Below the pieces are notes generated by a model. The model was not told the origin of the DNA, did not search any database, and saw only the letters and a list, made by a program, of their open reading frames with translations. Below are positions 1 through 64,000 of a stretch of 64,000 bases of DNA, piece after piece. This DNA is from an uncultured Bacteroidota bacterium (GTDB lineage: Bacteria; Bacteroidota; Bacteroidia; NS11-12g; UBA9320), in contig CAKZLB010000013.1 of the NCBI GenBank assembly GCA_937124965.1, forward strand, positions 425,154-489,153. Direction: 5' to 3'. Position 1 is the stretch's first letter, and every line of letters starts with the position of its first letter. A program made the position numbers and the translations under genes.

Positions 1-2
1 AT

Positions 3-92
3 CAAAACTACAGTACACTAATCCTGATTAAAATGGGAACTGTACCACCTCCGTTTTTGGATTTACCAACGGGAGGATTTAGGCACCATTGA
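3..92 (+). CDS. C-terminal end of an unidentified protein (partial)
   Basis: An open frame enters from the left edge and stops with TGA at 90-92, eight bases short of the convergent murI stop. The last residues visible are a hydrophilic tail with PPPFLDLPTGG. Only 29 codons are present, so no family can be named. It is called because the frame is open to the window edge and fits tightly against the convergent gene; it could be a chance open frame. Confidence 0.4.
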   Translation, partial: QNYSTLILIKMGTVPPPFLDLPTGGFRHH

Positions 93-99
93 TTATTCG

Positions 100-882
100 T
101 TATAGTTCAAAAAGGTCGCTTTTCCTTAAATGAATTGAGTGACCAAAAAACAATTGAGCCGTTTTTTCAAATGAGTTTGTTAAGTCCGAGACGTAGAAAC
201 AATCCTCAGAATCTCGCACTGTATTCCTTTCTGAAACACAATTCACGACGTGTTGTGCCACCAGTTTCGGTGCATCAAATAGCTGAACTTTTCCATCAAA
301 AAAACGATTAATCTCAGTTTTGATTAAGGGATAATGTGTACATCCTAAAATCAATGCATCGACTTTAGGAAGTTTTTGTAAGTATTCGTGAATAACCTGT
401 TCCGTTATAGCATTATGAACAAACCCTTCTTCAATCATTGGTGCTAGCAATGGAGTTGCAAGTTCATAAATATTTAAATCAGATCGTTTTTCCTGCAACA
501 AGTTGCTATACACTTTACTGTGTATTGTTCGTTTCGTACCAATTATTCCTACAGACTTAATGCCCATGTTCATCGCAACTTTGTCAACAACTGGATTGAT
601 CACGTTGGTAATTGATGAGAACTCAGGCATTGAATTAACCGAAGATAAAACCGAGGAAGCGCTGTTGCATGCAACAACCAAATGCCGACATCTCATTTCA
701 TACAAAAAGGCCGAAATGGCCTTTATGTACTTTTGAATATTTTTAGAAGACTTGTCTCCATATGGTAAATGAAGTGTGTCTCCAAAGTATATAATTCTGT
801 GATTAGGTAAAGCTTGTTGAATTGCCGAAGCAACTGTAAGTCCACCGATTCCAGAGTCAAAAACTCCTATGGCTTCCGCCAT
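100..882 (-). CDS. murI: Glutamate racemase
   Basis: Interconverts L- and D-glutamate in the cytoplasm to supply D-Glu for peptidoglycan. The protein has 260 residues, normal for the family. The N-terminal DSGIGG motif is at 9-14, the first catalytic cysteine is in ACNSAS (C72) and the second in LGCTHYP (C181), so both acid/base thiols of this PLP-independent racemase are present. It is the last gene of a minus-strand run after two Skp-like chaperone genes, with only 2 bases between it and the preceding gene. That order (ompH, ompH, murI) is common in Bacteroidota, so co-transcription is likely. Confidence 0.96.
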   Translation of the reverse strand: MAEAIGVFDSGIGGLTVASAIQQALPNHRIIYFGDTLHLPYGDKSSKNIQKYIKAISAFLYEMRCRHLVVACNSASSVLSSVNSMPEFSSITNVINPVVDKVAMNMGIKSVGIIGTKRTIHSKVYSNLLQEKRSDLNIYELATPLLAPMIEEGFVHNAITEQVIHEYLQKLPKVDALILGCTHYPLIKTEINRFFDGKVQLFDAPKLVAQHVVNCVSERNTVRDSEDCFYVSDLTNSFEKTAQLFFGHSIHLRKSDLFEL

Positions 883-884
883 AA

Positions 885-1409
885 TTATAACTTAGCTGTT
901 TTAAGTTTTTCTTTTACCGCTGCCATCAAATCATATGCTGGATCACCGTAAATCATTCCACCACCTTCACTGCTGTCAATAACATAGTTATATCCTTGAG
1001 CAACCGCTACTTCTTGAATAAGTTTTTTTAAGTTCTCGTACAATGGCTCGTAAAGTTCCGCTTGTTTCTGAGCGATAATTTGCTGTGCTTCTTGCTGCAC
1101 ACTTTGATATCTAGTTGCTAATTGTTCATAGTCTTTCTGGCGTATTTCTAGAATTGATGGATCTGTAGTTGGGTTTACTTTCCAGAACTCTTGCTTTGAT
1201 GCCAATTCTTTGTTAATCGCTTCTAACATTGACTTGTACTCATTCTGCACTGCTTCAAGTTTGATATTGATGGTGTCGACTTGTGGCAATCCTTCCAGTA
1301 ACTCATTCGAGTTAATGTGAGCAATTTTAACAGATTTAGTTTGAGCGTTTGCGCTCGTCCCTACTACCAGAATAGTTACAAGTGCAACTAATAATTTTGT
1401 GATTTTCAT
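885..1409 (-). CDS. skp: OmpH/Skp-family periplasmic chaperone
   Basis: A 174-residue protein with a clear signal peptide ending at about residue 22 (SANAQ), followed by a charged, Gln/Glu/Lys-rich helical stretch (about residues 50-140) typical of Skp tentacles. The family holds unfolded outer membrane proteins in the periplasm and delivers them to BAM. The C-terminal AYDLMAAVKEKL is usual for Bacteroidota OmpH proteins. It sits between a second paralogue and murI and is probably in the same transcript. The symbol is given by family, not by proven orthology. Confidence 0.9.
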   Translation of the reverse strand: MKITKLLVALVTILVVGTSANAQTKSVKIAHINSNELLEGLPQVDTINIKLEAVQNEYKSMLEAINKELASKQEFWKVNPTTDPSILEIRQKDYEQLATRYQSVQQEAQQIIAQKQAELYEPLYENLKKLIQEVAVAQGYNYVIDSSEGGGMIYGDPAYDLMAAVKEKLKTAKL

Positions 1410-1445
1410 TATAAATATTTAACTGTTACGTTTTTGTTAATGCAA

Positions 1446-2051
1446 TTAGTCTTGTGGAGGTAAATCGTCACCAGGTGGGTTCCCGTCGTCATTTTGATCC
1501 TTTTCGTCGAGTGGTGTTATTCCTAACTCTTCCAACACCTCCCCGCTTTTATCAAAACGAGCATTTGAAAACAACATTATCATATCTCCACCTTTGTCAA
1601 AAATAAAGTCAAGATCCTCTCTTTTTGCTATGGTTTGAATCGCATCGAAAACACGATCTTGAATTGGCTTGATTAATTGTTCCCGCTTCTTAAACAGCTC
1701 ACCTTCGTAACCAAATTTTTCCTGTTGAAACTTTTTGGCTTCTTTTTCTTTTGCAATTATCTCTTCTTGACGTTGTTTCTTTTGCTCGCTGTTTAACAAA
1801 ACTTCTTCTGCTTTGTAATTCTTATACATCTTATCGATTTCAGCATATTTAGCATCTACTTCTTTTTGCCAAATCTCAGAAACTTCGTCTAATTTCTTTT
1901 GGGCCGATTTATAGTCCGGCAATTGTGATAAAATATACTCCGTATCTACGTAGGCAAATTTTTGAGCGAAAGTCGTCCCAACTGTTGTGAACAATAATGC
2001 ACAAACTAGGGTAAGTCGAGTAATCACTGCTGCGTTAATTTTTGTCTTCAT
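1446..2051 (-). CDS. OmpH/Skp-family periplasmic chaperone, second copy
   Basis: A paralogue of the next gene with the same plan: signal peptide (MKTKINAAV to TTFAQ), a KFAYVDTEYIL strand, a long charged coiled-coil region and a short acidic/proline-rich tail (DDGNPPGDDLPPQD) that the neighbour lacks. The frame is open 27 codons further upstream, but the ATG at 2051 is chosen because it starts a normal signal peptide and has a purine-rich AAGGAAA-type ribosome site just upstream. Function is inferred from family: chaperoning outer membrane proteins. The two copies probably form one operon with murI. Confidence 0.88.
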   Translation of the reverse strand: MKTKINAAVITRLTLVCALLFTTVGTTFAQKFAYVDTEYILSQLPDYKSAQKKLDEVSEIWQKEVDAKYAEIDKMYKNYKAEEVLLNSEQKKQRQEEIIAKEKEAKKFQQEKFGYEGELFKKREQLIKPIQDRVFDAIQTIAKREDLDFIFDKGGDMIMLFSNARFDKSGEVLEELGITPLDEKDQNDDGNPPGDDLPPQD

Positions 2052-2195
2052 GTTTTTCCTTTTTCCAACTAATTCAATTGTTGTTCCAATTTGTAATATG
2101 CTCAACGAAATACTTAAAGGAGCCGCAAACATAACACAAATTTAAATGTAGGTTCAGTGCTTTTTGACCAACGGTCCTGTATACTTTACTACCCA

Positions 2196-2744
2196 CTATT
2201 CTTGTATTAATGATACGTCTGTAGCCTCAATAATGTTACTTTCATTAAAATTTCGATCAATTATTTTTAGGTCAAACTCAACGGTATCGGCGTGTATTTC
2301 GTTGGGGTCTACTCCGAATGATACTGTCATAGACCCACTAATTTCTTTATTCTTTCCAGTTGGAGTTAGGTTCGGTATTCTTTGGTTAAAGTTCACAGGA
2401 ATATTCGTATTCTTTAACGTTAACGGTACATAAGCCCCATTGCGTTTCTCTCGAAAATTAATAATAAGATTATTGAAACCTTTAAACTCATTGGTTGTAT
2501 CTCCATCGCGCAATCCTAAATCTCCATCTTTGTCTTCATACCAAAATCGAATTAATAGAAGCGAATCTGTCCCACTCATTTTTTTCACTACTTCGACTTC
2601 TTCTAGTCCAATTGACGGTGAGTAATTTGTGGCTATATCATCACTGCAAGCGATAAAAAATATCACGAAGACAACACCAACTATTAATTTAGTTGAATGC
2701 CTAATTTTGTCCGCTATGCAATTACCGTTTTCGTATGATGACAT
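2196..2744 (-). CDS. Secreted lipoprotein of unknown function
   Basis: The protein carries a hydrophobic segment ending in a lipobox (FFIAC) followed by SDD, as in exported lipoproteins, then a globular region of about 150 residues with WYEDKDGDLG and EFDLKIIDRNFNESN, which look like beta-rich extracellular domains of Bacteroidota lipoproteins. I do not recognise the family. The start is uncertain: the ATG at 2744 leaves a long pre-signal stretch and overlaps the divergent LuxE-like gene by 29 bases. A non-ATG start nearer the hydrophobic segment (around the ATT at codon IRHST) is possible. Confidence 0.75.
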   Translation of the reverse strand: MSSYENGNCIADKIRHSTKLIVGVVFVIFFIACSDDIATNYSPSIGLEEVEVVKKMSGTDSLLLIRFWYEDKDGDLGLRDGDTTNEFKGFNNLIINFREKRNGAYVPLTLKNTNIPVNFNQRIPNLTPTGKNKEISGSMTVSFGVDPNEIHADTVEFDLKIIDRNFNESNIIEATDVSLIQE

Positions 2745-3702
2745 ATTAAATGTTAACGAGCACAATTTTAACGAAATTGCGTTAGAAATATTTCGCTTTC
2801 AAGCAAATAACAACCAGTGCTACGCTGATTATTTGAAATATATAAATGTAAGCCCTATTTCTGTAACCAACTGCGAAGACATTCCTTACTTACCAATATC
2901 TTTCTTTAAAACGCACACAGTACTTTCGAAAGCTTCTTCGAAAGACAAACTTCACTATTTTGAAAGCAGCTCGACCACTGGAATGGGAACTAGCAAGCAC
3001 TTTTACGAGGATATTCGTTGGTATGTTAAAGCGTTTAATAAAGCGTTTCAGCAGTTTTACGGAGATATTTCGTCCTCACATGTGATTGCTTTACTGCCTA
3101 ATTATATGACCAACAAGCATTCATCTTTATTATATATGGTTGATGATCTTATAAAGCAGAGTGCAACAAAATCCACTGGATATTATTTAGACAATCACGA
3201 TGATCTTATCGACCAATTAAAACGCAATGAGGAAAATGGCATTCCTACTATTTTGTTTGGTGTAAGTTATGCGCTATTGGATGCTCACACAGACATTACC
3301 TTTAACCACCTAACCATCATAGAAACTGGAGGAATGAAAGGTAGACGAAAGGAAATAACACGAAACGAGCTTCACGATGTAATTAAGCGAAACTTTAAGG
3401 GAGCCAAAATCCATTCAGAATATGGTATGACGGAGCTATTTTCTCAAGCTTACCTGCAAGCTGACACCCTTTTTAAAACCCCGAACTGGATGAAAGTCTC
3501 GATCCGACAGCTAGATGACCCATTTTCAGGAGAGATTTATAATAAAAACGGACTAATCCATGTTGCCGACTTAGCCAATATCGAATCATGTTCATTTATT
3601 GCAACATCGGATATTGGTAAAATGTATAAAGATGGTAGATTTGAGGTGTTAGGTAGATTTGACCACAGTGAACAGCGTGGTTGTAACTTATTAATCACTT
3701 AA
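2716..3702 (+). CDS. LuxE-like acyl-protein synthetase / acyltransferase
   Basis: About 328 residues with the features of the LuxE acyl-protein synthetase family: an AMP-binding loop (ESSSTTGMGTSKH), an ETGGMKGRR loop, an HSEYGMTELFSQ motif as in adenylate-forming enzymes, and a C-terminal GRFDHSEQRGCNLLIT where the cysteine lies six residues from the end, like the terminal acyl-accepting Cys of LuxE. The family activates fatty acids with ATP. No luxC/luxD-type reductase or transferase lies nearby, so the role is not bioluminescence and is unknown. The ATG at 2716 is chosen over an upstream in-frame ATG because the first 29 codons of the longer frame look like non-family sequence. Confidence 0.82.
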   Translation: MQLPFSYDDILNVNEHNFNEIALEIFRFQANNNQCYADYLKYINVSPISVTNCEDIPYLPISFFKTHTVLSKASSKDKLHYFESSSTTGMGTSKHFYEDIRWYVKAFNKAFQQFYGDISSSHVIALLPNYMTNKHSSLLYMVDDLIKQSATKSTGYYLDNHDDLIDQLKRNEENGIPTILFGVSYALLDAHTDITFNHLTIIETGGMKGRRKEITRNELHDVIKRNFKGAKIHSEYGMTELFSQAYLQADTLFKTPNWMKVSIRQLDDPFSGEIYNKNGLIHVADLANIESCSFIATSDIGKMYKDGRFEVLGRFDHSEQRGCNLLIT

Positions 3703-3712
3703 TATCGAACAC

Positions 3713-4525
3713 ATGAGACTTATTATTTCCATACTGGCTTCATCTTTATTCAGTTTATCTGTATTTAGTCAAGTTCCCTCAAATTTAAAAAATCCTGTAG
3801 ACGCGAGACTGCTGTTAATGCAAAAAGGTTATTCTGCTCCTGAAGTAACAGTCAGCAAGCAGCAACTCCGTTTTTTAGGAGAAAACTCTCATTCAATTGG
3901 AGTTGGCGCTGGGGTTGATTTTTGGTTAAGTCCGTATAGCTCAAAAAATATTCATTGGGTCATACAATCCACATTGTACTTACAATCTGTTCCAATTCGA
4001 TATAATGGAATACTTCCGGCCGAAGCTAATGGTTTTGATGCAGATGTTAACTTTAGGGTTCTGCGGTATTCATCAGGAATGGAAGCGAACTTAGGATTAG
4101 TGCGAAAAGCAGAAATAAATGACAAACTTACACTTCGGTTAGGTATTAGCATGGGGGTTCAGCAGTTTTTCATTAATCCTGAAATGTTTAATGTTTCATT
4201 AAATGTTCAACGAGACGGACAACGAGAAAATATTAATATAGTTGGAAATCAGTTTTTTTTTGGTGGATTTAGCGGACTCGAGCGAAGCAAACAAGAGTTA
4301 GTTCTTACCCCAATTTTCAACGTTGGAATTGAGTCTAAGCTGAAATCAAACCGACATATCATCATCGACTTTAGAGCATGCATGACGGAAGTAAATCATA
4401 TTGAAACCTATGATTTTCAGTTGGGTTCGCCGGGTAATTATATTTCTAAGAAGGCATTTATAGGAATTGACATTGGATACCTTTTATGGTTAAACAAAGG
4501 CTTATCTAGACCGAGTATCGAGTGA
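3713..4525 (+). CDS. Secreted, probable outer membrane beta-barrel protein
   Basis: A 270-residue protein with a signal peptide (LSVFSQ near residue 20) and alternating polar/aromatic strands, including a terminal FIGIDIGYLLWL strand, which suggests a small outer membrane barrel. No named family is recognised. It starts 10 bases after the LuxE-like gene and is probably co-transcribed with it. Its 3' end overlaps the convergent cytochrome c/monooxygenase gene by 24 bases. Confidence 0.8.
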   Translation: MRLIISILASSLFSLSVFSQVPSNLKNPVDARLLLMQKGYSAPEVTVSKQQLRFLGENSHSIGVGAGVDFWLSPYSSKNIHWVIQSTLYLQSVPIRYNGILPAEANGFDADVNFRVLRYSSGMEANLGLVRKAEINDKLTLRLGISMGVQQFFINPEMFNVSLNVQRDGQRENINIVGNQFFFGGFSGLERSKQELVLTPIFNVGIESKLKSNRHIIIDFRACMTEVNHIETYDFQLGSPGNYISKKAFIGIDIGYLLWLNKGLSRPSIE

Positions 4526-5944
4526 AACCTTCTCATCTCCTTCTTTATAATCTAAATACGTAATAATAAACTGAAACATTTCGTCAGTGGTGCGCATGCC
4601 TGCTCCTTCTCGATCATAGCGTTCTGAAACCACCTGAGGTGGATTATATGGATTGTGTTTGTTGTTAGAAGTGTTATCAAAAGTAGCTTCAACCACAATC
4701 GTTGTTCCCTGATCTAATTTCAACATTGTTGGGTACGTGTAGAAGTATTGCCAACGAAAATCCCATCTATTTATACGGATAATGGGGATGGTATCATTCT
4801 TTTCAGTTACCGCATAAGCCTTAACGCTTTTACCCAACAAGTGCATATGTGGATTTACGGTTAATACAGAAATGGCTTGCGGCAATCGAAACTTTGTTGT
4901 GAAAGTCATGATTGTATCTGGCGGAATAACTAATTGAGGAATAATCGAACTAATTCCGTTTGTCCCTAACATCAATTCTTGAGTAAGTCGTTTAGGCGGA
5001 TTTTTACTATAAAAAACATTGTAATGTGAATGGTCCCATTGATTCTCAGGAATTGGTGCATAGTGAAGATCCCGAGCAAGAAACGTCGCTTTTTGACTCA
5101 CCTTAAACCCACCAACGCCTTCCGGGTACATCGTTCCAATAACACCTGGCAAATAATTTACCGCACTGTGGTATCGCGATGGTTCGCTCCCGTCGTCGTG
5201 CATTATTTTTAACGAGTCGTATTCTTGATTAAATTTATCCTTTGCAATTTCAACATCAACGATTCTAGAACCATCAAAAACGTTCAATTTCTTATCATAA
5301 TCATAGTTTAGTAGGTCGGCATTTAAATGGTGTACGAGTTGATTTTTACCTGGAACAAATTCTATAGCTCTAATGAATGTATCACGTGGTATTTCAAAAG
5401 GCGTCTTAATCACTCTAAACTTGTCGCGATTATCGCCCTTTACAAGAAATGAGTCTAGGTAAATGGTTAAGTCAGGTGTCCCTAAATTCGACACATCACT
5501 ATATTTTTTTGCTTTAGGTAAATCGCTACTATCCCCAAACTTTGCTCCCTGATCTATCCATGCGAAAATTGTTTTTTTCTGGACATCTGACAGCACGTTT
5601 TCATCAAGGAAGTGGCTATATGAAGGATCTGCTGGCCAAGGTGGCATAATCCCTTTTTCAATCACCTTACGTATGGTTGTCTTTTTCCTGTAAACAGTTT
5701 TATAATCAGTTAAAGGAAACGGTGCTGCCCCATTTTCTCTATGACATTTAACACAATGGTTTTCAAAAATTACTGCTATGTGTTCGGCATAAAAAACCTT
5801 TTCAGGCACCTCAGTCAATTCCAACACCTCAGAATCATTTTTCAATATGAGCCTTTTAACAGGTCTATAAACAAGTAGTGTCAGTAAAAATGAAATAAAC
5901 AGAAATAGATAAATCCGTTTTTGACTGGTTTTTTTATTTGACAT
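4502..5944 (-). CDS. Membrane-anchored cytochrome c / PHM-like copper monooxygenase domain protein
   Basis: A 480-residue protein with an N-terminal membrane anchor (about 10-27), one haem-binding CVKCH site (C64, C67, H68) with GIMPPWPADP downstream, and then a two-part domain resembling copper type II ascorbate-dependent monooxygenases (PHM/DBH). Candidate copper ligands are in order: VHH (H205, H206), H294, HMH (H366, H368) and the Met of TTDEM (M456), matching the PHM pattern of three His in one lobe and HxH plus Met in the other. The substrate is unknown. In many other bacteria this module is fused to a redoxin domain; here a separate redoxin lipoprotein gene lies just upstream. A TAAGTTTG box ends 4 bases before the ATG. 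Confidence 0.82.
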   Translation of the reverse strand: MSNKKTSQKRIYLFLFISFLLTLLVYRPVKRLILKNDSEVLELTEVPEKVFYAEHIAVIFENHCVKCHRENGAAPFPLTDYKTVYRKKTTIRKVIEKGIMPPWPADPSYSHFLDENVLSDVQKKTIFAWIDQGAKFGDSSDLPKAKKYSDVSNLGTPDLTIYLDSFLVKGDNRDKFRVIKTPFEIPRDTFIRAIEFVPGKNQLVHHLNADLLNYDYDKKLNVFDGSRIVDVEIAKDKFNQEYDSLKIMHDDGSEPSRYHSAVNYLPGVIGTMYPEGVGGFKVSQKATFLARDLHYAPIPENQWDHSHYNVFYSKNPPKRLTQELMLGTNGISSIIPQLVIPPDTIMTFTTKFRLPQAISVLTVNPHMHLLGKSVKAYAVTEKNDTIPIIRINRWDFRWQYFYTYPTMLKLDQGTTIVVEATFDNTSNNKHNPYNPPQVVSERYDREGAGMRTTDEMFQFIITYLDYKEGDEKVSLDTRSR

Positions 5945-5948
5945 GATG

Positions 5949-5956
5949 CAAACTTA
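5949..5956 (-). promoter_or_regulatory. -7 promoter box directly before the start codon
   Basis: Read on the minus strand the sequence is TAAGTTTG-CATC-ATG. TAnnTTTG is the Bacteroidota -7 consensus. No good -33 TTG is seen at 19-21 bases, so the call rests on the -7 box and its position. If used, the transcript of the cytochrome/monooxygenase gene would be leaderless or nearly so. Confidence 0.5.
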
Positions 5957-5983
5957 AAACTTAGTTAAAAATAAAAATCTATT

Positions 5984-6013
5984 AACCTGAGTTCGATTCT
6001 ACTTTATCAGGTT
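5984..6013. repeat. Inverted repeat upstream of the monooxygenase gene
   Basis: AACCTGA at 5984-5990 and TCAGGTT at 6007-6013 form 7-bp perfect arms around a 16-base spacer in the 152-base gap between the redoxin gene and the cytochrome/monooxygenase gene. No T-run follows on either strand, so an operator is more likely than a terminator. Confidence 0.35.
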
Positions 6014-6096
6014 TAGAATTTCCTAAAAATAAATGGCACGGCGGTTTGGTGAAGATTTAGCAGGCTAAACCACAAAAAATAATCAAGCTCAAGTTA

Positions 6097-6642
6097 TTAA
6101 CGTTCAATAGCACAGCCAACGGGAGCAACAAACGGTTCTACCACCTTCTCATTACTCAGAAATTGCTTTATAGCCGATTCCAAATAAAAAGTTGTCGGAG
6201 CAACCTTTTTTTGTCCAAGATCAATCGCCCAATCATCCATTTTCCCTTGATAAATGGTTTGTAGGGTTGAGTCTAACACAATAAACTCTGGAGTAGTGGT
6301 AGCTCCCAAATGGTCGGTTAAGTCAAAGTGTTTGTCCACTATAATAGGAAAGCTACAATTGAACGAATCGACAAAATGTTCTACTTCCTTTTTTGAATAT
6401 AATGACCCAGGAAGCACACCATAGAACATAACGTCATCAGCGTATTTTTCTGAGAGTTTTGCAAATTCTGAAGTATATAGATGACACAACGGACAATCTG
6501 GAGTTAGAAACATTAAAACACTGTTATGACCACCAATGTCAACAGTTTTACCCGCAGTAGTTTCAAACTGAGTATTGAAAGCTGACTTGGAGCAAGAAGC
6601 CCCAAAAATCAAAACGACAAACAGTGCATTGACAAGCTTCAT
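6097..6642 (-). CDS. Redoxin (thioredoxin-fold) lipoprotein
   Basis: A 181-residue protein with a lipobox (FGASC, C17) and a thioredoxin/AhpC-TSA-type fold: MFLTPDCPLCHLY carries a CxxC pair (C50, C53), followed by a TTPEFIVLD cis-proline motif. The C-terminus GCAIER is like the linker that joins redoxin to cytochrome c/monooxygenase modules in fused homologues. It probably acts as a thiol-disulfide protein at the periplasmic face, partnering the downstream copper/haem protein. Its ATG overlaps the stop of the preceding gene by 4 bases, so translation is probably coupled. Confidence 0.85.
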   Translation of the reverse strand: MKLVNALFVVLIFGASCSKSAFNTQFETTAGKTVDIGGHNSVLMFLTPDCPLCHLYTSEFAKLSEKYADDVMFYGVLPGSLYSKKEVEHFVDSFNCSFPIIVDKHFDLTDHLGATTTPEFIVLDSTLQTIYQGKMDDWAIDLGQKKVAPTTFYLESAIKQFLSNEKVVEPFVAPVGCAIER

Positions 6643-7157
6643 TGATTAAAATCCTGCACGTTAGCAATCAGTTTTTCAAAAAGCTTATTTAGTTTTTTTG
6701 TATTCGTTTTAGAATTTAATGGAATCTGAAACGAAGTGAAATACAAATTGTAGGTAATTAAGCCTTCATTTGAATGCTCCTTAACCAGTATTCCTTTTTC
6801 TCCTTTACAAGCAAGTTCTAGAAATTCTTCCCCAGTAGCGGCTTTACTGAAAATAACTGACGACCCCAATTCAAGAACAGGTATTTGAAAATGGAGTGTA
6901 CTATTATTTGTTGTAGTAAGGATGTAATGAAATGTGTTGGAAGGTTGGTTAAAAAAACATGCCGATTGCGTTAATGTATACGAGTTTGTATTTTGAAGCG
7001 TATAGCGCAACGAGTCGTTTTCAAACAACAAGGTCGATTCAATTTTAGCTAAGAGTTTTGCTGAGTTTTTGAATTCGTAAAAACTCGGATTTGGGCTTGT
7101 CGCGCGACTAAAAACTGCAGAAACAAGTAATAATGTAATTAATAGTGTTCGAATCAT
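6639..7157 (-). CDS. Secreted protein of unknown function
   Basis: A 172-residue protein with a signal peptide (MIRTLLITLLLVSAVFSRA). The mature part is Thr/Asn-rich and beta-like with no recognised motif; two cysteines (SACFF, ELACK) are present. It lies 3 bases after lptB and overlaps the redoxin gene by 4 bases, so it belongs to the same transcript. Its conserved tight position suggests a role with the redoxin, which is inference only. Confidence 0.75.
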   Translation of the reverse strand: MIRTLLITLLLVSAVFSRATSPNPSFYEFKNSAKLLAKIESTLLFENDSLRYTLQNTNSYTLTQSACFFNQPSNTFHYILTTTNNSTLHFQIPVLELGSSVIFSKAATGEEFLELACKGEKGILVKEHSNEGLITYNLYFTSFQIPLNSKTNTKKLNKLFEKLIANVQDFNQ

Positions 7158-7160
7158 AAT

Positions 7161-7883
7161 TTACCTCAATTCAAAGTTTTTACCTAAATAAACAGAACGT
7201 ACCCGTTCATCATCCGCTAGTTCTTGAGCTGTACCAGCCATTAATATTTCGCCTTCAAACAGTAAATATGCTCGATCGGTGATGTTTAATGTCTCATGCA
7301 CATTGTGATCGGTAATTAAAACTCCGATATTTCGATCAATCAACTTTTTAATAATTTCTTGTATGTCTTCTACGGCGATTGGATCAACACCGGCGAATGG
7401 TTCATCCAGCAGAATAAAATGAGGGTTTACCGCCAACGCTCTAGCAATTTCTGTTCGTCTTCGCTCACCACCGGAAAGGACATTACCCATATTTTTTCGA
7501 ACCTTATGAAGGCTAAACTCATCAATTAAGGATTCCAGTTTGTCGCGTTGCTCAGCCTTAGGCATTTTTGTTAATTCCAGAACTGCTTTTATATTGTCCT
7601 CGACAGTTAGGTTTCTAAAAACCGATGCTTCTTGTGGTAAATATCCAACTCCTTGCCGTGCTCTTTGATACATTGGCTGTTTTGTAATCTCTTTACCATC
7701 CAAATAAACAGATCCTTCGTCGGGCTTTATCAAACCAACAACCATATAAAATGTTGTTGTTTTCCCTGCGCCATTTGGCCCTAATAGCCCAACAATTTCC
7801 CCTTGATTTACTTCAAGACTTACCTTGTTTACTACCTTTCTTCTCTTGTATTGTTTAACAAGACTATCTGCTCTTAAAATCAT
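7161..7883 (-). CDS. lptB: LPS export ABC transporter ATPase LptB
   Basis: ATPase of the LptB2FG machine that extracts LPS from the inner membrane and pushes it along the Lpt bridge. The 240-residue protein has Walker A GPNGAGKT (35-42), a [19 protein letters not shown]-loop region, the LSGGERRR signature (LptB typically has this ERRR form), Walker [15 protein letters not shown], and the [10 protein letters not shown] switch. Length and motifs match LptB rather than other branched ABC ATPases. It is the first gene of a minus-strand group followed by a secreted protein and a redoxin lipoprotein. Confidence 0.95.
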
Positions 7884-8019
7884 TGGCTTGTGTTAAAGTA
7901 ACATAGACTTCATATCTACCTAGATGACAAAAATAATTCTCTGGTTGCTTACATGATGCATAGTTTGACCAATTACATCTTTATTCATACCAAATTTTCA
8001 TATCAACCGTTTGATAGTA

Positions 8020-8027
8020 TATATTTG
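8020..8027 (+). promoter_or_regulatory. -7 box upstream of the barrel protein gene
   Basis: TATATTTG matches TAnnTTTG and lies 26 bases before the ATG at 8054. No -33 TTG is found at the usual distance. Confidence 0.4.
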
Positions 8028-8053
8028 CAAACGTTCGATAGATATATAGAATT

Positions 8054-8803
8054 ATGAACAGATTAAATAAATTTTTAGTTTTCGTATGCGTTGCTGTTTT
8101 TAGCGCAGGTTCCGCAAGTGCTCAGTTTTATCTAGGTCCACGAGTTGGTTTAAACATGTCAAACATGTCTTACAACACTGCTGGAGCTGAGAACTTATCG
8201 ATTATGGGGTTTCATGGAGGTGCAACGTTGAGATACCAGTTTCTACAGCGTCTTTCTGTTCAGATGGACGGAATGGTAAGCACCATGGGTAACAGACAAA
8301 AAGTTACTATGGCGCCAGATGAATTCACAACAATTGTAACGGAAACTAAAACAAACACTATGTTTTTACATGTTCCGATTTATGTAAACTTTGAGAAAGC
8401 AATTATGCCAGATAACTTGGTGCCATATCGAGTTAAAAGGTCTTCTTCCTCTTTTCATTTATATGGTGGCGGATTTTTCGGGATGGCTTTAAGCGCAAAT
8501 CAGGAAATTCAAATTAAAACAACAACTCCAGATGGAACAACTGCAACTCCAGCAGTGAGTGGCGAAATAGATCCAAAAACGTACAACCCAATTGATTTTG
8601 GGATAATGGCAGGTTTAGGCATGTCATTTAAAATGAACGAAGACGATAGCAAACGCCTTGGTTTAGACGCACGATACTTGATGGGATTTTCAAATTTCAC
8701 AAAGGTTAAAGGAGCAACTGCCACTAACAGCGCAATTCAAATTTCTGTGATGTTTACTCAAAAACTTACAAAGAGACGTTACACTACTCGTCACAGAAGA
8801 TAG
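8054..8803 (+). CDS. Outer membrane beta-barrel protein
   Basis: A 249-residue protein with a signal peptide cleaved after SASAQ and an immediate FYLGPRVGLNMSN strand, typical of the porin-like outer-membrane beta-barrel domain (OMP_b-brl family) common in Bacteroidota. Repeated amphipathic strands such as FHLYGGGFFGMALS and FGIMAGLGMSFKM support a barrel of about eight strands. Basic C-terminus (RRYTTRHRR) is unusual for a barrel end. It has its own upstream -7 box and a downstream terminator, so it is probably monocistronic. Role unknown. Confidence 0.85.
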   Translation: MNRLNKFLVFVCVAVFSAGSASAQFYLGPRVGLNMSNMSYNTAGAENLSIMGFHGGATLRYQFLQRLSVQMDGMVSTMGNRQKVTMAPDEFTTIVTETKTNTMFLHVPIYVNFEKAIMPDNLVPYRVKRSSSSFHLYGGGFFGMALSANQEIQIKTTTPDGTTATPAVSGEIDPKTYNPIDFGIMAGLGMSFKMNEDDSKRLGLDARYLMGFSNFTKVKGATATNSAIQISVMFTQKLTKRRYTTRHRR

Positions 8804-8825
8804 GTTTTAATTAAAAGATTTTTGC

Positions 8826-8853
8826 AAAGGGAAGTACAAACTTCCCTTTTTTT
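8826..8853 (+). terminator. Rho-independent terminator
   Basis: AAAGGGAAGT, a four-base loop and ACTTCCCTTT followed by seven T. It ends transcription of the barrel protein gene and abuts the recX stop at 8852. Confidence 0.9.
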
Positions 8854-9331
8854 ATGCTCTAGTTTTTAAAATCTCCCATATTAAATCCGATTCAAAACCC
8901 CTCGAATAACAGTACCTAGCAATCTTTTGATTTCGTTCGAAATCATTTTTTACACTTCTATAGTCCCTTTCCTTTCTTTCAATAACCTTGTTAAGTGTTT
9001 CTATATAGGCCTCGTCTTCAATTAATGAAAATGCCTTGTTGATACAATAGTCACTAATTTTTCGCCTTTTCAGTTCTGATAGTATTTTCTGCTTTCCCCA
9101 CTTTTTGACTCGAAATTTCCCTCCAACATAAGCCTTGGCGAAGCGTTCTTCGTTAATGAAGTTTTCTTGTATTAATTGATAAATAATCTCTTCAACATCT
9201 TCGGTATGTAATCCATAATCATATAAGCGAGATCTCACTTCTTGATGACAACGTTCTTGATAGGCACAATACTTTTGAATGGCTATCCAGGCCTGATGTG
9301 CATCCTTCTTTTGTGGTTTATTATTTTCCAT
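8852..9331 (-). CDS. recX: Regulatory protein RecX
   Basis: A 159-residue all-helical, highly charged protein that matches RecX: an N-terminal AIQKYCAYQERCHQEVRSRL repeat, INEERFAKAYVGGKFRVKKWG in the second three-helix repeat, and YCYSRGFESDLIWEIL at the C-terminus. RecX binds and modulates RecA filaments. recA is not in this window. The start codon lies almost back-to-back with the murF-alr frame; the shared gap is very short. Confidence 0.9.
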   Translation of the reverse strand: MENNKPQKKDAHQAWIAIQKYCAYQERCHQEVRSRLYDYGLHTEDVEEIIYQLIQENFINEERFAKAYVGGKFRVKKWGKQKILSELKRRKISDYCINKAFSLIEDEAYIETLNKVIERKERDYRSVKNDFERNQKIARYCYSRGFESDLIWEILKTRA

Positions 9332-9410
9332 TATGAATCCAATGAAAAGTCACTTGTTTATTTCAGTTAGGTATTTTTCTTACAGTAGAAAAGTAAGCAA
9401 AACCAATCAT

Positions 9411-9418
9411 TACATTTG
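9411..9418 (+). promoter_or_regulatory. -7 box directly before the murF-alr start
   Basis: TACATTTG, then TGTC, then the GTG start at 9423. The match to TAnnTTTG is exact, but no -33 TTG is seen. The layout implies a leaderless mRNA and supports the GTG over the upstream ATG at 9333. Confidence 0.5.
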
Positions 9419-9422
9419 TGTC

Positions 9423-11888
9423 GTGCAATATAGCCTTTCGAAAATATCTCAAATAGTAAAAGGAGTAATTCATGGAAATGGAAATACTATTGTTGAAGAT
9501 GTTTTTATCGATAGTAGAAAGAAAACACAGCCAATCGGTCAATTGTTTATTGCAATTTCTGGCAAACAGCACGATGGCCACAATTACATCAATGGCCTCA
9601 TTAACAATGGATTTAAGAATTTTATTGTTGAAAATTTCCCAACTGCATATTCGCCGAACGTAAACTACATTGTTGTAAAAAACTCGCTAAAAGCAATTCA
9701 AGAACTAGCAGCATATCACAGATCCCAATTTCAATACCCAATAATTGGTATAACTGGATCAAACGGCAAAACGATTGTTAAAGAATGGAGTTATCAATTG
9801 CTTCAAAAGCACTATAACATTTGTAGAAACCCCAGAAGTTATAACAGTCAGGTTGGTGTTCCGTTGTCCGTGTTCCAGTTAAAGGCATCAAACAACCTTG
9901 GGATTTTCGAAGCTGGTATTTCAGAAAAGAATGAAATGTCCAGTCTCACTCGGATAATAAATCCAACTATAGGGATATTCACGAATATAGGTGACGCGCA
10001 CAGTGCAGGATTTTCCAATGAAACTGAGAAAATTTATGAAAAGCTTGAGCTATTTAAAAAATCTAAAACACTAATTTACAGACGCGAAGACAGTCTATTA
10101 ACCGACATTTTAGATCGATTTGCAGGTGATTACAACCTTACTGCAGTAACATGGTCGGAATCTAATGAGGCAACAGTTAAAATTAATAGAAGAGAAATAA
10201 ACGGCTCGAAAACTGATGTACGCCTTTCAGTAAAATCTAAAAAATATCAATTCAGCATTCCTTTCAACGACGATGCCTCCTTTGAAAATGCAATGCATGC
10301 ATGGGTACTTTCTTTACATTTAGGAGTAAGCCAAAACGAAACATCCAAAGCAGTCGAATCTTTACAACCGATTGAAATGCGGTTAAACCAAAAAGCAGGT
10401 ATTAATCAATGCATTATCGTTTCGGATTATTATAATTCTGATCTAACTTCAATCGAGATTGCGCTAAATTGGCTTAATCAAAGGCACTCACAACTAAATA
10501 AGACTATTGTACTTAGTGATGTAGAACAATCTAGTATTTCAGATAGAGATTTATATACTTCAATTCATACTATATTACAAAAACATAATTACCAACGACT
10601 CATTGCTATTGGTCCGCGTTTAAAAGGCTGCGACTATGTTTTTGATTTACCAAAACAAGTGTTTTATGAAACAACTGAGGATTTTCTTCGTGAAGTAAAT
10701 TCAAGCGATTTTTACAACGAGGCAATTCTATTGAAAGGAGGACGATCCTTTGAATTTGAAAAAATAGAAAAATTCTTACAACATCAAGTGCATAACACGG
10801 TGCTTGAAATAAATTTAAATGCTCTTCAGAATAACCTAAACTATTTCAAGTCTCAAATTTCGAAAGAAACCAAAATAATGGTGATGGTAAAAGCTTTCTC
10901 TTACGGAAGTGGTGGTGATGAAATTGCTCATTTTTTGCAATACAATAACATTGATTATTTGGGCGTAGCGTATGCTGATGAAGGTGTTGCCTTAAGGCGA
11001 AAAGGGATTCATCTGCCTATAATGGTGATGAATTCAGACGAGGATTCTTACGACGTGATGTTGGAAAATGACTTAGAACCTGAATTATATAATTTCAGAA
11101 GTTTACACCTGTTTGCGGAAGCGGTTAAATCTAAAGCCATACATGCTGCAAAAGCGCATATAGAAGTCAATACGGGAATGAATAGATTAGGATTTGACCC
11201 TAATGAATTGGAAGAACTGGTAAACATATTAACCCACGAAAAAGACATTAAAATACAGTCTGTTTTTAGCCATTTTGCCAATGCCGAAGACCCTAAAATG
11301 GACAGCTTTACAATTAGTCAGATTGCTGAACTTAATGCTTTTCACGTTGGTTTGAGCAGTAGTTTAGGCTATCCCGTTTCAAAACATATTTGTAATTCGG
11401 CTGGAACCATTCGTTTTAAAGAAGCTCATTTTGATATGATTCGTTTAGGCGTGGGACTTTACGGATTTCATCCGGTTGAAAAATCAGGTAAACACATAGA
11501 GCCTGTAAGTACTTTAAAATCCTTTATATCTCAAATACGAAAGGTGGATCGTGACACAGGAATTGGGTATGGCAGTCATGACGCGAGCAATAATCAACGA
11601 ACCATTGCAGTGGTTGCCATAGGTTATGCTGATGGTTTGTCACGATTGCTAAGTCAAGGGAACGGTTTTTTTGTTATTAATGGTAAAGAAGCTCCAATTG
11701 TTGGAAATGTCTGCATGGACATGACAATGTGTGATGTAAGTGGTATTGATTGTCGGGAAGGAGATGAAGTGATAATATTCGGGAAACATCCTAGCATTGT
11801 TGATTTAGCCAAAAGAACTGGCACCATACCGTATGAAATCATGACCTCGGTTTCCCAGCGTGTAAAACGAATTTACTCTGAAGAATAA
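9423..11888 (+). CDS. murF-alr: Bifunctional UDP-MurNAc-tripeptide-D-Ala-D-Ala ligase / alanine racemase
   Basis: A fusion characteristic of Bacteroidota. Residues about 1-460 are MurF (adds D-Ala-D-Ala to UDP-MurNAc-tripeptide), with the ATP loop ITGSNGKTIVKEW (about 110-122) and FEAGISEKNEM. Residues about 462-821 are Alr, which makes D-Ala from L-Ala, with the PLP lysine in VMVKAFSYGSG (K490) and the catalytic Tyr in GIGYG (Y716). I choose the GTG at 9423 because the family begins with MxYSLxxI and residues encoded upstream (from 9333) are not family-like and nearly touch recX. Making D-Ala and using it in one chain links two consecutive peptidoglycan steps. Confidence 0.93.
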   Translation: MQYSLSKISQIVKGVIHGNGNTIVEDVFIDSRKKTQPIGQLFIAISGKQHDGHNYINGLINNGFKNFIVENFPTAYSPNVNYIVVKNSLKAIQELAAYHRSQFQYPIIGITGSNGKTIVKEWSYQLLQKHYNICRNPRSYNSQVGVPLSVFQLKASNNLGIFEAGISEKNEMSSLTRIINPTIGIFTNIGDAHSAGFSNETEKIYEKLELFKKSKTLIYRREDSLLTDILDRFAGDYNLTAVTWSESNEATVKINRREINGSKTDVRLSVKSKKYQFSIPFNDDASFENAMHAWVLSLHLGVSQNETSKAVESLQPIEMRLNQKAGINQCIIVSDYYNSDLTSIEIALNWLNQRHSQLNKTIVLSDVEQSSISDRDLYTSIHTILQKHNYQRLIAIGPRLKGCDYVFDLPKQVFYETTEDFLREVNSSDFYNEAILLKGGRSFEFEKIEKFLQHQVHNTVLEINLNALQNNLNYFKSQISKETKIMVMVKAFSYGSGGDEIAHFLQYNNIDYLGVAYADEGVALRRKGIHLPIMVMNSDEDSYDVMLENDLEPELYNFRSLHLFAEAVKSKAIHAAKAHIEVNTGMNRLGFDPNELEELVNILTHEKDIKIQSVFSHFANAEDPKMDSFTISQIAELNAFHVGLSSSLGYPVSKHICNSAGTIRFKEAHFDMIRLGVGLYGFHPVEKSGKHIEPVSTLKSFISQIRKVDRDTGIGYGSHDASNNQRTIAVVAIGYADGLSRLLSQGNGFFVINGKEAPIVGNVCMDMTMCDVSGIDCREGDEVIIFGKHPSIVDLAKRTGTIPYEIMTSVSQRVKRIYSEE

Positions 11889-11891
11889 TCC

Positions 11892-12416
11892 ATGAAGATT
11901 ATTGGAGAAACAGAACGATTGCTAATTTCCACTGTGTCTCTTCACGATGATGCGTTTATTTTAGAATTACTGAATACAAAGACCTGGTTAGATTACATTG
12001 GAGATCGCAAGGTTAACGATATTGATGCCGCATTAAGGTACATTGAGTCTAAATTTATTGCTATTTATAAAACCCACGGTTTTGGCATATATAAGGTTTC
12101 TCTAAAAAGTACTAAGGAAGATATTGGAATAGCAGGGTTTGTTCAACGTGACTATCTGAATCATCCAGATTTAGGGTTTGCTCTTTTACCTCGGTTTGAA
12201 AAGCAAGGCTACTGCTTTGAAGCATGCGTTAAGTTATGTCAAATAGCTAAAAAAAGGTTTGGATGGACCTCTTTACTGGCTTTAACGAACGAAAATAATC
12301 TGGCCTGCATTCGACTCTTACACAAGCTTAAATTTAAAAAAATCAACAAAACATTTGCTGAGCAAACGTCCGAGCAATTGTTGATACTCGAATTAATTCT
12401 ATCAAAAAATGATTAA
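11892..12416 (+). CDS. GNAT N-acetyltransferase (RimJ/RimL type)
   Basis: A 174-residue protein starting ETERLLISTVSLHDDAF, the usual opening of RimJ/RimL-like acetyltransferases, with LGFALLPRFEKQGYCFEAC at the acetyl-CoA site and NNLACIRLLHKLKFK at the end. The substrate cannot be told. It starts 3 bases after murF-alr and overlaps the next GNAT gene by 8 bases, so it is likely read from the same transcript. Confidence 0.88.
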   Translation: MKIIGETERLLISTVSLHDDAFILELLNTKTWLDYIGDRKVNDIDAALRYIESKFIAIYKTHGFGIYKVSLKSTKEDIGIAGFVQRDYLNHPDLGFALLPRFEKQGYCFEACVKLCQIAKKRFGWTSLLALTNENNLACIRLLHKLKFKKINKTFAEQTSEQLLILELILSKND

Positions 12417-12858
12417 ACTTATAAGACTGGACAGTCCCACTGCAGACTTATTAACTCTAGTAAAAGAACTCGATCAAGGATTAGCGATTACCGATGGTAG
12501 TGAACATCAGTTTTACAATCAATATAATGGTTTAGAAGGAATAACTCATTTCATTATCGCCTATCAAGAAACTAGACCAATAGGCTGTGGGGCTTTCAAA
12601 GAATTTGCCAGTAAGACTATTGAAGTGAAACGTATGTATACTAACCCAGAGTATAGAGGAAAAGGTGTTGCCACTTCAATTTTGGCTGCATTAGAAGAGT
12701 GGGCAAACGAAGAAGGTTTTTGTTTTTCGGTTTTGGAAACTGGCAAAAGACAGCACGAAGCCATAAAACTGTACCAAAAAAATGGCTACACGTTGATTAA
12801 AAACTACGGTCAATATGCAAATGCAACAAATAGTCTATGTTTCAAAAAAGACATCTAG
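12409..12858 (+). CDS. GNAT N-acetyltransferase
   Basis: A 149-residue single-domain GNAT with the acetyl-CoA loop VKRMYTNPEYRGKGVATSIL (the RGKGVA pyrophosphate loop) and AIKLYQKNGYTLI near the end. Only distantly like the overlapping upstream GNAT, so not a recent duplication. Substrate unknown. The 8-base overlap suggests translational coupling. Confidence 0.88.
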   Translation: MIKLIRLDSPTADLLTLVKELDQGLAITDGSEHQFYNQYNGLEGITHFIIAYQETRPIGCGAFKEFASKTIEVKRMYTNPEYRGKGVATSILAALEEWANEEGFCFSVLETGKRQHEAIKLYQKNGYTLIKNYGQYANATNSLCFKKDI

Positions 12859-12918
12859 TCACTTTATTGAGCCTGTTATAATGAAAAAACGTGAAGTTGT
12901 CGGTTTAGACTATTGTAC

Positions 12919-12928
12919 CTAACGTTAG
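12919..12928. repeat. 10-bp perfect palindrome CTAACGTTAG
   Basis: A perfect palindrome in the 137-base gap between the GNAT pair and the SDR gene. It could be a regulator site or a relic of a recombination site; no partner copy is found nearby. Confidence 0.3.
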
Positions 12929-12995
12929 CCCATATTCAGTCACCACCGTTTTGATTATTAACCTAATTTCGCATTGCTCTAGAAAATTGTAGTTA

Positions 12996-14549
12996 ATGTC
13001 TGAAACACCTAAAGAAAAAAAGTCCCTGACCGAAAAGCAGATTGCTGAGTGTATTCAAATATTAACGGCATTAAACGAAGACACCAACCAGATCTTTGAC
13101 ATACCGAAGGAAACCCGAATAGCTCTGATAAAAGCTGCTGGACAATTATCACGACCAACACGAGAAGAACTTCATCGTCGTAAAAAAGAAGCAAAAAAAG
13201 CAGAAAAGCGAAAACGTTTTAATCAGGACAAACAAGCACGAAATACCACAGGCATTCGAAGTGCACGAGATGCCTCAGTATTTGTTGCTCCAACAATGAT
13301 TGACTTAACGGCGAGTACTTCGAACGAGGAAACGAAAAAAGTAGCTCCTCGTAATTGTTATGTATGCAAAACCGTTTTTACCGAATTGCATCATTTTTAT
13401 GATACAATGTGCAAGGAGTGTGGCGACTTTAATTATGCAAAACGTTTTCAAAATGCAGACATGCGTGGGCAAGTTGCCTTAGTAACAGGATCACGTCTGA
13501 AAATAGGATACCACATTACTCTAATGATGTTAAGAGCTGGTGCCAAAGTAATTGCAACCACACGGTTTCCAGTCGATTCAGCTATTCGTTTTTCTAAAGA
13601 AAGTGATTTTGAGAAATGGGGTCATAGGCTAATGATTCATGGTTTAGACCTTAGACACATCCCAAGCGTCGAGATCTTCTGTAATTTTATTGAGAGGCAG
13701 TATGACCGACTCGATGTATTAATCAATAATGCGGCACAAACTGTGAGACGACCTTCTGCTTTCTATCACCATTTGATGGAAAACGAAACTAAGCCAGTTG
13801 ATAAATTACCAGAAAATGTACAAGAGTTATTGTCTGACCACAATCGCTGTGTAAAAGCACTGCAAACCTTAAGTAATGAGTACCAAGACGGAGCCAATAA
13901 AAACCTTCCAGTTTCGTGGCATGGACAACAATTGGGCGTTGGAATTAGCTCGTCTGCTCAACTTTCTCAGATACCGTATAGCATTGACGAAAACCTGCCT
14001 TCAGAAGAGGTGTTTCCAGAAGGTAGTTTGGATGCGGATTTACAACAGGTAGATCTCCGTAAAACCAATAGTTGGCGACTCAAACTTGGGGAAATTCACA
14101 CCAACGAAATGTTAGAAGTACAGTTAGTGAACTCAGTTGCTCCTTTTGTGTTGAACAATCGACTTGTCAATTTGATGAAAAAAGACAATACCGGAATGAA
14201 GCATATTATAAATGTTTCTGCAATGGAAGGAAAGTTTCATCGATTTCACAAAGAGCCAAGACATCCACACACAAATATGGCTAAAGCTGCGCTGAATATG
14301 ATGACGTTAACATCGGCATCCGATTTAGCAAAATATGGAATTTACACCAATGCTGTAGACACAGGTTGGGTTACGGATGAAGACCCTGTTGAATTGGCAA
14401 AGCGTAAAGAGGAAGTTCATGACTTCCAGCCACCATTAGACATTGTTGACGGGGCAGCGAGGGTGCTGGACCCATTGTTTGATGGGATAAATACGGGAAA
14501 GCACTGGTGTGGTAAGTTCCTAAAAGACTATCGTCCAATTGACTGGTAA
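12996..14549 (+). CDS. Zinc-ribbon plus short-chain dehydrogenase/reductase-like protein
   Basis: A 517-residue protein in three parts. Residues 1-90 are charged and helical ([12 protein letters not shown]). Residues 121-142 hold a four-cysteine zinc ribbon (C121, C124, C139, C142). From about 157 there is a Rossmann SDR domain: VTGSRLKIG (NAD(P) loop, T164-G171), INNAAQ (243-248), an insertion of about 110 residues, then INVSAM and a KAALNMM helix (K430). The position four residues before K430, normally the catalytic Tyr, is Thr426 (HTNMAK). PVDTGWV-like region follows. Such proteins exist in bacteria and eukaryotes without a known reaction. Monocistronic by appearance. Confidence 0.8.
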
Positions 14550-14749
14550 ACCGCTGAACCATCGGCCAACATGTCTCAGGAACTCATTTGATTATCTGCC
14601 CTAAAGTTGCTCCTCAGCCGAACTGCCAGAATTCTGAGGATGAAAAATAGTATCGCCGGATTAGTCAGGTTGTTATCCTACTCGTTGAAACCATAGCCTT
14701 TGTACATGTGAATAATGGATGGCAGTTCTAAGCCGCAAGAGTTGTTAAG

Positions 14750-15037
14750 TTAAAGCACTATTTCTTTAGTTCCTATTTTAAGCTTTACTGAACAATCGAT
14801 TTCTACCTTATTCTCAGGATTATTTTGCTCAGCAAAAATTTTTATAAGATTTTCTCTTTCTTTTTTTAGAGCAACCATTCGCTTTTCTAAATGAATGGTG
14901 TCTGTTCCAAATCGTTCACTCAAACTAAAAACTTGCATACCGAGGAACTTAATTTTATCATCAATTAACGATAATAAAACATCTTTTGCATCCTCAACTT
15001 TGTACGTCGTGTCGATTAATTTAAAATCGTGTTGCAT
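14750..15037 (-). CDS. Small conserved-looking protein of unknown function, divergent from LysR gene
   Basis: About 95 residues from the ATG at 15037 (the frame opens 14 codons earlier without a better start). The centre is a likely coiled coil (LEKRMVALKKERENLIKIF) and the end is beta-like (VKLKIGTKEIVL). No family recognised. It is transcribed away from a LysR regulator, and genes in this layout are often the regulator's target. Confidence 0.6.
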   Translation of the reverse strand: MQHDFKLIDTTYKVEDAKDVLLSLIDDKIKFLGMQVFSLSERFGTDTIHLEKRMVALKKERENLIKIFAEQNNPENKVEIDCSVKLKIGTKEIVL

Positions 15038-15122
15038 AATTCTGTTTTGTTTAATGCAAATTTCAACGCAATTAATCATATAATTTCATTTATATTTATT
15101 ACTATTGACATAAACAATTATT

Positions 15123-16046
15123 ATGGATTTTACCTTTCATCAGCTAAAAGTTTTTTTAAAAGTCGTAGAAAAGACAAGTGTTACACGAGCTGCGGAAGAG
15201 CTGCATTTAACGCAACCAGCGATATCAATTCAATTAAAAAAATTTCAAGATCAGTTTGAAATTCCATTGTTTGAGGTCATCGGTCGGAAAATTTTCATCA
15301 CAGATTTTGGGCATGAAACAGCGAAAGCTTGCCAACGAATTATTTGGGAAGTAAATGAAATTAAAAATCACACTCTTGCGTATAAAGGTTTCTTAGTGGG
15401 ACAATTAAAACTCTCTGTTGTGTCTACCGGCAAGTATGTTATGCCATATTTTTTGTCTGACTTTTGTTCACTTCACCCGCAAGTTGACTTAAAAATGGAC
15501 GTAACTAATAAGTCACAAGTTGTTCAGGCGTTAGAAAAAAACACCGTTGATTTTGCGTTGGTTTCCGTACTACCTCAAAACATGAAAGTAGATAGAATAG
15601 AACTAATGCAGAATAAACTGTTTCTAACCCGAAAATTTACAGGTGACGAAATTGGAGTATTAAAGCCTCAAAAATCGCTCAAAGATGTTCCGTTAATATA
15701 CAGGGAGGAAGGATCTGCAACACGTCAAGCCATGGAGCGTTTTATAGCAGATCAGAACGTTTCTAAGCACAAATCCATAGAGTTGACTAGTAATGAGGCA
15801 GTTAAGCAATCCGTAGTTGCTGGCCTGGGTTATTCCGTATTGCCATTAATTGGACTTAAAAATGAGTTAACAGATAAGGATATAGAAATAGTGCCTTCGA
15901 CTGGTTTACCAATAATAACCCAATGGAATCTCATTTGGTTGCAAGACAAAAAACTATCGCCAATATCCAAGGCATTTTTAGGCTATATTCAAGAAAATAA
16001 AGGAGAAATCATCAGCAAGAACTTCTCATGGTATGAAAAGTATTAA
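15123..16046 (+). CDS. LysR-family transcriptional regulator
   Basis: A 307-residue regulator: N-terminal winged helix (FHQLKVFLKVVEKTSVTRAA, LTQPAISIQLKKF) and a periplasmic-binding-protein-like effector domain from about residue 90. The effector domain resembles the CysB/CbbR-type groups but the ligand cannot be assigned. It is divergent from a small unknown gene; the 85-base AT-rich gap must hold both promoters and the likely autoregulatory site. Confidence 0.92.
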   Translation: MDFTFHQLKVFLKVVEKTSVTRAAEELHLTQPAISIQLKKFQDQFEIPLFEVIGRKIFITDFGHETAKACQRIIWEVNEIKNHTLAYKGFLVGQLKLSVVSTGKYVMPYFLSDFCSLHPQVDLKMDVTNKSQVVQALEKNTVDFALVSVLPQNMKVDRIELMQNKLFLTRKFTGDEIGVLKPQKSLKDVPLIYREEGSATRQAMERFIADQNVSKHKSIELTSNEAVKQSVVAGLGYSVLPLIGLKNELTDKDIEIVPSTGLPIITQWNLIWLQDKKLSPISKAFLGYIQENKGEIISKNFSWYEKY

Positions 16047-16064
16047 TCCTCAAAGTATTTCAGA

Positions 16065-16781
16065 ATGAGAGAGCTAATGAGTTTTACGACTCAATCAGAA
16101 ATGATTGTTATTCGGAGTCGGTTAGAATCAGAAGGAATCGAATGCCAAGTAAAAGATGAATTAACGGTTCAAATCGCGTATCACTATGCCGATGCTTTAG
16201 GAGGAATTAAACTATTTGTAAAAGAGATTGATTATGAGCGAGCACGTGAAGTGTTGAAAGAAAACGGGTACAACTTTAAGTCTATTAAAGAATCATCGAG
16301 CCTTATGACTCGATTTGATAACTATACCAATTGCATACCTTTCTTCAAAAAACTTCCAAGTCCTATTAAACTAGTTTCGCTTATTTCGGTTTCAATAGGA
16401 TTGATTTTAGGGATGCTTTTTTATTTTATGAGGCCCGAGTTTAGGCGAGAACTTCCAGGCTCTCAGTGGTGCATTGACTATGTTTTTCACGATGACTACC
16501 CATATGAAATTGAACCTCCTTCATCTACCCTGAACGCGCTATTCCGCAGTTGTGAACAAACGTTGAGTTTTGGTGAGCGAAATACAGTCTATTTACCCTC
16601 AGACAACATAGTTAATTCTGGGGAATATCGTATCGAATCAGATAGTATTGTCATTTCAAATGTCGTTGGCTTAAAAGACACCTTCGAGCATTCGTTTCAT
16701 ATTCGGTTAGTTGGGGATCGACTGTTTCTCAGATCAGACAAAGTGCAGCTTCGATGTTTCAGATTAAATTCTTTGTTTTAA
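16065..16781 (+). CDS. DUF2007-domain membrane protein
   Basis: 238 residues. The first 70 residues match the DUF2007 signal-transducing fold (SFTTQSEMIVIRSRLESEGI; VKEIDYERAREVLKENGY). One membrane segment follows (about 102-122), then an extracytoplasmic domain of about 115 residues with three cysteines that I do not recognise. It starts 18 bases after the LysR gene and its stop overlaps the next start by one base (TAATG). Confidence 0.78.
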   Translation: MRELMSFTTQSEMIVIRSRLESEGIECQVKDELTVQIAYHYADALGGIKLFVKEIDYERAREVLKENGYNFKSIKESSSLMTRFDNYTNCIPFFKKLPSPIKLVSLISVSIGLILGMLFYFMRPEFRRELPGSQWCIDYVFHDDYPYEIEPPSSTLNALFRSCEQTLSFGERNTVYLPSDNIVNSGEYRIESDSIVISNVVGLKDTFEHSFHIRLVGDRLFLRSDKVQLRCFRLNSLF

Positions 16782-16984
16782 TGAAAATTTCACATTGCCC
16801 ATACTGTAAGTCCCAGGATATCACAAAGGACACTTTTTCTCGCCAAGCATTTGCCGTAAGCTTTTTGTTTTTAGGATTCCCTTTGCCTTTCTCTTCTTCA
16901 AAATTTAGATGCTTTGAATGCTCAAAAACATTTACCAAAAAACATGGATTACGAAAACAAGTAGACGATATTGCGCAAGATTAA
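16781..16984 (+). CDS. Small zinc-ribbon-like protein
   Basis: 67 residues from the ATG at 16781, chosen because it forms a TAATG stop-start overlap with the DUF2007 gene and begins directly at the first cysteine pair. Two CxxC pairs (C6/C9 and C44/C47) frame a hydrophobic stretch (24-38), which suggests a membrane-associated zinc ribbon. Function unknown; coupling to the DUF2007 gene suggests a shared role. Confidence 0.7.
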   Translation: MKISHCPYCKSQDITKDTFSRQAFAVSFLFLGFPLPFSSSKFRCFECSKTFTKKHGLRKQVDDIAQD

Positions 16985-16985
16985 C

Positions 16986-16999
16986 GTTCGTTTACGAAC
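16986..16999. repeat. Short inverted repeat after the zinc-ribbon gene
   Basis: GTTCGT-TT-ACGAAC, just after the stop codon and before the hydrolase gene. No T-run follows, so it is an operator candidate for the hydrolase rather than a terminator. Confidence 0.35.
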
Positions 17000-17042
17000 A
17001 GTATCCGTTAAACTATTTAAGTCATAATCTGTTTCATAGCTA

Positions 17043-17819
17043 ATGCTTCATTACGTTATCCATAATCACTCTGATTCTGCTCCATGGATTACCTTTATTC
17101 ATGGTGCTGGAGGTAGTAGTTCGATTTGGTATAAACAGCTACGTGACTTCCGAAAAAAATTTAATGTATTGCTTATCGATTTGCGTGGCCATGGGAAGTC
17201 TAAGATGGCACTTCCCAAAAACTTAAAACGTTATGCTTTTGATAAAATTGGCGATGATGTAATGGAGGTTTTAGATCATTTAGCAATAACATCAACCCAC
17301 TTTGTGGGAATATCCCTAGGCACCATTATTATTCGTGAACTTGCCGATCGTTTTCCAGAAAGAGTTGATAGCTTGATTATGGGTGGAGCGGTAATGAAAC
17401 TAAATTTGAAGGGACAGGTTCTTATGAGGGTTGGAGCATTCTTTAAGTCAGTTATCCCGTATTTACTTTTGTATAAATTTTTCGCAATTATTATAATGCC
17501 AAAAAAGAGTCATAGGGAGTCTAGAAACCTTTTTGTGAGAGAAGCACGCAAACTATATCAGAAGGAATTTAAGCGTTGGTTTGCTTTGGTTGCAGACATT
17601 AACCCGTTGCTTGTACTTTTCAGAATGCAACCCGCAAAAATGCCTACGTTGTATATTATGGGCGATCAAGACCACATGTTCTTACCCTCTATTACAAAAC
17701 TCATTAAAAACCATGCAAATTCTCAACTTATCGTGGTTCCGAATTGTGGTCATGTTGTAAATGTTGAACAACCAGTATTTTTCAATAATAAGGCGATTCA
17801 ATTTATTGAATCCTTATAA
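17043..17819 (+). CDS. Alpha/beta-fold hydrolase
   Basis: A 258-residue hydrolase with the oxyanion HGAGGSS (20-26), IDLRGHGKS, nucleophile elbow GISLGT (S91), acid in MGDQDHMF (D208 or D210) and histidine in NCGHVVNVEQP (H237). The catalytic triad is complete. Substrate cannot be inferred. A more hydrophobic cap region (about 125-155) may sit at a membrane or bind a lipid-like substrate. It converges on recJ with no gap and no visible terminator. Confidence 0.9.
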   Translation: MLHYVIHNHSDSAPWITFIHGAGGSSSIWYKQLRDFRKKFNVLLIDLRGHGKSKMALPKNLKRYAFDKIGDDVMEVLDHLAITSTHFVGISLGTIIIRELADRFPERVDSLIMGGAVMKLNLKGQVLMRVGAFFKSVIPYLLLYKFFAIIIMPKKSHRESRNLFVREARKLYQKEFKRWFALVADINPLLVLFRMQPAKMPTLYIMGDQDHMFLPSITKLIKNHANSQLIVVPNCGHVVNVEQPVFFNNKAIQFIESL

Positions 17820-19529
17820 TCAATCTCTTACAAGTATATCCTTAACCATAAGCTCAAGAGTCGAATTTCCTTTATAATTATTCTCTTCAATAGTATAAAG
17901 TACGTCAAACCGTTTTCCTTTTTTTAGGGATTGGTAGAGATGTCCAAATCCAAATGCTGTTGCGCCAATTGCCTTGTCTGAATTAGATGACACAATATTT
18001 AGCTTAAGATGTTTGCTTCCTGCACCCATTGTTCTCAAACCTCCTGTGTCGAACACATTATTAGATCGAAAAACAGGCCTCATATTATTCGGACCAAATG
18101 GCCCAAACTTCTGTAAATTCTCGTATAATTTTTCTTTAACAGCCGAAAGCTTCAATTCCGTTTCATATAATAACTTGCGGGTTAAATCGTCTTCTGTCAA
18201 GGAACTCGCTTGTGTTTCAAACGCCAATCTAAAAGCATCCAAGTTTTCGGGCTTTAGCGACATACCCGCTGCAAACTTATGTCCGCCAAATTGTTCTAAA
18301 TACTCCGAACAATGTGTAAGTGCATCGTGTATGTCAAAAGTCTCAATGGAACGAGCTGAACCGACAATTTTATCCCCTGATTTGGTGAGAACGATGGTCG
18401 GTTTATAATGGTGCTCCATTAAGCGACTTGCCACAATGCCAACAACTCCTTTATGCCAATGTGGTTGATATACTAGTGTTGTTTTCTTGTTGTCATATTC
18501 TTGGTCCTCACGAATTAGTTGAAGTGCTTCGTCCGTTATTGTTGAATCCAGTGCCCTTCGCTCAACGTTGTATTTATTTAAATCATTTGCAAACTTTCCT
18601 GCATCAAAATCTGAATCAGCCAACAGCAGTTTCACGGCTGATTTTGCACTTGCTAATCTTCCAGCAGCATTAATACGTGGCCCAATCATAAAAACCACGT
18701 TAGTTATGTCAATAACCCGATCCTTCATAAAAAGGTCCATGATTTTTTTTAATCCTTGCGTAGGATTTGTTGCAAGCTTTTGCAATCCGAAATGTGCCAA
18801 GGTTCTATTTTCCCCAGTAATTGGGACTAAATCTGATGCAATACTAACAGCGACCATATCCAAACAGTCGTATGCCATTTCTTCTGGATGGCCCCAGAAC
18901 GAACAAAGTGCTTGCACTAACTTAAACCCTACTCCACAAGCTGAAAGTTCGTTAAAAGGGTAATTGCAGTCATCCTGCTTTGCATCTAAAACGGCTATTG
19001 CATTAGGAGTTGTACTTCCAACCTCGTGGTGATCACAAATTATAAAATCAACACCGTTTTGCTGACCTTTCTTAACCAAATCAACGGATCGAATACCACA
19101 ATCAAGCGTAATAATTAAATCGACCTTCTGTTTAATGGCTAATTCAACGGCCTTATTTGAAAGTCCGTACCCTTCTGTTTCTCTGTCTGGGATGTAGTAT
19201 TCAAGTTCAGTAAAAAACTGTCGTAAGAAACTAAACATCAACGCAACACTTGTTGTACCGTCGACATCATAATCACCATAAATCCATATCTTATGATTTG
19301 AGTTGAGGGCTTGATCAATGCGATTGACCGCTAAGTCCATATCCTTCATTAAAAAAGGATCATGAAGGTCTGTAAGGGAAGGTAAAAAGAAGTTTTTTAC
19401 TTTCTCTTTTGAATCGATACCTCTGTTGAGAAGTAAAATTGCATAAAAAGGGGTTACACCTAACTCTTCGGATTTTTGTACAAGATATTCTCGTTCGTAT
19501 TTCTTAGTTTCTTTCCAAAGATTGGGCAT
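17820..19529 (-). CDS. recJ: Single-stranded-DNA-specific exonuclease RecJ
   Basis: A 569-residue 5'-3' ssDNA exonuclease for recombination and repair. DHH-family metal motifs are intact: GDYDVDGTTS (86-90 for DYDVD), LDCG, and CDHHEVG (D166-H168). The DHHA1 part has GPRINAAGR and GGHKFAAGMS, and a C-terminal OB-like domain follows. Length and motif order are normal. It lies 8 bases downstream of the PfkB kinase gene and is probably co-transcribed. Confidence 0.96.
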   Translation of the reverse strand: MPNLWKETKKYEREYLVQKSEELGVTPFYAILLLNRGIDSKEKVKNFFLPSLTDLHDPFLMKDMDLAVNRIDQALNSNHKIWIYGDYDVDGTTSVALMFSFLRQFFTELEYYIPDRETEGYGLSNKAVELAIKQKVDLIITLDCGIRSVDLVKKGQQNGVDFIICDHHEVGSTTPNAIAVLDAKQDDCNYPFNELSACGVGFKLVQALCSFWGHPEEMAYDCLDMVAVSIASDLVPITGENRTLAHFGLQKLATNPTQGLKKIMDLFMKDRVIDITNVVFMIGPRINAAGRLASAKSAVKLLLADSDFDAGKFANDLNKYNVERRALDSTITDEALQLIREDQEYDNKKTTLVYQPHWHKGVVGIVASRLMEHHYKPTIVLTKSGDKIVGSARSIETFDIHDALTHCSEYLEQFGGHKFAAGMSLKPENLDAFRLAFETQASSLTEDDLTRKLLYETELKLSAVKEKLYENLQKFGPFGPNNMRPVFRSNNVFDTGGLRTMGAGSKHLKLNIVSSNSDKAIGATAFGFGHLYQSLKKGKRFDVLYTIEENNYKGNSTLELMVKDILVRD

Positions 19530-19537
19530 AGGTTATT

Positions 19538-20464
19538 TTATATCGAAAGGCTTATATCTACCGATGATAAACTTATAAATGCTTGAACGCGATTTTCGAT
19601 TTCTTTGTTAGTTAAACCAATTAAACGTTCTGTACCGAACTTTTCGACACAAAAAGACGCCATAGCAGAACCATATATTACAGCGCGTTTCATGTTTTCA
19701 AAGCTGATATCATCAGTTTTGGCAAGGTACGAAATAAATCCGCCAGCAAACGAGTCTCCGGCTCCTGTCGGGTCAAATACTTCTTCCAACGGCAATGCGG
19801 GAGCAGAAAAGATATTATTTTCATGAAATAGTAAGGCACCATGTTCCCCTTTTTTGATAACCAAATACGAAGGGCCCATTTCCATTATTTTTCTACTGGC
19901 TTTCACAAGGCTATATTCTCCACTCAACTGACGCGCTTCTTCGTCATTGATGATTAAGACATCAATTTTCTTTAATGTTTCTGTCAGTTCAGGCAAAGCA
20001 ATATCCATCCAAAAATTCATGGTATCCATGGCTACAAGTTTTGGACGGTTTTCTAGTCTATCAATTACCGTATGTTGTACTTGAGGAGATAAGTTTCCTA
20101 ACATCAGGTATTTACAATCCTGATAGCTACTTGGTATTACAGGATCAAAGTTTTCTAAAACATTCAATTCGGTAACAAGTGTATCACGGCTATTCATATC
20201 GTTGTGATACCTGCCACTCCAAAAGAACGACTTTTCGCCTTCTTTAATCTGCAGTCCTTCAGTATCTACACCCATTTTTTGTAGTAAGTTGATGTGTTCT
20301 TCCGGGAAGTCCTCTCCTACTACAGCCACTAGATTAATGTTATTTGTATGATACGAAGACACCATAGAAATATATGTTGCCGCACCTCCAATGATTTTGT
20401 CTGTTTTTCCGAAAGGAGTTTCAATTGCGTCAAACGCAACACTGCCAATAATTAATAAGCTCAT
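19538..20464 (-). CDS. PfkB-family carbohydrate/nucleoside kinase
   Basis: A 308-residue ribokinase-like kinase: N-terminal GSVAFDAIETPFG and GGAATYIS, the NDEEARQL motif, and the C-terminal DPTGAGDSFAGGF anion hole with the catalytic Asp. The Bacteroidota form ('sugar kinase' next to recJ) has no assigned substrate. No sugar operon surrounds it. Confidence 0.9.
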   Translation of the reverse strand: MSLLIIGSVAFDAIETPFGKTDKIIGGAATYISMVSSYHTNNINLVAVVGEDFPEEHINLLQKMGVDTEGLQIKEGEKSFFWSGRYHNDMNSRDTLVTELNVLENFDPVIPSSYQDCKYLMLGNLSPQVQHTVIDRLENRPKLVAMDTMNFWMDIALPELTETLKKIDVLIINDEEARQLSGEYSLVKASRKIMEMGPSYLVIKKGEHGALLFHENNIFSAPALPLEEVFDPTGAGDSFAGGFISYLAKTDDISFENMKRAVIYGSAMASFCVEKFGTERLIGLTNKEIENRVQAFISLSSVDISLSI

Positions 20465-20548
20465 CGAATTTTTTTTTGGTGCAAAAATGCGATAAAATAT
20501 TTCTTAAAATATTTTTCAAAAAAGTATTTTTCATATCAGCTATTCAAT

Positions 20549-20556
20549 TATTTTTG
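20549..20556 (+). promoter_or_regulatory. -7 box for tRNA-Asn
   Basis: TATTTTTG matches TAnnTTTG and lies 18 bases before the tRNA 5' end. -33 TTG not seen at the usual spacing. Confidence 0.45.
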
Positions 20557-20574
20557 CACCTCTTTTAGAAAGAA

Positions 20575-20648
20575 GCCTCATTAGCTCAGTTGGTTAGAGC
20601 GACGGACTGTTAATCCGCAGGTCCCAGGTTCGAGTCCTGGATGGGGCG
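20575..20648 (+). tRNA. trnN: tRNA-Asn (GTT)
   Basis: A 74-base cloverleaf. Acceptor GCCTCAT pairs with ATGGGGC (one G-T), D-arm GCTC/GAGC, anticodon loop CTGTTAA with anticodon GTT, T-arm CCAGG-TTCGAGT-CCTGG, discriminator G. The CCA end is not encoded. The outer anticodon-stem pair (27-43) is A-C, a mismatch. A terminator begins ten bases after the gene. Confidence 0.97.
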
Positions 20649-20657
20649 CGGATAATC

Positions 20658-20688
20658 AAAGCCTTGCACGACAGTGCAGGGCTTTTTT
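20658..20688 (+). terminator. Terminator of tRNA-Asn
   Basis: AAGCCTTGCAC, loop GACA, GTGCAGGGCTT (one G-T pair), then a T-run. A second, looser AAAGCC...GGCTTT inverted repeat follows at about 20731-20768. Confidence 0.9.
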
Positions 20689-20907
20689 ATTGAGTAAAGG
20701 CCAAGTTGACTTGAGACTTTGTGAAATGAGAAAGCCCTGAGCAGTCTGCACAGCAGAGTGCTGGCTTTGATTCCTTTCTTAGCCTGACTGGGACACGACT
20801 GCAACGAAGTGAAAGGAGAAATCAAGGATGGGATAAAGTACTTTCTTAGCCCTTGTAATCGTACTTTAATCTAGCTAATACAGCATTTCAGAATTGATCA
20901 AAACTGA

Positions 20908-21651
20908 TTATTGTTCTAACCAGTTTTTAAATTTTGAAACTTTTAAGCGACTAACTACCGGTTTTACTTCAGTATTTGCGGAAAGACTGAGTATAATTTT
21001 CCTATTAAAATAGGGCTGATAAGACTTAATGGAATCTCTACAAACCAACATTTGTCTATTTATCCTAAAGAATTGTTTTGGGTCACAAACCGATTCAATG
21101 TATTCTATTTTTTTAAAAACAGGTGATTTTTTACCGCTAAAAGAATGAAGATAAGTCACTTCATTCTGAATACTAAAATAGGCTATTTCTTCTACCTTAA
21201 ACACAATTGTTTGATCTTGAAATTGACTTAAAAAATGCTGCTGGTAGTTCGTCTTCTCTTGACTAAATGTAATAGGTGTTTTGGGGTTTAATTTAGAAAC
21301 TAATGTTTGGTACTTTGTCAATGAATTATGGATTTCATTGTTTCTGAAAGGTTTGAGAATGTAGTCTATACCATTGTTTCTTATCGCTTTGAGAGCATAG
21401 TCATCGTAGGCTGTGCAGAATATAATTGGCGTATATATGTCCACGTGATTAAAAATCTCAAAACTTAATCCATCTGCCAATTGAATATCAAAAAACAATA
21501 AATCTAAACTATTTTGATATTTCACTAAATAAGCTACGGCTTCTGCAATACTTTCTACCATATCCACCACAAGAAAATTATCGTCTTCTTCGATTGTTTC
21601 TTTTAATAGCTTGGCGGTATGTAGCTCATCTTCAACTATTAATACGTTCAT
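20908..21651 (-). CDS. LytTR-family response regulator
   Basis: 247 residues: receiver domain with phosphoacceptor D55 (LLFFDIQLADG) and LKPF (K100), and a C-terminal LytTR DNA-binding domain (IAYFSIQNEVTYLHS, FFRINRQMLV). It overlaps the upstream sensor kinase gene by 20 bases, so the two form a LytS/LytR-type pair. They close an operon for an ABC export system, so the pair probably senses membrane or drug stress and controls that operon. Confidence 0.93.
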   Translation of the reverse strand: MNVLIVEDELHTAKLLKETIEEDDNFLVVDMVESIAEAVAYLVKYQNSLDLLFFDIQLADGLSFEIFNHVDIYTPIIFCTAYDDYALKAIRNNGIDYILKPFRNNEIHNSLTKYQTLVSKLNPKTPITFSQEKTNYQQHFLSQFQDQTIVFKVEEIAYFSIQNEVTYLHSFSGKKSPVFKKIEYIESVCDPKQFFRINRQMLVCRDSIKSYQPYFNRKIILSLSANTEVKPVVSRLKVSKFKNWLEQ

Positions 21652-22630
21652 TTTCAGGGCTAATTAGTTTCAATCTTACTTTGAAAATACCATTTTGATT
21701 GGATGCAATCACGCCTTTGTCAATACCAAGTAACTTATACCTTCTTTCTATTAGTTTTAATCCCATACCTGTAGTCGGTTCTTGAGTCATCTTTTCTCGC
21801 ACAGTATTAATCACTTCAAAATAACCATCTGTTGTGCTAATAATTTGAATATGTAAAGGTTTTTTAGAAGACATACTGTTATGCTTAAAACAGTTTTCGA
21901 CTACATTCTGTAGTGCGAAGGAGGGCAAAACATAATTGGAATATGGTTTCTCGATAGTTGAAATTTCAAAATTAACCGCATCTTCATTTCTACTTTTCAT
22001 CAGCTCTAGATATGAATTTAAAAGAGTTAGTTCTTCTGATATCGCCAAAATAGTTTCTTCAGAATACTTCAATGTACTTCTATAAAAATCTGATAAGCTT
22101 AAAATGAATTCTTCTGATTTACTATGGTTTTGTCTCACCATAGAACGCAAGGTGTTTAGGCTATTGAATAGAAAATGAGGGTCAATTTGCTTGCGAAGAC
22201 TTTGTAATTGGGCTTTGTAGTTTTCTTTCGATAGCTGCTCCCTTTCAATTTTTAACTGATCTATTTTTCGCTGAGACTCTCTGTTATATTGTATGATTAA
22301 AAGTATTAAAAACACAAATATTATTCTAATAAATTCCTTGGCTTCAAAACTATAATTTCCTTTAAACCCCAAGGAAAAAGATATGAATGATACAATTATT
22401 AAAAATAGAGGTGTAGAGATAGATAGGTAAACGATTTGCTTAACGGAATCTTTAAATCTCCAAGAAACAGCCAGTAACTTCCACAACGAAAAAAGTACAG
22501 CAGAAGTGTACACCCATTTATAAACTAACGGTATCGCTGGTGCAGAATTATTATCAGCTAGAAAAAATCCAATGCCCGGTAAGGACGCCGAAAGTAATAT
22601 GGGTAATATATTATATGTTTTTAACTTCAT
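21632..22630 (-). CDS. LytS-type sensor histidine kinase
   Basis: 332 residues with four or so membrane segments (about 8-24, 38-55, 67-90, 100-114), a short coiled coil, and the His-kinase domain with phosphoacceptor H152 in QIDPHFLFNSLNTLRSM, then NVVENCFKHN (N-box) and GMGLKLIERRYKLLG (G-box). There is no large periplasmic sensor domain, so the signal is likely within or at the membrane. Its ATG overlaps the stop of the ABC ATPase gene by 4 bases. Confidence 0.92.
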   Translation of the reverse strand: MKLKTYNILPILLSASLPGIGFFLADNNSAPAIPLVYKWVYTSAVLFSLWKLLAVSWRFKDSVKQIVYLSISTPLFLIIVSFISFSLGFKGNYSFEAKEFIRIIFVFLILLIIQYNRESQRKIDQLKIEREQLSKENYKAQLQSLRKQIDPHFLFNSLNTLRSMVRQNHSKSEEFILSLSDFYRSTLKYSEETILAISEELTLLNSYLELMKSRNEDAVNFEISTIEKPYSNYVLPSFALQNVVENCFKHNSMSSKKPLHIQIISTTDGYFEVINTVREKMTQEPTTGMGLKLIERRYKLLGIDKGVIASNQNGIFKVRLKLISPENERINS

Positions 22631-23295
22631 ACTATTCTACCATCTGCTAATTCAATAATCCTATCGCAATTAGCGGCAAAATCATCATCGTGGGTAACGG
22701 CTATAATAGTTTGGCCTCGCTCTTTGGAAAATCTTCTAAAAAGGTCAAAAATATTTTCAGCATTTTTACTATCTAAATTCCCTGTGGGTTCATCACCCAT
22801 AATTATGGCAGGAGAATTTATTAATGCCCTAGCAATAGCAACACGTTGTTGCTGACCACCAGAAATTCTAGAAGCTTTTTTGTGCTCTTGCCCTTTGATG
22901 TCAAGCAAATCAATGAGCTCCAGTGCTTCAGCTTCTATTTCTTCTTTACTTTTTTTATTTAATTTAAGTGCTGGTAGCATTATGTTATCCAGCACTGTGA
23001 AGTCGGTTAAAAGATAGTGGAACTGAAAAACAAAGCCTATATGCTCGTTTCGAAAACGGGCCAAGTTCTTTTTGCTTTGACCTGTAATTTGTGTTCCGTC
23101 TATAACTATGTTTCCGTTGTAGCTGGTATCCATAGTAGAAAGCAGATACAATAAAGTCGATTTACCAGAACCTGATTTTCCCATAATGGCAACAAACTCA
23201 CCCTTATCGACTTCAAAAGAAATATCCTTTAGAACGTGAAATTCTGTTGGGGTATAAAAATATTTGTTTGTGTTTTGAACCTGTAATGCTTTCAT
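22627..23295 (-). CDS. ABC transporter ATP-binding protein (MacB/LolD type)
   Basis: 222 residues: Walker A GKSGSGKS (39-46), signature ISGGQQQRVAIARAL, Walker B PAIIMGDEPTGNLD, H-loop VTHDDDFA. This is the class that drives MacB/LolCDE-type mechanotransmission systems. It works with the FtsX-like permease encoded 10 bases upstream and the TolC/HlyD partners of the same operon. Confidence 0.94.
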   Translation of the reverse strand: MKALQVQNTNKYFYTPTEFHVLKDISFEVDKGEFVAIMGKSGSGKSTLLYLLSTMDTSYNGNIVIDGTQITGQSKKNLARFRNEHIGFVFQFHYLLTDFTVLDNIMLPALKLNKKSKEEIEAEALELIDLLDIKGQEHKKASRISGGQQQRVAIARALINSPAIIMGDEPTGNLDSKNAENIFDLFRRFSKERGQTIIAVTHDDDFAANCDRIIELADGRIV

Positions 23296-23305
23296 AATTT
23301 TGTAT

Positions 23306-24541
23306 TTAACCTCTTAATGTATCAACGGGGTCTAATTTTGATGCTCTTAAAGCAGGCAGGTATCCTGCAATAAAAGTTATGACAAGTCCGAATAAAAACG
23401 CTAAAGCATAGTCTTGAGGATTATAATTCATTGGTAGTGAGTCCAAAAGCCCTAGTTGGAAGGGAGTATTGTCAATAATTCTTGAAATAATATTTCCAAA
23501 AACTAAACCAGCTATACCTCCCAAGAAACCAATAAAAATCGACTGTAAAAGAAAAATCTCTATTATATCTTTACTGTTAAACCCCATTGCATTTAGGATG
23601 GCAATTTCCTTGATTTTTTCGTTTACGGTCATCGTCATAATATTATAAATACCAAATCCTGCAACAATGAGAATTGTTAAGGAAGTGGCTATGGCAATAA
23701 TATTCCGAAGCAGTTCTCCCGAGTCCATTTGGGCATTGCCCTCCTGCCAGGGTTCTACTTTGTATTGAGTGAGAGGCTGTATACTTTTGGCTATGTCAGT
23801 TGCATTTTTATATTCATCTACATCAATCATAAGATCGGTTGCGTAACTTTTATTTTTGTTTAAAAGCTGACGAGCAACATCTATATTAACTAATGCACGT
23901 GACCTGTCTAAACTAGCAGCTCCTGTTTCTATTGTTCCTACTACTTTAAAAACTTTTGAAACTCCATCTGAAGTTTGTATCGTTATATTGTCATTCAGAC
24001 TTACACCAATAATTTCAGCTAATCCAGTACCAAGGATAATACCGTTATTGCGTTTATCCAGATCGTATAAGTTTCCCTGAACTATATTTTCTGCAGTCCC
24101 AAAAACGTTGTTTTCTTCCTGAGTTTCTATACCAGATAGATTGGCATTTATTTTTGACACTCCATTTCTAATAAACACATTTTGATTGAGTTGAGCCGCA
24201 ATGCCAGTAATCTCATTTATATCTTTAAGGCCTTTTTTAATTTCGTCAATGTTCTTAATTCCTTCTGTGTATCTTATATTTTTTGCATTGCTTACTAATA
24301 CTAATTCATCAGCCTTATTTCGAGTAATAATTGCTCTTGGATCACCTTTGAGTTCATTGTAGATTTTAATATGTGACATAGCAGAAAATGTTATGTCAGA
24401 TTGAAAGGTGTTAACGCCATCCATAAAACTATTCATAAACACATACATAGAGATACCAAACATTACACTAAGTACAGCAGCAACAAGTTGTTTAATTCGT
24501 GCTGTTAAAAAAACTTGAACTATTTTTTGATTTGTAGTCAT
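23306..24541 (-). CDS. ABC transporter permease (FtsX/LolC-like)
   Basis: 411 residues in the MacB/LolC layout: an N-terminal membrane helix (about 15-37), a long periplasmic domain (about 40-280) and three C-terminal membrane helices (about 282-305, 325-355, 375-400). The end ALRASKLDPVDTLRG is a hallmark of FtsX-like permeases. It overlaps the HlyD-like gene stop/start by 4 bases. The substrate could be a lipid, peptide or drug. Confidence 0.93.
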   Translation of the reverse strand: MTTNQKIVQVFLTARIKQLVAAVLSVMFGISMYVFMNSFMDGVNTFQSDITFSAMSHIKIYNELKGDPRAIITRNKADELVLVSNAKNIRYTEGIKNIDEIKKGLKDINEITGIAAQLNQNVFIRNGVSKINANLSGIETQEENNVFGTAENIVQGNLYDLDKRNNGIILGTGLAEIIGVSLNDNITIQTSDGVSKVFKVVGTIETGAASLDRSRALVNIDVARQLLNKNKSYATDLMIDVDEYKNATDIAKSIQPLTQYKVEPWQEGNAQMDSGELLRNIIAIATSLTILIVAGFGIYNIMTMTVNEKIKEIAILNAMGFNSKDIIEIFLLQSIFIGFLGGIAGLVFGNIISRIIDNTPFQLGLLDSLPMNYNPQDYALAFLFGLVITFIAGYLPALRASKLDPVDTLRG

Positions 24542-25611
24542 TGCTTAAGAATTACATCATTTTCAGAAATGCCAGACTTTATTTCTATCCATTTACTATC
24601 ACTAAATCCAACCTCAACATCTATCACATCACCATTTTCTAGTTGCACTTTATTGTTTTTTATGTAAGCGGTGGGTATCAATAAAACATCATTCTTTTTA
24701 CTGGTTTGAATATTGGCTTGTAATTGAGTACCTGAAAATAACTTCTCTGGTAGTTCATCAAATTTGGCTTCGATTATATAAGATTGATTAGCTTCATTAA
24801 AGCTTGGGTAAATTTTTGACACTTTTGCTTTAAACGTCTTATCGAGGTAGGTATTTATACTCACAATGACGGTTTGGTTCAATTGGATTTTAGTAATATC
24901 TTCTTCAGATACAAAGAGCTTTATAATAAAATCACCTTGACCAATTTTCGCAACAGCTTCTCCTTTTCGCACAAGTTCACCGGACTTTTTATAGACATTC
25001 AATACCTGCCCAGGGGTGTTTGATTTCAATATGTAATCATTTAAAAGAGCTTTTTGTGTATTGAGTTGTACATGATTTCTATTTACCGCAAGGTTTAAAG
25101 ACTTTTGTAAGTCGTTATAATTTTCTTGATGCCCTGACAAGTTGTTTTGAGAAGCCTCATATTGTAATTTCATTTTTTCGAAATCCAACTTAGAGACGGA
25201 TTTTTTGTCCCACAATTCTTTGTAAACGAGATAGTTGTTTTTGTCAAATGCCAATTGCTCTTTTGCTTGATTAATTTGTGATTGCAAATTTTGAAGTTGT
25301 GCTGACTGTGGCGAAGCATTTACACGAGAATCATTGAGGACGATTTGTGCATCCATAGCTTTATTACTTTGAACTTCGTTACCTAAAGTAGCAATTACTT
25401 GGTTTTCTTTTATGATATCACCTTCATTAATTTCTAATGACGTTATAAGGCCATCTGCAAGAGCGGAAACTATATACTCGTCTTCCATTTCCATTGTTCC
25501 GCTCGCAAAAACTACTTCTTGAACATTTTTCTTAATAGGAGAAGTCGATTCTTGTTCCTCACAACTGGTGAGCAAAAGAAAAGCCAGTATGTATGTATAA
25601 TGTATCTTCAT
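24538..25611 (-). CDS. HlyD/MacA-type periplasmic adaptor lipoprotein
   Basis: About 357 residues from the ATG at 25611, selected because it gives a short lipoprotein signal (MKIHYTYILAFLLLTSC) and leaves one base after the TolC stop. Barrel-sandwich halves (ADGLITSLEINEGDIIKEN; LKSNTPGQVLNVYKKSGE) flank a coiled-coil hairpin (about 95-190). It would bridge the ABC permease and the TolC channel. Confidence 0.92.
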   Translation of the reverse strand: MKIHYTYILAFLLLTSCEEQESTSPIKKNVQEVVFASGTMEMEDEYIVSALADGLITSLEINEGDIIKENQVIATLGNEVQSNKAMDAQIVLNDSRVNASPQSAQLQNLQSQINQAKEQLAFDKNNYLVYKELWDKKSVSKLDFEKMKLQYEASQNNLSGHQENYNDLQKSLNLAVNRNHVQLNTQKALLNDYILKSNTPGQVLNVYKKSGELVRKGEAVAKIGQGDFIIKLFVSEEDITKIQLNQTVIVSINTYLDKTFKAKVSKIYPSFNEANQSYIIEAKFDELPEKLFSGTQLQANIQTSKKNDVLLIPTAYIKNNKVQLENGDVIDVEVGFSDSKWIEIKSGISENDVILKQ

Positions 25612-25612
25612 T

Positions 25613-26956
25613 TTACTTTGAATTAAAATCAATCTGACGTATGTATTTTTTATATTTTGAAAGCGTCAAAGAAGCTAGGCTACTTAAATAATTATTTTGT
25701 GCATGCAGTAGTTCTTTGTAATTATCTAGGCGATTATCTAAACTTAATAATCCGCTTTGATATAAATTTTCGGAATGTTGGTCATTCTTTTTCTGTAGCA
25801 CTAAAATTTGCTCATTATCACTAAGCTGAGTTAGTCCTTGTGATAATTGCAATTGTAATAACTCATCTTCTTTTTGAAGCTCTATCTTGAAACTTTCTAA
25901 TTCAAGTTTTTGAAGTTGTATGTTGATTTTAGATTGCTCTATTTTTCTTTCAGCCGAAAAGTCAAAAAGATTCATACTTAAAGTCGCACCGAAAATTTGT
26001 TGCGGTAGTACGTTAGCATTAGAAAAGCCAATGAAATCATCAGTAGCCCAAGTTCTGCTGTTTTGATATATTAAACTTAAGGTTGGATACCTAAGAGCTT
26101 TTGTTTGTTTCAATTGTGCTTCTGAACTAAATAAATTGGCTTTTTGCAAGAGCAATTGTGGATGAGCTTGTAAACTTGTGGAGTTTAGTAAATCAAATTG
26201 TTCAAAGTCATCTTCTATTTTAATTGTGTCTTGCGTATGCAACTGACTTTGAAGCTGGACATAATATTGCTGCAAGCTATTTTGGCTCAGTTTTAATTGA
26301 CTTGTTGTTTGTCTACTATTAATTAGAGCCTGATTGTATGCTGATTCGCTAATTGTGCCTTTTTGGAATTGATTCAACGCATTATTCAGAATAGTATCTG
26401 AAACGGCTACATTTTCTTCATAGACCTTTATGCTTTCTTGAGTCAGCAGTATAGAATAATAAGTAGAAGCCAATTGATTATATAGGTTAAAGCGATTTAT
26501 CTCTGTGGTGGCCTCGGCTTTAGAAAGCTCTATTTTAGAAACTTCAACGGCAAATATTCTCTGAAAATTCAGTACATCCCATTTAGCTTGTAAGCTTCCA
26601 TTATATTGATATTTAGTACCAAATACGACTTCTGAAAACTCACCTTCCGGGGCTGATGGGTTAAAAATTTGAGCTGGTATTAAATTTGGCTGAAGTGTAA
26701 TATTATCATTGTATCCCAATGAAGCACTTAAATCAGGCAGCAAATCTGATTTTTTCTCTTTCACTTTTGACAAAAACAATTGTTCGTTTTCGCTAGCAGT
26801 TTTTAAAATGATTGCATTGTCATCAGCATAAGCAAAAAGTTCGTCTATTGAATGGAATACTACTTGAGCATTAGAATCTGGTGGCGATATTTGAGCAAAT
26901 AATTTGCTTCCAAAGATTCCAAGAGTAAATAGTAGAATTACAAATTTCATCCTCAT
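25613..26956 (-). CDS. TolC-family outer membrane efflux protein
   Basis: 447 residues with a signal peptide ending at LFAQ and two outer-membrane-efflux repeats rich in long Gln/Leu helices. YSILLTQESIKVYEENV and ALRYPTLSLIYQNSRTW are typical of the family. It gives the tripartite system its outer membrane channel. Confidence 0.93.
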   Translation of the reverse strand: MRMKFVILLFTLGIFGSKLFAQISPPDSNAQVVFHSIDELFAYADDNAIILKTASENEQLFLSKVKEKKSDLLPDLSASLGYNDNITLQPNLIPAQIFNPSAPEGEFSEVVFGTKYQYNGSLQAKWDVLNFQRIFAVEVSKIELSKAEATTEINRFNLYNQLASTYYSILLTQESIKVYEENVAVSDTILNNALNQFQKGTISESAYNQALINSRQTTSQLKLSQNSLQQYYVQLQSQLHTQDTIKIEDDFEQFDLLNSTSLQAHPQLLLQKANLFSSEAQLKQTKALRYPTLSLIYQNSRTWATDDFIGFSNANVLPQQIFGATLSMNLFDFSAERKIEQSKINIQLQKLELESFKIELQKEDELLQLQLSQGLTQLSDNEQILVLQKKNDQHSENLYQSGLLSLDNRLDNYKELLHAQNNYLSSLASLTLSKYKKYIRQIDFNSK

Positions 26957-26973
26957 TTAAATATTTTTACGGT

Positions 26974-27645
26974 TTATAAATTAACTGGGCCTTGCCAAGA
27001 ATCTTGATTGTTTTCGGCACGTATGTTTAGTGTCGGGTTGGGTAATTCTAAAGTCAGTTCTTCAGTAATGAGTCTTTCTTCAATTTGCCAATCATCAGGT
27101 ATGATAGGAATATCTGTAGTTCTATTTGCATCACGAGAAATAAGAATGTATTCCTCCCCATCAGGAGAAATTAAGACAGATAGAGTTCTGCCCGCATCAA
27201 ACGTAACTTCGTGGAATTTGGCTATATATCTACCAGCAAGTAAACCTTGATCATTCCTAGGTAAAGATACATCCATTTCAACAATTTGGGCATTAAAAAG
27301 CCATTTGTAACCAAAGTGTTCTGCCGTAGTAAAATCACCATCTTGGCTCGCATCTGGGGAGCGAAGAAATCGAGCAAAATTTGGCATTCCCTCACGAGGT
27401 TCATTTTTTCTCCACATTTTGGGTAGTTGTATCGAGTCAAATTGTTCTTGGGTGAGAATATCTTCGTTAGTCCAAACTAAAATGGAATCGGGAGAAATTA
27501 TGTTTACCAACTCGAAACCAATACGAACTTCTTCAGTTACCAGTTCTTCTTCAGGTGATACATCATCATCTTTACTGCAACCAATTAAATAAATAAGGGA
27601 AAATAGCAGTAGAAGCTTTGTAGAAATTTTAATTGTCTTTGTCAA
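26974..27645 (-). CDS. Lipoprotein of unknown function in the export operon
   Basis: 223 residues with a lipoprotein signal (LIYLIGC, then SKDDD). The mature domain has no motif I recognise; its strands include YIAKFHEVTFDAGRTLSVLI. It overlaps the upstream membrane-protein gene by 17 bases and lies 17 bases before tolC, so it is part of the operon. It could be a substrate-binding or signal-sensing accessory of the exporter. Confidence 0.78.
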   Translation of the reverse strand: MTKTIKISTKLLLLFSLIYLIGCSKDDDVSPEEELVTEEVRIGFELVNIISPDSILVWTNEDILTQEQFDSIQLPKMWRKNEPREGMPNFARFLRSPDASQDGDFTTAEHFGYKWLFNAQIVEMDVSLPRNDQGLLAGRYIAKFHEVTFDAGRTLSVLISPDGEEYILISRDANRTTDIPIIPDDWQIEERLITEELTLELPNPTLNIRAENNQDSWQGPVNL

Positions 27646-28081
27646 AATTATTGTTTTTGATTTTATGTTTGTTTTCGATTTGTGTTACTATGAAATAGAG
27701 CAAGGCAGTAAAAAGACAGGTAGCTAGATATACTTTCATCATATGCTGACCTCTAAATTCAGACTCCAAGATTACATTTGAATACTGCATACCTAACCCC
27801 CCTATCATATAGCTGATAGGAATTATTGTTAGTACATAAGGTGTGATTTTCTTAGCCTTAAAAACAATGAGGAAGTAGAGAAAACCAGTTAGAAAGTTTG
27901 AAATACCAAAAGCACTCATCAAAACTAAACTATCAGAAGTAGGCTCAATTTTAGCCAAATATTCTGCTGCATCCCTAACCCTAAAAGTATGAGTGAAGCC
28001 TCTTATTATATCTAATACACCCAAGAGCAAAAGAACAAATGAGCATAGTTTTAATGCAGCTTTTTTATTTAAGTATTTCAT
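27629..28081 (-). CDS. Small membrane protein with four helices
   Basis: 150 residues with about four membrane segments (10-30, 50-72, 78-100, 112-132) and a charged tail. Family not recognised with confidence; the layout resembles DUF4345-like small membrane proteins. It is the second gene of the exporter/two-component operon. Confidence 0.75.
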   Translation of the reverse strand: MKYLNKKAALKLCSFVLLLLGVLDIIRGFTHTFRVRDAAEYLAKIEPTSDSLVLMSAFGISNFLTGFLYFLIVFKAKKITPYVLTIIPISYMIGGLGMQYSNVILESEFRGQHMMKVYLATCLFTALLYFIVTQIENKHKIKNNNFDKDN

Positions 28082-28095
28082 AATCTAAGTTTGTA

Positions 28096-28473
28096 TTAAA
28101 TCCGGTTCCAAATTATGGTTTTGCCAAACCAGCCTTTGCTAAGTGTTAGTTTAATTTTGTTTTTATTGACAAGGGTTAACGATGCAGAGAGCTTTGTTTT
28201 GTTCTCTGGTGCAATAAAGACCCCACAGCAATATTCTTTGACTGATTCTTTCTCAAGGTTTCTCAATAGGATAATTTCGTCATTACTCTTAATTCGTTTA
28301 TCTTCTTCTGGGTTAGTTGAACCAATCAACTGCCCGTAGTATTTTCCATCTTTTTCGAAGATCTTAAATATTGCCTGCTTCCCTTCGGGTTGCCAAGTAC
28401 CTAGAATACCAGCTTGAGAAAAGGAGACTGAACTAGTTAAAACGCAGATTATCGATGCAAAGAATAATTTCAT
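28096..28473 (-). CDS. DUF2147-like secreted protein
   Basis: 125 residues from the ATG at 28473, chosen because it starts a normal signal peptide (MKLFFASIICVLTSSVSFSQ). The mature part GTWQPEGKQAIFKIFEKDGKY and GKTIIWNR fits the DUF2147 lipocalin-like family, small secreted proteins of unknown function. It appears to be the first gene of the nine-gene minus-strand operon that ends with the LytTR regulator. Confidence 0.8.
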   Translation of the reverse strand: MKLFFASIICVLTSSVSFSQAGILGTWQPEGKQAIFKIFEKDGKYYGQLIGSTNPEEDKRIKSNDEIILLRNLEKESVKEYCCGVFIAPENKTKLSASLTLVNKNKIKLTLSKGWFGKTIIWNRI

Positions 28474-28786
28474 AACTATCAATTTATGATCAAAGATTAG
28501 AACCAAACAGCAGTACAATCGACCTTAATCAAGTGAAGTGAACAAATGGAAAGGTGAATTGAATGGATTATCTGTGAACTATATATGGCTTGATATTAAG
28601 ATAGAGGAATTAATAAATTTATAATCTGAATTGTACTTCTTCAATTCAAGTAACCACTAAGTCACTACTGGCTTTAGTTAATCTATTCAAACAATTATTT
28701 TCTAACGAAATCGCCTGAATTAAACCCCTCGAAAAGTGAGTTTTGATTGCAACTCTGTATAAGAAGGGGCGCTACAAAAAGCGCTA

Positions 28787-28821
28787 AACCCTTGTAAGAT
28801 AAATACTTGCAAGGGTTTTTT
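28787..28821 (+). terminator. Orphan rho-independent terminator
   Basis: AACCCTTGTAAG, seven-base loop, CTTGCAAGGGTT and a T-run. It points along the plus strand, but no plus-strand gene lies within 8 kb upstream except tRNA-Asn, which has its own terminator. It may end an unrecognised small RNA or remain from a lost gene. Confidence 0.8.
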
Positions 28822-28910
28822 GTTGAAGGGTACAACATAGGTAAAACATTTGAAAATTATATTCATGATGTTATCAAATGATTCAGCTTCCTAGAGATAA
28901 ATCAGAACAT

Positions 28911-28941
28911 AAAAAAACCGCTTAAACGAGAAGTTTAGCGG
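28911..28941 (-). terminator. Rho-independent terminator, minus strand
   Basis: On the minus strand CCGCTAAAC, loop, GTTTAAGCGG (one bulged A) then seven T. It would end transcripts coming from the accessory strip to the right. Confidence 0.85.
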
Positions 28942-28969
28942 CATTACAACGATTCAGAGATCAAGGTTG

Positions 28970-28989
28970 TGATTAGTTGGGACTAATCA
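28970..28989. repeat. Perfect 8-bp hairpin
   Basis: TGATTAGT-TGGG-ACTAATCA. No T-run. It lies between the frameshifted NTR-like gene and its terminator. Confidence 0.5.
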
Positions 28990-29045
28990 TCCTCCATTAA
29001 TAGTAACATGATGCTAGCATTGTGTATGGCCAGTGTTGGAGCCCG

Positions 29046-29607
29046 TTAGTTTTCTCGTTTATGGATAAATAATAAATTCAAGGTGATAGATATTGTTAAT
29101 GCAAGGAACAAAAGACTTTTTGTTTTAATCTCCTTTTCTTTAAAATTACCACCAATGCTTTTCTTTACCGTTAAGTCAGTAGTCGGTTCTCCAAGTATTT
29201 TCAAGTCTTCGGATGCAGTTTGCATAAGCTTTGTCGGGTGCTCTCAAGCTCGTGGTTATCCCTTTGTGTATTACGTTTTCTGCGTAGATTAGATATGTAG
29301 AACCTACTTCAAACTGATAACTACACGCAGATCCTACGTAAAGTTTAATTAGACTAGTGTTTTCATGCATTTTTTGCCAACATCTTTTTGGCTCAATAAG
29401 CAGATATTCGGGTGCACCGTTAACATTCTGGTCAATGTTAGTAGTGTCATACTCGAGGGATAAAATATTGCCCTCGAAGATTATTACATCTTTATTAAGT
29501 CCATACTCATTAATCCTATCTTCAATAGACTTGTTCGTCAATGTGTAACTACAAGATTTTGAAATACTTGATGTCACGAGAAGTACAAATAACAATGATA
29601 GTTTCAT
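29046..29607 (-). pseudogene. NTR/TIMP-like secreted protein with C-terminal membrane anchor, apparently frameshifted
   Basis: From the ATG at 29607 there is a signal peptide (MKLSLLFVLLVTSSIS), a Cys-rich mature domain with GSACSYQFEVGSTYLIYAE, typical of netrin/TIMP-like (NTR) domains, and the frame then stops at 29176. The frame shifted by one base continues cleanly past that point: TKLMQTASEDLKILGEPTTD, a linker, a membrane helix (SLLFLALTISITLNLLF) and HKREN before a TAA at 29046-29048. SEDLKxLGE followed by an anchor is what I expect at the end of such proteins, so the shift lies at about 29225-29270. Either the gene is disrupted, or there is a base error. Confidence 0.65.
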
Positions 29608-29645
29608 TTTAATGCCACCTAATGGTTTCGGGCACTAGGCATAGC

Positions 29646-29679
29646 TTGGAATGTGCTGAGTATGCACATATATGACTTA
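29646..29679 (+). repeat. Intergenic repeat motif, copy A
   Basis: TTGGAATG, 18 bases, ATGACTTA; inside is a 6-bp hairpin ATGTGC/GCACAT. It lies just upstream of the NTR-like gene. A second copy is at 33078-33113. Confidence 0.5.
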
Positions 29680-29757
29680 CACCAAATTTTGGTTAAAGAG
29701 TTTAACACCCTTCTGGAAGTTCAATTATTGGTACTGAAACAGCATCTACTTTGTTGT

Positions 29758-30027
29758 TTATGGTAATATAGAATTTTTAACAAAGGATAATGTTAATACT
29801 AACACTATCACGATAGAAAACAATCGATCTAGAGAACCTTTAGTTTTTTGGGTATTTATTAAGAAAATTCCTATGATAAATGTAATTATGACCCCAAATA
29901 ACATGATATCCAAATAGTGGCTTCGGCTTGGTTTATGTCCCTCGCAATCAATTGCGAGAGCGATTGGTTGTACAAGAATGTCAGATATAAATAATGCAAG
30001 TCTAATTGATGAAAATAATACAGTCAC
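29758..30027 (-). CDS. Small membrane protein of unknown function (GTG start)
   Basis: 89 residues with about three membrane segments (8-25, 41-59, 68-84). The start is a GTG that overlaps the TAG stop of another reading frame by one base (TAGTG), which suggests translational coupling to the frameshifted gene upstream. No family recognised. Confidence 0.5.
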   Translation of the reverse strand: MTVLFSSIRLALFISDILVQPIALAIDCEGHKPSRSHYLDIMLFGVIITFIIGIFLINTQKTKGSLDRLFSIVIVLVLTLSFVKNSILP

Positions 30028-30262
30028 TAAAACGCTATGTCCAACTTTTTCAATCTATTCTTGTTAAAAAGTTGAATCAAGAAAATCGCAAATAAAAAAG
30101 ATGTAGTACAAGAGTTGGTGCCGTTTTCAACTCACCACCATAGTCGGTAAACCCCCAAATTACAATCAAGCATACAAATAATGAGGAAGGCTCACTATTT
30201 ATAGTCGTTTTAGCGTGCAACAATTCAATTTTGAGAAGCCCAGTGCGCCCGTTTTCAGACAA
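30027..30262 (-). pseudogene. Possible frameshifted small membrane-protein gene
   Basis: A 61-codon frame from 30262 gives a hydrophobic segment (LFVCLIVIWGFTDYGG) and stops at 30077. After a one-base shift near an AAAA run at about 30125, another frame continues with SFLFAIFLIQLFNKNRLKK and stops with TAG at 30027-30029, exactly overlapping the GTG of the next membrane-protein gene. The coupling favours a real but disrupted gene; evidence is modest. Confidence 0.35.
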
Positions 30263-30298
30263 GAATGGCTCTTTAATTTATAGTTTATAAAATAATAA

Positions 30299-31189
30299 TT
30301 AACGAAAAGGAGCTCTATATTCTAGTGTTAAAACACGTGAATTTTGTTTAGTAGATGTTAGCTGTTGTATAGTAATAACCTCAATCAATTTCCCATTGTA
30401 CCATTGCTGCCTGGCAATACATTGCCGTTTATCATATAAATAACGGTATTCTGTTTGGTCATTTGCTCTTTCTTGGGAAAGCACTCTAAATGAAACCATT
30501 CGTCCAATTGTGTCATACGTCTTTTCTTCTTTGTATACATTGTGGAGTTTCCTTCGATGGATACTTCCATAATAAAACTCTCTAATCCGGACATTAGACT
30601 TTGGATATAAATACACCTGAATTCTAATAGATGGTTGAGTGCTCCATTTACACTCATTGCTGTCTATGTATTGTTGCCAGTACTCCATCAAGGAATCATT
30701 TCGATATATCCAACGATATAGAAATTGACAGGATGTGTCGCCATGCTTTCCAATTCTCCATTTGATTTGATCAACAACGGAATCTGTTTCAGTAATATTT
30801 ATTGTTGTAGAATAAAAACTATTTGTTGGCTGTTTACTAACTCCTTTTTTGTTGCACTCGAGCACAAATCCATGATCTTCGCCTTTTGCACTTTCCTGCC
30901 ATTTCCAATAACTTTTATCACCGAAGATTTTATGTTCACTATATTGAGAGGTTCGAATCACCCCATTCCGCAATACTGAGAAAGCGCAACCTCCAACGAA
31001 TTCCAATGTGTCATTTAGACCAGAAGCATGATATTGAGATATTTGAAAAGGTTGAGTCAGGCTATCAAAAAGTCTATTATAATTTGAACAGTCATCGAGT
31101 AAGTCAAATAGTTCATATCCAGTATAATAGTTTTGAGCGGAAACGCTATTTATGCTTCCAACTAGCAATGCGATAATAAGTAATCTCAT
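30299..31189 (-). CDS. Secreted protein of unknown function
   Basis: 296 residues with a signal peptide (SINSVSAQ) and a mature domain with three or four cysteines and many aromatic residues. The C-terminal third (KEEKTYDTIGRMVSFRVLS, TEYRYLYDKRQCIARQQWYNGK) looks like YD-type beta strands seen in extracellular proteins. Family not recognised. It is a single minus-strand gene with no close partner. Confidence 0.7.
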   Translation of the reverse strand: MRLLIIALLVGSINSVSAQNYYTGYELFDLLDDCSNYNRLFDSLTQPFQISQYHASGLNDTLEFVGGCAFSVLRNGVIRTSQYSEHKIFGDKSYWKWQESAKGEDHGFVLECNKKGVSKQPTNSFYSTTINITETDSVVDQIKWRIGKHGDTSCQFLYRWIYRNDSLMEYWQQYIDSNECKWSTQPSIRIQVYLYPKSNVRIREFYYGSIHRRKLHNVYKEEKTYDTIGRMVSFRVLSQERANDQTEYRYLYDKRQCIARQQWYNGKLIEVITIQQLTSTKQNSRVLTLEYRAPFR

Positions 31190-31293
31190 TTTATGTCGTA
31201 TAAATATATCAAATTAAGGGTCAACTACTTGCTCCAGAAATAGTCAGCTTACTTGACATTTAACCTTCATTTATCATTCGCATGTATAGCCAG

Positions 31294-31623
31294 TTATTTT
31301 TCTACTATTTTCTTGAAAATATGGTCGAATTCACCACGAACAATTAAATGATTAACAATTTCTTCGATTTCTTGTCGATTTATTTTTTCTACAATCACCA
31401 TGTCGGAAGCCCAAAAGAATGTACCGTTTAAAAACTCACCAGTTTTCTTATTCTTCTGTCTTATGAATTCAATGTTTTGATACGTGAAGAATGTTGCAAT
31501 TGCTCTACTGCTATCGACAAAAGTTACGATCACATCTGAATTGTCATTTACCTCTAATTCTCCTTCGACAATAGAACCTTTGTGCTCACTTTCAATCCAT
31601 ATACTTTTAATTTGCTTGTTCAT
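31294..31623 (-). CDS. Small cytoplasmic protein of unknown function
   Basis: 109 residues, no signal peptide or membrane segment; predicted beta-rich N-terminal two thirds (SIVEGELEVNDNSDVIVTFVDSS style) and a helical charged end. No family recognised. Isolated in the accessory strip. Confidence 0.65.
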   Translation of the reverse strand: MNKQIKSIWIESEHKGSIVEGELEVNDNSDVIVTFVDSSRAIATFFTYQNIEFIRQKNKKTGEFLNGTFFWASDMVIVEKINRQEIEEIVNHLIVRGEFDHIFKKIVEK

Positions 31624-31689
31624 GTTTAATCATCTTACCTTGGCTTAACGGCATTTATATTCAATTTGCACGATGTTTTTATTCAGTTA

Positions 31690-32409
31690 TCATTTTGTTC
31701 CAAATACCCCAGAAGCACATCCCCAAAAGTAGTTTTTATAAGATGACTTAACTCCAAGGTCTAAGAGACAGGTGTGAAAATGCATACAGTTACCAAATTC
31801 TGAACAATAGGTTCCTAACATTCTGTAGTCGTCTCTGTTACCCATAAATATTCTACCAATTATCGGAATCAATATTTTTAGGTAAAACATATAGAACCAT
31901 CTCAATAAATAATGTTTTGGTTTAGATATCTCGATTAATGCAAAACTACCTTTAGGTTTCAATATTCGTCTTATCTCGTATGCGAGTTTTCGCTGTTGGT
32001 CTTTATTAAACGTCTTTATTCCAAATGTTGAAATAACGAAATCAGCGGAATTGTCTGGAATGTCATTATCTAAAATGTTAGTCTTTTTTAAAACTATATT
32101 TTTTGTTCTTAATCTTTTCAAATGCTCGGATGCCTTTCTATTCATCTCATCAGAGATATCAACAGCTATGATTTGCCCCGGTTCAGTAAGTTTAGTTTGG
32201 ATGTTGCCCCAAGATTCGCCCATCCCAGACATCAAATCATACCCAATAGAATTATGTTTTACCTCAGGTAAGTCATTTAAGCACTGCCTTCTCCATCTCG
32301 ATGTAAACCCGAATGAAATTATCAGATTAGCGAGTCCATAAGTTTTAGACATTCTATCGAATATCCCACTAACAAATTCTGGGTCGTATATGTCGGAGTT
32401 TTTTTTCAA
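31690..32409 (-). CDS. Class I SAM-dependent methyltransferase (UbiE-like)
   Basis: 239 residues with the UbiE-like opening IFDRMSKTYGLANLIISFG, motif I GYDLMSGMGESWG, acidic loop IIAVDISDEM, and LKPKGSFALIEISKP after the NxxDxxxSTFG post-I region. The first codon is TTG; no ATG lies upstream in frame and the first ATG downstream (inside the MSKTYG motif) would cut the domain. A hydrophobic insert (LLRWFYMFYLKILIPIIG) suggests a membrane-bound substrate such as a quinone or lipid. Not menG by context. Confidence 0.82.
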   Translation of the reverse strand: MKKNSDIYDPEFVSGIFDRMSKTYGLANLIISFGFTSRWRRQCLNDLPEVKHNSIGYDLMSGMGESWGNIQTKLTEPGQIIAVDISDEMNRKASEHLKRLRTKNIVLKKTNILDNDIPDNSADFVISTFGIKTFNKDQQRKLAYEIRRILKPKGSFALIEISKPKHYLLRWFYMFYLKILIPIIGRIFMGNRDDYRMLGTYCSEFGNCMHFHTCLLDLGVKSSYKNYFWGCASGVFGTK

Positions 32410-32620
32410 GGGTATAAACAGAAATTATTAAGCCCGTGCGCATGTTGCCCTTTGGTCAAAATGCATGGCATATAAAACGGATTAGATATAGGATTGCTAT
32501 TTGATCATTTGTGCAGCCAAGATACGAATTCGTTGGAATAGAAACCTGCAAGCATGGCTTGCCGACATAATTTCTTAAACGATTTTGTCATGTTTACTTA
32601 TATTTTTTTGTCATTTAGAC

Positions 32621-33004
32621 TTAGTTATTACTTAACATGACAAGAGCCTGAAATCCCCCATAAACCATTCTTTCTGCATCAAAAATCACTCTCTTAGGGT
32701 CGACTAAAGGTGTAACTAATTCTGTCATTCTTGAATCAGTCGGAACTATTTTATTAGCCCTATCACGAACATCTTTAGACGGAAAAACTACCCATCCAAA
32801 AATAACTACCTCATCTTTTTTCATATCCACTAATTCAATAAAAGAGCGGGTGCCTGCTAATTTCAAATCGTCTCCAACAAATTCAAAGTATTGAAGCGCT
32901 CCATATTCTTTCCAAATCTTTGCCACTTTTTCTGCAACCGCCTTGTACTCTTTCAGGTGAATTCGAGGAATAGGAAGTACAAATCCATCTATGTAGGTTT
33001 CCAT
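32621..33004 (-). CDS. DUF1428-family protein (YbaA-like)
   Basis: 127 residues matching the DUF1428 family from end to end: an opening DGFVLPIPRIHLKEYKAVAE, then WKEYGALQYFEFVGDD, EVVIFGWVVFPSK and ERMVYGGFQALVML. These are dimeric ferredoxin-like fold proteins of unknown role. Complete and intact. Confidence 0.9.
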   Translation of the reverse strand: METYIDGFVLPIPRIHLKEYKAVAEKVAKIWKEYGALQYFEFVGDDLKLAGTRSFIELVDMKKDEVVIFGWVVFPSKDVRDRANKIVPTDSRMTELVTPLVDPKRVIFDAERMVYGGFQALVMLSNN

Positions 33005-33077
33005 AACGTTATTTGTTTTATATTAATAGTGAATAGATGTTTCATGGTTTATAAAGGTGTCTGGGGTGAGGCGCTGT

Positions 33078-33113
33078 TTGGAATGCGTGCAGACGTTGAG
33101 CGGTTATGACTTA
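33078..33113 (+). repeat. Intergenic repeat motif, copy B
   Basis: TTGGAATG, 20 bases, ATGACTTA, the same framed motif as at 29646-29679. It lies between two minus-strand genes. A weaker inverted copy (TAAGTCAC, 24 bases, AATTCCAA) is at 33852-33891. Confidence 0.5.
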
Positions 33114-33133
33114 TACTTAATGTTAGTAACAGT

Positions 33134-33694
33134 TTATTTGTGCTGATTATACCACCTTTTTGCATCTTCTTTCCATCTGATACAATTCAAGCTCTCCACT
33201 TCATTAATGTTAAATTCAGGCCAAAGTGATGGATAGAAGTTTTTTCGATATCCATCAATCATTCTTGTGGCTTCTATTCCAACAGTGGAATGGGGGTGGT
33301 CAAAAGTTGTCATGTCTCCATAAACTGAGAATATAGGTATTGTAGGCTCACTATTGTCCATTAGTAAAACCAAATCATCTATATGCTGTTTCTTTATCCA
33401 ATTCGGAGGGACTTGGATGTCATACATTAAACTACCTTGTAAGGCATTCTGTGCTGAAGGACTTGGAACTAATTTGACACATCTATGTTTTCCGTTCTCC
33501 ACTTTTAACATTTCTAAAAATTTAATCGGGCTAACTGTATCCAAATCCACGAATAAAGATGTATAGGTTATAACTGAATCAACTTTAGAAATTTCAATTT
33601 GTTCAGCTTCAGGCGGTGTCTTGCGACCTTTCGATTGGTCGCAGCCATATGATACTGATTGAACAAAAACAAGAATTAATAATCGGTTTACCAT
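33134..33694 (-). CDS. Lipoprotein of unknown function
   Basis: 186 residues from the ATG at 33694, chosen because it begins a lipoprotein signal with lipobox VSYGC followed by DQSKG. The mature domain contains VPPNWIKKQHIDDLVLLMD and ends with WKEDAKRWYNQHK; no family recognised. No close neighbour. Confidence 0.7.
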   Translation of the reverse strand: MVNRLLILVFVQSVSYGCDQSKGRKTPPEAEQIEISKVDSVITYTSLFVDLDTVSPIKFLEMLKVENGKHRCVKLVPSPSAQNALQGSLMYDIQVPPNWIKKQHIDDLVLLMDNSEPTIPIFSVYGDMTTFDHPHSTVGIEATRMIDGYRKNFYPSLWPEFNINEVESLNCIRWKEDAKRWYNQHK

Positions 33695-34271
33695 CCTTTT
33701 TATACAGGAGCTATCTAGTTTCTGTCCGAAAAAAGCGTGAACTCTATGATCAAATTCACAGGCCATTTATTTCAATATTGTGTTTCGAAATAAAAGTTGC
33801 ACTTCTTGTTCTCAAACTAAACTCAGTTGGTTTTGGCAAAGCTTCGCCCCCTAAGTCACATAGTATTAGGCTTGGAAAGCACAAATTCCAAAAAAAATCT
33901 AAGATATCCAACTAGATTTCAGAAAACCATTTCTATTTAGACTAACACATAAATGCAAGCAAACATAATGTTCTAGTGTTTGCAATTACACTTGTTGCTT
34001 GTGCTTGCCATAGAACCAATTGAGGATAAGACCTGATGACAAACCTTACTTCAGCTACTATTATCAATAGTCTACCTTACACTTAAATCATTATTCGTTC
34101 AACTCAAAGAACACTTTAACGACGCCAACCGAGCAACTGGGGGTGGACTTATTAAATAAACGCAGCGAGACGTCACCAACTAGCATTAAAAAGAATACAA
34201 TCAGAAGCAATAAAGAGTTACTTTATGAACAATCTACATACATTCTCCAAGAAAGTTACCAGTTAACCATG
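33695..34271. other. 577-base gene-free region with inverted repeats
   Basis: No convincing gene. It holds a degenerate inverted copy of the strip's intergenic motif (33852-33891) and a cluster of nested GCAAGCAAACA / TGTTTGC / GCTTGC repeats at about 33955-34012 that can fold in more than one way. No IS or att signature is recognised. Confidence 0.5.
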
Positions 34272-34928
34272 TTAGTCAATCACTCGACTTCGCTTCTTTT
34301 CATCAAGAATAATCCACAACACTATAACACTGGTCAACGCTGCAAAAAAACACCAAATAGATAAAATCCGGTCACTTATAAAAAGCTTGGTCCCAACATA
34401 GGCCAATATATTCATCACCCCTAACAACCACGTTTTAGGTACTTTTGACAACAAGGTCGGTACCACAGTAACAAGGAGGTATAAAACACCAAATGTTGAA
34501 TGGATATTTTCCGAAACATCGAAATTATAAATTATACTGCAATCCAAAATTCCTGCTTCAACATTTCGAAACACCAAGGTATAAGCTAGTGCTAAACTGA
34601 CAAATACTCCAACAAAAAAGAAACTCTTAATCAGTTTCTTACGTTTGACATCGGCTTCAATTTGCCACATAGACATTGGCACCCAAATTGGCCAGACAAT
34701 CCATGCGAACACAATAAAAGCCGAGGCACTTACATCTTTGATAAACGCAAAACGTTCATACAAGAGTGATAACCACACGAAGCCTTCCGCTAATTGTTGA
34801 ATCCCAAAAAACAGGGGGATGCACCCTAATAGCTTATACGGTAAACTAGACGCTTTACTCAATGAAACGACGCCCACCGTGGTTATAATAGCAGCAGCAG
34901 AAAAACTAGCTTCTGGAGAAAAACACAT
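34272..34928 (-). CDS. DUF6629-like integral membrane protein
   Basis: 218 residues from the ATG at 34928, chosen because the family begins MCFSxxASF, as here (MCFSPEASFSAAAI). About six or seven membrane helices, with FFGIQQLAEGFVWL in the second and WPIWVPMSMW in the third. Function unknown. The frame is open a further 34 codons upstream, but those residues are not membrane-protein-like. Confidence 0.8.
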   Translation of the reverse strand: MCFSPEASFSAAAIITTVGVVSLSKASSLPYKLLGCIPLFFGIQQLAEGFVWLSLLYERFAFIKDVSASAFIVFAWIVWPIWVPMSMWQIEADVKRKKLIKSFFFVGVFVSLALAYTLVFRNVEAGILDCSIIYNFDVSENIHSTFGVLYLLVTVVPTLLSKVPKTWLLGVMNILAYVGTKLFISDRILSIWCFFAALTSVIVLWIILDEKKRSRVID

Positions 34929-35276
34929 TAATAAATTACTAATTACTTGTTGTTGGGTAAAGATAAGGAAATCAAATAATCTTGAATGGTTTAGAGCTTG
35001 ATAAAATCGTATTTGCGAGAAACTAACCAATCAAAACGTGCTTTTACAATTCCGAATCAGTAAGCATTGTGAAGGTTTAAATCGTATATGTCCTGTTCGA
35101 TTAAACCGAATGTTCTGAAAATTATGCACTTGATCTAAAAAAATCAAAAAATGAAGCAACAAGTTAGCATATTGACTTACAGCAAATTACAATGCATTTG
35201 CACAAGTAAAATTAATTATGACAAATTAATTATTGCATTGGCACAATATTTTCAACTATCTTTGTAAACAACGGTT
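34929..35276. other. 348-base divergent promoter region
   Basis: AT-rich gap between the DUF6629-like gene and the sorting-domain mini-gene. It contains a full promoter for the latter (35233-35264); nothing else is recognised. Confidence 0.5.
35233..35264 (+). promoter_or_regulatory. Promoter of the sorting-domain mini-gene
   Basis: TTG at 35233-35235, 21 bases, TATCTTTG at 35257-35264, both matching the Bacteroidota consensus; the ATG follows 12 bases later. Confidence 0.65.
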
Positions 35277-35609
35277 ATGAAACGAATTTTACTTCTTTTA
35301 GTTATTGGTGTGAGTTTGATGTCTTTTGGGACATTGACTTCGTCTAACGATGAGATGACAGCTGGTACGATTAAATTGGGTCAGAATTACCCAAATCCTG
35401 CTATCGGCAAAACTTACATCGAAGCATCGTTTAACGGTGAAGCTACGTTAACCGTTTATAACGTGGTAGGAAAAGTTATTGAAGAGCGGGTTGTTACATC
35501 TTCAATGATAGTTCTTGACGTTTCCAATTACACAGAAGGTATATACCTTTACACGTTAGAAAGTAACGGAGAAAAATTAACAAAACGTATGACGGTTAAG
35601 AAACCGTAA
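35277..35609 (+). CDS. Standalone type IX secretion sorting-domain protein
   Basis: 110 residues: signal peptide (about 1-22), a short linker, and a complete Por-type C-terminal sorting domain (KLGQNYPNPAIGKTYIE, LTVYNVVGKVIEE, YTEGIYLYTLESNGEKL, KRMTVKK). Normally this domain is the tail of a large secreted enzyme or adhesin and directs it through the type IX system. Here there is no cargo at all. It has its own promoter and terminator, so it is a real, independently expressed gene rather than a fragment. Confidence 0.85.
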   Translation: MKRILLLLVIGVSLMSFGTLTSSNDEMTAGTIKLGQNYPNPAIGKTYIEASFNGEATLTVYNVVGKVIEERVVTSSMIVLDVSNYTEGIYLYTLESNGEKLTKRMTVKKP

Positions 35610-35634
35610 TACATAACATAAGAAAATCTTAAAA

Positions 35635-35672
35635 TAAAAAGCCTGATTAGAAATTCTAATCAGGCTTTTTTT
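35635..35672. terminator. Bidirectional terminator
   Basis: AAAAAGCCTGATTAG, short loop, CTAATCAGGCTTTTTTT. Both flanks carry the needed A/T runs, so it can serve the mini-gene (plus) and the mutase gene (minus). Confidence 0.92.
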
Positions 35673-35690
35673 ATGGCTATTAATCCGTAA

Positions 35691-38600
35691 CTAATACTGG
35701 CTTTTTATCGACTTGATGATCTCAAGTGCAGCTTTACTTAAAACTGTACCAGGCCCAAAGACAAAGGAAACTCCACTGTCGTATAATTTCTGATAGTCTT
35801 GTTCTGGAATTACTCCTCCAGCAACCACAACCACATCTTCTTTACCCATGGCTTTTAGTTGTTCAACCACCTCAGGAATCAACGTTTTGTGACCTCCAGC
35901 TAAACTGGAAATCCCTAAAACATGCACATCATTTTCGAGTGCTTGTTTGGCAACTTCCTCTGGTGTTTGAAATAACGGTCCAATATCCACATCAAACCCA
36001 ATATCCGCAAATCCAGTCGCAATAACTTTAGCTCCCCTATCATGACCATCTTGCCCCATTTTTGCGACTAAAATTCTAGGCCGTCGCCCATGTGATTTCG
36101 CAAATTCGTCAGAAGCTTTCAATGCCTTTTCAAACTCTTCATTCATTTTTACTTCTTTAGAGTAAACACCAGAAATAGTATTATTAACAGCCTGGTAGCG
36201 GCCAAAAACACTTTCAAGAGCTAAACTAATCTCCCCTAGCGTTGCGCGGCTTTCAGCAGCTGTAACTGCAAGATCTAACAAATTGCCCTTACCACTTAGG
36301 GCTGCTTCTGTCAGTGCTTTTAACACGGCATCTACTTGCTCTTGATTTCTATTTGACTTCAGTGCTTTAAGTCTTTCAACCTGAGATATTCTTACCGTAT
36401 CATTGTTTATTTCTAAAATTTCGATTTCCGACTTATCAGACGTTTGAAATTTGTTGACACCAACAATAACGTCTTCACCGCTGTCTATCCTAGCTTGCTT
36501 TTTCGCCGCTGATTCTTCGATACGCATTTTTGGGACACCAGCTTCTATCGCTTTAGACATTCCTCCAAGTTCTTCAACCTCCTCGATCAACTCCCACGCA
36601 CGTTGTGCAAGATCATTTGTCAAAGACTCGATAAAGTAACTTCCACCCCATGGATCCACCACATCTGTTAATCCAGTTTCTTTCTGTAAATATATTTGTG
36701 TATCGCGTGCAATTTTAGCCGAAAAGTCAGTTGGTAGTGCAATTGCTTCGTCAAGTGCATTCGTGTGTAATGACTGAGTCCCACCCATCACCGCCGCTTT
36801 GGCCTCGATGCAAGTTCTCGCTACGTTATTAAATGGATCCTGCTCAGTCAAACTCCAACCACTGGTTTGACAATGTGTTCGCAAAGCCAGTGATTTAGGG
36901 TTTTGTGGATTGAACTTCTTAATAAGTTTCGCCCAAATCAACCGACCAGCCCGCAGTTTAGCGATTTCAGTATAGTAATTCATACCAATTCCCCAAAAGA
37001 AACTTAATCGAGGAGCAAAATCATCGATGCTCATTCCAGCATCCAATCCTGTTCTAACATACTCCAACCCATCGGCAAGTGTATATGCTAATTCAATAGC
37101 TGCGTTTGCCCCGGCCTCTTGCATATGGTATCCACTGATACTTATGGAGTTGAATTTAGGCATGTTTGCCGAAGTATATTTAAAAATATCTCCAACAATG
37201 CGCATTGAATGTTTTGGTGGATATATGTACGTATTACGCACCATAAATTCCTTCAAAATATCATTTTGAATCGTTCCTGTAAGAAGTGATTTCTCTACTC
37301 CTTGTTCTTTTGCCGCAACAATATAAAAGGCCATAATTGGAAGCACAGCTCCATTCATAGTCATTGAAACGGACATTTTATCAAGAGGTATTCCATCAAA
37401 CAACAACTTCATATCCTCCACAGAGTCGATAGCAACTCCTGCCATTCCAACGTCTCCAGTAACGCGTGGATGATCACTATCATATCCTCTATGTGTTGCT
37501 AAATCGAAAGCAACCGACAATCCTTTTTGGCCTGCCTCCAAGTTTCTTCTATAAAATGCATTTGATTCCTCTGCTGTGCTAAAGCCAGCATACTGACGGA
37601 TTGTCCACGGTCGTACAGAATACATTGACCCATAAGGCCCTCTTAAGTTTGGTGCAATACCAGATACGAATTGCGCAATTTCAGGCAAATCTTGGTGGCT
37701 ATATTTCTCCTTGATAGATATCCCTTCCTGGTTAATTCTAGAATGGCTTTTCTGGCCCGTATTAACCGATTGATTCTCTGTAGGAACATTCTTTAGTAGT
37801 TCATTGCATAAATAGTCAACCAAATAAGACCCAGACGTAGCATCTGTCACCCAATCAAAATTAGACTCGTATTTCAATAGATGAGAAATATTTCTTGCCC
37901 ATCGAATTGCTTGATTTGATGAAGGTTCTGATATTGATTTAATAAAAACTAAATCTGCACCACCAACCACAGCTGCCATACTTTTCGTCGTTAAACGCAA
38001 TAGGTCGTTATTGTTTCGCTCTGCACTTATTGGAGCCGAAACAATGGCAGTGATTGATGGACATTTGCCGTCAAATAGCTCCTCCAGTGTTAATCGAATA
38101 CTCTTCAGTCTAGCGACCTCATAAAAGAAGTTTGTCGATAAACTAATCTCGATATTAACCTTTCGAGCAATATCCTTAATTCCGGCTTCTGATAGAACCC
38201 TTTTTATTTCTTCTGCTTTTTCTCTGAAGTATCGTATTTCACCCTCACCGACGATATTAAGTGACGGGTTAATAATTGAAAAATAATTATGATTACTAGG
38301 ATTCTCTTTAGCCCACTCAACGTTGATTTTAGATGGTTTTAAATTTAGATAACACCTGTCTAAATTAATTATATCCTCTGGAAGTTGTTTTCCTGAATTA
38401 TACCAACCAACACCAGTTGTTGGAGCATCAGATGCACAAAAGTCGACTTCTTGATAGAGCTCTTGACTGTTTCCATTTGTCTGTTCAATAACCAATTTCC
38501 AATCGGAAGAAAAGCTTCTTGAAGCAGGAATAGGATTAAAAACGTTTGACTTATCGAGAAACGGAACAATATTGATCCCAAACCATTGTCTATTTAAATC

Positions 38601-38699
38601 TTCAATTGGTTTACCTTTAAGTTCTTTCTCAACCTGTTTTAGCCAATCTTCTTTTGAAGGAATATCAAAATCTTTAAAATCAATTTTCTTGTTTCCCAT
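35691..38699 (-). CDS. mutAB: Methylmalonyl-CoA mutase, small and large subunits fused
   Basis: Converts methylmalonyl-CoA to succinyl-CoA with adenosylcobalamin. 1002 residues: about 1-310 resemble the small subunit (MutA), about 335-850 are the catalytic TIM barrel ([67 protein letters not shown]), and about 870-1002 the B12-binding domain with DxHxxG (D884, H886, G889) and [10 protein letters not shown]. In most bacteria MutA and MutB are separate or only the large chain exists. A -7 box ends 5 bases before the ATG. The crotonase gene is divergent from it. Confidence 0.94.
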
Positions 38700-38704
38700 T
38701 ACGG

Positions 38705-38712
38705 CAAATGTA
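38705..38712 (-). promoter_or_regulatory. -7 box directly before the mutase start
   Basis: Minus strand TACATTTG-CCGTA-ATG; exact TAnnTTTG match with five bases to the start codon. No clear -33 TTG at 19-21 bases. Confidence 0.5.
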
Positions 38713-38799
38713 AAAAAACAAAAGCTACGTTGAACACCAAAGAAAACACTTGCAGTTGAATGACCTAAGTTAGAAATTAGTTCGATAAAAACTTAGTCT

Positions 38800-38807
38800 T
38801 ATTTTTG
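38800..38807 (+). promoter_or_regulatory. -7 box upstream of the crotonase gene
   Basis: TATTTTTG, 14 bases before the ATG. -33 element not obvious. Confidence 0.45.
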
Positions 38808-38821
38808 CGAAAATTACAGTC

Positions 38822-39598
38822 ATGAGCTTTCAATATATACGAACTGAATTAGTAGAAAACCTTTTCACGATTACGATTAATCGTGAGGACAAAATGAATG
38901 CATTAAATGCTACACTGCTTCAAGAGATCAAGCAAGCTGTTAATCAAGCAGAAAAAGATGCGGAGGTATATGGAATTATTATAACAGGTTCTGGAAGTAA
39001 AGCTTTCGCTGCAGGAGCAGACATCGCAGAATTTAAAGACTTTAATACCGTTGAAGGCCAAAAGTTAAGTAGTGACGGACATGAAGTTATGAATACTGTG
39101 GAGCGATGCTTGAAACCAGTAGTTGCTGCAGTAAATGGCTTTGCTTTAGGTGGAGGTTGTGAGTTGGCTATGGCTTGTCACATTCGAATCGCATCACCAA
39201 ATGCTAAATTTGGTCAACCTGAAGTAAATCTTGGATTAATTCCTGGGTACGGAGGAACTCAACGATTAATTCAGTTAGTCGGAAAAGGAAAAGCGATTGA
39301 ATTATTAACCACAGCTGATATGATAAACGCAGACGAAGCGCACAGATTAGGTCTGGTAAATCACATAGTGGATCAGGAGAAACTTATGGAGACTTGTAGA
39401 GCGATGTTAAATAAGATTGCGGGTAAATCTCCGCAAGGTATTTCTAAAACCTTAGAATGTATTCAAGCATTTTATGATGATACAAAGAATGGCATGGATA
39501 CGGAAATAGGGTTCTTTGGTTCTTGCTTTGGCACATCAGAATTCAAGGAGGGAACTTCTGCTTTCTTAGAAAAAAGAAAAGCAAATTATAGGAATTGA
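38822..39598 (+). CDS. Enoyl-CoA hydratase / crotonase-family protein
   Basis: 258 residues with both catalytic glutamates of true enoyl-CoA hydratases: E114 in GFALGGGCELAMAC and E134 in GQPEVNLGLIPGYGGTQRL. The oxyanion loop is AFAAGADIAEF. It probably hydrates 2-enoyl-CoA in fatty acid or amino acid breakdown, which would feed the propionyl/methylmalonyl-CoA route of the divergent mutase. The family is broad, so the exact acyl-CoA is not assigned. Confidence 0.92.
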   Translation: MSFQYIRTELVENLFTITINREDKMNALNATLLQEIKQAVNQAEKDAEVYGIIITGSGSKAFAAGADIAEFKDFNTVEGQKLSSDGHEVMNTVERCLKPVVAAVNGFALGGGCELAMACHIRIASPNAKFGQPEVNLGLIPGYGGTQRLIQLVGKGKAIELLTTADMINADEAHRLGLVNHIVDQEKLMETCRAMLNKIAGKSPQGISKTLECIQAFYDDTKNGMDTEIGFFGSCFGTSEFKEGTSAFLEKRKANYRN

Positions 39599-39623
39599 AT
39601 GAACTTTCTATTTTGGCACAGCG

Positions 39624-39655
39624 TTTGTTTAATTAGCATCGAACAAGTAAATTTG
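39624..39655 (+). promoter_or_regulatory. Promoter of the first DUF1573 gene
   Basis: TTTG at 39624-39627, 20 bases, TAAATTTG at 39648-39655. This is one of the best consensus promoters in the window; the leader is about 25 bases. Confidence 0.75.
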
Positions 39656-39687
39656 ACATTAAATATTTAAACACGACATTAAACATT

Positions 39688-40137
39688 ATGAAACGAACAT
39701 TTGTCACACTGTTAATAGCTATAGGATTTGTAGCTTTCACTCAGGCACAAGAAACTAAAACTGTATCAGCTGACGGAAATACTGGTGCAAAAATTAAATT
39801 CGAAAAATTAGAGCACAACTTCGGTACAATCAAAGAAGGAACCCAAGCAACAGTAACATTTACGTTTACAAATGTTGGTAACGAGCCTTTAGTATTGAAC
39901 TCTGTTAGAGCATCATGCGGTTGTACAACTCCAAAGTGGACACGTGAGCCAATCGCTCCGGGAGCAACTGGTGAAGTAACTGCCATTTACAATTCTCAAG
40001 GTAGACCAGGTAAATTCACGAAAGTTATTACTGTAAAGTATAATGGTGAAGAAGGTTCTGAATCATTAACTATCAGAGGAACTGTAGAAAGCGCTCCAGC
40101 TGAAGCAGCTCCACCAGTTCAAGCAAACCCGCAATAA
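39688..40137 (+). CDS. DUF1573 secreted protein, copy 1
   Basis: 149 residues with a signal peptide (AFTQAQ) and one DUF1573 Ig-like domain: KLEHNFGTIKEGTQATVTF, then SCGCTTPKW with the two conserved cysteines, PIAPGATGEV and YNSQGRPGKF. The Pro/Ala-rich end may be flexible. The family is abundant in Bacteroidota and its job is unknown. A strong promoter in front and a terminator behind make this copy monocistronic. Confidence 0.9.
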   Translation: MKRTFVTLLIAIGFVAFTQAQETKTVSADGNTGAKIKFEKLEHNFGTIKEGTQATVTFTFTNVGNEPLVLNSVRASCGCTTPKWTREPIAPGATGEVTAIYNSQGRPGKFTKVITVKYNGEEGSESLTIRGTVESAPAEAAPPVQANPQ

Positions 40138-40156
40138 GAAAAATATTACAACTTTA

Positions 40157-40188
40157 AAACCCAGGCTAAATTGTCTGGGTTTTTTTTT
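40157..40188 (+). terminator. Terminator after DUF1573 copy 1
   Basis: AAACCCAG ... CTGGGTTT followed by a long T-run. It separates copy 1 from copies 2-4. Confidence 0.88.
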
Positions 40189-40224
40189 GGCATTATTATC
40201 GTTTGGTTAGAATAAAAAAACATT

Positions 40225-40665
40225 ATGAAATTTAGAATTTACCTATCCACTTTCAGCTTACTGCTTCTTGCTTCTACTTCAGCTTTTGCTCAAGACGAAG
40301 CACCTGTTGAGGAAAAGAAAGTTATTACACTAACACCTGTTGGACAATCAAAAATAGTTTTTGAGGAAACCGAATTTGATTTTGGAGCTATTAATCAAGG
40401 AGAAACTGTAACGCATGTGTTCAAATTTGTGAACGAAGGTTCTGCTCCATTGGTCATTTCTAGAATAAAAACACCATGTGGTTGTACAGCTCCGTCTTGG
40501 TCTAAAGAACCAATTGCTCCAGGAGATTCTGGAGAGATTACTGTTTCATTTAATTCTACTGGTAAAGTGGGAAATCAAATTAAGGCACTTCCGGTTATTT
40601 TTAACAGTGAAATGAGTCCAGCAATGATCACGATAAAAGCAACCGTAAAACCACCAACTGAATAA
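40225..40665 (+). CDS. DUF1573 secreted protein, copy 2
   Basis: 146 residues with a signal peptide (STSAFAQ) and a DUF1573 domain: EETEFDFGAINQGETVTH, PCGCTAPSW, PIAPGDSGEITV, FNSTGKVGNQ. The WSKEPIAPG core is nearly the same as in copy 1, so these are paralogues. It opens the second transcript unit of the array. Confidence 0.9.
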   Translation: MKFRIYLSTFSLLLLASTSAFAQDEAPVEEKKVITLTPVGQSKIVFEETEFDFGAINQGETVTHVFKFVNEGSAPLVISRIKTPCGCTAPSWSKEPIAPGDSGEITVSFNSTGKVGNQIKALPVIFNSEMSPAMITIKATVKPPTE

Positions 40666-40675
40666 GATTCACTTG

Positions 40676-41110
40676 ATGAAAATTAAGAAGTCACTCTTTT
40701 TATTTTTGGTGTTTGGAATCAATGGAGTTGGATTTGCACAAAACATTAACTCCATTGACTCTGCTTCTTCTGAAGTTACAGATACCATAATTCAACCGAT
40801 AATCAATTTTACACTCGAATCTTTTGACTTAAGTGATATTCCAGAAGACACAACGATAACAAGAGTATTTACGTTCACCAATGAAGGTACCGATTCCCTA
40901 ACCATTTTAGGTGTTTCTGCGGATTGCAGTTGTACCGTACCTGAATATACTGAAGGGACTTTTGCTGTTGGAGAGAAAGGATATATCAAAGTGACGTATA
41001 ATAGTAAAGGCAATGCCGGAAGATTTATTCAATATGTCACCGTTTTGCATAATGCAGGAGAGGGATACACATTCCTTACTTTAAAAGGGTTTGTCGTCAA
41101 ACAGTTATAG
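40676..41110 (+). CDS. DUF1573 secreted protein, copy 3
   Basis: 144 residues from the ATG at 40676; a TTG three bases earlier could also be read but gives no advantage. Signal peptide ends near GFAQ. The domain is more divergent: the cysteine motif is DCSCTVPEY instead of CGCTxPxW, and the spacing region is richer in Thr/Ser. It lies 10 bases after copy 2, so it is co-transcribed. Confidence 0.87.
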   Translation: MKIKKSLFLFLVFGINGVGFAQNINSIDSASSEVTDTIIQPIINFTLESFDLSDIPEDTTITRVFTFTNEGTDSLTILGVSADCSCTVPEYTEGTFAVGEKGYIKVTYNSKGNAGRFIQYVTVLHNAGEGYTFLTLKGFVVKQL

Positions 41111-41113
41111 AAA

Positions 41114-41542
41114 ATGTTTCATAAGCACATACACAGGATTATAGCAATTCTGTTTCTTTCGATTAGTGTGGGCTTTGTAGTTGTGGATTCGCAATCGTCA
41201 GATGCTGCAATAGTTTTAATATCAACGAATCAATTTAATGCAGAATCCAGAACTGTGCAGTTCGACACAGTTACTGAAGGTCGAACGGTTTTGTTTGAAA
41301 TACCTTTCGTAAATACAGGAACCAATCCTCTCGTGCTCTCGAGTGTCAAATCTTCATGCGGCTGCTTGACTGTATCCTGGTCCAAAGAGCCACTTCTTTC
41401 CGGTGACACAAGTAAGCTTCGCGGTCGTTTAAGTACTTTGGGAAGAGTTGGGAAATGCACCAAAGCAATTACGATTAAAAGTAATACTCAAACTCCTGTT
41501 AAAATGGTTTATATCAAAGGATACATTAACCCTAAAAACTAA
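41114..41542 (+). CDS. DUF1573 secreted protein, copy 4
   Basis: 142 residues with an N-terminal hydrophobic segment (about 8-25) that may be an uncleaved anchor, then the domain with SCGCLTVSW, LLSGDTSKLRGRL and STLGRVGKC. It is the most divergent copy and the last of the array. Its stop overlaps the convergent PLP-enzyme stop by 4 bases with no terminator visible. Confidence 0.86.
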   Translation: MFHKHIHRIIAILFLSISVGFVVVDSQSSDAAIVLISTNQFNAESRTVQFDTVTEGRTVLFEIPFVNTGTNPLVLSSVKSSCGCLTVSWSKEPLLSGDTSKLRGRLSTLGRVGKCTKAITIKSNTQTPVKMVYIKGYINPKN

Positions 41543-42405
41543 ATTCTCTTTACGTCCAGCCACTTACTGGACATTACCCCAGTCAAACCACCAGTATGAA
41601 TAAAAAGCACGCGCTCTGAAGGCTTAATAACTCCTTCGGAAACTAAATCATACAACGCTTTCATTGATTTGCCTGTGTAAATCGGATCTAACAGAATTCC
41701 CGTTTCTGTGGCGAATTTGGAATTAAATTTTACTTCTGCCTCGCTATACTTCCCAAACCCATTGCCGCAAAACTGTGAGTGTAATGTCCAATTGTCGAAA
41801 AACGTGTCGTGTGCAATACCTTTCTTCAAGTAGTCCGCTCCCTTTAATGCGGCAACCCCATGAATGTGACCAATTCCTTTCGATCCATTTATTACTCCTT
41901 TAAACGTTGTTGAAGTCCCTACAGAAACAAAAACATGATTATAACCATCCAAACCAGTCATAATCTCCTCACAACCTTTTACTCCTTCTATATTGTCTCC
42001 TCCCTCTGGAATAAGGTAATTATTTCCTTCAGGATACAATTTAAGTTTGTAATCGGCTCGAGATATAAACTTTAACTCCATTCCAAATTCCGCACAAAGG
42101 CGTAACACAATGTTTGACCGTTCAGACAATTCATCTCCGCGAACAACACCAATACATGGGATTTTGAATTTCGCACAAGCTGCTGCAGTGGCTATTAAGT
42201 GATTAGAGAATGCTCCACCATACGTGAGGATTCCAGATCTTCCAGAAGATTGATATGCTAAGAGATTATACTTTAGTTTTCGCCATTTATTCCCTGAAAT
42301 AAACGGATGAATCATGTCATCTCGTTTGATATCCAGTTGAACATTAAAACGATTTAAGAAACTAGTTGAAACCTTCTCTAGAGGTGAATAAACGTCGAAC
42401 TTCAT
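41539..42405 (-). CDS. PLP-dependent ACC deaminase / D-cysteine desulfhydrase family enzyme
   Basis: 288 residues of the fold-type II PLP family: RDDMIHPFISGNKWRKLKYN with the PLP lysine K40, YGGAFSNHL, EGGDN, VSVGTSTTFKGV (phosphate loop) and HTGGLTGV. The substrate may be a D-amino acid or a cysteine analogue; members with ACC deaminase activity carry specific residues I cannot confirm. It is the last gene of the receptor/cupin/deiodinase-like operon, overlapping its upstream neighbour by 4 bases. Confidence 0.9.
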   Translation of the reverse strand: MKFDVYSPLEKVSTSFLNRFNVQLDIKRDDMIHPFISGNKWRKLKYNLLAYQSSGRSGILTYGGAFSNHLIATAAACAKFKIPCIGVVRGDELSERSNIVLRLCAEFGMELKFISRADYKLKLYPEGNNYLIPEGGDNIEGVKGCEEIMTGLDGYNHVFVSVGTSTTFKGVINGSKGIGHIHGVAALKGADYLKKGIAHDTFFDNWTLHSQFCGNGFGKYSEAEVKFNSKFATETGILLDPIYTGKSMKALYDLVSEGVIKPSERVLFIHTGGLTGVMSSKWLDVKRI

Positions 42406-43079
42406 TCAAAAAAAACAGCTATCTCTTCAATGCTTTTACGGTTAAGAATAGGCACCTTAGCATCATCTGCTGGAAAACCAACAGGAAGAAGTAGGTATGG
42501 CTTTTCATTTTCTGGCCTCTCTAGAATTTTTGCCAAAAAATTCATTGGACTTGGTGTATGCGTGAGTGTTACGAGTCCAGCTTGATGAATTGCGGAGATC
42601 AGCATCCCACAAGCGATTCCTACAGACTCCTGAACGTAGTAATTCTTTTTCTTCTCTCCTTCGTCAACGTCGTATGTTTTTCTAAATAAGACTATAATCC
42701 AAGGCGCAACTTCTAAGAAAGGTTTATGCCAATCGGTACCAAATTTTTTCAGATCATCTAACCATGCATCGGACATTCGTCCATGATAGTTTTCGTATTC
42801 TTCCTTTTCCGCAGCTTCTCTAATTTTTGATTTTAGGGATGCACTGCTGATAGCGCAAAACGTCCAAGGTTGTTTGTGCGCACCTGACGGTGCGGTACCA
42901 GCAGTGCGAATTATATTTTCTATAACAGATTTAGGAACTGCTTTATCTGAAAACTCTCGTACCGATCGTCTTTGATTCAAATTTTCATAAAACGACTTCG
43001 ACTCTGAGACTACCTTGTCTAAATCATAGTGTTTTGCAACGTACGGCACGAATCCTGAATCTTTATTTACCTTACTCAT
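42402..43079 (-). CDS. Iodotyrosine deiodinase-like flavoprotein (nitroreductase superfamily)
   Basis: 225 residues. FMN-binding RRSVREFSD and APSGAHKQPWTF are those of the nitroreductase fold. The lid region EKEEYENYHGRM...DLKKFGTDWHK closely matches mammalian iodotyrosine deiodinase (IYD), including the residues that close on the amino-acid zwitterion: Glu, Tyr and Lys spaced 4 and 21 apart, here E94, Y98 and K119. VSIACGxL-like and LLPVGFPADDA motifs agree too. Bacterial IYDs reductively remove halide from halotyrosines. The gene overlaps both neighbours (4 and 8 bases), so all are co-translated. Confidence 0.85.
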   Translation of the reverse strand: MSKVNKDSGFVPYVAKHYDLDKVVSESKSFYENLNQRRSVREFSDKAVPKSVIENIIRTAGTAPSGAHKQPWTFCAISSASLKSKIREAAEKEEYENYHGRMSDAWLDDLKKFGTDWHKPFLEVAPWIIVLFRKTYDVDEGEKKKNYYVQESVGIACGMLISAIHQAGLVTLTHTPSPMNFLAKILERPENEKPYLLLPVGFPADDAKVPILNRKSIEEIAVFFE

Positions 43080-43485
43080 TTACCCAAATTCTATCTTTCC
43101 CTTTAAACTCTGGAGCCTGTACAGAGATGACCAATAATGGTTTTCTACTCAACGTCTTAACTGAATGTACTGACCCCTTAGGTATTATTATAACATCACC
43201 CTTTTTTATTTTACTTGTCTGTCCATTGAGCACCATACTAGCTTTACCATCTAAGATTGTCACTACTTCTGTATGCAACACGTGTTTATGAGGCTTCACC
43301 TCATCCTTTATCCATATTGCAAAACTGCTACTTAGCGAATCGGAATAGAGTTTTTTTACGTAAACATTAGCATAGTTCGTTGAGTCCGGTTTTAGTTCAT
43401 CTAGAGCTAAAACCTGACCTTTCACAAATGTTCCACAAAAAAGCAACGAAGCCAATATGATTAGCTTCCAAAAATATGTTTTCAT
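43072..43485 (-). CDS. Secreted cupin-domain protein
   Basis: 137 residues with a signal peptide (ILASLLFCGTFVKGQ) and one small cupin barrel: IKDEVKPHKHVLHTEVV (His ligands), then KGDVIIIPKGSVHSVKTL with the second-motif His. Export is unusual for a small cupin enzyme and places it in the periplasm or outer leaflet. It lies one base after the TonB-dependent receptor gene and overlaps the deiodinase-like gene by 8 bases. Confidence 0.87.
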   Translation of the reverse strand: MKTYFWKLIILASLLFCGTFVKGQVLALDELKPDSTNYANVYVKKLYSDSLSSSFAIWIKDEVKPHKHVLHTEVVTILDGKASMVLNGQTSKIKKGDVIIIPKGSVHSVKTLSRKPLLVISVQAPEFKGKDRIWVNE

Positions 43486-45891
43486 CTAAAAATTAAACTT
43501 GTACCAGAAATTTGGCAATCTACCTAATTGATATTCTTCTGCAAATATTTTTGACCCTGGATTATCTGGATCATCAAAATAACTCTCTTTCAAAACGTTC
43601 TTTGTATCGAGAACGTTAGCGATATCTATTGAAATCTCGTGTGTGGTTTTCTTTGTGTTAATACGAAGACCTATTTTTAAATCTAATCGACTATAGTCTC
43701 TAAACTGATAAATGTTTCTTCTCGCACCATCAATTATTACACTTGCACCATCTGCTATTGTCGCTGCTGTATCTATTGGAGAATATCGCTTTCCTCCACC
43801 GTGCGTATATTTTGCTCCGTAGATTATGGCGTTCTTTTTGTTTGAGCCAAACCTATGCTCGTAACCTCCAAGCGTATTAAAGATGTAGTTTCCATTAAAG
43901 TCAGTATTTCTCTCAATTCCATCACTACCTTTATACTTTGAGTCATAAACTGAAGCCGTAGCCATGAAGTAATAGTTTTTAGTAAAAAACTTCTCTACTG
44001 TTATTTCCAAACCTTGATTAACACCTGTACCCGTATTTTCAAGAACATCAGGGAAGAACCGCTCAAATCCAGAGCCCTGATTTACCAAACTGAATGATGA
44101 TGCAATAACCTCAACTGGCACATTATAAAGCGTTTGGTAATAGATTTCAGATCGAACTCTTAAGTTTCTCTTTATCACTTTTTCATAGGATAAAACTAGA
44201 TGATGGCTTCTTGTTGGTGCAAGATTTTTATTGTGATTATCGTATGTATTACTTACAGAATCAACGAACAATGTGTTGTAAATGTATAGAGGTTGAACTT
44301 GGCTATGCATTCCATATCCAAAGCCTATAGTCTCGTTTGACCTTCTTCGATATTTCACCCCAACGCGCGGCTCCAATGCATTCGACCCACTTTGCGTAAA
44401 ATGCATCGCATGTAGTCCTACATTGGTTGTAATCTTTGACGTTAAACGATACTTCCAGCTTGTATAAGCTCGAGCCATAAGAGGATTGGTTTGAGCATTT
44501 AACAAAACATTCATAGGCTGTGTTAAGTCACGTTCATTTTGTACACTGTCTAAATAGTTTAGACCATATGCATCTATTATCAATCCATATTTTAGATTAC
44601 TCCTCGCGCTATATTTTTTATTTAACGAAGCATGTAAAGTTGTTTTTCCGTGAAGCATTCTAGATCTAGAAACTGGCACTAAAGTCAGGTCAGTATACTC
44701 GTTTGGATTTCTAAAAATCTTGTCGTGATTGGAAAGCACTTGTTGAACATTATGTGCCAAAACAACATTTAACGAGCGTTTTTTTGACAACTGTCTTTGC
44801 AGTGTCGCTCCAACAACTCCCATATTTGTTCTAAAATACTGGTCTCGGTCTTTTTGTCCATAGAGTTCTTGAGTTGGTTCCTGATCGTCGCTAAAAACGA
44901 TATCAATTGAACTTAGACCACCTAATCCAAATATAGCAAACTCTCCTTTCTTCATTGGAAAGTTAAGCTTGATATTTAAATCTTGATATTTTGGTACAGC
45001 ATCAGTTCCTAGATTAATATTTAAAGCACTAAAGATATCAAAGGTTGCATACCGGTATGAAAAAATGAAGCTTGACTTTTTCTCCTTGTTTATAGGTCCC
45101 TCCGCTTGAATTTCAGTACCAAACAAACCAAACTGTCCACTGTATTCTGCTTTGTTGTAGTTTCCATTTCTGAACTTCAAATCGAACACTCCTGAAATCC
45201 CATTACCATATTCTGAAGGAAATGCACTTGTCATAAAGTCAGAATTCCCAACTAACTTATTGTTAATCATACTAATCGGGCCACCTGTCGTACCAGCAAC
45301 TGCAAAATGACTTGGATTAAAAATATCGACACCTTCAAATCTCCATAACAATCCAAGCGGAGAGTTGCCTCTTACCACAATGTCATTACGTTGATCATCC
45401 GTACCAGCTACTCCAGCAAAGTTTTGAGCCATACGTGCAGGGTCTTGCCTACTACCTGGATAGCGTTCAGCTTCTTCAGCATCAAAACTTCTACTACTTA
45501 CTGTAACCATTTCGTTATTACTTCGAGCTTTCGATTTCTTCATTTCAATAACTGCAGTTCCCATCATGTTAGCAGATTCAACCATTTCAATAATTAAGTC
45601 CACCGCTTTTCCGCTGGTAACCATCACATTGTCTCTGGTCACTGGTTCATACCCTACATACTCTATTGATATTCTATGGCGTCCAATTGGAACCTCTAAA
45701 AGTTCAAAATAGCCTTGCTCATCGGTCATTGCCCCAAAGCCTTCTAATGTCTCAATCAACACGGTTGCAGCCGGCAAACCAACTTTCGTGTCAGTATCAA
45801 CAACTCGTCCTGTAATGGTCTGTGTCATTTGACCATATGCTGTCGACACAAGCAATAGAGACAAGGTAAAAATGGGTATAAATCGTTTCAT
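43486..45891 (-). CDS. TonB-dependent receptor with carboxypeptidase-regulatory N-domain
   Basis: 801 residues: signal peptide (VSTAYGQ), a CarboxypepD_reg-like Ig domain (ITGRVVDTDTKVGLPAATV, 23-110), a plug region (about 125-235, with RQDPARMAQNFAGVAGTDD and RGNSPLGLLWRFEGVDIFNP) and a barrel to the end. There is no SusD partner nearby, so this is a stand-alone receptor and not a SusCD pair. It is the first gene of a four-gene operon (receptor, cupin, deiodinase-like, PLP enzyme), which suggests uptake of the compound these enzymes act on. Confidence 0.9.
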   Translation of the reverse strand: MKRFIPIFTLSLLLVSTAYGQMTQTITGRVVDTDTKVGLPAATVLIETLEGFGAMTDEQGYFELLEVPIGRHRISIEYVGYEPVTRDNVMVTSGKAVDLIIEMVESANMMGTAVIEMKKSKARSNNEMVTVSSRSFDAEEAERYPGSRQDPARMAQNFAGVAGTDDQRNDIVVRGNSPLGLLWRFEGVDIFNPSHFAVAGTTGGPISMINNKLVGNSDFMTSAFPSEYGNGISGVFDLKFRNGNYNKAEYSGQFGLFGTEIQAEGPINKEKKSSFIFSYRYATFDIFSALNINLGTDAVPKYQDLNIKLNFPMKKGEFAIFGLGGLSSIDIVFSDDQEPTQELYGQKDRDQYFRTNMGVVGATLQRQLSKKRSLNVVLAHNVQQVLSNHDKIFRNPNEYTDLTLVPVSRSRMLHGKTTLHASLNKKYSARSNLKYGLIIDAYGLNYLDSVQNERDLTQPMNVLLNAQTNPLMARAYTSWKYRLTSKITTNVGLHAMHFTQSGSNALEPRVGVKYRRRSNETIGFGYGMHSQVQPLYIYNTLFVDSVSNTYDNHNKNLAPTRSHHLVLSYEKVIKRNLRVRSEIYYQTLYNVPVEVIASSFSLVNQGSGFERFFPDVLENTGTGVNQGLEITVEKFFTKNYYFMATASVYDSKYKGSDGIERNTDFNGNYIFNTLGGYEHRFGSNKKNAIIYGAKYTHGGGKRYSPIDTAATIADGASVIIDGARRNIYQFRDYSRLDLKIGLRINTKKTTHEISIDIANVLDTKNVLKESYFDDPDNPGSKIFAEEYQLGRLPNFWYKFNF

Positions 45892-46079
45892 ATTTATTTT
45901 TTAGGTATCGTAAAAGTACTAAATAATATGTCTTGTGTGACAATACACTGATATTTGACTCGGCGAGAGTCAAGGTCAAATCGAATCATTTGTCAGCAAA
46001 ATGCAAAAACATTGTTTGGAGACAGTGTAGTCGAAACTGTTTTGCCCGTGTATTTGTAAATAAAGTATCTTGCCATTTT

Positions 46080-48002
46080 ATGCCGTTGAAGTATTATATC
46101 TTAGGGTTTTGTCTTTTCACTTTCAGTGCTCTTGGGTTCGCTCAATTTGAAGAAAGTGTCTTAAAAGCAGATGGAAAGCTGCACCCAGCATTCAATCGGT
46201 CATTAGGAAAGTCTGATGTTGGATTAGACTACGATGTTAAATACCATCGGCTCAGCTTAGAAATAGACCCAAGAGTAAAAGAAATGAGCGGTCAAGTAAC
46301 AACGTATTTAGCGCCTATCCTTTCCGACTTAAGTGTAATCTCCTTTGATTTAACGGATTCATTGGTGGTAGATTCCGTCCTTTTGGACAATCAAAAACAA
46401 CGCTTTTCGCATTCAAAGAATGTAATACGTATTAACTTATCAAGGAGCTTTTCTAAAGATATTCTTGACTCCCTCACGGTGTATTATCATGGTGACCCAA
46501 CAAACAATCCTCAACGATCTTATGAGCGAGAATCTGGTCGTGCAAACAGCACTTCACCAATAATTTGGACGTTGAGTGAACCATACGGCGCGCGCGATTG
46601 GTGGCCATGTAAACAAGGGTTATATGATAAAATAGACTCTATAGACATGCTGATTACTGTTCCGATCGGTAACAAAGCAGCAGGAATTGGTGTACTACAA
46701 TCTGTTGCACAAATAAATGACAGTCAACACGTTTATCACTGGAAACATCAGTACCCAATTGTAACGTATTTAATTGCTACAGCTGTAACTGATTACGTCG
46801 AATTTACAGACATCGTTAGATTTTCGAATGGAGACACTTTGCCGATTCTAAACTACGTATTTCCAGAAAGCAAACCTTTTATGGAAGAGCCCGTAAAGCA
46901 AACTATTCCCATAATGCTTCTCTTTGATTCGTTAGTTGGGGAGTACCCTTTTATGGATGAAAAATATGGTCATGCTGAGTTTTTGAGGGGTGGAGGTATG
47001 GAGCACCAAACTATGAGTTTTATGGGAAGCTGGAATTTTGGTTTAATTGCTCATGAGTTAGCGCATCAATGGTTTGGAAACCAAGTGACCTGTGGTTCGT
47101 GGTCGGATCTGTGGCTCAATGAAGGATTTGCAACCTACTTCACTCTACTGGCACGAGAGCACCTTAACACTCCCGACATATGGAGGAGCCAGCAACTCGC
47201 AAGTCAAGAAAGAGCAATGCGAGAAGACCAAGAATCAGTTTATGTCGATGATACATTGAATGTTCAGCGGTTATTTAGTTCTCATCTTACATATCAAAAA
47301 GGAGCCCAGTTACTTCGTATGATTCATTGGCAACTTGGTGATTCGTTATTTTATAAGTCGCTTCGAAATTATTTGGCAGACCCTGAATTGAAGCACGGAT
47401 TTGCTCGATCAGACGACTTACTTTTTCATTTAGAATCAACGTCTAGAACTAGCTTAAGTGAGTTTTTTGATGATTGGTTGTATGGAACGGGCAACCCACA
47501 TTACCAGATATTTTGGAACCAAGTAGGTCGAACGGTTAAGATTCGAGTATTACAAACAACAAACGGAACTACTGACTTCTTTGAAATGCCAATTGAACTG
47601 CGATTGAGAAATGAGGTAACAGAACAGAGAGTAATTCTTAACCCAAGCTCCAGTGAATATAGTGAGGAGTTTACAATTGACTTTGGTGTTGACTCCATCG
47701 ATTTTGATCCTGATTTATGGGTACTGGCTACACATGAAGTAATCGATCAAAATGATAGTTTAAGAAGTGTAATCCTTTTCCCAAATCCCACGGCTGATAT
47801 TCTCACTATTTCATATGGGACAGATGCGTATACAGGCTATCAAATACAAAACAGCTTAGGACAATTGGTTCAAGAATCCGATTTAGACTCAAGCGACCAT
47901 GGTTTCAGTAGAATCGATGTAAAACCGCTGAGCAATGGCTTGTATTTTCTTACAATGAAAAATGGAGACGAATCAGTTAGCTTCAAGTTTGTTGTTTATT
48001 AG
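46080..48002 (+). CDS. Secreted M1-family metallopeptidase with type IX sorting domain
   Basis: About 640 residues from the ATG at 46080 (upstream codons lack a signal peptide). Signal peptide ends at ALGFAQ. M1 domain: RDWWPCKQG, GGMEHQT (substrate amino-terminus loop), zinc site HELAH (H325, H329) with E348 in WLNEGFATY. From about 555 a Por-type sorting domain (ILFPNPTADILTISYG, SNGLYFLTMKNG) shows export by the type IX system. It cleaves N-terminal residues from peptides at the cell surface or outside. Followed by a lipoprotein and a lytic transglycosylase gene. Confidence 0.93.
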   Translation: MPLKYYILGFCLFTFSALGFAQFEESVLKADGKLHPAFNRSLGKSDVGLDYDVKYHRLSLEIDPRVKEMSGQVTTYLAPILSDLSVISFDLTDSLVVDSVLLDNQKQRFSHSKNVIRINLSRSFSKDILDSLTVYYHGDPTNNPQRSYERESGRANSTSPIIWTLSEPYGARDWWPCKQGLYDKIDSIDMLITVPIGNKAAGIGVLQSVAQINDSQHVYHWKHQYPIVTYLIATAVTDYVEFTDIVRFSNGDTLPILNYVFPESKPFMEEPVKQTIPIMLLFDSLVGEYPFMDEKYGHAEFLRGGGMEHQTMSFMGSWNFGLIAHELAHQWFGNQVTCGSWSDLWLNEGFATYFTLLAREHLNTPDIWRSQQLASQERAMREDQESVYVDDTLNVQRLFSSHLTYQKGAQLLRMIHWQLGDSLFYKSLRNYLADPELKHGFARSDDLLFHLESTSRTSLSEFFDDWLYGTGNPHYQIFWNQVGRTVKIRVLQTTNGTTDFFEMPIELRLRNEVTEQRVILNPSSSEYSEEFTIDFGVDSIDFDPDLWVLATHEVIDQNDSLRSVILFPNPTADILTISYGTDAYTGYQIQNSLGQLVQESDLDSSDHGFSRIDVKPLSNGLYFLTMKNGDESVSFKFVVY

Positions 48003-48050
48003 AGCGTAAAAGGTACACACCAAAATTGCAGAAGATTCGTTGAGTAGTCA

Positions 48051-48719
48051 ATGAAGTTTTACCACGTTATCATTGCCTTGCTAATATGTATTCAAGTTGC
48101 ATGTTCCGCCAAATCGAATAGAAATTCCGATACGTCAGAATTACATGAGACACCAAACATTTCCTACGATAGTTTCTTGCATTCCCTTGAGAACACTAAA
48201 AACGACATTGATTCTGGTGACTATTCGAAAACTGCACAATTACTATACACAGTTATCAATAACGACATTCCACTCTATTGGACAGGAACCAAATGGGATT
48301 TTAATGGAACAACTAAAAAACCAAAAGTTGGAACAATAGCATGTGGTTATTTTTTAACAACCGTAATGGACCAAACGGGATATGAGATTAAACGTGTATG
48401 GATGGCACAACAAGCCTCCTCAGTTTTAATAAAATCGTACTGTTCCGATGTTAAAATAACAGGAAGTTTAAAAGGTTTAAAAGCGTATTTGAAAGAACAA
48501 CCTGATAGCTCTTGTTTTATTCTTGGGTTGGATTTCCATACTGGATTCGTCACGAAAAACGGTGATACTTTTTCCTTTATACACTCAAATTACATTGACG
48601 GCGAAGGCGTGATTAAGGAATCTATTGACATCTCAGAGGCTTTAGCCACTAACGAGTTTTTTATGATTGGGAGTTTGACCAAAAATAAAGAACGAATTTC
48701 GGAATGGATGGGTTGGTAA
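48051..48719 (+). CDS. Lipoprotein with possible NlpC/P60-like (papain-fold) domain
   Basis: 222 residues with a lipoprotein signal (IQVACSAKS, C18). The domain begins with YWTGTKWDFNGT and has a candidate catalytic set: Cys98 in GTIACGYFLT, His163 in LDFHTGFV, and His178 in FIHSNY. This order fits NlpC/P60-type cysteine peptidases or amidases, but I cannot confirm the family. It ends one base before a lytic transglycosylase gene, which supports a cell-wall role. Confidence 0.75.
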   Translation: MKFYHVIIALLICIQVACSAKSNRNSDTSELHETPNISYDSFLHSLENTKNDIDSGDYSKTAQLLYTVINNDIPLYWTGTKWDFNGTTKKPKVGTIACGYFLTTVMDQTGYEIKRVWMAQQASSVLIKSYCSDVKITGSLKGLKAYLKEQPDSSCFILGLDFHTGFVTKNGDTFSFIHSNYIDGEGVIKESIDISEALATNEFFMIGSLTKNKERISEWMGW

Positions 48720-48720
48720 T

Positions 48721-49323
48721 ATGATTTATGTTTGTCTTATGAATCGGATGCTTCTTCTAATTTGTACAATCTTCATTAGTTCCGCTTTGCTGGGTCAAAC
48801 AAAAAAAGACACAACATTACCTGATGGGCGGAAAGCACGATTTCAAATTGAAGTTGTTCCCTGTGATTGCGATAGTTTGAAACATGATTCACTTTCAATT
48901 TCTCTGAGCAATTGCTTTGATACAAATAGTTATTTAGTCATACAACCGAGTATTCTAGATGTTGCTGATTCTATTTGTTATGAGATGGGCGTACCGCCTG
49001 AACTTGTTTATGAAATTGGCATGAATGAAAGTCGTTGGCAAAACATCAATGACATGGATTATGTCATTAAAGATGGAGACTTACAAGTAATTGATAGAAC
49101 GTTTAATCATTTTTACAAAAAGCTTGGACTAGTTGGCGGCAAAACCAGACGCAATTATTTAATTATTGGTATTTATTATCTGAAACAGAACTATGATCAG
49201 TTTGGTAGTTGGGAAAAAGCCCGGTATGCTTATGGTCGAGGTCGCTGGAAGCCCAGTAGTGAATGGACAGCTTTAGAGCGAAAGTTTATGACTAAAATCG
49301 ATTGGACCAAATACGACAAGTAG
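48721..49323 (+). CDS. Lytic transglycosylase (SLT-like)
   Basis: 200 residues with a signal peptide (LICTIFISSALLGQ) and a C-terminal SLT domain: GVPPELVYEIGMNESRWQN with catalytic E103, then DLQVIDRTFNHFYK and AYGRGRW. It would cleave the glycan between MurNAc and GlcNAc. A second ATG at 48739 is also a good start and gives a shorter pre-signal region. Its gene lies one base after the papain-fold-like lipoprotein gene. Confidence 0.85.
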   Translation: MIYVCLMNRMLLLICTIFISSALLGQTKKDTTLPDGRKARFQIEVVPCDCDSLKHDSLSISLSNCFDTNSYLVIQPSILDVADSICYEMGVPPELVYEIGMNESRWQNINDMDYVIKDGDLQVIDRTFNHFYKKLGLVGGKTRRNYLIIGIYYLKQNYDQFGSWEKARYAYGRGRWKPSSEWTALERKFMTKIDWTKYDK

Positions 49324-49330
49324 AGTACAT

Positions 49331-50041
49331 TCACATTGCTAAATAAAACGGTTTTGTTAAAGCAATATATTCATCCGTGTAAACATGTCGAGAACGTTCA
49401 ATTGTTAAAACGTCTTCTTCCAGTGGTAATTCTTTTTTACTAAAAGTCAGCAGCGCTCGTTTAAAAGGCTTTGATGGAGTGCCTCGTACAGATGTCATTT
49501 TAGACAATGACAGTCCGACTTTCTTTGCAATGCTACGATAGTTTCTGCAATGATCAAACGGTATTATTACTGATAAAAATCCGTTATCTATTAAGAGTTC
49601 ATTACTAATTTCAAGAAGTTCATTAGGTGTTAAATCAACACCTTGTCTTGCTTGATTTCTATCCGAATCTTCAGCATTTAACGCATTCTGAAAAAAGGGA
49701 GGATTTGAGAGTATTAGGTCAAATCTCTTTTCCGTAGTATAGTTTTGAATTTTACCATGCACAATGTCAATTCGATCCTTAAATGCTGAATCATTGACAT
49801 TCTTGAATGCGTCTACTATTGCATTATCATTTGGTTCAACACCTACCACAATTGCTTGGTTAAATCGTTGAGCCATCATCAAGCTAATAAGTCCTGTACC
49901 TGTACCAATGTCCAAAATATTCATTGGATTATTTGCCTGTATCCAAGATCCTAACAATACTCCATCTGTTCCGACTTTCATCGCAGAATTTTCATGATGC
50001 ACGGAAAACTCTTTAAACCTAAATGGAGCATACTTTTTCAT
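49331..50041 (-). CDS. trmN6: tRNA1(Val) adenine-37 N6-methyltransferase
   Basis: 236 residues: SAM motif I ILDIGTGTGLISLMMAQR, motif IV LILSNPPFFQNAL (NPPF, the adenine-N6 type) and an N-terminal FKEFSVHHENSAMKVGTDGVLLGSW that is diagnostic of the YfiC/TrmN6 family. It methylates A37 of tRNA-Val. It is divergent from the TPR sensor kinase gene. Confidence 0.92.
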   Translation of the reverse strand: MKKYAPFRFKEFSVHHENSAMKVGTDGVLLGSWIQANNPMNILDIGTGTGLISLMMAQRFNQAIVVGVEPNDNAIVDAFKNVNDSAFKDRIDIVHGKIQNYTTEKRFDLILSNPPFFQNALNAEDSDRNQARQGVDLTPNELLEISNELLIDNGFLSVIIPFDHCRNYRSIAKKVGLSLSKMTSVRGTPSKPFKRALLTFSKKELPLEEDVLTIERSRHVYTDEYIALTKPFYLAM

Positions 50042-50082
50042 CGTGGTAAAAATAGACCGTATCTTTATGTTTTATTTGAAAT

Positions 50083-51852
50083 ATGAAGAGTTCTTTTCAT
50101 CTTTTCTTAACGGGATTACTCATGGTGATTGTTTCTACCAGTTCCTTCGCCACAATTCAAAGCAATCCTGACTCTTTGATGAAGCAAGCAAGGAAAGCTT
50201 ATTTCGAGCGATTAGAATACGATAGTGCTCGAAGATTGTACATGCGCGCTTTCAACGAATACGAAAAATTAAAGGATGTAAATAATCAGGTAAAGGCATT
50301 ATATCATATTAGCCAAACATATTACATCCAAAGCAATTACACTGAAGCGTTAAAAAAGTCGCTTGAGGCTAAAGCTAAAATGAATGCAGAAACACCGTGT
50401 AAGCTTAAACTTAACAATGATTTAGCAATCGGTAGGATTAAATACGCATCAAATGACAAACCACAAGCGTTACAGTATATCTATGAATTACTGCCAGAAA
50501 TAGAGGCATGTAACGTACCGAGTTTAACCAGTTTGGCTCTAAACTATATTGCCGTTGTCAATTTTGAACTTGGAAATATCGATACGGCCGAAATTTACTT
50601 TACCAAACATTTGGAATTATGTAAATCATTAGGTGATACTGCCGCTATAAGCCAAACACATGCGATTTTTGGTGAGCTTTATTTATGGCATAAAAAAGAA
50701 TATACGAAAGCCAAGTTACACATTGATACAGCAATTGAATATGCCAACCACTTTAACGACATTAACGCAAAAGCGTTTGCACATATTAAAATGGCTATGT
50801 ATTTCATTGAAATTAATGAACCCGCCAATAGTTTTATTCATTTGGATACTGCCGAAATGCAGTTTCGAAAAATGCAGTCGTTGATTGATGTCATCTACGC
50901 TAGAAATAATCGAGCTGATGCACATCGTAAGTTAGGCAATATTGATTCTGTGCATACCATTTGGCAAGGTATTTTTCAGCTGTATGACTCCATTTACGAT
51001 AGAGATAAACGTAAAGACATGGTTCGTTATGAAAAACAGTTTAAAACTCAGGAGAAAGAAAAAGAGAACCTTTTGCTCGCCATTGAAAACGAGAAGCAAG
51101 CCAAAGAAAATAGGAATCTGGTTTTAATTTCAATTTTAACCGTATTTGTTTTGCTGATTTTTGGGATCTGGCGTTACGGCAAATTGCGCGCAAACCAGTT
51201 GCAAGAAAAATCAGAACTGCAGCAACGAAATTTTAAAGCAATTGTAGAAGCCGAAGAGAAAGAGCGTGTGAGAATTGCTAAAGACTTGCACGATGGATTA
51301 GGTCAGATTTTATCTACAGCCAAATTGAACATTGCTTCAATTGAAGACTCGATCGTTCCTGAAGACCAAACGCTATTCAACAACTCAATTTCACTTGTTG
51401 ATCAAGCGGTTCAAGAAGTGCGAAATGTTAGTCATGATTTAATGCCGGGAGTATTAATTGAACTTGGGCTTGTTTCAGCACTTGAGCAATTGATAACGAA
51501 GATGAATGATAGCCAACTGTTGTCTGTCTCCTTTGACTGCAATTTGGGCCAAAATAGATTGTCTTCCTCAACTGAAATAGCGTTGTATCGGGTTGTTCAA
51601 GAGGTATTAAATAATATGATAAAACACGCTGAAGCAAAACACATTTATGTATCAATGCAGCAAACAAACAACCGTTTGGCGCTTCATATTACAGATGATG
51701 GTAAAGGCTTCGACACGTCAATTATAAAAACAACTCAAGGCATTGGGTGGAGAAACATTTTTTCAAGAATTCAAATGTTAAATGGAACCGTTGAGTTAAA
51801 TTCGGAAAAAGGAAAAGGAACTCAAATAGTGGTTTCCCTGCCAAGCGTTTAA
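50083..51852 (+). CDS. TPR-containing sensor histidine kinase (NarX/HisKA_3 type)
   Basis: 589 residues: signal peptide, tandem TPR-like repeats (about 30-320) on the periplasmic side, one membrane helix (about 346-362), a coiled coil, then the kinase with H403 in EKERVRIAKDLHDGLGQIL and a HATPase domain (VVQEVLNNMIKHAE, GKGFD, GIGWRNIFSRIQML). The stop codon is next to the ATG of a LuxR/NarL-type regulator, so they are a two-component pair. TPR sensors of this sort often detect cell-envelope protein states in Bacteroidota. Confidence 0.93.
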   Translation: MKSSFHLFLTGLLMVIVSTSSFATIQSNPDSLMKQARKAYFERLEYDSARRLYMRAFNEYEKLKDVNNQVKALYHISQTYYIQSNYTEALKKSLEAKAKMNAETPCKLKLNNDLAIGRIKYASNDKPQALQYIYELLPEIEACNVPSLTSLALNYIAVVNFELGNIDTAEIYFTKHLELCKSLGDTAAISQTHAIFGELYLWHKKEYTKAKLHIDTAIEYANHFNDINAKAFAHIKMAMYFIEINEPANSFIHLDTAEMQFRKMQSLIDVIYARNNRADAHRKLGNIDSVHTIWQGIFQLYDSIYDRDKRKDMVRYEKQFKTQEKEKENLLLAIENEKQAKENRNLVLISILTVFVLLIFGIWRYGKLRANQLQEKSELQQRNFKAIVEAEEKERVRIAKDLHDGLGQILSTAKLNIASIEDSIVPEDQTLFNNSISLVDQAVQEVRNVSHDLMPGVLIELGLVSALEQLITKMNDSQLLSVSFDCNLGQNRLSSSTEIALYRVVQEVLNNMIKHAEAKHIYVSMQQTNNRLALHITDDGKGFDTSIIKTTQGIGWRNIFSRIQMLNGTVELNSEKGKGTQIVVSLPSV

Positions 51853-52500
51853 ATGAGTGATTCAACAATTGATATAATTATTGCAGATGATCATCAAATG
51901 TTTATTGATGGCATTACCTCTTTATTAAGGAAAGAAAAACACATTCAATTTGTTGCCGAAGTAAACAGTGGACAAGACGCGCTCGATTATATTTCCACCA
52001 ACAAAGTAGACTTGCTAATTACCGACATAAGCATGGGCGCAATGAGTGGTGTTGAATTAACTAAACTCGTTAAACTACATTACCCTGAAGTTAAAGTCTT
52101 GGTTTTATCAATGCATAATGACAAAGAGATTATAAGCGAAATTTTGCTTGCCGAAGCCGAAGGCTATGTTTTAAAAAATACAGGCAAGCAAGAGTTAGTT
52201 GAAGCCATTACCAATATCATTAATGGTGACACATTTTATAGTAAAGATGTGTTGAAAATCATGCTACAAAAGGTCAAAAAGAGCAGACAAATTGAAGAAG
52301 AGACTAAAGATGTCACTCAACGTGAATTAGAAATTATTCAATTAATTGTGCAAGAATATACTACTTCCGAAATTGCTGGTAAGCTGTTTATAAGCCCGAG
52401 AACAGTGGACACACACCGCAAAAACATTATGCTTAAGACGAATTCCAAAACGGTAGTTGGCATTATGAAGTTTGCATTTCGCAATGGTTTAATTCAATAG
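51853..52500 (+). CDS. NarL/LuxR-type response regulator
   Basis: 215 residues: receiver with D58 (LLITDISMGAMSG) and LKNTGKQEL, and a C-terminal LuxR helix-turn-helix (TQRELEIIQLIVQEYTTSEI, ISPRTVDTHRKNIM). The start abuts the kinase stop. The HTH ends at residue 215. An inverted repeat and promoter lie downstream in front of the barrel-protein gene, a likely target. Confidence 0.95.
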   Translation: MSDSTIDIIIADDHQMFIDGITSLLRKEKHIQFVAEVNSGQDALDYISTNKVDLLITDISMGAMSGVELTKLVKLHYPEVKVLVLSMHNDKEIISEILLAEAEGYVLKNTGKQELVEAITNIINGDTFYSKDVLKIMLQKVKKSRQIEEETKDVTQRELEIIQLIVQEYTTSEIAGKLFISPRTVDTHRKNIMLKTNSKTVVGIMKFAFRNGLIQ

Positions 52501-52527
52501 TTTATCCGTAAATATACCTAGTGTTAA

Positions 52528-52559
52528 AATACCGAATCCTACGTATTGTGGTCGGTATT
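52528..52559. promoter_or_regulatory. 8-bp inverted repeat over the promoter
   Basis: AATACCGA at 52528-52535 and TCGGTATT at 52552-52559 with a 16-base spacer that contains the -33 TTG (52546-52548). It is a good candidate operator for the NarL-type regulator encoded just upstream. Confidence 0.55.
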
Positions 52560-52576
52560 GTGTGTTTCTAAGTTTG
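52546..52576 (+). promoter_or_regulatory. Promoter of the barrel-protein / HTH-only unit
   Basis: TTG at 52546-52548, 20 bases, TAAGTTTG at 52569-52576, then ACCT and the ATG at 52581. Both boxes match consensus. The layout implies a leaderless mRNA. Confidence 0.65.
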
Positions 52577-52580
52577 ACCT

Positions 52581-53561
52581 ATGAAAACACTTAAGAACAC
52601 AATCATCGCTTTATTAATACTATGCTCCACCCAGGTTTGGAGTCAAAGTATATTAATCACTCCAGAGTACGATACTCCAGAAAAGAATACATGGAGTGGT
52701 GCACTCTATACGGGAATAGACATGCAAAACACCTCTGGAGGAATTTTCCTTGGTTTAAATGGACGATACACGTTAGGAAAAATAGCAACGTTTAGCACAA
52801 ACCTTAGTTATGATTTAACAAGACTTGTAAGCTCAGGAAGCGTTCTGTCATTTGATGAAGAACTACTCAACCAACTACCTGCTTACAAAGATTTTCAGTT
52901 TCGTGGTACGTTTCATTTCAAAGACGAAATGGGCACATTAAAAAGCAAGGTAAAACTTGGTCGAAGAAACGAAGCAAATGCTACTGGAACAGGTGGTAGA
53001 ACTGTAAAATACAGTACTCAATGCGAAACCAAAGTTCGCAACGTATATGGAATTACCGCATCGTTAAATGTCCAAAGTAGATTGGCAGGGAATCAGGACT
53101 CATTCCAAGTCATCCGTGTAAAAAACGCATTAGGTGAAGATCCAGGAAATATTAACGTAGCTGTTGGACAAAATAATCTTGTGTTAGGTGCTGGTTTACA
53201 AATAGGACAATACACATGGTTTAAAGGTCAATTTTCTGCGGTAGCTGCAAATATCAATAAGACTCGACGCGTAAGAAAAAGTCTTGTAGCGAATTTCGAA
53301 CTGTTGTATGCACTTGCCATTTCAACAGGAGATGAAGCCTATTTTAAGAAGGATGCAAACACAGCACTCGAAACGTATAAAATTGACGAAGTTGAGAAAC
53401 GTCGATTGGGCTTCAGAATTACAACGGACTATGGTATGAACAAGCCAGGTGGATTCCAACGACTTGAGCTTGGATGGAGACCAGGAGTTTGGGCACCAAA
53501 TGCTAATTCAAAATTTTTAAACCAAGCTTATTTTGTTTATGCACTCGGTATTGGTTTTTAA
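52581..53561 (+). CDS. Secreted, probable outer membrane protein
   Basis: 326 residues with a signal peptide (STQVWSQ). The rest has many amphipathic strands and glycines (WSGALYTGIDMQNTSGGIFL, RYTLGKIATFSTNLSYDL) and a final FVYALGIGF strand, which together suggest an outer membrane barrel. Family not recognised. Its stop and the next ATG are separated by one base, so it is translated with the HTH-only regulator. Preceded by a two-component system and its likely operator. Confidence 0.8.
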   Translation: MKTLKNTIIALLILCSTQVWSQSILITPEYDTPEKNTWSGALYTGIDMQNTSGGIFLGLNGRYTLGKIATFSTNLSYDLTRLVSSGSVLSFDEELLNQLPAYKDFQFRGTFHFKDEMGTLKSKVKLGRRNEANATGTGGRTVKYSTQCETKVRNVYGITASLNVQSRLAGNQDSFQVIRVKNALGEDPGNINVAVGQNNLVLGAGLQIGQYTWFKGQFSAVAANINKTRRVRKSLVANFELLYALAISTGDEAYFKKDANTALETYKIDEVEKRRLGFRITTDYGMNKPGGFQRLELGWRPGVWAPNANSKFLNQAYFVYALGIGF

Positions 53562-53562
53562 A

Positions 53563-53781
53563 ATGTCACAAAACAAGTCAAAAGAAGGTCGTTTATCAAA
53601 AAGGGAGAAGGAGATTTTGCGATTAGTTTTAGAAGACAAATCGTCGAATGAAATATCTGAGTTATTAGGAATATCCCCTCGAACAACCGATACCCATCGA
53701 AAAAATATTGGACAGAAGCTAGGCAGTTCCAGTGTTCTACATTGGATGCGGTGGGCCTTCAAAAACGGACTGATTGAATAG
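53563..53781 (+). CDS. LuxR/GerE helix-turn-helix protein without receiver domain
   Basis: 72 residues from the ATG at 53563, which follows the barrel-protein stop by one base; upstream in-frame ATGs fall inside that gene. The protein is a single LuxR HTH (LSKREKEILRLVLEDKSSNE, ISPRTTDTHRKNIG, WAFKNGLIE) with no receiver or ligand domain. It resembles the HTH of the regulator encoded at 51853-52500 (both end ...FxNGLIx), suggesting a truncated paralogue that competes for, or adds to, the same sites. Confidence 0.85.
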   Translation: MSQNKSKEGRLSKREKEILRLVLEDKSSNEISELLGISPRTTDTHRKNIGQKLGSSSVLHWMRWAFKNGLIE

Positions 53782-53785
53782 TGTT

Positions 53786-53809
53786 AAGGAGCGGAAACTC
53801 TCCTTTTTT
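53786..53809 (+). terminator. Rho-independent terminator
   Basis: AAGGAG ... CTCCTT with a six-T run. It closes the barrel-protein/HTH transcript. Confidence 0.75.
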
Positions 53810-53934
53810 AATTTAATGAGGAGTTAAAAAAAGACGTAAACGCGCATATTGAGCAAAGTCAATTTAATGTAATACTTAATACAATTCTGCAACCGTCTCA
53901 AAATATTGGGGTCTTTAAGTTATCTTACATCCAT

Positions 53935-55464
53935 ATGATTATGAAAAATTCACTACATGCTGTTGTCGCTTTTTTCGTTCTATTATCTTTTAACAATGCC
54001 ACTGCAAAGGAACCTGTTATTACTTTAAATGGTAATAGTGATACTACAATTAATGTATATCATGGTTATCAGGACGAAGGTGTTACAGCCTTTGATGTGG
54101 AAGACGGAGACCTAACCAGTTCTGTAGTCGTTAACACTTACCTAGACACTTCGTTTATCGGCGATTATTACATCAAATATTATGTAACCGATACTGATGG
54201 GAACCAAACTGTAGTAACACGATCTGTTAAAGTTCGAGACTTAGAAAAACCCAAAATTACGTATTTAGGAGAAGACAGTTCCTGTGTTGGTCTGAACATC
54301 CCGCATAAAAGTTCAGATGTTACTGCTAAAGATAATTATGACACACGTATTGGCAGCGCCATTCGATACAGCACCAATATTGATGTCACAAAGATGGGAA
54401 CATATTGGGAAAAATTTTGGGCAACCGACTTTTCCGGTAATACAAGCGACACGTTATACACAACTGTTATTGTTAGTGCTGATTGTACACCTCCAGCATT
54501 AACACTTATTGGAGCTGCAGATACCACGATTCTTCAATATTCTATTTGGTCTGATCCTGGTGCCGTAGCTTTCGATATGAATGGCAATGACTTATCCAGT
54601 AAAATTACCGTTACAGGTTATGTAGACACTCGTAAAGCACGCGACCAATTTAAGTTACAATATAGTGTGTCCGACACTCATGGCAACACATCAATGATTG
54701 AACGGAGGGTTACAATACTTGCTCCATGTTACCCTATAATCAGAGTTCAAAGTGACACAATACAAATTGACGTTAACTACCCGTACAATGCTTACAGTGG
54801 CGTTTATGATATTTCTTGCAATTCAGAGATTCATGTTACCAACAATGTGAATCCATTTAGACTCGGTTCTTACAATGCTACTTATACTACAACAAGCTAT
54901 AGCGGACATTCTGACACGGCAGATATAGTAGTACAAGTGGTAGATTTAGAAAGCCCAACTATTCGTAGTAAAAGTGGTCCAATAGTCAAAATTGCAAAAA
55001 ACGATGTGTATGATCCAAGAGACCATATAATCCTTTCCGATAATTATGACGCACCATTTGATTTGATAAAAAATTTAGTTGTGTCGTATAATGATGTAGA
55101 CGTAAATACAGAAGGAGTTTATTCTACTGTTTTTCGGGTAACTGATTTAAGTGGTAACATGTCGAAAAAGTTTACTTTATTTACATCGGTTGAAGCCTCC
55201 ATTTTATCTTTACAAACGATAAACGATAAACAATCGGTTAAAATTTATCCCAACCCCAGCTCAGAAAGTTTTACTGTTGAATCTGAGACAGACAAACAAA
55301 TTTCTGGTATTCGAATGTATAGCTGTTTAGGTCAGTTAGTATATGCAGAAAATTTTAGTAATTATAAGGTTACGATTAAACAAGATTCTATTCCAAAAGG
55401 TTTATATACACTGGAAATACTGATGAATGAAGAATCTAGTTTTAGGAAATTGATAATCGAGTAG
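53935..55464 (+). CDS. Secreted multi-repeat Ig-like protein with type IX sorting domain
   Basis: 509 residues: signal peptide (LLSFNNATAK), then four or five repeats of the DUF5011/HYR-like type (PVITLNGNSDTTINV, PGAVAFDMNGNDLSSKI, each ending in YxVxDxxGN), and a Por sorting domain at about 435-509 (VKIYPNPSSESFTVES, IPKGLYTLEILMN). Surface-located by the type IX system; such repeats usually serve adhesion or spacing. A second ATG at 53941 is the alternative start and makes little difference. Confidence 0.88.
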   Translation: MIMKNSLHAVVAFFVLLSFNNATAKEPVITLNGNSDTTINVYHGYQDEGVTAFDVEDGDLTSSVVVNTYLDTSFIGDYYIKYYVTDTDGNQTVVTRSVKVRDLEKPKITYLGEDSSCVGLNIPHKSSDVTAKDNYDTRIGSAIRYSTNIDVTKMGTYWEKFWATDFSGNTSDTLYTTVIVSADCTPPALTLIGAADTTILQYSIWSDPGAVAFDMNGNDLSSKITVTGYVDTRKARDQFKLQYSVSDTHGNTSMIERRVTILAPCYPIIRVQSDTIQIDVNYPYNAYSGVYDISCNSEIHVTNNVNPFRLGSYNATYTTTSYSGHSDTADIVVQVVDLESPTIRSKSGPIVKIAKNDVYDPRDHIILSDNYDAPFDLIKNLVVSYNDVDVNTEGVYSTVFRVTDLSGNMSKKFTLFTSVEASILSLQTINDKQSVKIYPNPSSESFTVESETDKQISGIRMYSCLGQLVYAENFSNYKVTIKQDSIPKGLYTLEILMNEESSFRKLIIE

Positions 55465-55473
55465 AGTTACTTA

Positions 55474-55617
55474 TTAACCAGACCAATTCTCTCGATCCAA
55501 ACTTCGATATTGAATGGCTTCGGCTATGTGTTCAATTTTTATTTCGTCAGAAGAAACAAGGTCTGCAATTGTAAGAACAACTTTAAGGATTCGGTTATAA
55601 AATCGAACTCAGGTTGA
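55474..55617 (-). pseudogene. Decayed 3' fragment of a comM/yifB-like gene
   Basis: Reading the minus strand, the last about 46 codons match the end of the intact comM-like gene at 59537-61075 almost codon for codon: [20 protein letters not shown] and [15 protein letters not shown] here, against [20 protein letters not shown] and [15 protein letters not shown] there. The reading frame carries an in-frame TGA at the position of SAR in the intact gene and nothing of the ATPase domain remains. It is a relic of a duplication, or of a rearrangement that moved the real gene. Confidence 0.85.
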
Positions 55618-55682
55618 AAAGTATAGCTACAATCATGATCAGGTAAACGATTTTTTTATCAATTATAAAGGAACACAGATAA

Positions 55683-55697
55683 AGTCGCTTGGCGACT
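55683..55697. promoter_or_regulatory. Perfect inverted repeat centred on a -33 element
   Basis: AGTCGC-TTG-GCGACT, where TTG is the -33 box of the promoter at 55689-55719. Operator candidate for the CheY-like regulator gene. Confidence 0.5.
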
Positions 55698-55719
55698 AAA
55701 CAAAATGGCGATACCTTTG
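55689..55719 (+). promoter_or_regulatory. Promoter of the CheY-like regulator gene
   Basis: TTG at 55689-55691, 20 bases, TACCTTTG at 55712-55719; both boxes match consensus and the ATG is 32 bases further on. Confidence 0.65.
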
Positions 55720-55751
55720 TTCAAGATACGAATATAGAAAAAAAATAATTA

Positions 55752-56153
55752 ATGGATAGCTTCAAACAAGCTTGGATTATCGATGACGACAAAGTTTACA
55801 TCTACGGTCTTAAACGGTTGATAAAACTTGTAAAATTCTCAGAAAATGTACAGATTTACTATGATGGATACCAGGCTGTAAATCAAATATTGTTATTAAA
55901 AAAATACAAACGTATCGAGGAGATCCCCGATGTCATTTTACTCGATATCAATATGCCCGTCTGGGATGGATGGGAGTTTATTAAGCACGCTGATCTTAAA
56001 AAGATTAACAAGAAAATTATACTTTATGTCGTATCCTCGTCGATAAAATCGGATGATTTGAAAAAAGCTCAGGAGCTTGAAGAGGTTACCAATTTTGTTG
56101 TAAAACCTATTACAACGGATAAGTTAAAATCTATGATGCGAAATGCTTCTTAA
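55752..56153 (+). CDS. CheY-like single-domain response regulator
   Basis: 133 residues, receiver only: IIDDD acidic pocket (10-13), phosphoacceptor D65 in VILLDINMPVWDGWEF, and VVKPI. The WDGWEFI form is common in Bacteroidota regulators that pair with multi-PAS kinases. It is a paralogue of the regulator at 56713-57093 but on the other strand and with its own promoter. Partner kinase not proven; the nearest is the PAS kinase at 57083-59356. Confidence 0.92.
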   Translation: MDSFKQAWIIDDDKVYIYGLKRLIKLVKFSENVQIYYDGYQAVNQILLLKKYKRIEEIPDVILLDINMPVWDGWEFIKHADLKKINKKIILYVVSSSIKSDDLKKAQELEEVTNFVVKPITTDKLKSMMRNAS

Positions 56154-56712
56154 CTATTTTCTTGCGTTTATACGGTATTTTCAGTTTTAGAAATAAGTTG
56201 ATATCATTTTTCAACTGTACAAATTTGAGATTAAACCTGAATTTGTACTCGATTCTATTTAAATCGACAAAGTCTGTTAGAGTAATCCTTTTAAAAGTTA
56301 TTTGTTAAAAGCAAGTTTAATATAAAGCTTTTTTTAGCCTTTTATGCCAGTCAGGCTTATTGTCAATTACACATATAGAAACACTTCAACATTGGGTAAA
56401 AAGTGGACTGCAAGCAGCAATAACTTACGTTTACAGATTAGAAATCTTCAACTTCATAGAAATACAAAGGTATGAACCGTTCAAGTTTATAAATAAGGAA
56501 TTCAGCTACAAAATGTACTTATGTGATGCATTGAGATGACGTAATTCAAATATTTAAGTAGTTTAAACCTCAAGAAGAATAGTTATTATTAATCAACCAT
56601 TTTAGAAGCCTGTATTTTTGACTTTAGTATATAAATACTTAATGTGATTTGACAATTGCTAAACTGCTGCAAGTTGGGGTCCGAAATTGTTTAAAGTAGG
56701 TTGTCAACTGTT
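56154..56712. other. 559-base gene-free region
   Basis: AT-rich gap between two convergent paralogous response regulators. No gene, terminator or transposon end is recognised. The last bases (from about 56690) are the 3' flank of the minus-strand regulator. Confidence 0.5.
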
Positions 56713-57093
56713 CTACAAAGCACTTACTTTTTCAATATCTAACGGTTTAACTAAGAAAGTCTCTACTAAACTAGATGCAGTTGCTTTATTTTCATCATCT
56801 TTTTTAACAGAAGCTGTCAGAATAACAAGTTTAAAGCTTTTTCTTATGTTAAGCTCTCGCAAATATTCTATAAACTCCCAGCCATCCCAAACTGGCATAT
56901 TCAGATCTAAAATGATTAAATCAGGAAGAACATTAACTGGCCCATTCTGCAGCAACATCAATTTGTTCATCGCTTCAAAACCATTTGTAAATTCTTTTAT
57001 GTTTGAACAAACATTGGCTTTTTTTAGAAGCTTCTTAATGCTAAAACGATTTACTCTATCGTCGTCTACTAACCAACAACTTTTATACTTCAT
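56713..57093 (-). CDS. CheY-like single-domain response regulator (paired with PAS kinase)
   Basis: 126 residues, receiver only: LVDDD (8-12), D63 in LIILDLNMPVWDGWEF, VILTAS, and FLVKPLD. It starts 11 bases inside the upstream kinase gene, so translation is coupled and it is the likely phosphate acceptor of that kinase. There is no output domain, so the pathway must pass through another protein or protein contact. Confidence 0.93.
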   Translation of the reverse strand: MKYKSCWLVDDDRVNRFSIKKLLKKANVCSNIKEFTNGFEAMNKLMLLQNGPVNVLPDLIILDLNMPVWDGWEFIEYLRELNIRKSFKLVILTASVKKDDENKATASSLVETFLVKPLDIEKVSAL

Positions 57094-59356
57094 TTACTCT
57101 TAACTTAACAGCGAAGGTTGAGCCAACATCAACTTGGCTTTCGAAACTAATTTCTCCACCCATGGAAATCACGTGACTTTTGGTTAAAAACAGACCAATT
57201 CCACGCGCATCATCATTTCCATGAAATGTTTTATACATACCAAACATTTTATCCCTTACTAAATCGGCATTTATTCCCAGTCCGTTGTCTTTCACCGTTA
57301 TAACGATACAGTTATTTTGTTTAATTGTTTTCAAATGGATGAATGGTTTCCGTTCTTTAGATCTATATTTAATAGCGTTGCTAATGAGGTTAATCAGTAT
57401 GCTATCCAAATACGCTGGAGTTCCCATTATTTCGTGAGATGAATCAACCTCATTGATTATTTCGACTTCTGATGTTTTGATTTGTATCGCTAAATTCGTC
57501 AGTGCTTCGTTAACAAAGTCACTTATTCTCAGTCCTTTTACAATTTCACTATTGATATCGTCGACTTTAACGACTTCATTCAAATTGGTTATCGTTTTTT
57601 CCAAACCTCCAACTCCAGCTTGTAACATTTCAAATATTTCATCGTCCAAACCATTTTCTTTTTCTTGTAAAATAATGTCTAGAAGCATCTTTAAATTGGA
57701 AGAGTGCGATCTTAAATTATGAGAAACAATATTTGCAAATCCATATAATCTATGATTTTGGGCTTTTGTCTTCGACAATAACCGGTCAACTTTCGTTTTT
57801 ACGCTTTTTGCTTCTGTTATATCCTCAAATTGACAAATAAAATGCTCTTCTGTTATATTGTCATCGGGAATTACCGATATTGATACATTTAACCATTTTA
57901 TCGCATTAGATTCAGTTAGAATACGGACTTCTTTTACATAATTGGTATTAGCATCTACCGATTTTAGACTGAAGCTGTTTTTATCCTCTGGGTGAATTAG
58001 AGACAGTATGTTTTTGTTTAGAAGTTGCTCTTCATACAAATCAAATATCTCAAGTGATTTTTTATTAGCACGTGTCCAATTTCCTTTTTCGTTCAACAAA
58101 GCCATACCATGAGGGGCATTATCAAATGTAAGTCGCAACAGTCTTTCTTGATGCGTCAATTGTTGGTGTTTTTGTTTAATTTGGTTTATATCTTGAAAAA
58201 CGCCATAAACGCTCGTGCACTTGTTATTTTTAATAACAGGTATTCCTATGGCTCTTACCCAAACGAGGTTATTTTTTGCAGTAAGTATTTGAAGCTCAAG
58301 ATCGTATCCTTGCCCTTTCTCAATTGCATTGTTAAACGCAGTTATTATAGAGTCTCGGTTAACACCTTCAGGGAAAAAGTTTATTCCAGCTTCTAGCTCT
58401 GGTACAAAATCTATTGGCACCTCATGTATTTCAGAAGTTACTTTACTCCATGTTACAGAATCTCGCTCTAAGTTTACTTCCCAAGTACCAATTCGTGCAA
58501 CCTTATTGGTTTTATCCAGCAAGTTTTTGTACTTACTTAGTAGGAGTTCATTTTCTTTTCGTTCAGTTATGTCGATAATAGACCCTCTAAGCCACATAGC
58601 CTTACCACTGCTATCTCGCTCCATAACTTGACCACTAATCAGTAGCCATTTCCACATGCCATCTTTATGTCTAATTCTACCTTCAGTTTTGTATTGTTCT
58701 GTTTCTCCTTTTAGGTGCTGAATTAATGCATTCTTTAGTGGTTCATAATCCTCGGGATGTAGTTTTTCACTCCATTGAAGAGAATCCCATTGTTCAGTTT
58801 GTTTTTGTTCTTCACCATAGAGTTGATACCATTGATCATTGCATTCGAAATAGTTCGTAGATATATTCCACTCCCAAGTTCCTATTTGTGAACCCTCAAT
58901 TATTTGACGGTGTCTGTCAACTTTGTCGGATAGGTCTTTTTCCAACTCCTTTTGTCTAGTTACATCAATATGAGACCCAAGCATACGAATTGGCTTTCCT
59001 TTCTGGTCTCTTATTACTACACCTTTACAACGTATCCAGACGGTATGCCCTTTTTTGTGCTTATATCGAACTATTTGATCATATGGATGGTTTGGGTCGT
59101 CGCAATGTTTTGCAAAATTTTCGTATGTCGGACCTAAATCATCTGGGTGTATCAAGTCTTGCCAGGCGCTAGCTTTGTGAGGCATTTTGTTAGGGTCGTA
59201 ACCTAACGTTATCCAAAAACTATCATTCATCCACTCTTCGTCGGCATTTTCCAAATCCCAATACCACATACCATCTAATGCCGTAGCTTGAATAAAGTCA
59301 AAGATTTTTTGATCCGTTTGAATCGAATTATATAGTTCTTGCTGTAAATAGTTCAT
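57083..59356 (-). CDS. Multi-PAS sensor histidine kinase (cytoplasmic)
   Basis: 757 residues with no signal peptide or membrane helix. Four PAS domains with PAC motifs follow each other (about 15-135, 150-268, 275-395, 400-525; e.g. KGHTVWIRCKGVV, RHKDGMWKWLLISGQ), then a phosphoacceptor helix with H in FANIVSHNLRSHSSNL and a HATPase domain (LISNAIKYRSK, DNGLGINAD, GRGIGL-like DARGIGLFLTKS). Such proteins sense small molecules, redox or light in the cytoplasm. It overlaps the single-domain regulator gene by 11 bases. Confidence 0.92.
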   Translation of the reverse strand: MNYLQQELYNSIQTDQKIFDFIQATALDGMWYWDLENADEEWMNDSFWITLGYDPNKMPHKASAWQDLIHPDDLGPTYENFAKHCDDPNHPYDQIVRYKHKKGHTVWIRCKGVVIRDQKGKPIRMLGSHIDVTRQKELEKDLSDKVDRHRQIIEGSQIGTWEWNISTNYFECNDQWYQLYGEEQKQTEQWDSLQWSEKLHPEDYEPLKNALIQHLKGETEQYKTEGRIRHKDGMWKWLLISGQVMERDSSGKAMWLRGSIIDITERKENELLLSKYKNLLDKTNKVARIGTWEVNLERDSVTWSKVTSEIHEVPIDFVPELEAGINFFPEGVNRDSIITAFNNAIEKGQGYDLELQILTAKNNLVWVRAIGIPVIKNNKCTSVYGVFQDINQIKQKHQQLTHQERLLRLTFDNAPHGMALLNEKGNWTRANKKSLEIFDLYEEQLLNKNILSLIHPEDKNSFSLKSVDANTNYVKEVRILTESNAIKWLNVSISVIPDDNITEEHFICQFEDITEAKSVKTKVDRLLSKTKAQNHRLYGFANIVSHNLRSHSSNLKMLLDIILQEKENGLDDEIFEMLQAGVGGLEKTITNLNEVVKVDDINSEIVKGLRISDFVNEALTNLAIQIKTSEVEIINEVDSSHEIMGTPAYLDSILINLISNAIKYRSKERKPFIHLKTIKQNNCIVITVKDNGLGINADLVRDKMFGMYKTFHGNDDARGIGLFLTKSHVISMGGEISFESQVDVGSTFAVKLRVNEV

Positions 59357-59536
59357 AGTGCTGTCCAGTGTACGAAGATCATCTGGTATTCCTTAAATAA
59401 ATAAAACAAGGCGACATTAGATTAAACAAAGCCCAACATACTGTCTCTTTTATAAGAACAATTCAATTGGGGTACTAACTACTGAGAAGTGCCTTCACAT
59501 TTAAACTTGCGGTTATATCTTTCATCAAACGTGACA

Positions 59537-61075
59537 TCAACCTGCCCAATTCTCACGATCCAAGCTACGATATTGAATCGCTTCCGCTAAATGTTCGATT
59601 TTAATTTCGTTAGAAGATGCAAGGTCTGCAATCGTTCGAGCTACTTTAAGGATTCGGTCGTAAGCACGAGCTGAAAGGTTCAATTTATTCATGGCATTCT
59701 TTAACAGGAGAACACCCGCTTTATTGATTTGGCAATAGGTCTGAATGCTTTTCGTGCTCATTTGTGCATTGCAATAAACTTCGGCATTGTTCTCAAACCT
59801 TAGAGCTTGGATTTCACGGGCAGCAACTACTCTCTTGCGAACATCAACACTTGATTCTGATTTACGCTCATCCGTAAGCTCATCAAACAATACAGGTGTT
59901 ACCTCCACATGAATATCAATCCTATCTAACAATGGTCCTGAAATTTTACTCAGATACTTCTGAACAACACCAGGAGCACAAACACACTCTTTCTCAGGGT
60001 GGTTGAAGTAGCCACAAGGACATGGATTCATAGAACTAACTAACATAAAAGTCGCAGGATAATCTACTGAGAATCTTGCCCGAGCAATCGTCACACGACG
60101 TTCTTCAAGTGGCTGGCGCATTACCTCTAATACCGTACGTTTAAATTCTGGCAATTCATCTAAAAAAAGCACACCATTATGTGCCAACGATATTTCTCCT
60201 GGTTGAGGATTATTACCACCACCAACTAATGCAACATCACTAATTGTATGATGAGGATTTCTAAATGGTCGGTTACAAATTAGTCCTTGTGTTGAAGGCA
60301 ATCGTCCAGCTACTGAATGAATTTTAGTTGTTTCCAGCGCCTCACGCAGTGTTAATGGTGGTAAAATAGAAGGCAATCTTTTAGCTAACATAGTTTTGCC
60401 AGCTCCAGGTGGACCAATAAGTATAACATTATGACCTCCAGCCGCTGCAATTTCCATAGAGCGCTTTATGTTATCTTGACCTTTCACATCAGCAAAGTCA
60501 ACTTCAAAATGGGTACTACTTTCTTCAAATTGTTCTCTAGGGTTTACAACAGTTCTTGGCAACTCAACAGTATTATTCAGAAACTCAACTACTTCAACAA
60601 TTGTGTTTACACCAAACACCTCAAGATCTTTAACTATCGCAGACTCTAATGCATTTTGGCGTGGGACAATCATCCTAGTGAATCCATCTTTTTTTGCTTG
60701 AATGGCAATTGGAAGACACCCATTAATTGGTAAAATACTGCCATCTAGGCTTAACTCACCCATAATAATAAAATCATCAAGCTCTTCATTAGTTACTTGA
60801 CCTGAAGCAGCTAAAATTCCAACAGCTATTGTTAGATCATAGGCAGAACCTTCCTTTTTAATATCTGCTGGAGCCATATTTACGATAATTCCGTTGCGTG
60901 GCATTTGCAAACTATTATTCTTAAATGCCGTAGCTATCCTAAGCTGACTTTCCTTTACAGCGTTATCAGGTAAGCCCACAATGTGCATTTTGGTACCTGA
61001 ACCGACATTAACCTCTACAGTAATGTTGTACGCATCAACACCTTGAACCGCGCTCCCAAAAGTTTTAGTTAGCAT
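59537..61075 (-). CDS. comM: YifB/ComM-family Mg-chelatase-like AAA+ ATPase
   Basis: 512 residues: N-terminal Lon-like domain (about 20-165, [15 protein letters not shown]), AAA+ core with Walker A GPPGAGKT (221-228), Walker [12 protein letters not shown], a four-cysteine [17 protein letters not shown] insert and a C-terminal helical domain ([18 protein letters not shown]). ComM acts in branch migration during transformation, so natural competence genes may exist elsewhere. A TATTTTTG box ends four bases before the ATG. A copy of its 3' end lies 4 kb away as a relic. Confidence 0.93.
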
Positions 61076-61552
61076 TTAACAAAAATAAGAATTGAAATTC
61101 ACGTAAAATCACAACTTCAACGACCCATATCGTTAATCGTAAAACCAATCTGAATTTTGAAATACTAATTTAGACCATCGCTTACGATAACTTTCGCTAC
61201 CACTAAATCAAATATTATCCTCGTCCAGCCTTACCGTTACTAACATCCATCGAAATAAATGTATCACATAGGTAATAAATCATCCAATATGTAAACTATG
61301 AAATATTAGCATGCACTGCTAAAAACGTTATAACAATAAAGAACCTAACTATACGAATTAACCTCCTGACTTAGGAGTAGGAATAATTAAAAATTAGTAA
61401 AGTCTAAGAACAAGTTATATTGTTAATGACACATCGAACTCTAATGCGCATAGTAAACCATAAATTGATATACATGAATTTAACATCCAACTGTTACACT
61501 TCAATAATTATTATTGAAAAGCATAAGGGCCTAGTTTCCCTAAAAATGGAAC
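61076..61552. other. 477-base gene-free region
   Basis: Very AT-rich. Contains two short hairpins, CTCCT-GACTT-AGGAG at about 61365-61379 and TTCAATA...TATTGAA at about 61500-61518, and the comM -7 box at its left end. No gene is supported on either strand. Confidence 0.5.
61080..61087 (-). promoter_or_regulatory. -7 box directly before the comM start
   Basis: Minus strand TATTTTTG-TTAA-ATG, an exact TAnnTTTG match. -33 not clear (a CAA complement lies at 24 bases). Confidence 0.45.
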
Positions 61553-62140
61553 TTATTTCAACAATCCAACAATCTCGGAACTTTGTGGTTTAACGTTCGA
61601 CTCGAAATACCCAAGTAGTTCTCCTTCAGGTGACAAAAGAAACTTGTTGAAGTTCCAGGAAACTTTATAATCTCCAACTTTATTAAACTTTTTACTGGTC
61701 AACCACTCATAAATTGGGTGTTGATTATCTCCTTTTACATCTAATTTCTCTGATAAAGGAAAAGTCACACCATAGTTCGCCTTGCAGAAACTAGCAATTT
61801 CGTTACTATCTCCAGGTTCTTGAAATCCAAATTGATTACATGGCATTCCAATCACTACTAATTTATCAATATTAGCCTTATACAAAGCTTCTAAGCCCTC
61901 GTATTGAGGAGTATAACCACATTTACTAGCGACATTAACAAAAAGGATGTATCTGCCCTTAAACTCGCCCAAATCAATATTACTTGTATTATTCAATGAT
62001 TTTAATCCAATTGAATAAATATCAGTAACAGAATTCAAGTGTTCATCTTGTGATAATTGTCTGCTAGACGATCCACAAGAAATTGTCATAAAGGTGCATA
62101 AGAATAATACTATATACGTTTTAGAAATTTCCATAGTCAT
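61553..62140 (-). CDS. Glutathione peroxidase-family lipoprotein
   Basis: 195 residues with a lipobox (FMTISC, C22), so the enzyme is exported and anchored. The GPx fold has the peroxidatic Cys74 (NVASKCGYTPQY; cysteine, not selenocysteine), GMPCNQFGFQEPG with the resolving Cys and Gln, and the Trp in SWNFNKFLL. It likely uses thioredoxin-like partners to remove peroxides outside the cytoplasm. An ATG two codons later is the alternative start; the box GATCTTTG ends 4 bases before the first ATG, which favours it. Confidence 0.9.
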   Translation of the reverse strand: MTMEISKTYIVLFLCTFMTISCGSSSRQLSQDEHLNSVTDIYSIGLKSLNNTSNIDLGEFKGRYILFVNVASKCGYTPQYEGLEALYKANIDKLVVIGMPCNQFGFQEPGDSNEIASFCKANYGVTFPLSEKLDVKGDNQHPIYEWLTSKKFNKVGDYKVSWNFNKFLLSPEGELLGYFESNVKPQSSEIVGLLK

Positions 62141-62144
62141 ATAA

Positions 62145-62152
62145 CAAAGATC
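62145..62152 (-). promoter_or_regulatory. Near-consensus -7 box before the peroxidase gene
   Basis: Minus strand GATCTTTG-TTAT-ATG, one mismatch to TAnnTTTG, same four-base spacing to the start as four other boxes in the window. Confidence 0.3.
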
Positions 62153-62183
62153 AAAAAAAAAGGGAGCTAAAAAGCTCCCTTTT
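62153..62183 (-). terminator. Rho-independent terminator of the PorP-OmpA gene
   Basis: Minus strand AGGGAGCT-TTTT-AGCTCCCT followed by a nine-T run. Confidence 0.92.
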
Positions 62184-62202
62184 GAATATAAAATTACAAA
62201 TC

Positions 62203-63687
62203 TTATTCCGCGATGATTTTAAACTCAACTCTTCTGTTTTCTTGTAGAGTTGGGAATGAATTATCTTCACCATAACCTTTAACTTCAAGTTGAGACGCGT
62301 TTACACCTTTATTGATTAGGTAATCTCGAACTGCAACAGCACGTTTGTTAGATAACCAATCATTGTAAGACTCAGAACCTCTTTGATCAGCATGTCCAGC
62401 AACTTCAATCTTAACGTTAGGGTTTTTCTTAAGAACGTCTACAAGGTTGTCTAATTCACCTCTTGCGTCCGTTCTAATATTCCATTTGTTCGTTGCGAAG
62501 TATACATTATTAAATGTGTAAACCTTACCAAGTTGACCACCTGATCCTAGTTTACCATCTTTATAATCCTGCATGAACTGCTCGAACGTTTTAATTTTGT
62601 CTCTGATTTCATCAAGCTCATCATCGTTGTCTTCGATATCATCAGTATTCTTTTCGATATCATCTTTGTTTTTCTTAGTTTCATCAGCAAGAGAATCTAT
62701 TTGCTTTTGATCACCGTCTAACTTCTCGTCGATTTGCTTGAATTTTTTCTTCAATTCAGGATCATCCATTGGACTTCCGCCCCATTGGTAACCAATCATT
62801 ACTTCGTGAGCACCTTGTGTATATTTACGTACATTATGTACAGAAATATCGTAAGCATAACCAGCAACAAACTGTTGAGCCAATCTTAAACCAGCGGCAA
62901 CTGTGGCAGCATATTCACTACGATACATTACACCACCCCAATATTTGTCTTTATAGTTCAACATACCAACTAAGTCAAACTGAGGTTTAGAATTAGGATT
63001 AACACGAACCATAAAACTTGGCTCATAAAACCATGATTGATCTCCTTTAATATCCCATCGATAACCAGCGTTAACAATAAACTGACGAGCTAATCCATAA
63101 CGAACTACTGAATCAGTGACAGGGTTTCTAATGGCATCGTATGCTAAAGAGTTTCCTATAATTTGTGGAACAGATAATCCAACGTTGAAATCAGCTATCT
63201 CATAATTTACACCAAAGTTTGCATCAAAACCTGTTGCTCCTTGATACGCGTTTACAATAGCTGGATCCAATGGGTTTCGAACTCTTAAATCATTAAGGTC
63301 GATTCTATTGTTCAAAACACCGAGAGCCAGACCAAAAGATAACTTTTGGCCTGATGTTCCCAAATTCAATGTATATCGGTAAGCTGCGCTACCACCAGTA
63401 ATATTAAACTGACCAGCAACGTCGCGGTAAACACCTAAACCTATACCTGCATTCTGGCTCCTTAAAGGACCATCAACAGTTAAAGCTTGTGTTTTAGGTG
63501 CACCAGGGATATTCCCCCATTGGTTTCTGTTGATCAAGTAAACTTGACCGAAGCTTTCAGAACCTGCCAACGCTGGGTTGTATAAGAACTGGTTGTAATA
63601 ATAGTGGCTATACAGAGGTACTTGCTGAGCAAATCCCTGAGTTAAACCTAGAACAACAAACGCGATGAATATTAATACTTTTTTCAT
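62203..63687 (-). CDS. PorP/SprF-family membrane protein fused to OmpA peptidoglycan-binding domain
   Basis: 494 residues: signal peptide (TQGFAQ), a PorP/SprF domain (about 22-310; QVPLYSHYYYNQFLYNPALAG, WGNIPGAPKTQAL), an acidic coiled coil (about 315-370), and an OmpA C-terminal domain (about 385-494; GHADQRGSESYN, LSNKRAVAVRDYL, ENRRVEF). PorP/SprF proteins anchor or help type IX-secreted giants to the surface. The OmpA part would bind the cell wall. It follows the gliding-motility-type protein gene, as is usual for SprF-type partners. Confidence 0.93.
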   Translation of the reverse strand: MKKVLIFIAFVVLGLTQGFAQQVPLYSHYYYNQFLYNPALAGSESFGQVYLINRNQWGNIPGAPKTQALTVDGPLRSQNAGIGLGVYRDVAGQFNITGGSAAYRYTLNLGTSGQKLSFGLALGVLNNRIDLNDLRVRNPLDPAIVNAYQGATGFDANFGVNYEIADFNVGLSVPQIIGNSLAYDAIRNPVTDSVVRYGLARQFIVNAGYRWDIKGDQSWFYEPSFMVRVNPNSKPQFDLVGMLNYKDKYWGGVMYRSEYAATVAAGLRLAQQFVAGYAYDISVHNVRKYTQGAHEVMIGYQWGGSPMDDPELKKKFKQIDEKLDGDQKQIDSLADETKKNKDDIEKNTDDIEDNDDELDEIRDKIKTFEQFMQDYKDGKLGSGGQLGKVYTFNNVYFATNKWNIRTDARGELDNLVDVLKKNPNVKIEVAGHADQRGSESYNDWLSNKRAVAVRDYLINKGVNASQLEVKGYGEDNSFPTLQENRRVEFKIIAE

Positions 63688-63717
63688 TTTTCTAAATCTA
63701 ATGATTCTAATCTATAA

Positions 63718-64000
63718 TTATTTGGTTTCTCTTATTACGTTGATTACACCTTTGTAAACAATATCAGGGAACCTATCATTTAATACTACATAGTAATAAG
63801 GACCATCAGGTAGATCATTACCCTTATAAGTAGCATCCCACTCATCTTGGTAACCATCTGTTCTATAAAGTTCCATACCGTATCTATTAAAGATAACTAC
63901 AGTAGCTTCAGGATATGCTCTTATATTCTCAATAATCCAAGTATCGTTCATACCGTCACCGTTAGGTGTCACAGCATTGTATACTGTTAAGTCGAAGTTA
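63718..64000 (-). CDS. Large gliding-motility/adhesin protein, C-terminal part only
   Basis: The frame is open to the right edge. The visible 93 residues are the type B sorting domain (TIGR04131-like gliding motility-associated C-terminal domain): NAVTPNGDGMNDTWIIENI, VVIFNRYGMELYRTDGY, and LPDGPYYYVV. It stops 30 bases before the PorP/SprF-type gene, which is the classic partner layout for such giant surface proteins. The rest lies outside the window. Confidence 0.93.
   Translation of the reverse strand, partial: NFDLTVYNAVTPNGDGMNDTWIIENIRAYPEATVVIFNRYGMELYRTDGYQDEWDATYKGNDLPDGPYYYVVLNDRFPDIVYKGVINVIRETK

Follow-up and report, generated by a model that had tools for sequence, protein, structure and literature searches.

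An iodotyrosine deiodinase homolog within a lineage-specific four-gene cluster of an uncultured Bacteroidota bacterium

Organization of the gene cluster

The minus strand of the window (the whole stretch of 64,000 nucleotides that was analyzed) carries four coupled genes, coding for a TonB-dependent receptor-like protein, a small secreted cupin, a flavoprotein related to iodotyrosine deiodinase (IYD) and a fold-type II PLP enzyme (Table 1). The list of open reading frames and direct reading of the sequence place each gene at the coordinates first noted, upholding the original prediction of a coupled operon. The ATG of the cupin gene directly follows the TAG stop codon of the receptor gene (a gap of 0 bases), the cupin and flavoprotein genes overlap by 8 bases (ATGAGTAA), and the flavoprotein and PLP genes share 4 bases (ATGA). 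Junctions of this kind make a single transcript for the four genes likely, and the operon is real and lineage-specific. An enoyl-CoA hydratase gene and four DUF1573 genes, outside the proposed operon, converge on the PLP gene, whose end is overlapped by 4 bases by the facing DUF1573 gene. These DUF1573-type genes, which code for secreted proteins, stand in tandem after the hydratase gene (39688-41542, plus strand), and relatives have one to three copies at this place.

Table 1. Genes of the cluster and its convergent neighbors (positions within the window).
Feature	Position	Strand	Evidence or remark
TonB-dependent-receptor-like outer membrane protein, 801 aa	43486..45891	-	PF13715 CarboxypepD_reg, E 1.8e-15; signal peptide; weak plug; predicted barrel
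Small secreted cupin, 137 aa	43072..43485	-	PF07883, E 3e-11; N-terminal signal peptide; intact HxH...E...H metal motif
Probable iodotyrosine deiodinase ortholog, 225 aa	42402..43079	-	Glu94, Tyr98, Lys119, Thr175; phmmer, alignment, tree
Fold-type II PLP enzyme, D-cysteine desulfhydrase/ACC deaminase group, 288 aa	41539..42405	-	Lys40, Ser67, Tyr243-Thr244, Thr271
Enoyl-CoA hydratase and four DUF1573 genes, outside the proposed operon	38822..41542	+	Convergent to the PLP gene

The flavoprotein and the iodotyrosine deiodinase family

Pfam and NCBIfam call the flavoprotein only a nitroreductase, with a sub-threshold match to BluB, which would fit an ordinary nitroreductase or BluB-like protein with no relation to deiodinases. 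The closest proteins of known structure point elsewhere. In a phmmer search against the PDB, the top match is 5ko7 (E 6.4e-96), the IYD of Haliscomenobacter hydrossis, whose PDB title says only 'Nitroreductase'; human and mouse IYD match at about 1e-60, 6pz0, deposited as an iodotyrosine deiodinase, at 9e-26, and the best nitroreductase outside the IYD group at 6e-11. The H. hydrossis enzyme (5ko7, 5ko8, 5krd) is 63% identical in the alignment over nearly the full length and has the same lid triad and flavin-site residues, while the mammalian enzymes (IYD/DEHAL1; 4ttb, 3gb5) are 47-48% identical. The lid triad E94, Y98 and K119 aligns with that of human and mouse IYD, with a spacing from the glutamate of +4/+25, so that the mammalian arrangement of Glu-Tyr-Lys claimed for this protein is confirmed. 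Thr175 aligns with a threonine of the same two enzymes, the one that contacts the flavin N5, and the triad together with Thr173/Thr175 is invariant in all 24 IYD rows of the alignment.

A tree of 39 nitroreductase-family proteins, 24 of them bearing the triad, places these 24 in one clade (support 93/97) that includes the window flavoprotein and the human, mouse and H. hydrossis enzymes, is recovered in 92% of bootstrap trees and needs a single change to account for the triad. No paralog in the tree set has the triad: both of the genome's further nitroreductases, like the ones from eight other Bacteroidota, branch outside the clade and lack it. The tree thus rules out a plain nitroreductase or BluB identity, and with the triad and the grouping with characterized IYDs, far from the genome's own nitroreductases, it leaves that reading with almost no probability. 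The phylogeny proposed as a check on the deiodinase assignment agrees with the sequence matches and the triad in its favor, and together they argue strongly for a genuine member of the IYD family. Deiodinase activity would follow by analogy with characterized relatives, among which the H. hydrossis enzyme reportedly deiodinates iodotyrosine. Mammalian IYD also debrominates bromotyrosine (PMC4708624).

Since no signal peptide was seen on it, the flavoprotein is predicted to be cytoplasmic. It also lacks the N-terminal membrane anchor that mammalian IYD carries. That this IYD-fold enzyme has turned to a different substrate, such as a nitro- or other phenol, in a block unrelated to halogens, is very unlikely: the nitroreductase superfamily switches substrate easily and bacterial IYDs have, as far as we are aware, no settled natural role, but here all the lid residues and the N5 threonine are kept, at 63% identity to the H. 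hydrossis enzyme. Bacterial IYDs are already known and are common in Bacteroidota; the flavoprotein adds one more protein to this established family, situated inside a lineage-specific gene cluster.

The PLP enzyme

The PLP enzyme belongs to PF00291, of fold type II, and the closest fold to its AlphaFold model (mean pLDDT 87) is the D-cysteine desulfhydrase of Salmonella (4d8t/4d8u). With this enzyme and the ACC deaminase group it shares the fold, the catalytic Lys40, Ser67-Asn68 and Tyr243-Thr244, although it is shorter than they are and about 24% identical. ACC deaminase requires an active-site glutamate at 295/296 and Leu322 (PMC4048297); Thr244 and Thr271 occupy these places in the window protein, and an ACC deaminase identity is rejected on these residues. 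The protein does show the fold type II, the catalytic lysine and, at both positions that tell the two activities apart, the threonines of a D-cysteine desulfhydrase; however, it falls far under the NCBIfam cut-offs of both enzymes, and because its score with TIGR01275 is 104 bits against a curated cut-off of 289, we call it only D-cysteine-desulfhydrase-like. Enzymes of the D-cysteine desulfhydrase type carry out beta-elimination on D-amino acids bearing good leaving groups. Tyrosine phenol-lyase is a fold-type I enzyme, so that a tyrosine phenol-lyase-like function is rejected by the different fold of this PF00291 protein. Being D-cysteine-desulfhydrase-like, the PLP enzyme is a poor candidate for cleaving dehalogenated tyrosine.

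The receptor and the cupin

In the receptor, which has a signal peptide, CarboxypepD_reg is the sole domain over the Pfam cut-off, and the plug domain expected, along with a 22-stranded barrel, of a TonB-dependent receptor is matched below threshold (E 0.036). Its AlphaFold model is of low confidence (mean pLDDT 57), and TonB-dependent receptors account for every one of the 50 best hits of that model in the PDB. The cupin matches both cupin motifs by regular expression, with the HxH...E...H set complete. From its signal peptide, the cupin is predicted to be periplasmic, whereas none was seen on the IYD or the PLP enzyme, placing these two in the cytoplasm. Elsewhere the genome encodes two receptor paralogs, which share 41% and 36% identity with the window protein (G000:C13:164130-166496 and G000:C55:62180-64486, respectively); they have no cupin, IYD or PLP gene as neighbors, because the window holds the only homologs of these genes in the genome.

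Distribution of the genes among relatives

IYD relatives are encoded at 557 or more places in one genome collection. Within the family (38 genomes), the PLP gene is found in 32, the cupin gene in 25 and the IYD gene in 19. All four genes in the order of the window, up to the convergent DUF1573/enoyl-CoA hydratase genes, are found in six of them, from three genera: the window genome, G032, G033, G034, G036 and G037 (in G033 the receptor gene runs off the contig, the block of G034 is known from short loci only, and loci L024, L067 and L075 were taken as the same records as G036, G033 and G032). A genome of a fourth genus (G012, locus L192) keeps the cupin, IYD and PLP genes together with no receptor gene adjoining. 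The gene order foreseen by the original prediction is therefore kept across three genera, but only in 6 of the 38 genomes of a single family. Because the order and its tight junctions are maintained at PLP enzyme identities of 49-55% between genomes, selection may be holding the four genes together.

Outside these genomes the genes come apart. The enoyl-CoA hydratase/DUF1573 genes are the constant neighbors of the PLP gene throughout the family, and this position looks ancestral, because it is kept in G001, G007, G019 and G020, where no IYD gene adjoins. A fused Mur ligase/alanine racemase gene (851 aa), which in the window lies at 9333-11888 of the plus strand and adjoins RecX, is found beside the PLP gene in several relatives. 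In G001 the IYD gene is flanked by PspC/PadR and biotin-carrier/DUF3078 genes, and its surroundings in G017 and G020, which are unannotated, resemble those of G001 in gene sizes. In G001 and G010 the receptor and cupin genes are close to each other, separated by a single gene on the opposite strand, and no IYD gene accompanies them.

The presence of the IYD gene is not associated with that of the cupin or the PLP gene. The cupin gene occurs in 13 of 19 IYD-positive and 12 of 19 IYD-negative genomes (Fisher p = 1.0), and the PLP gene in 17 of 19 and 15 of 19, respectively (p = 0.66); these counts take the genomes as independent, and some of the 38 are incomplete, the corresponding values for the 22 near-complete genomes being p = 0.38 (cupin) and 0.48 (PLP gene). 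Among the best 80 IYD loci from named genomes, 77 have no PLP or cupin homolog in the available flanks, some of which are short. A search for a shared IYD neighbor over 80 Bacteroidota loci returned as the commonest a short-chain dehydrogenase, found for the most part in Saprospiraceae. Representative neighbors, judged by sequence, resemble unrelated housekeeping genes.

Possible physiological role

The original prediction joined the four products in one route for import of a halogenated amino acid or related compound, removal of the halide and cleavage of the rest. In such a route, a halogenated tyrosine, or a peptide containing one, would enter through the receptor and be bound or processed by the cupin in the periplasm, after which the IYD would dehalogenate it and the PLP enzyme would degrade what is left. 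The tight coupling of the genes, the repetition of their order in six genomes of three genera and the conserved cupin-IYD-PLP trio of the fourth genus speak for such a route. A dedicated halotyrosine operon would be expected to keep its order and to have its genes co-occurring among relatives, and the 38 family genomes do not show this pattern. Since the genes separate without co-occurrence, and the PLP enzyme resembles D-cysteine desulfhydrases rather than tyrosine-cleaving enzymes, the pathway of import, dehalogenation and cleavage is not supported by the comparison of genomes; with nearly all of the best IYD loci also devoid of PLP and cupin neighbors, we consider it improbable.

The account that we prefer, with a probability of roughly 0.75, is that of a cytoplasmic IYD in a probably co-transcribed cluster whose products probably do not work together as a single pathway of their own. 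The FMN-dependent enzyme would, by analogy with its relatives, most likely catalyze the reductive loss of iodide, bromide or chloride by free halotyrosines, with the Glu-Tyr-Lys lid closing over the amino-acid zwitterion and the threonine at the flavin N5 steering one-electron chemistry. Its gene lies between the receptor-cupin pair and the D-cysteine-desulfhydrase-like gene, probably co-transcribed with them. The receptor is predicted to import some ligand, in which the periplasmic metal-binding cupin may assist, and the PLP enzyme most likely has a task apart from the others, in beta-elimination on D-cysteine or similar D-amino acids.

A literature search on the physiological role of bacterial iodotyrosine deiodinases found no paper. 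IYD is widespread in Bacteroidota and usually stands alone among unrelated genes, suggesting a general scavenging or detoxifying role rather than a fixed pathway.

The tyrosine produced would most likely enter ordinary metabolism, including 4-hydroxyphenylpyruvate dioxygenase (HPPD) and homogentisate dioxygenase encoded elsewhere on the contig. Adjacent genes for a tryptophan-dioxygenase-like protein, HPPD and a divergent, HmgA-like homogentisate dioxygenase lie about 160 kb ahead of the window (L241:5217-8489), and the HPPD/homogentisate dioxygenase pair is a more suitable outlet for the tyrosine than the PLP enzyme. The strict NCBIfam hmgA model found almost nothing and missed the local copy, which was recovered via Pfam, because the Bacteroidota copies are divergent. 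It is conceivable, but doubtful, that in the three genera the block forms a dedicated unit for uptake and dehalogenation of halotyrosine (or of a tyrosine-containing compound) that feeds this homogentisate route, which would give bacterial IYD a defined physiological pathway. The six genomes that carry the whole block, which are close relatives, all have two HPPD copies, against 5 of the 32 others; as a lead only, this doubling would agree with a connection of the block to tyrosine breakdown.
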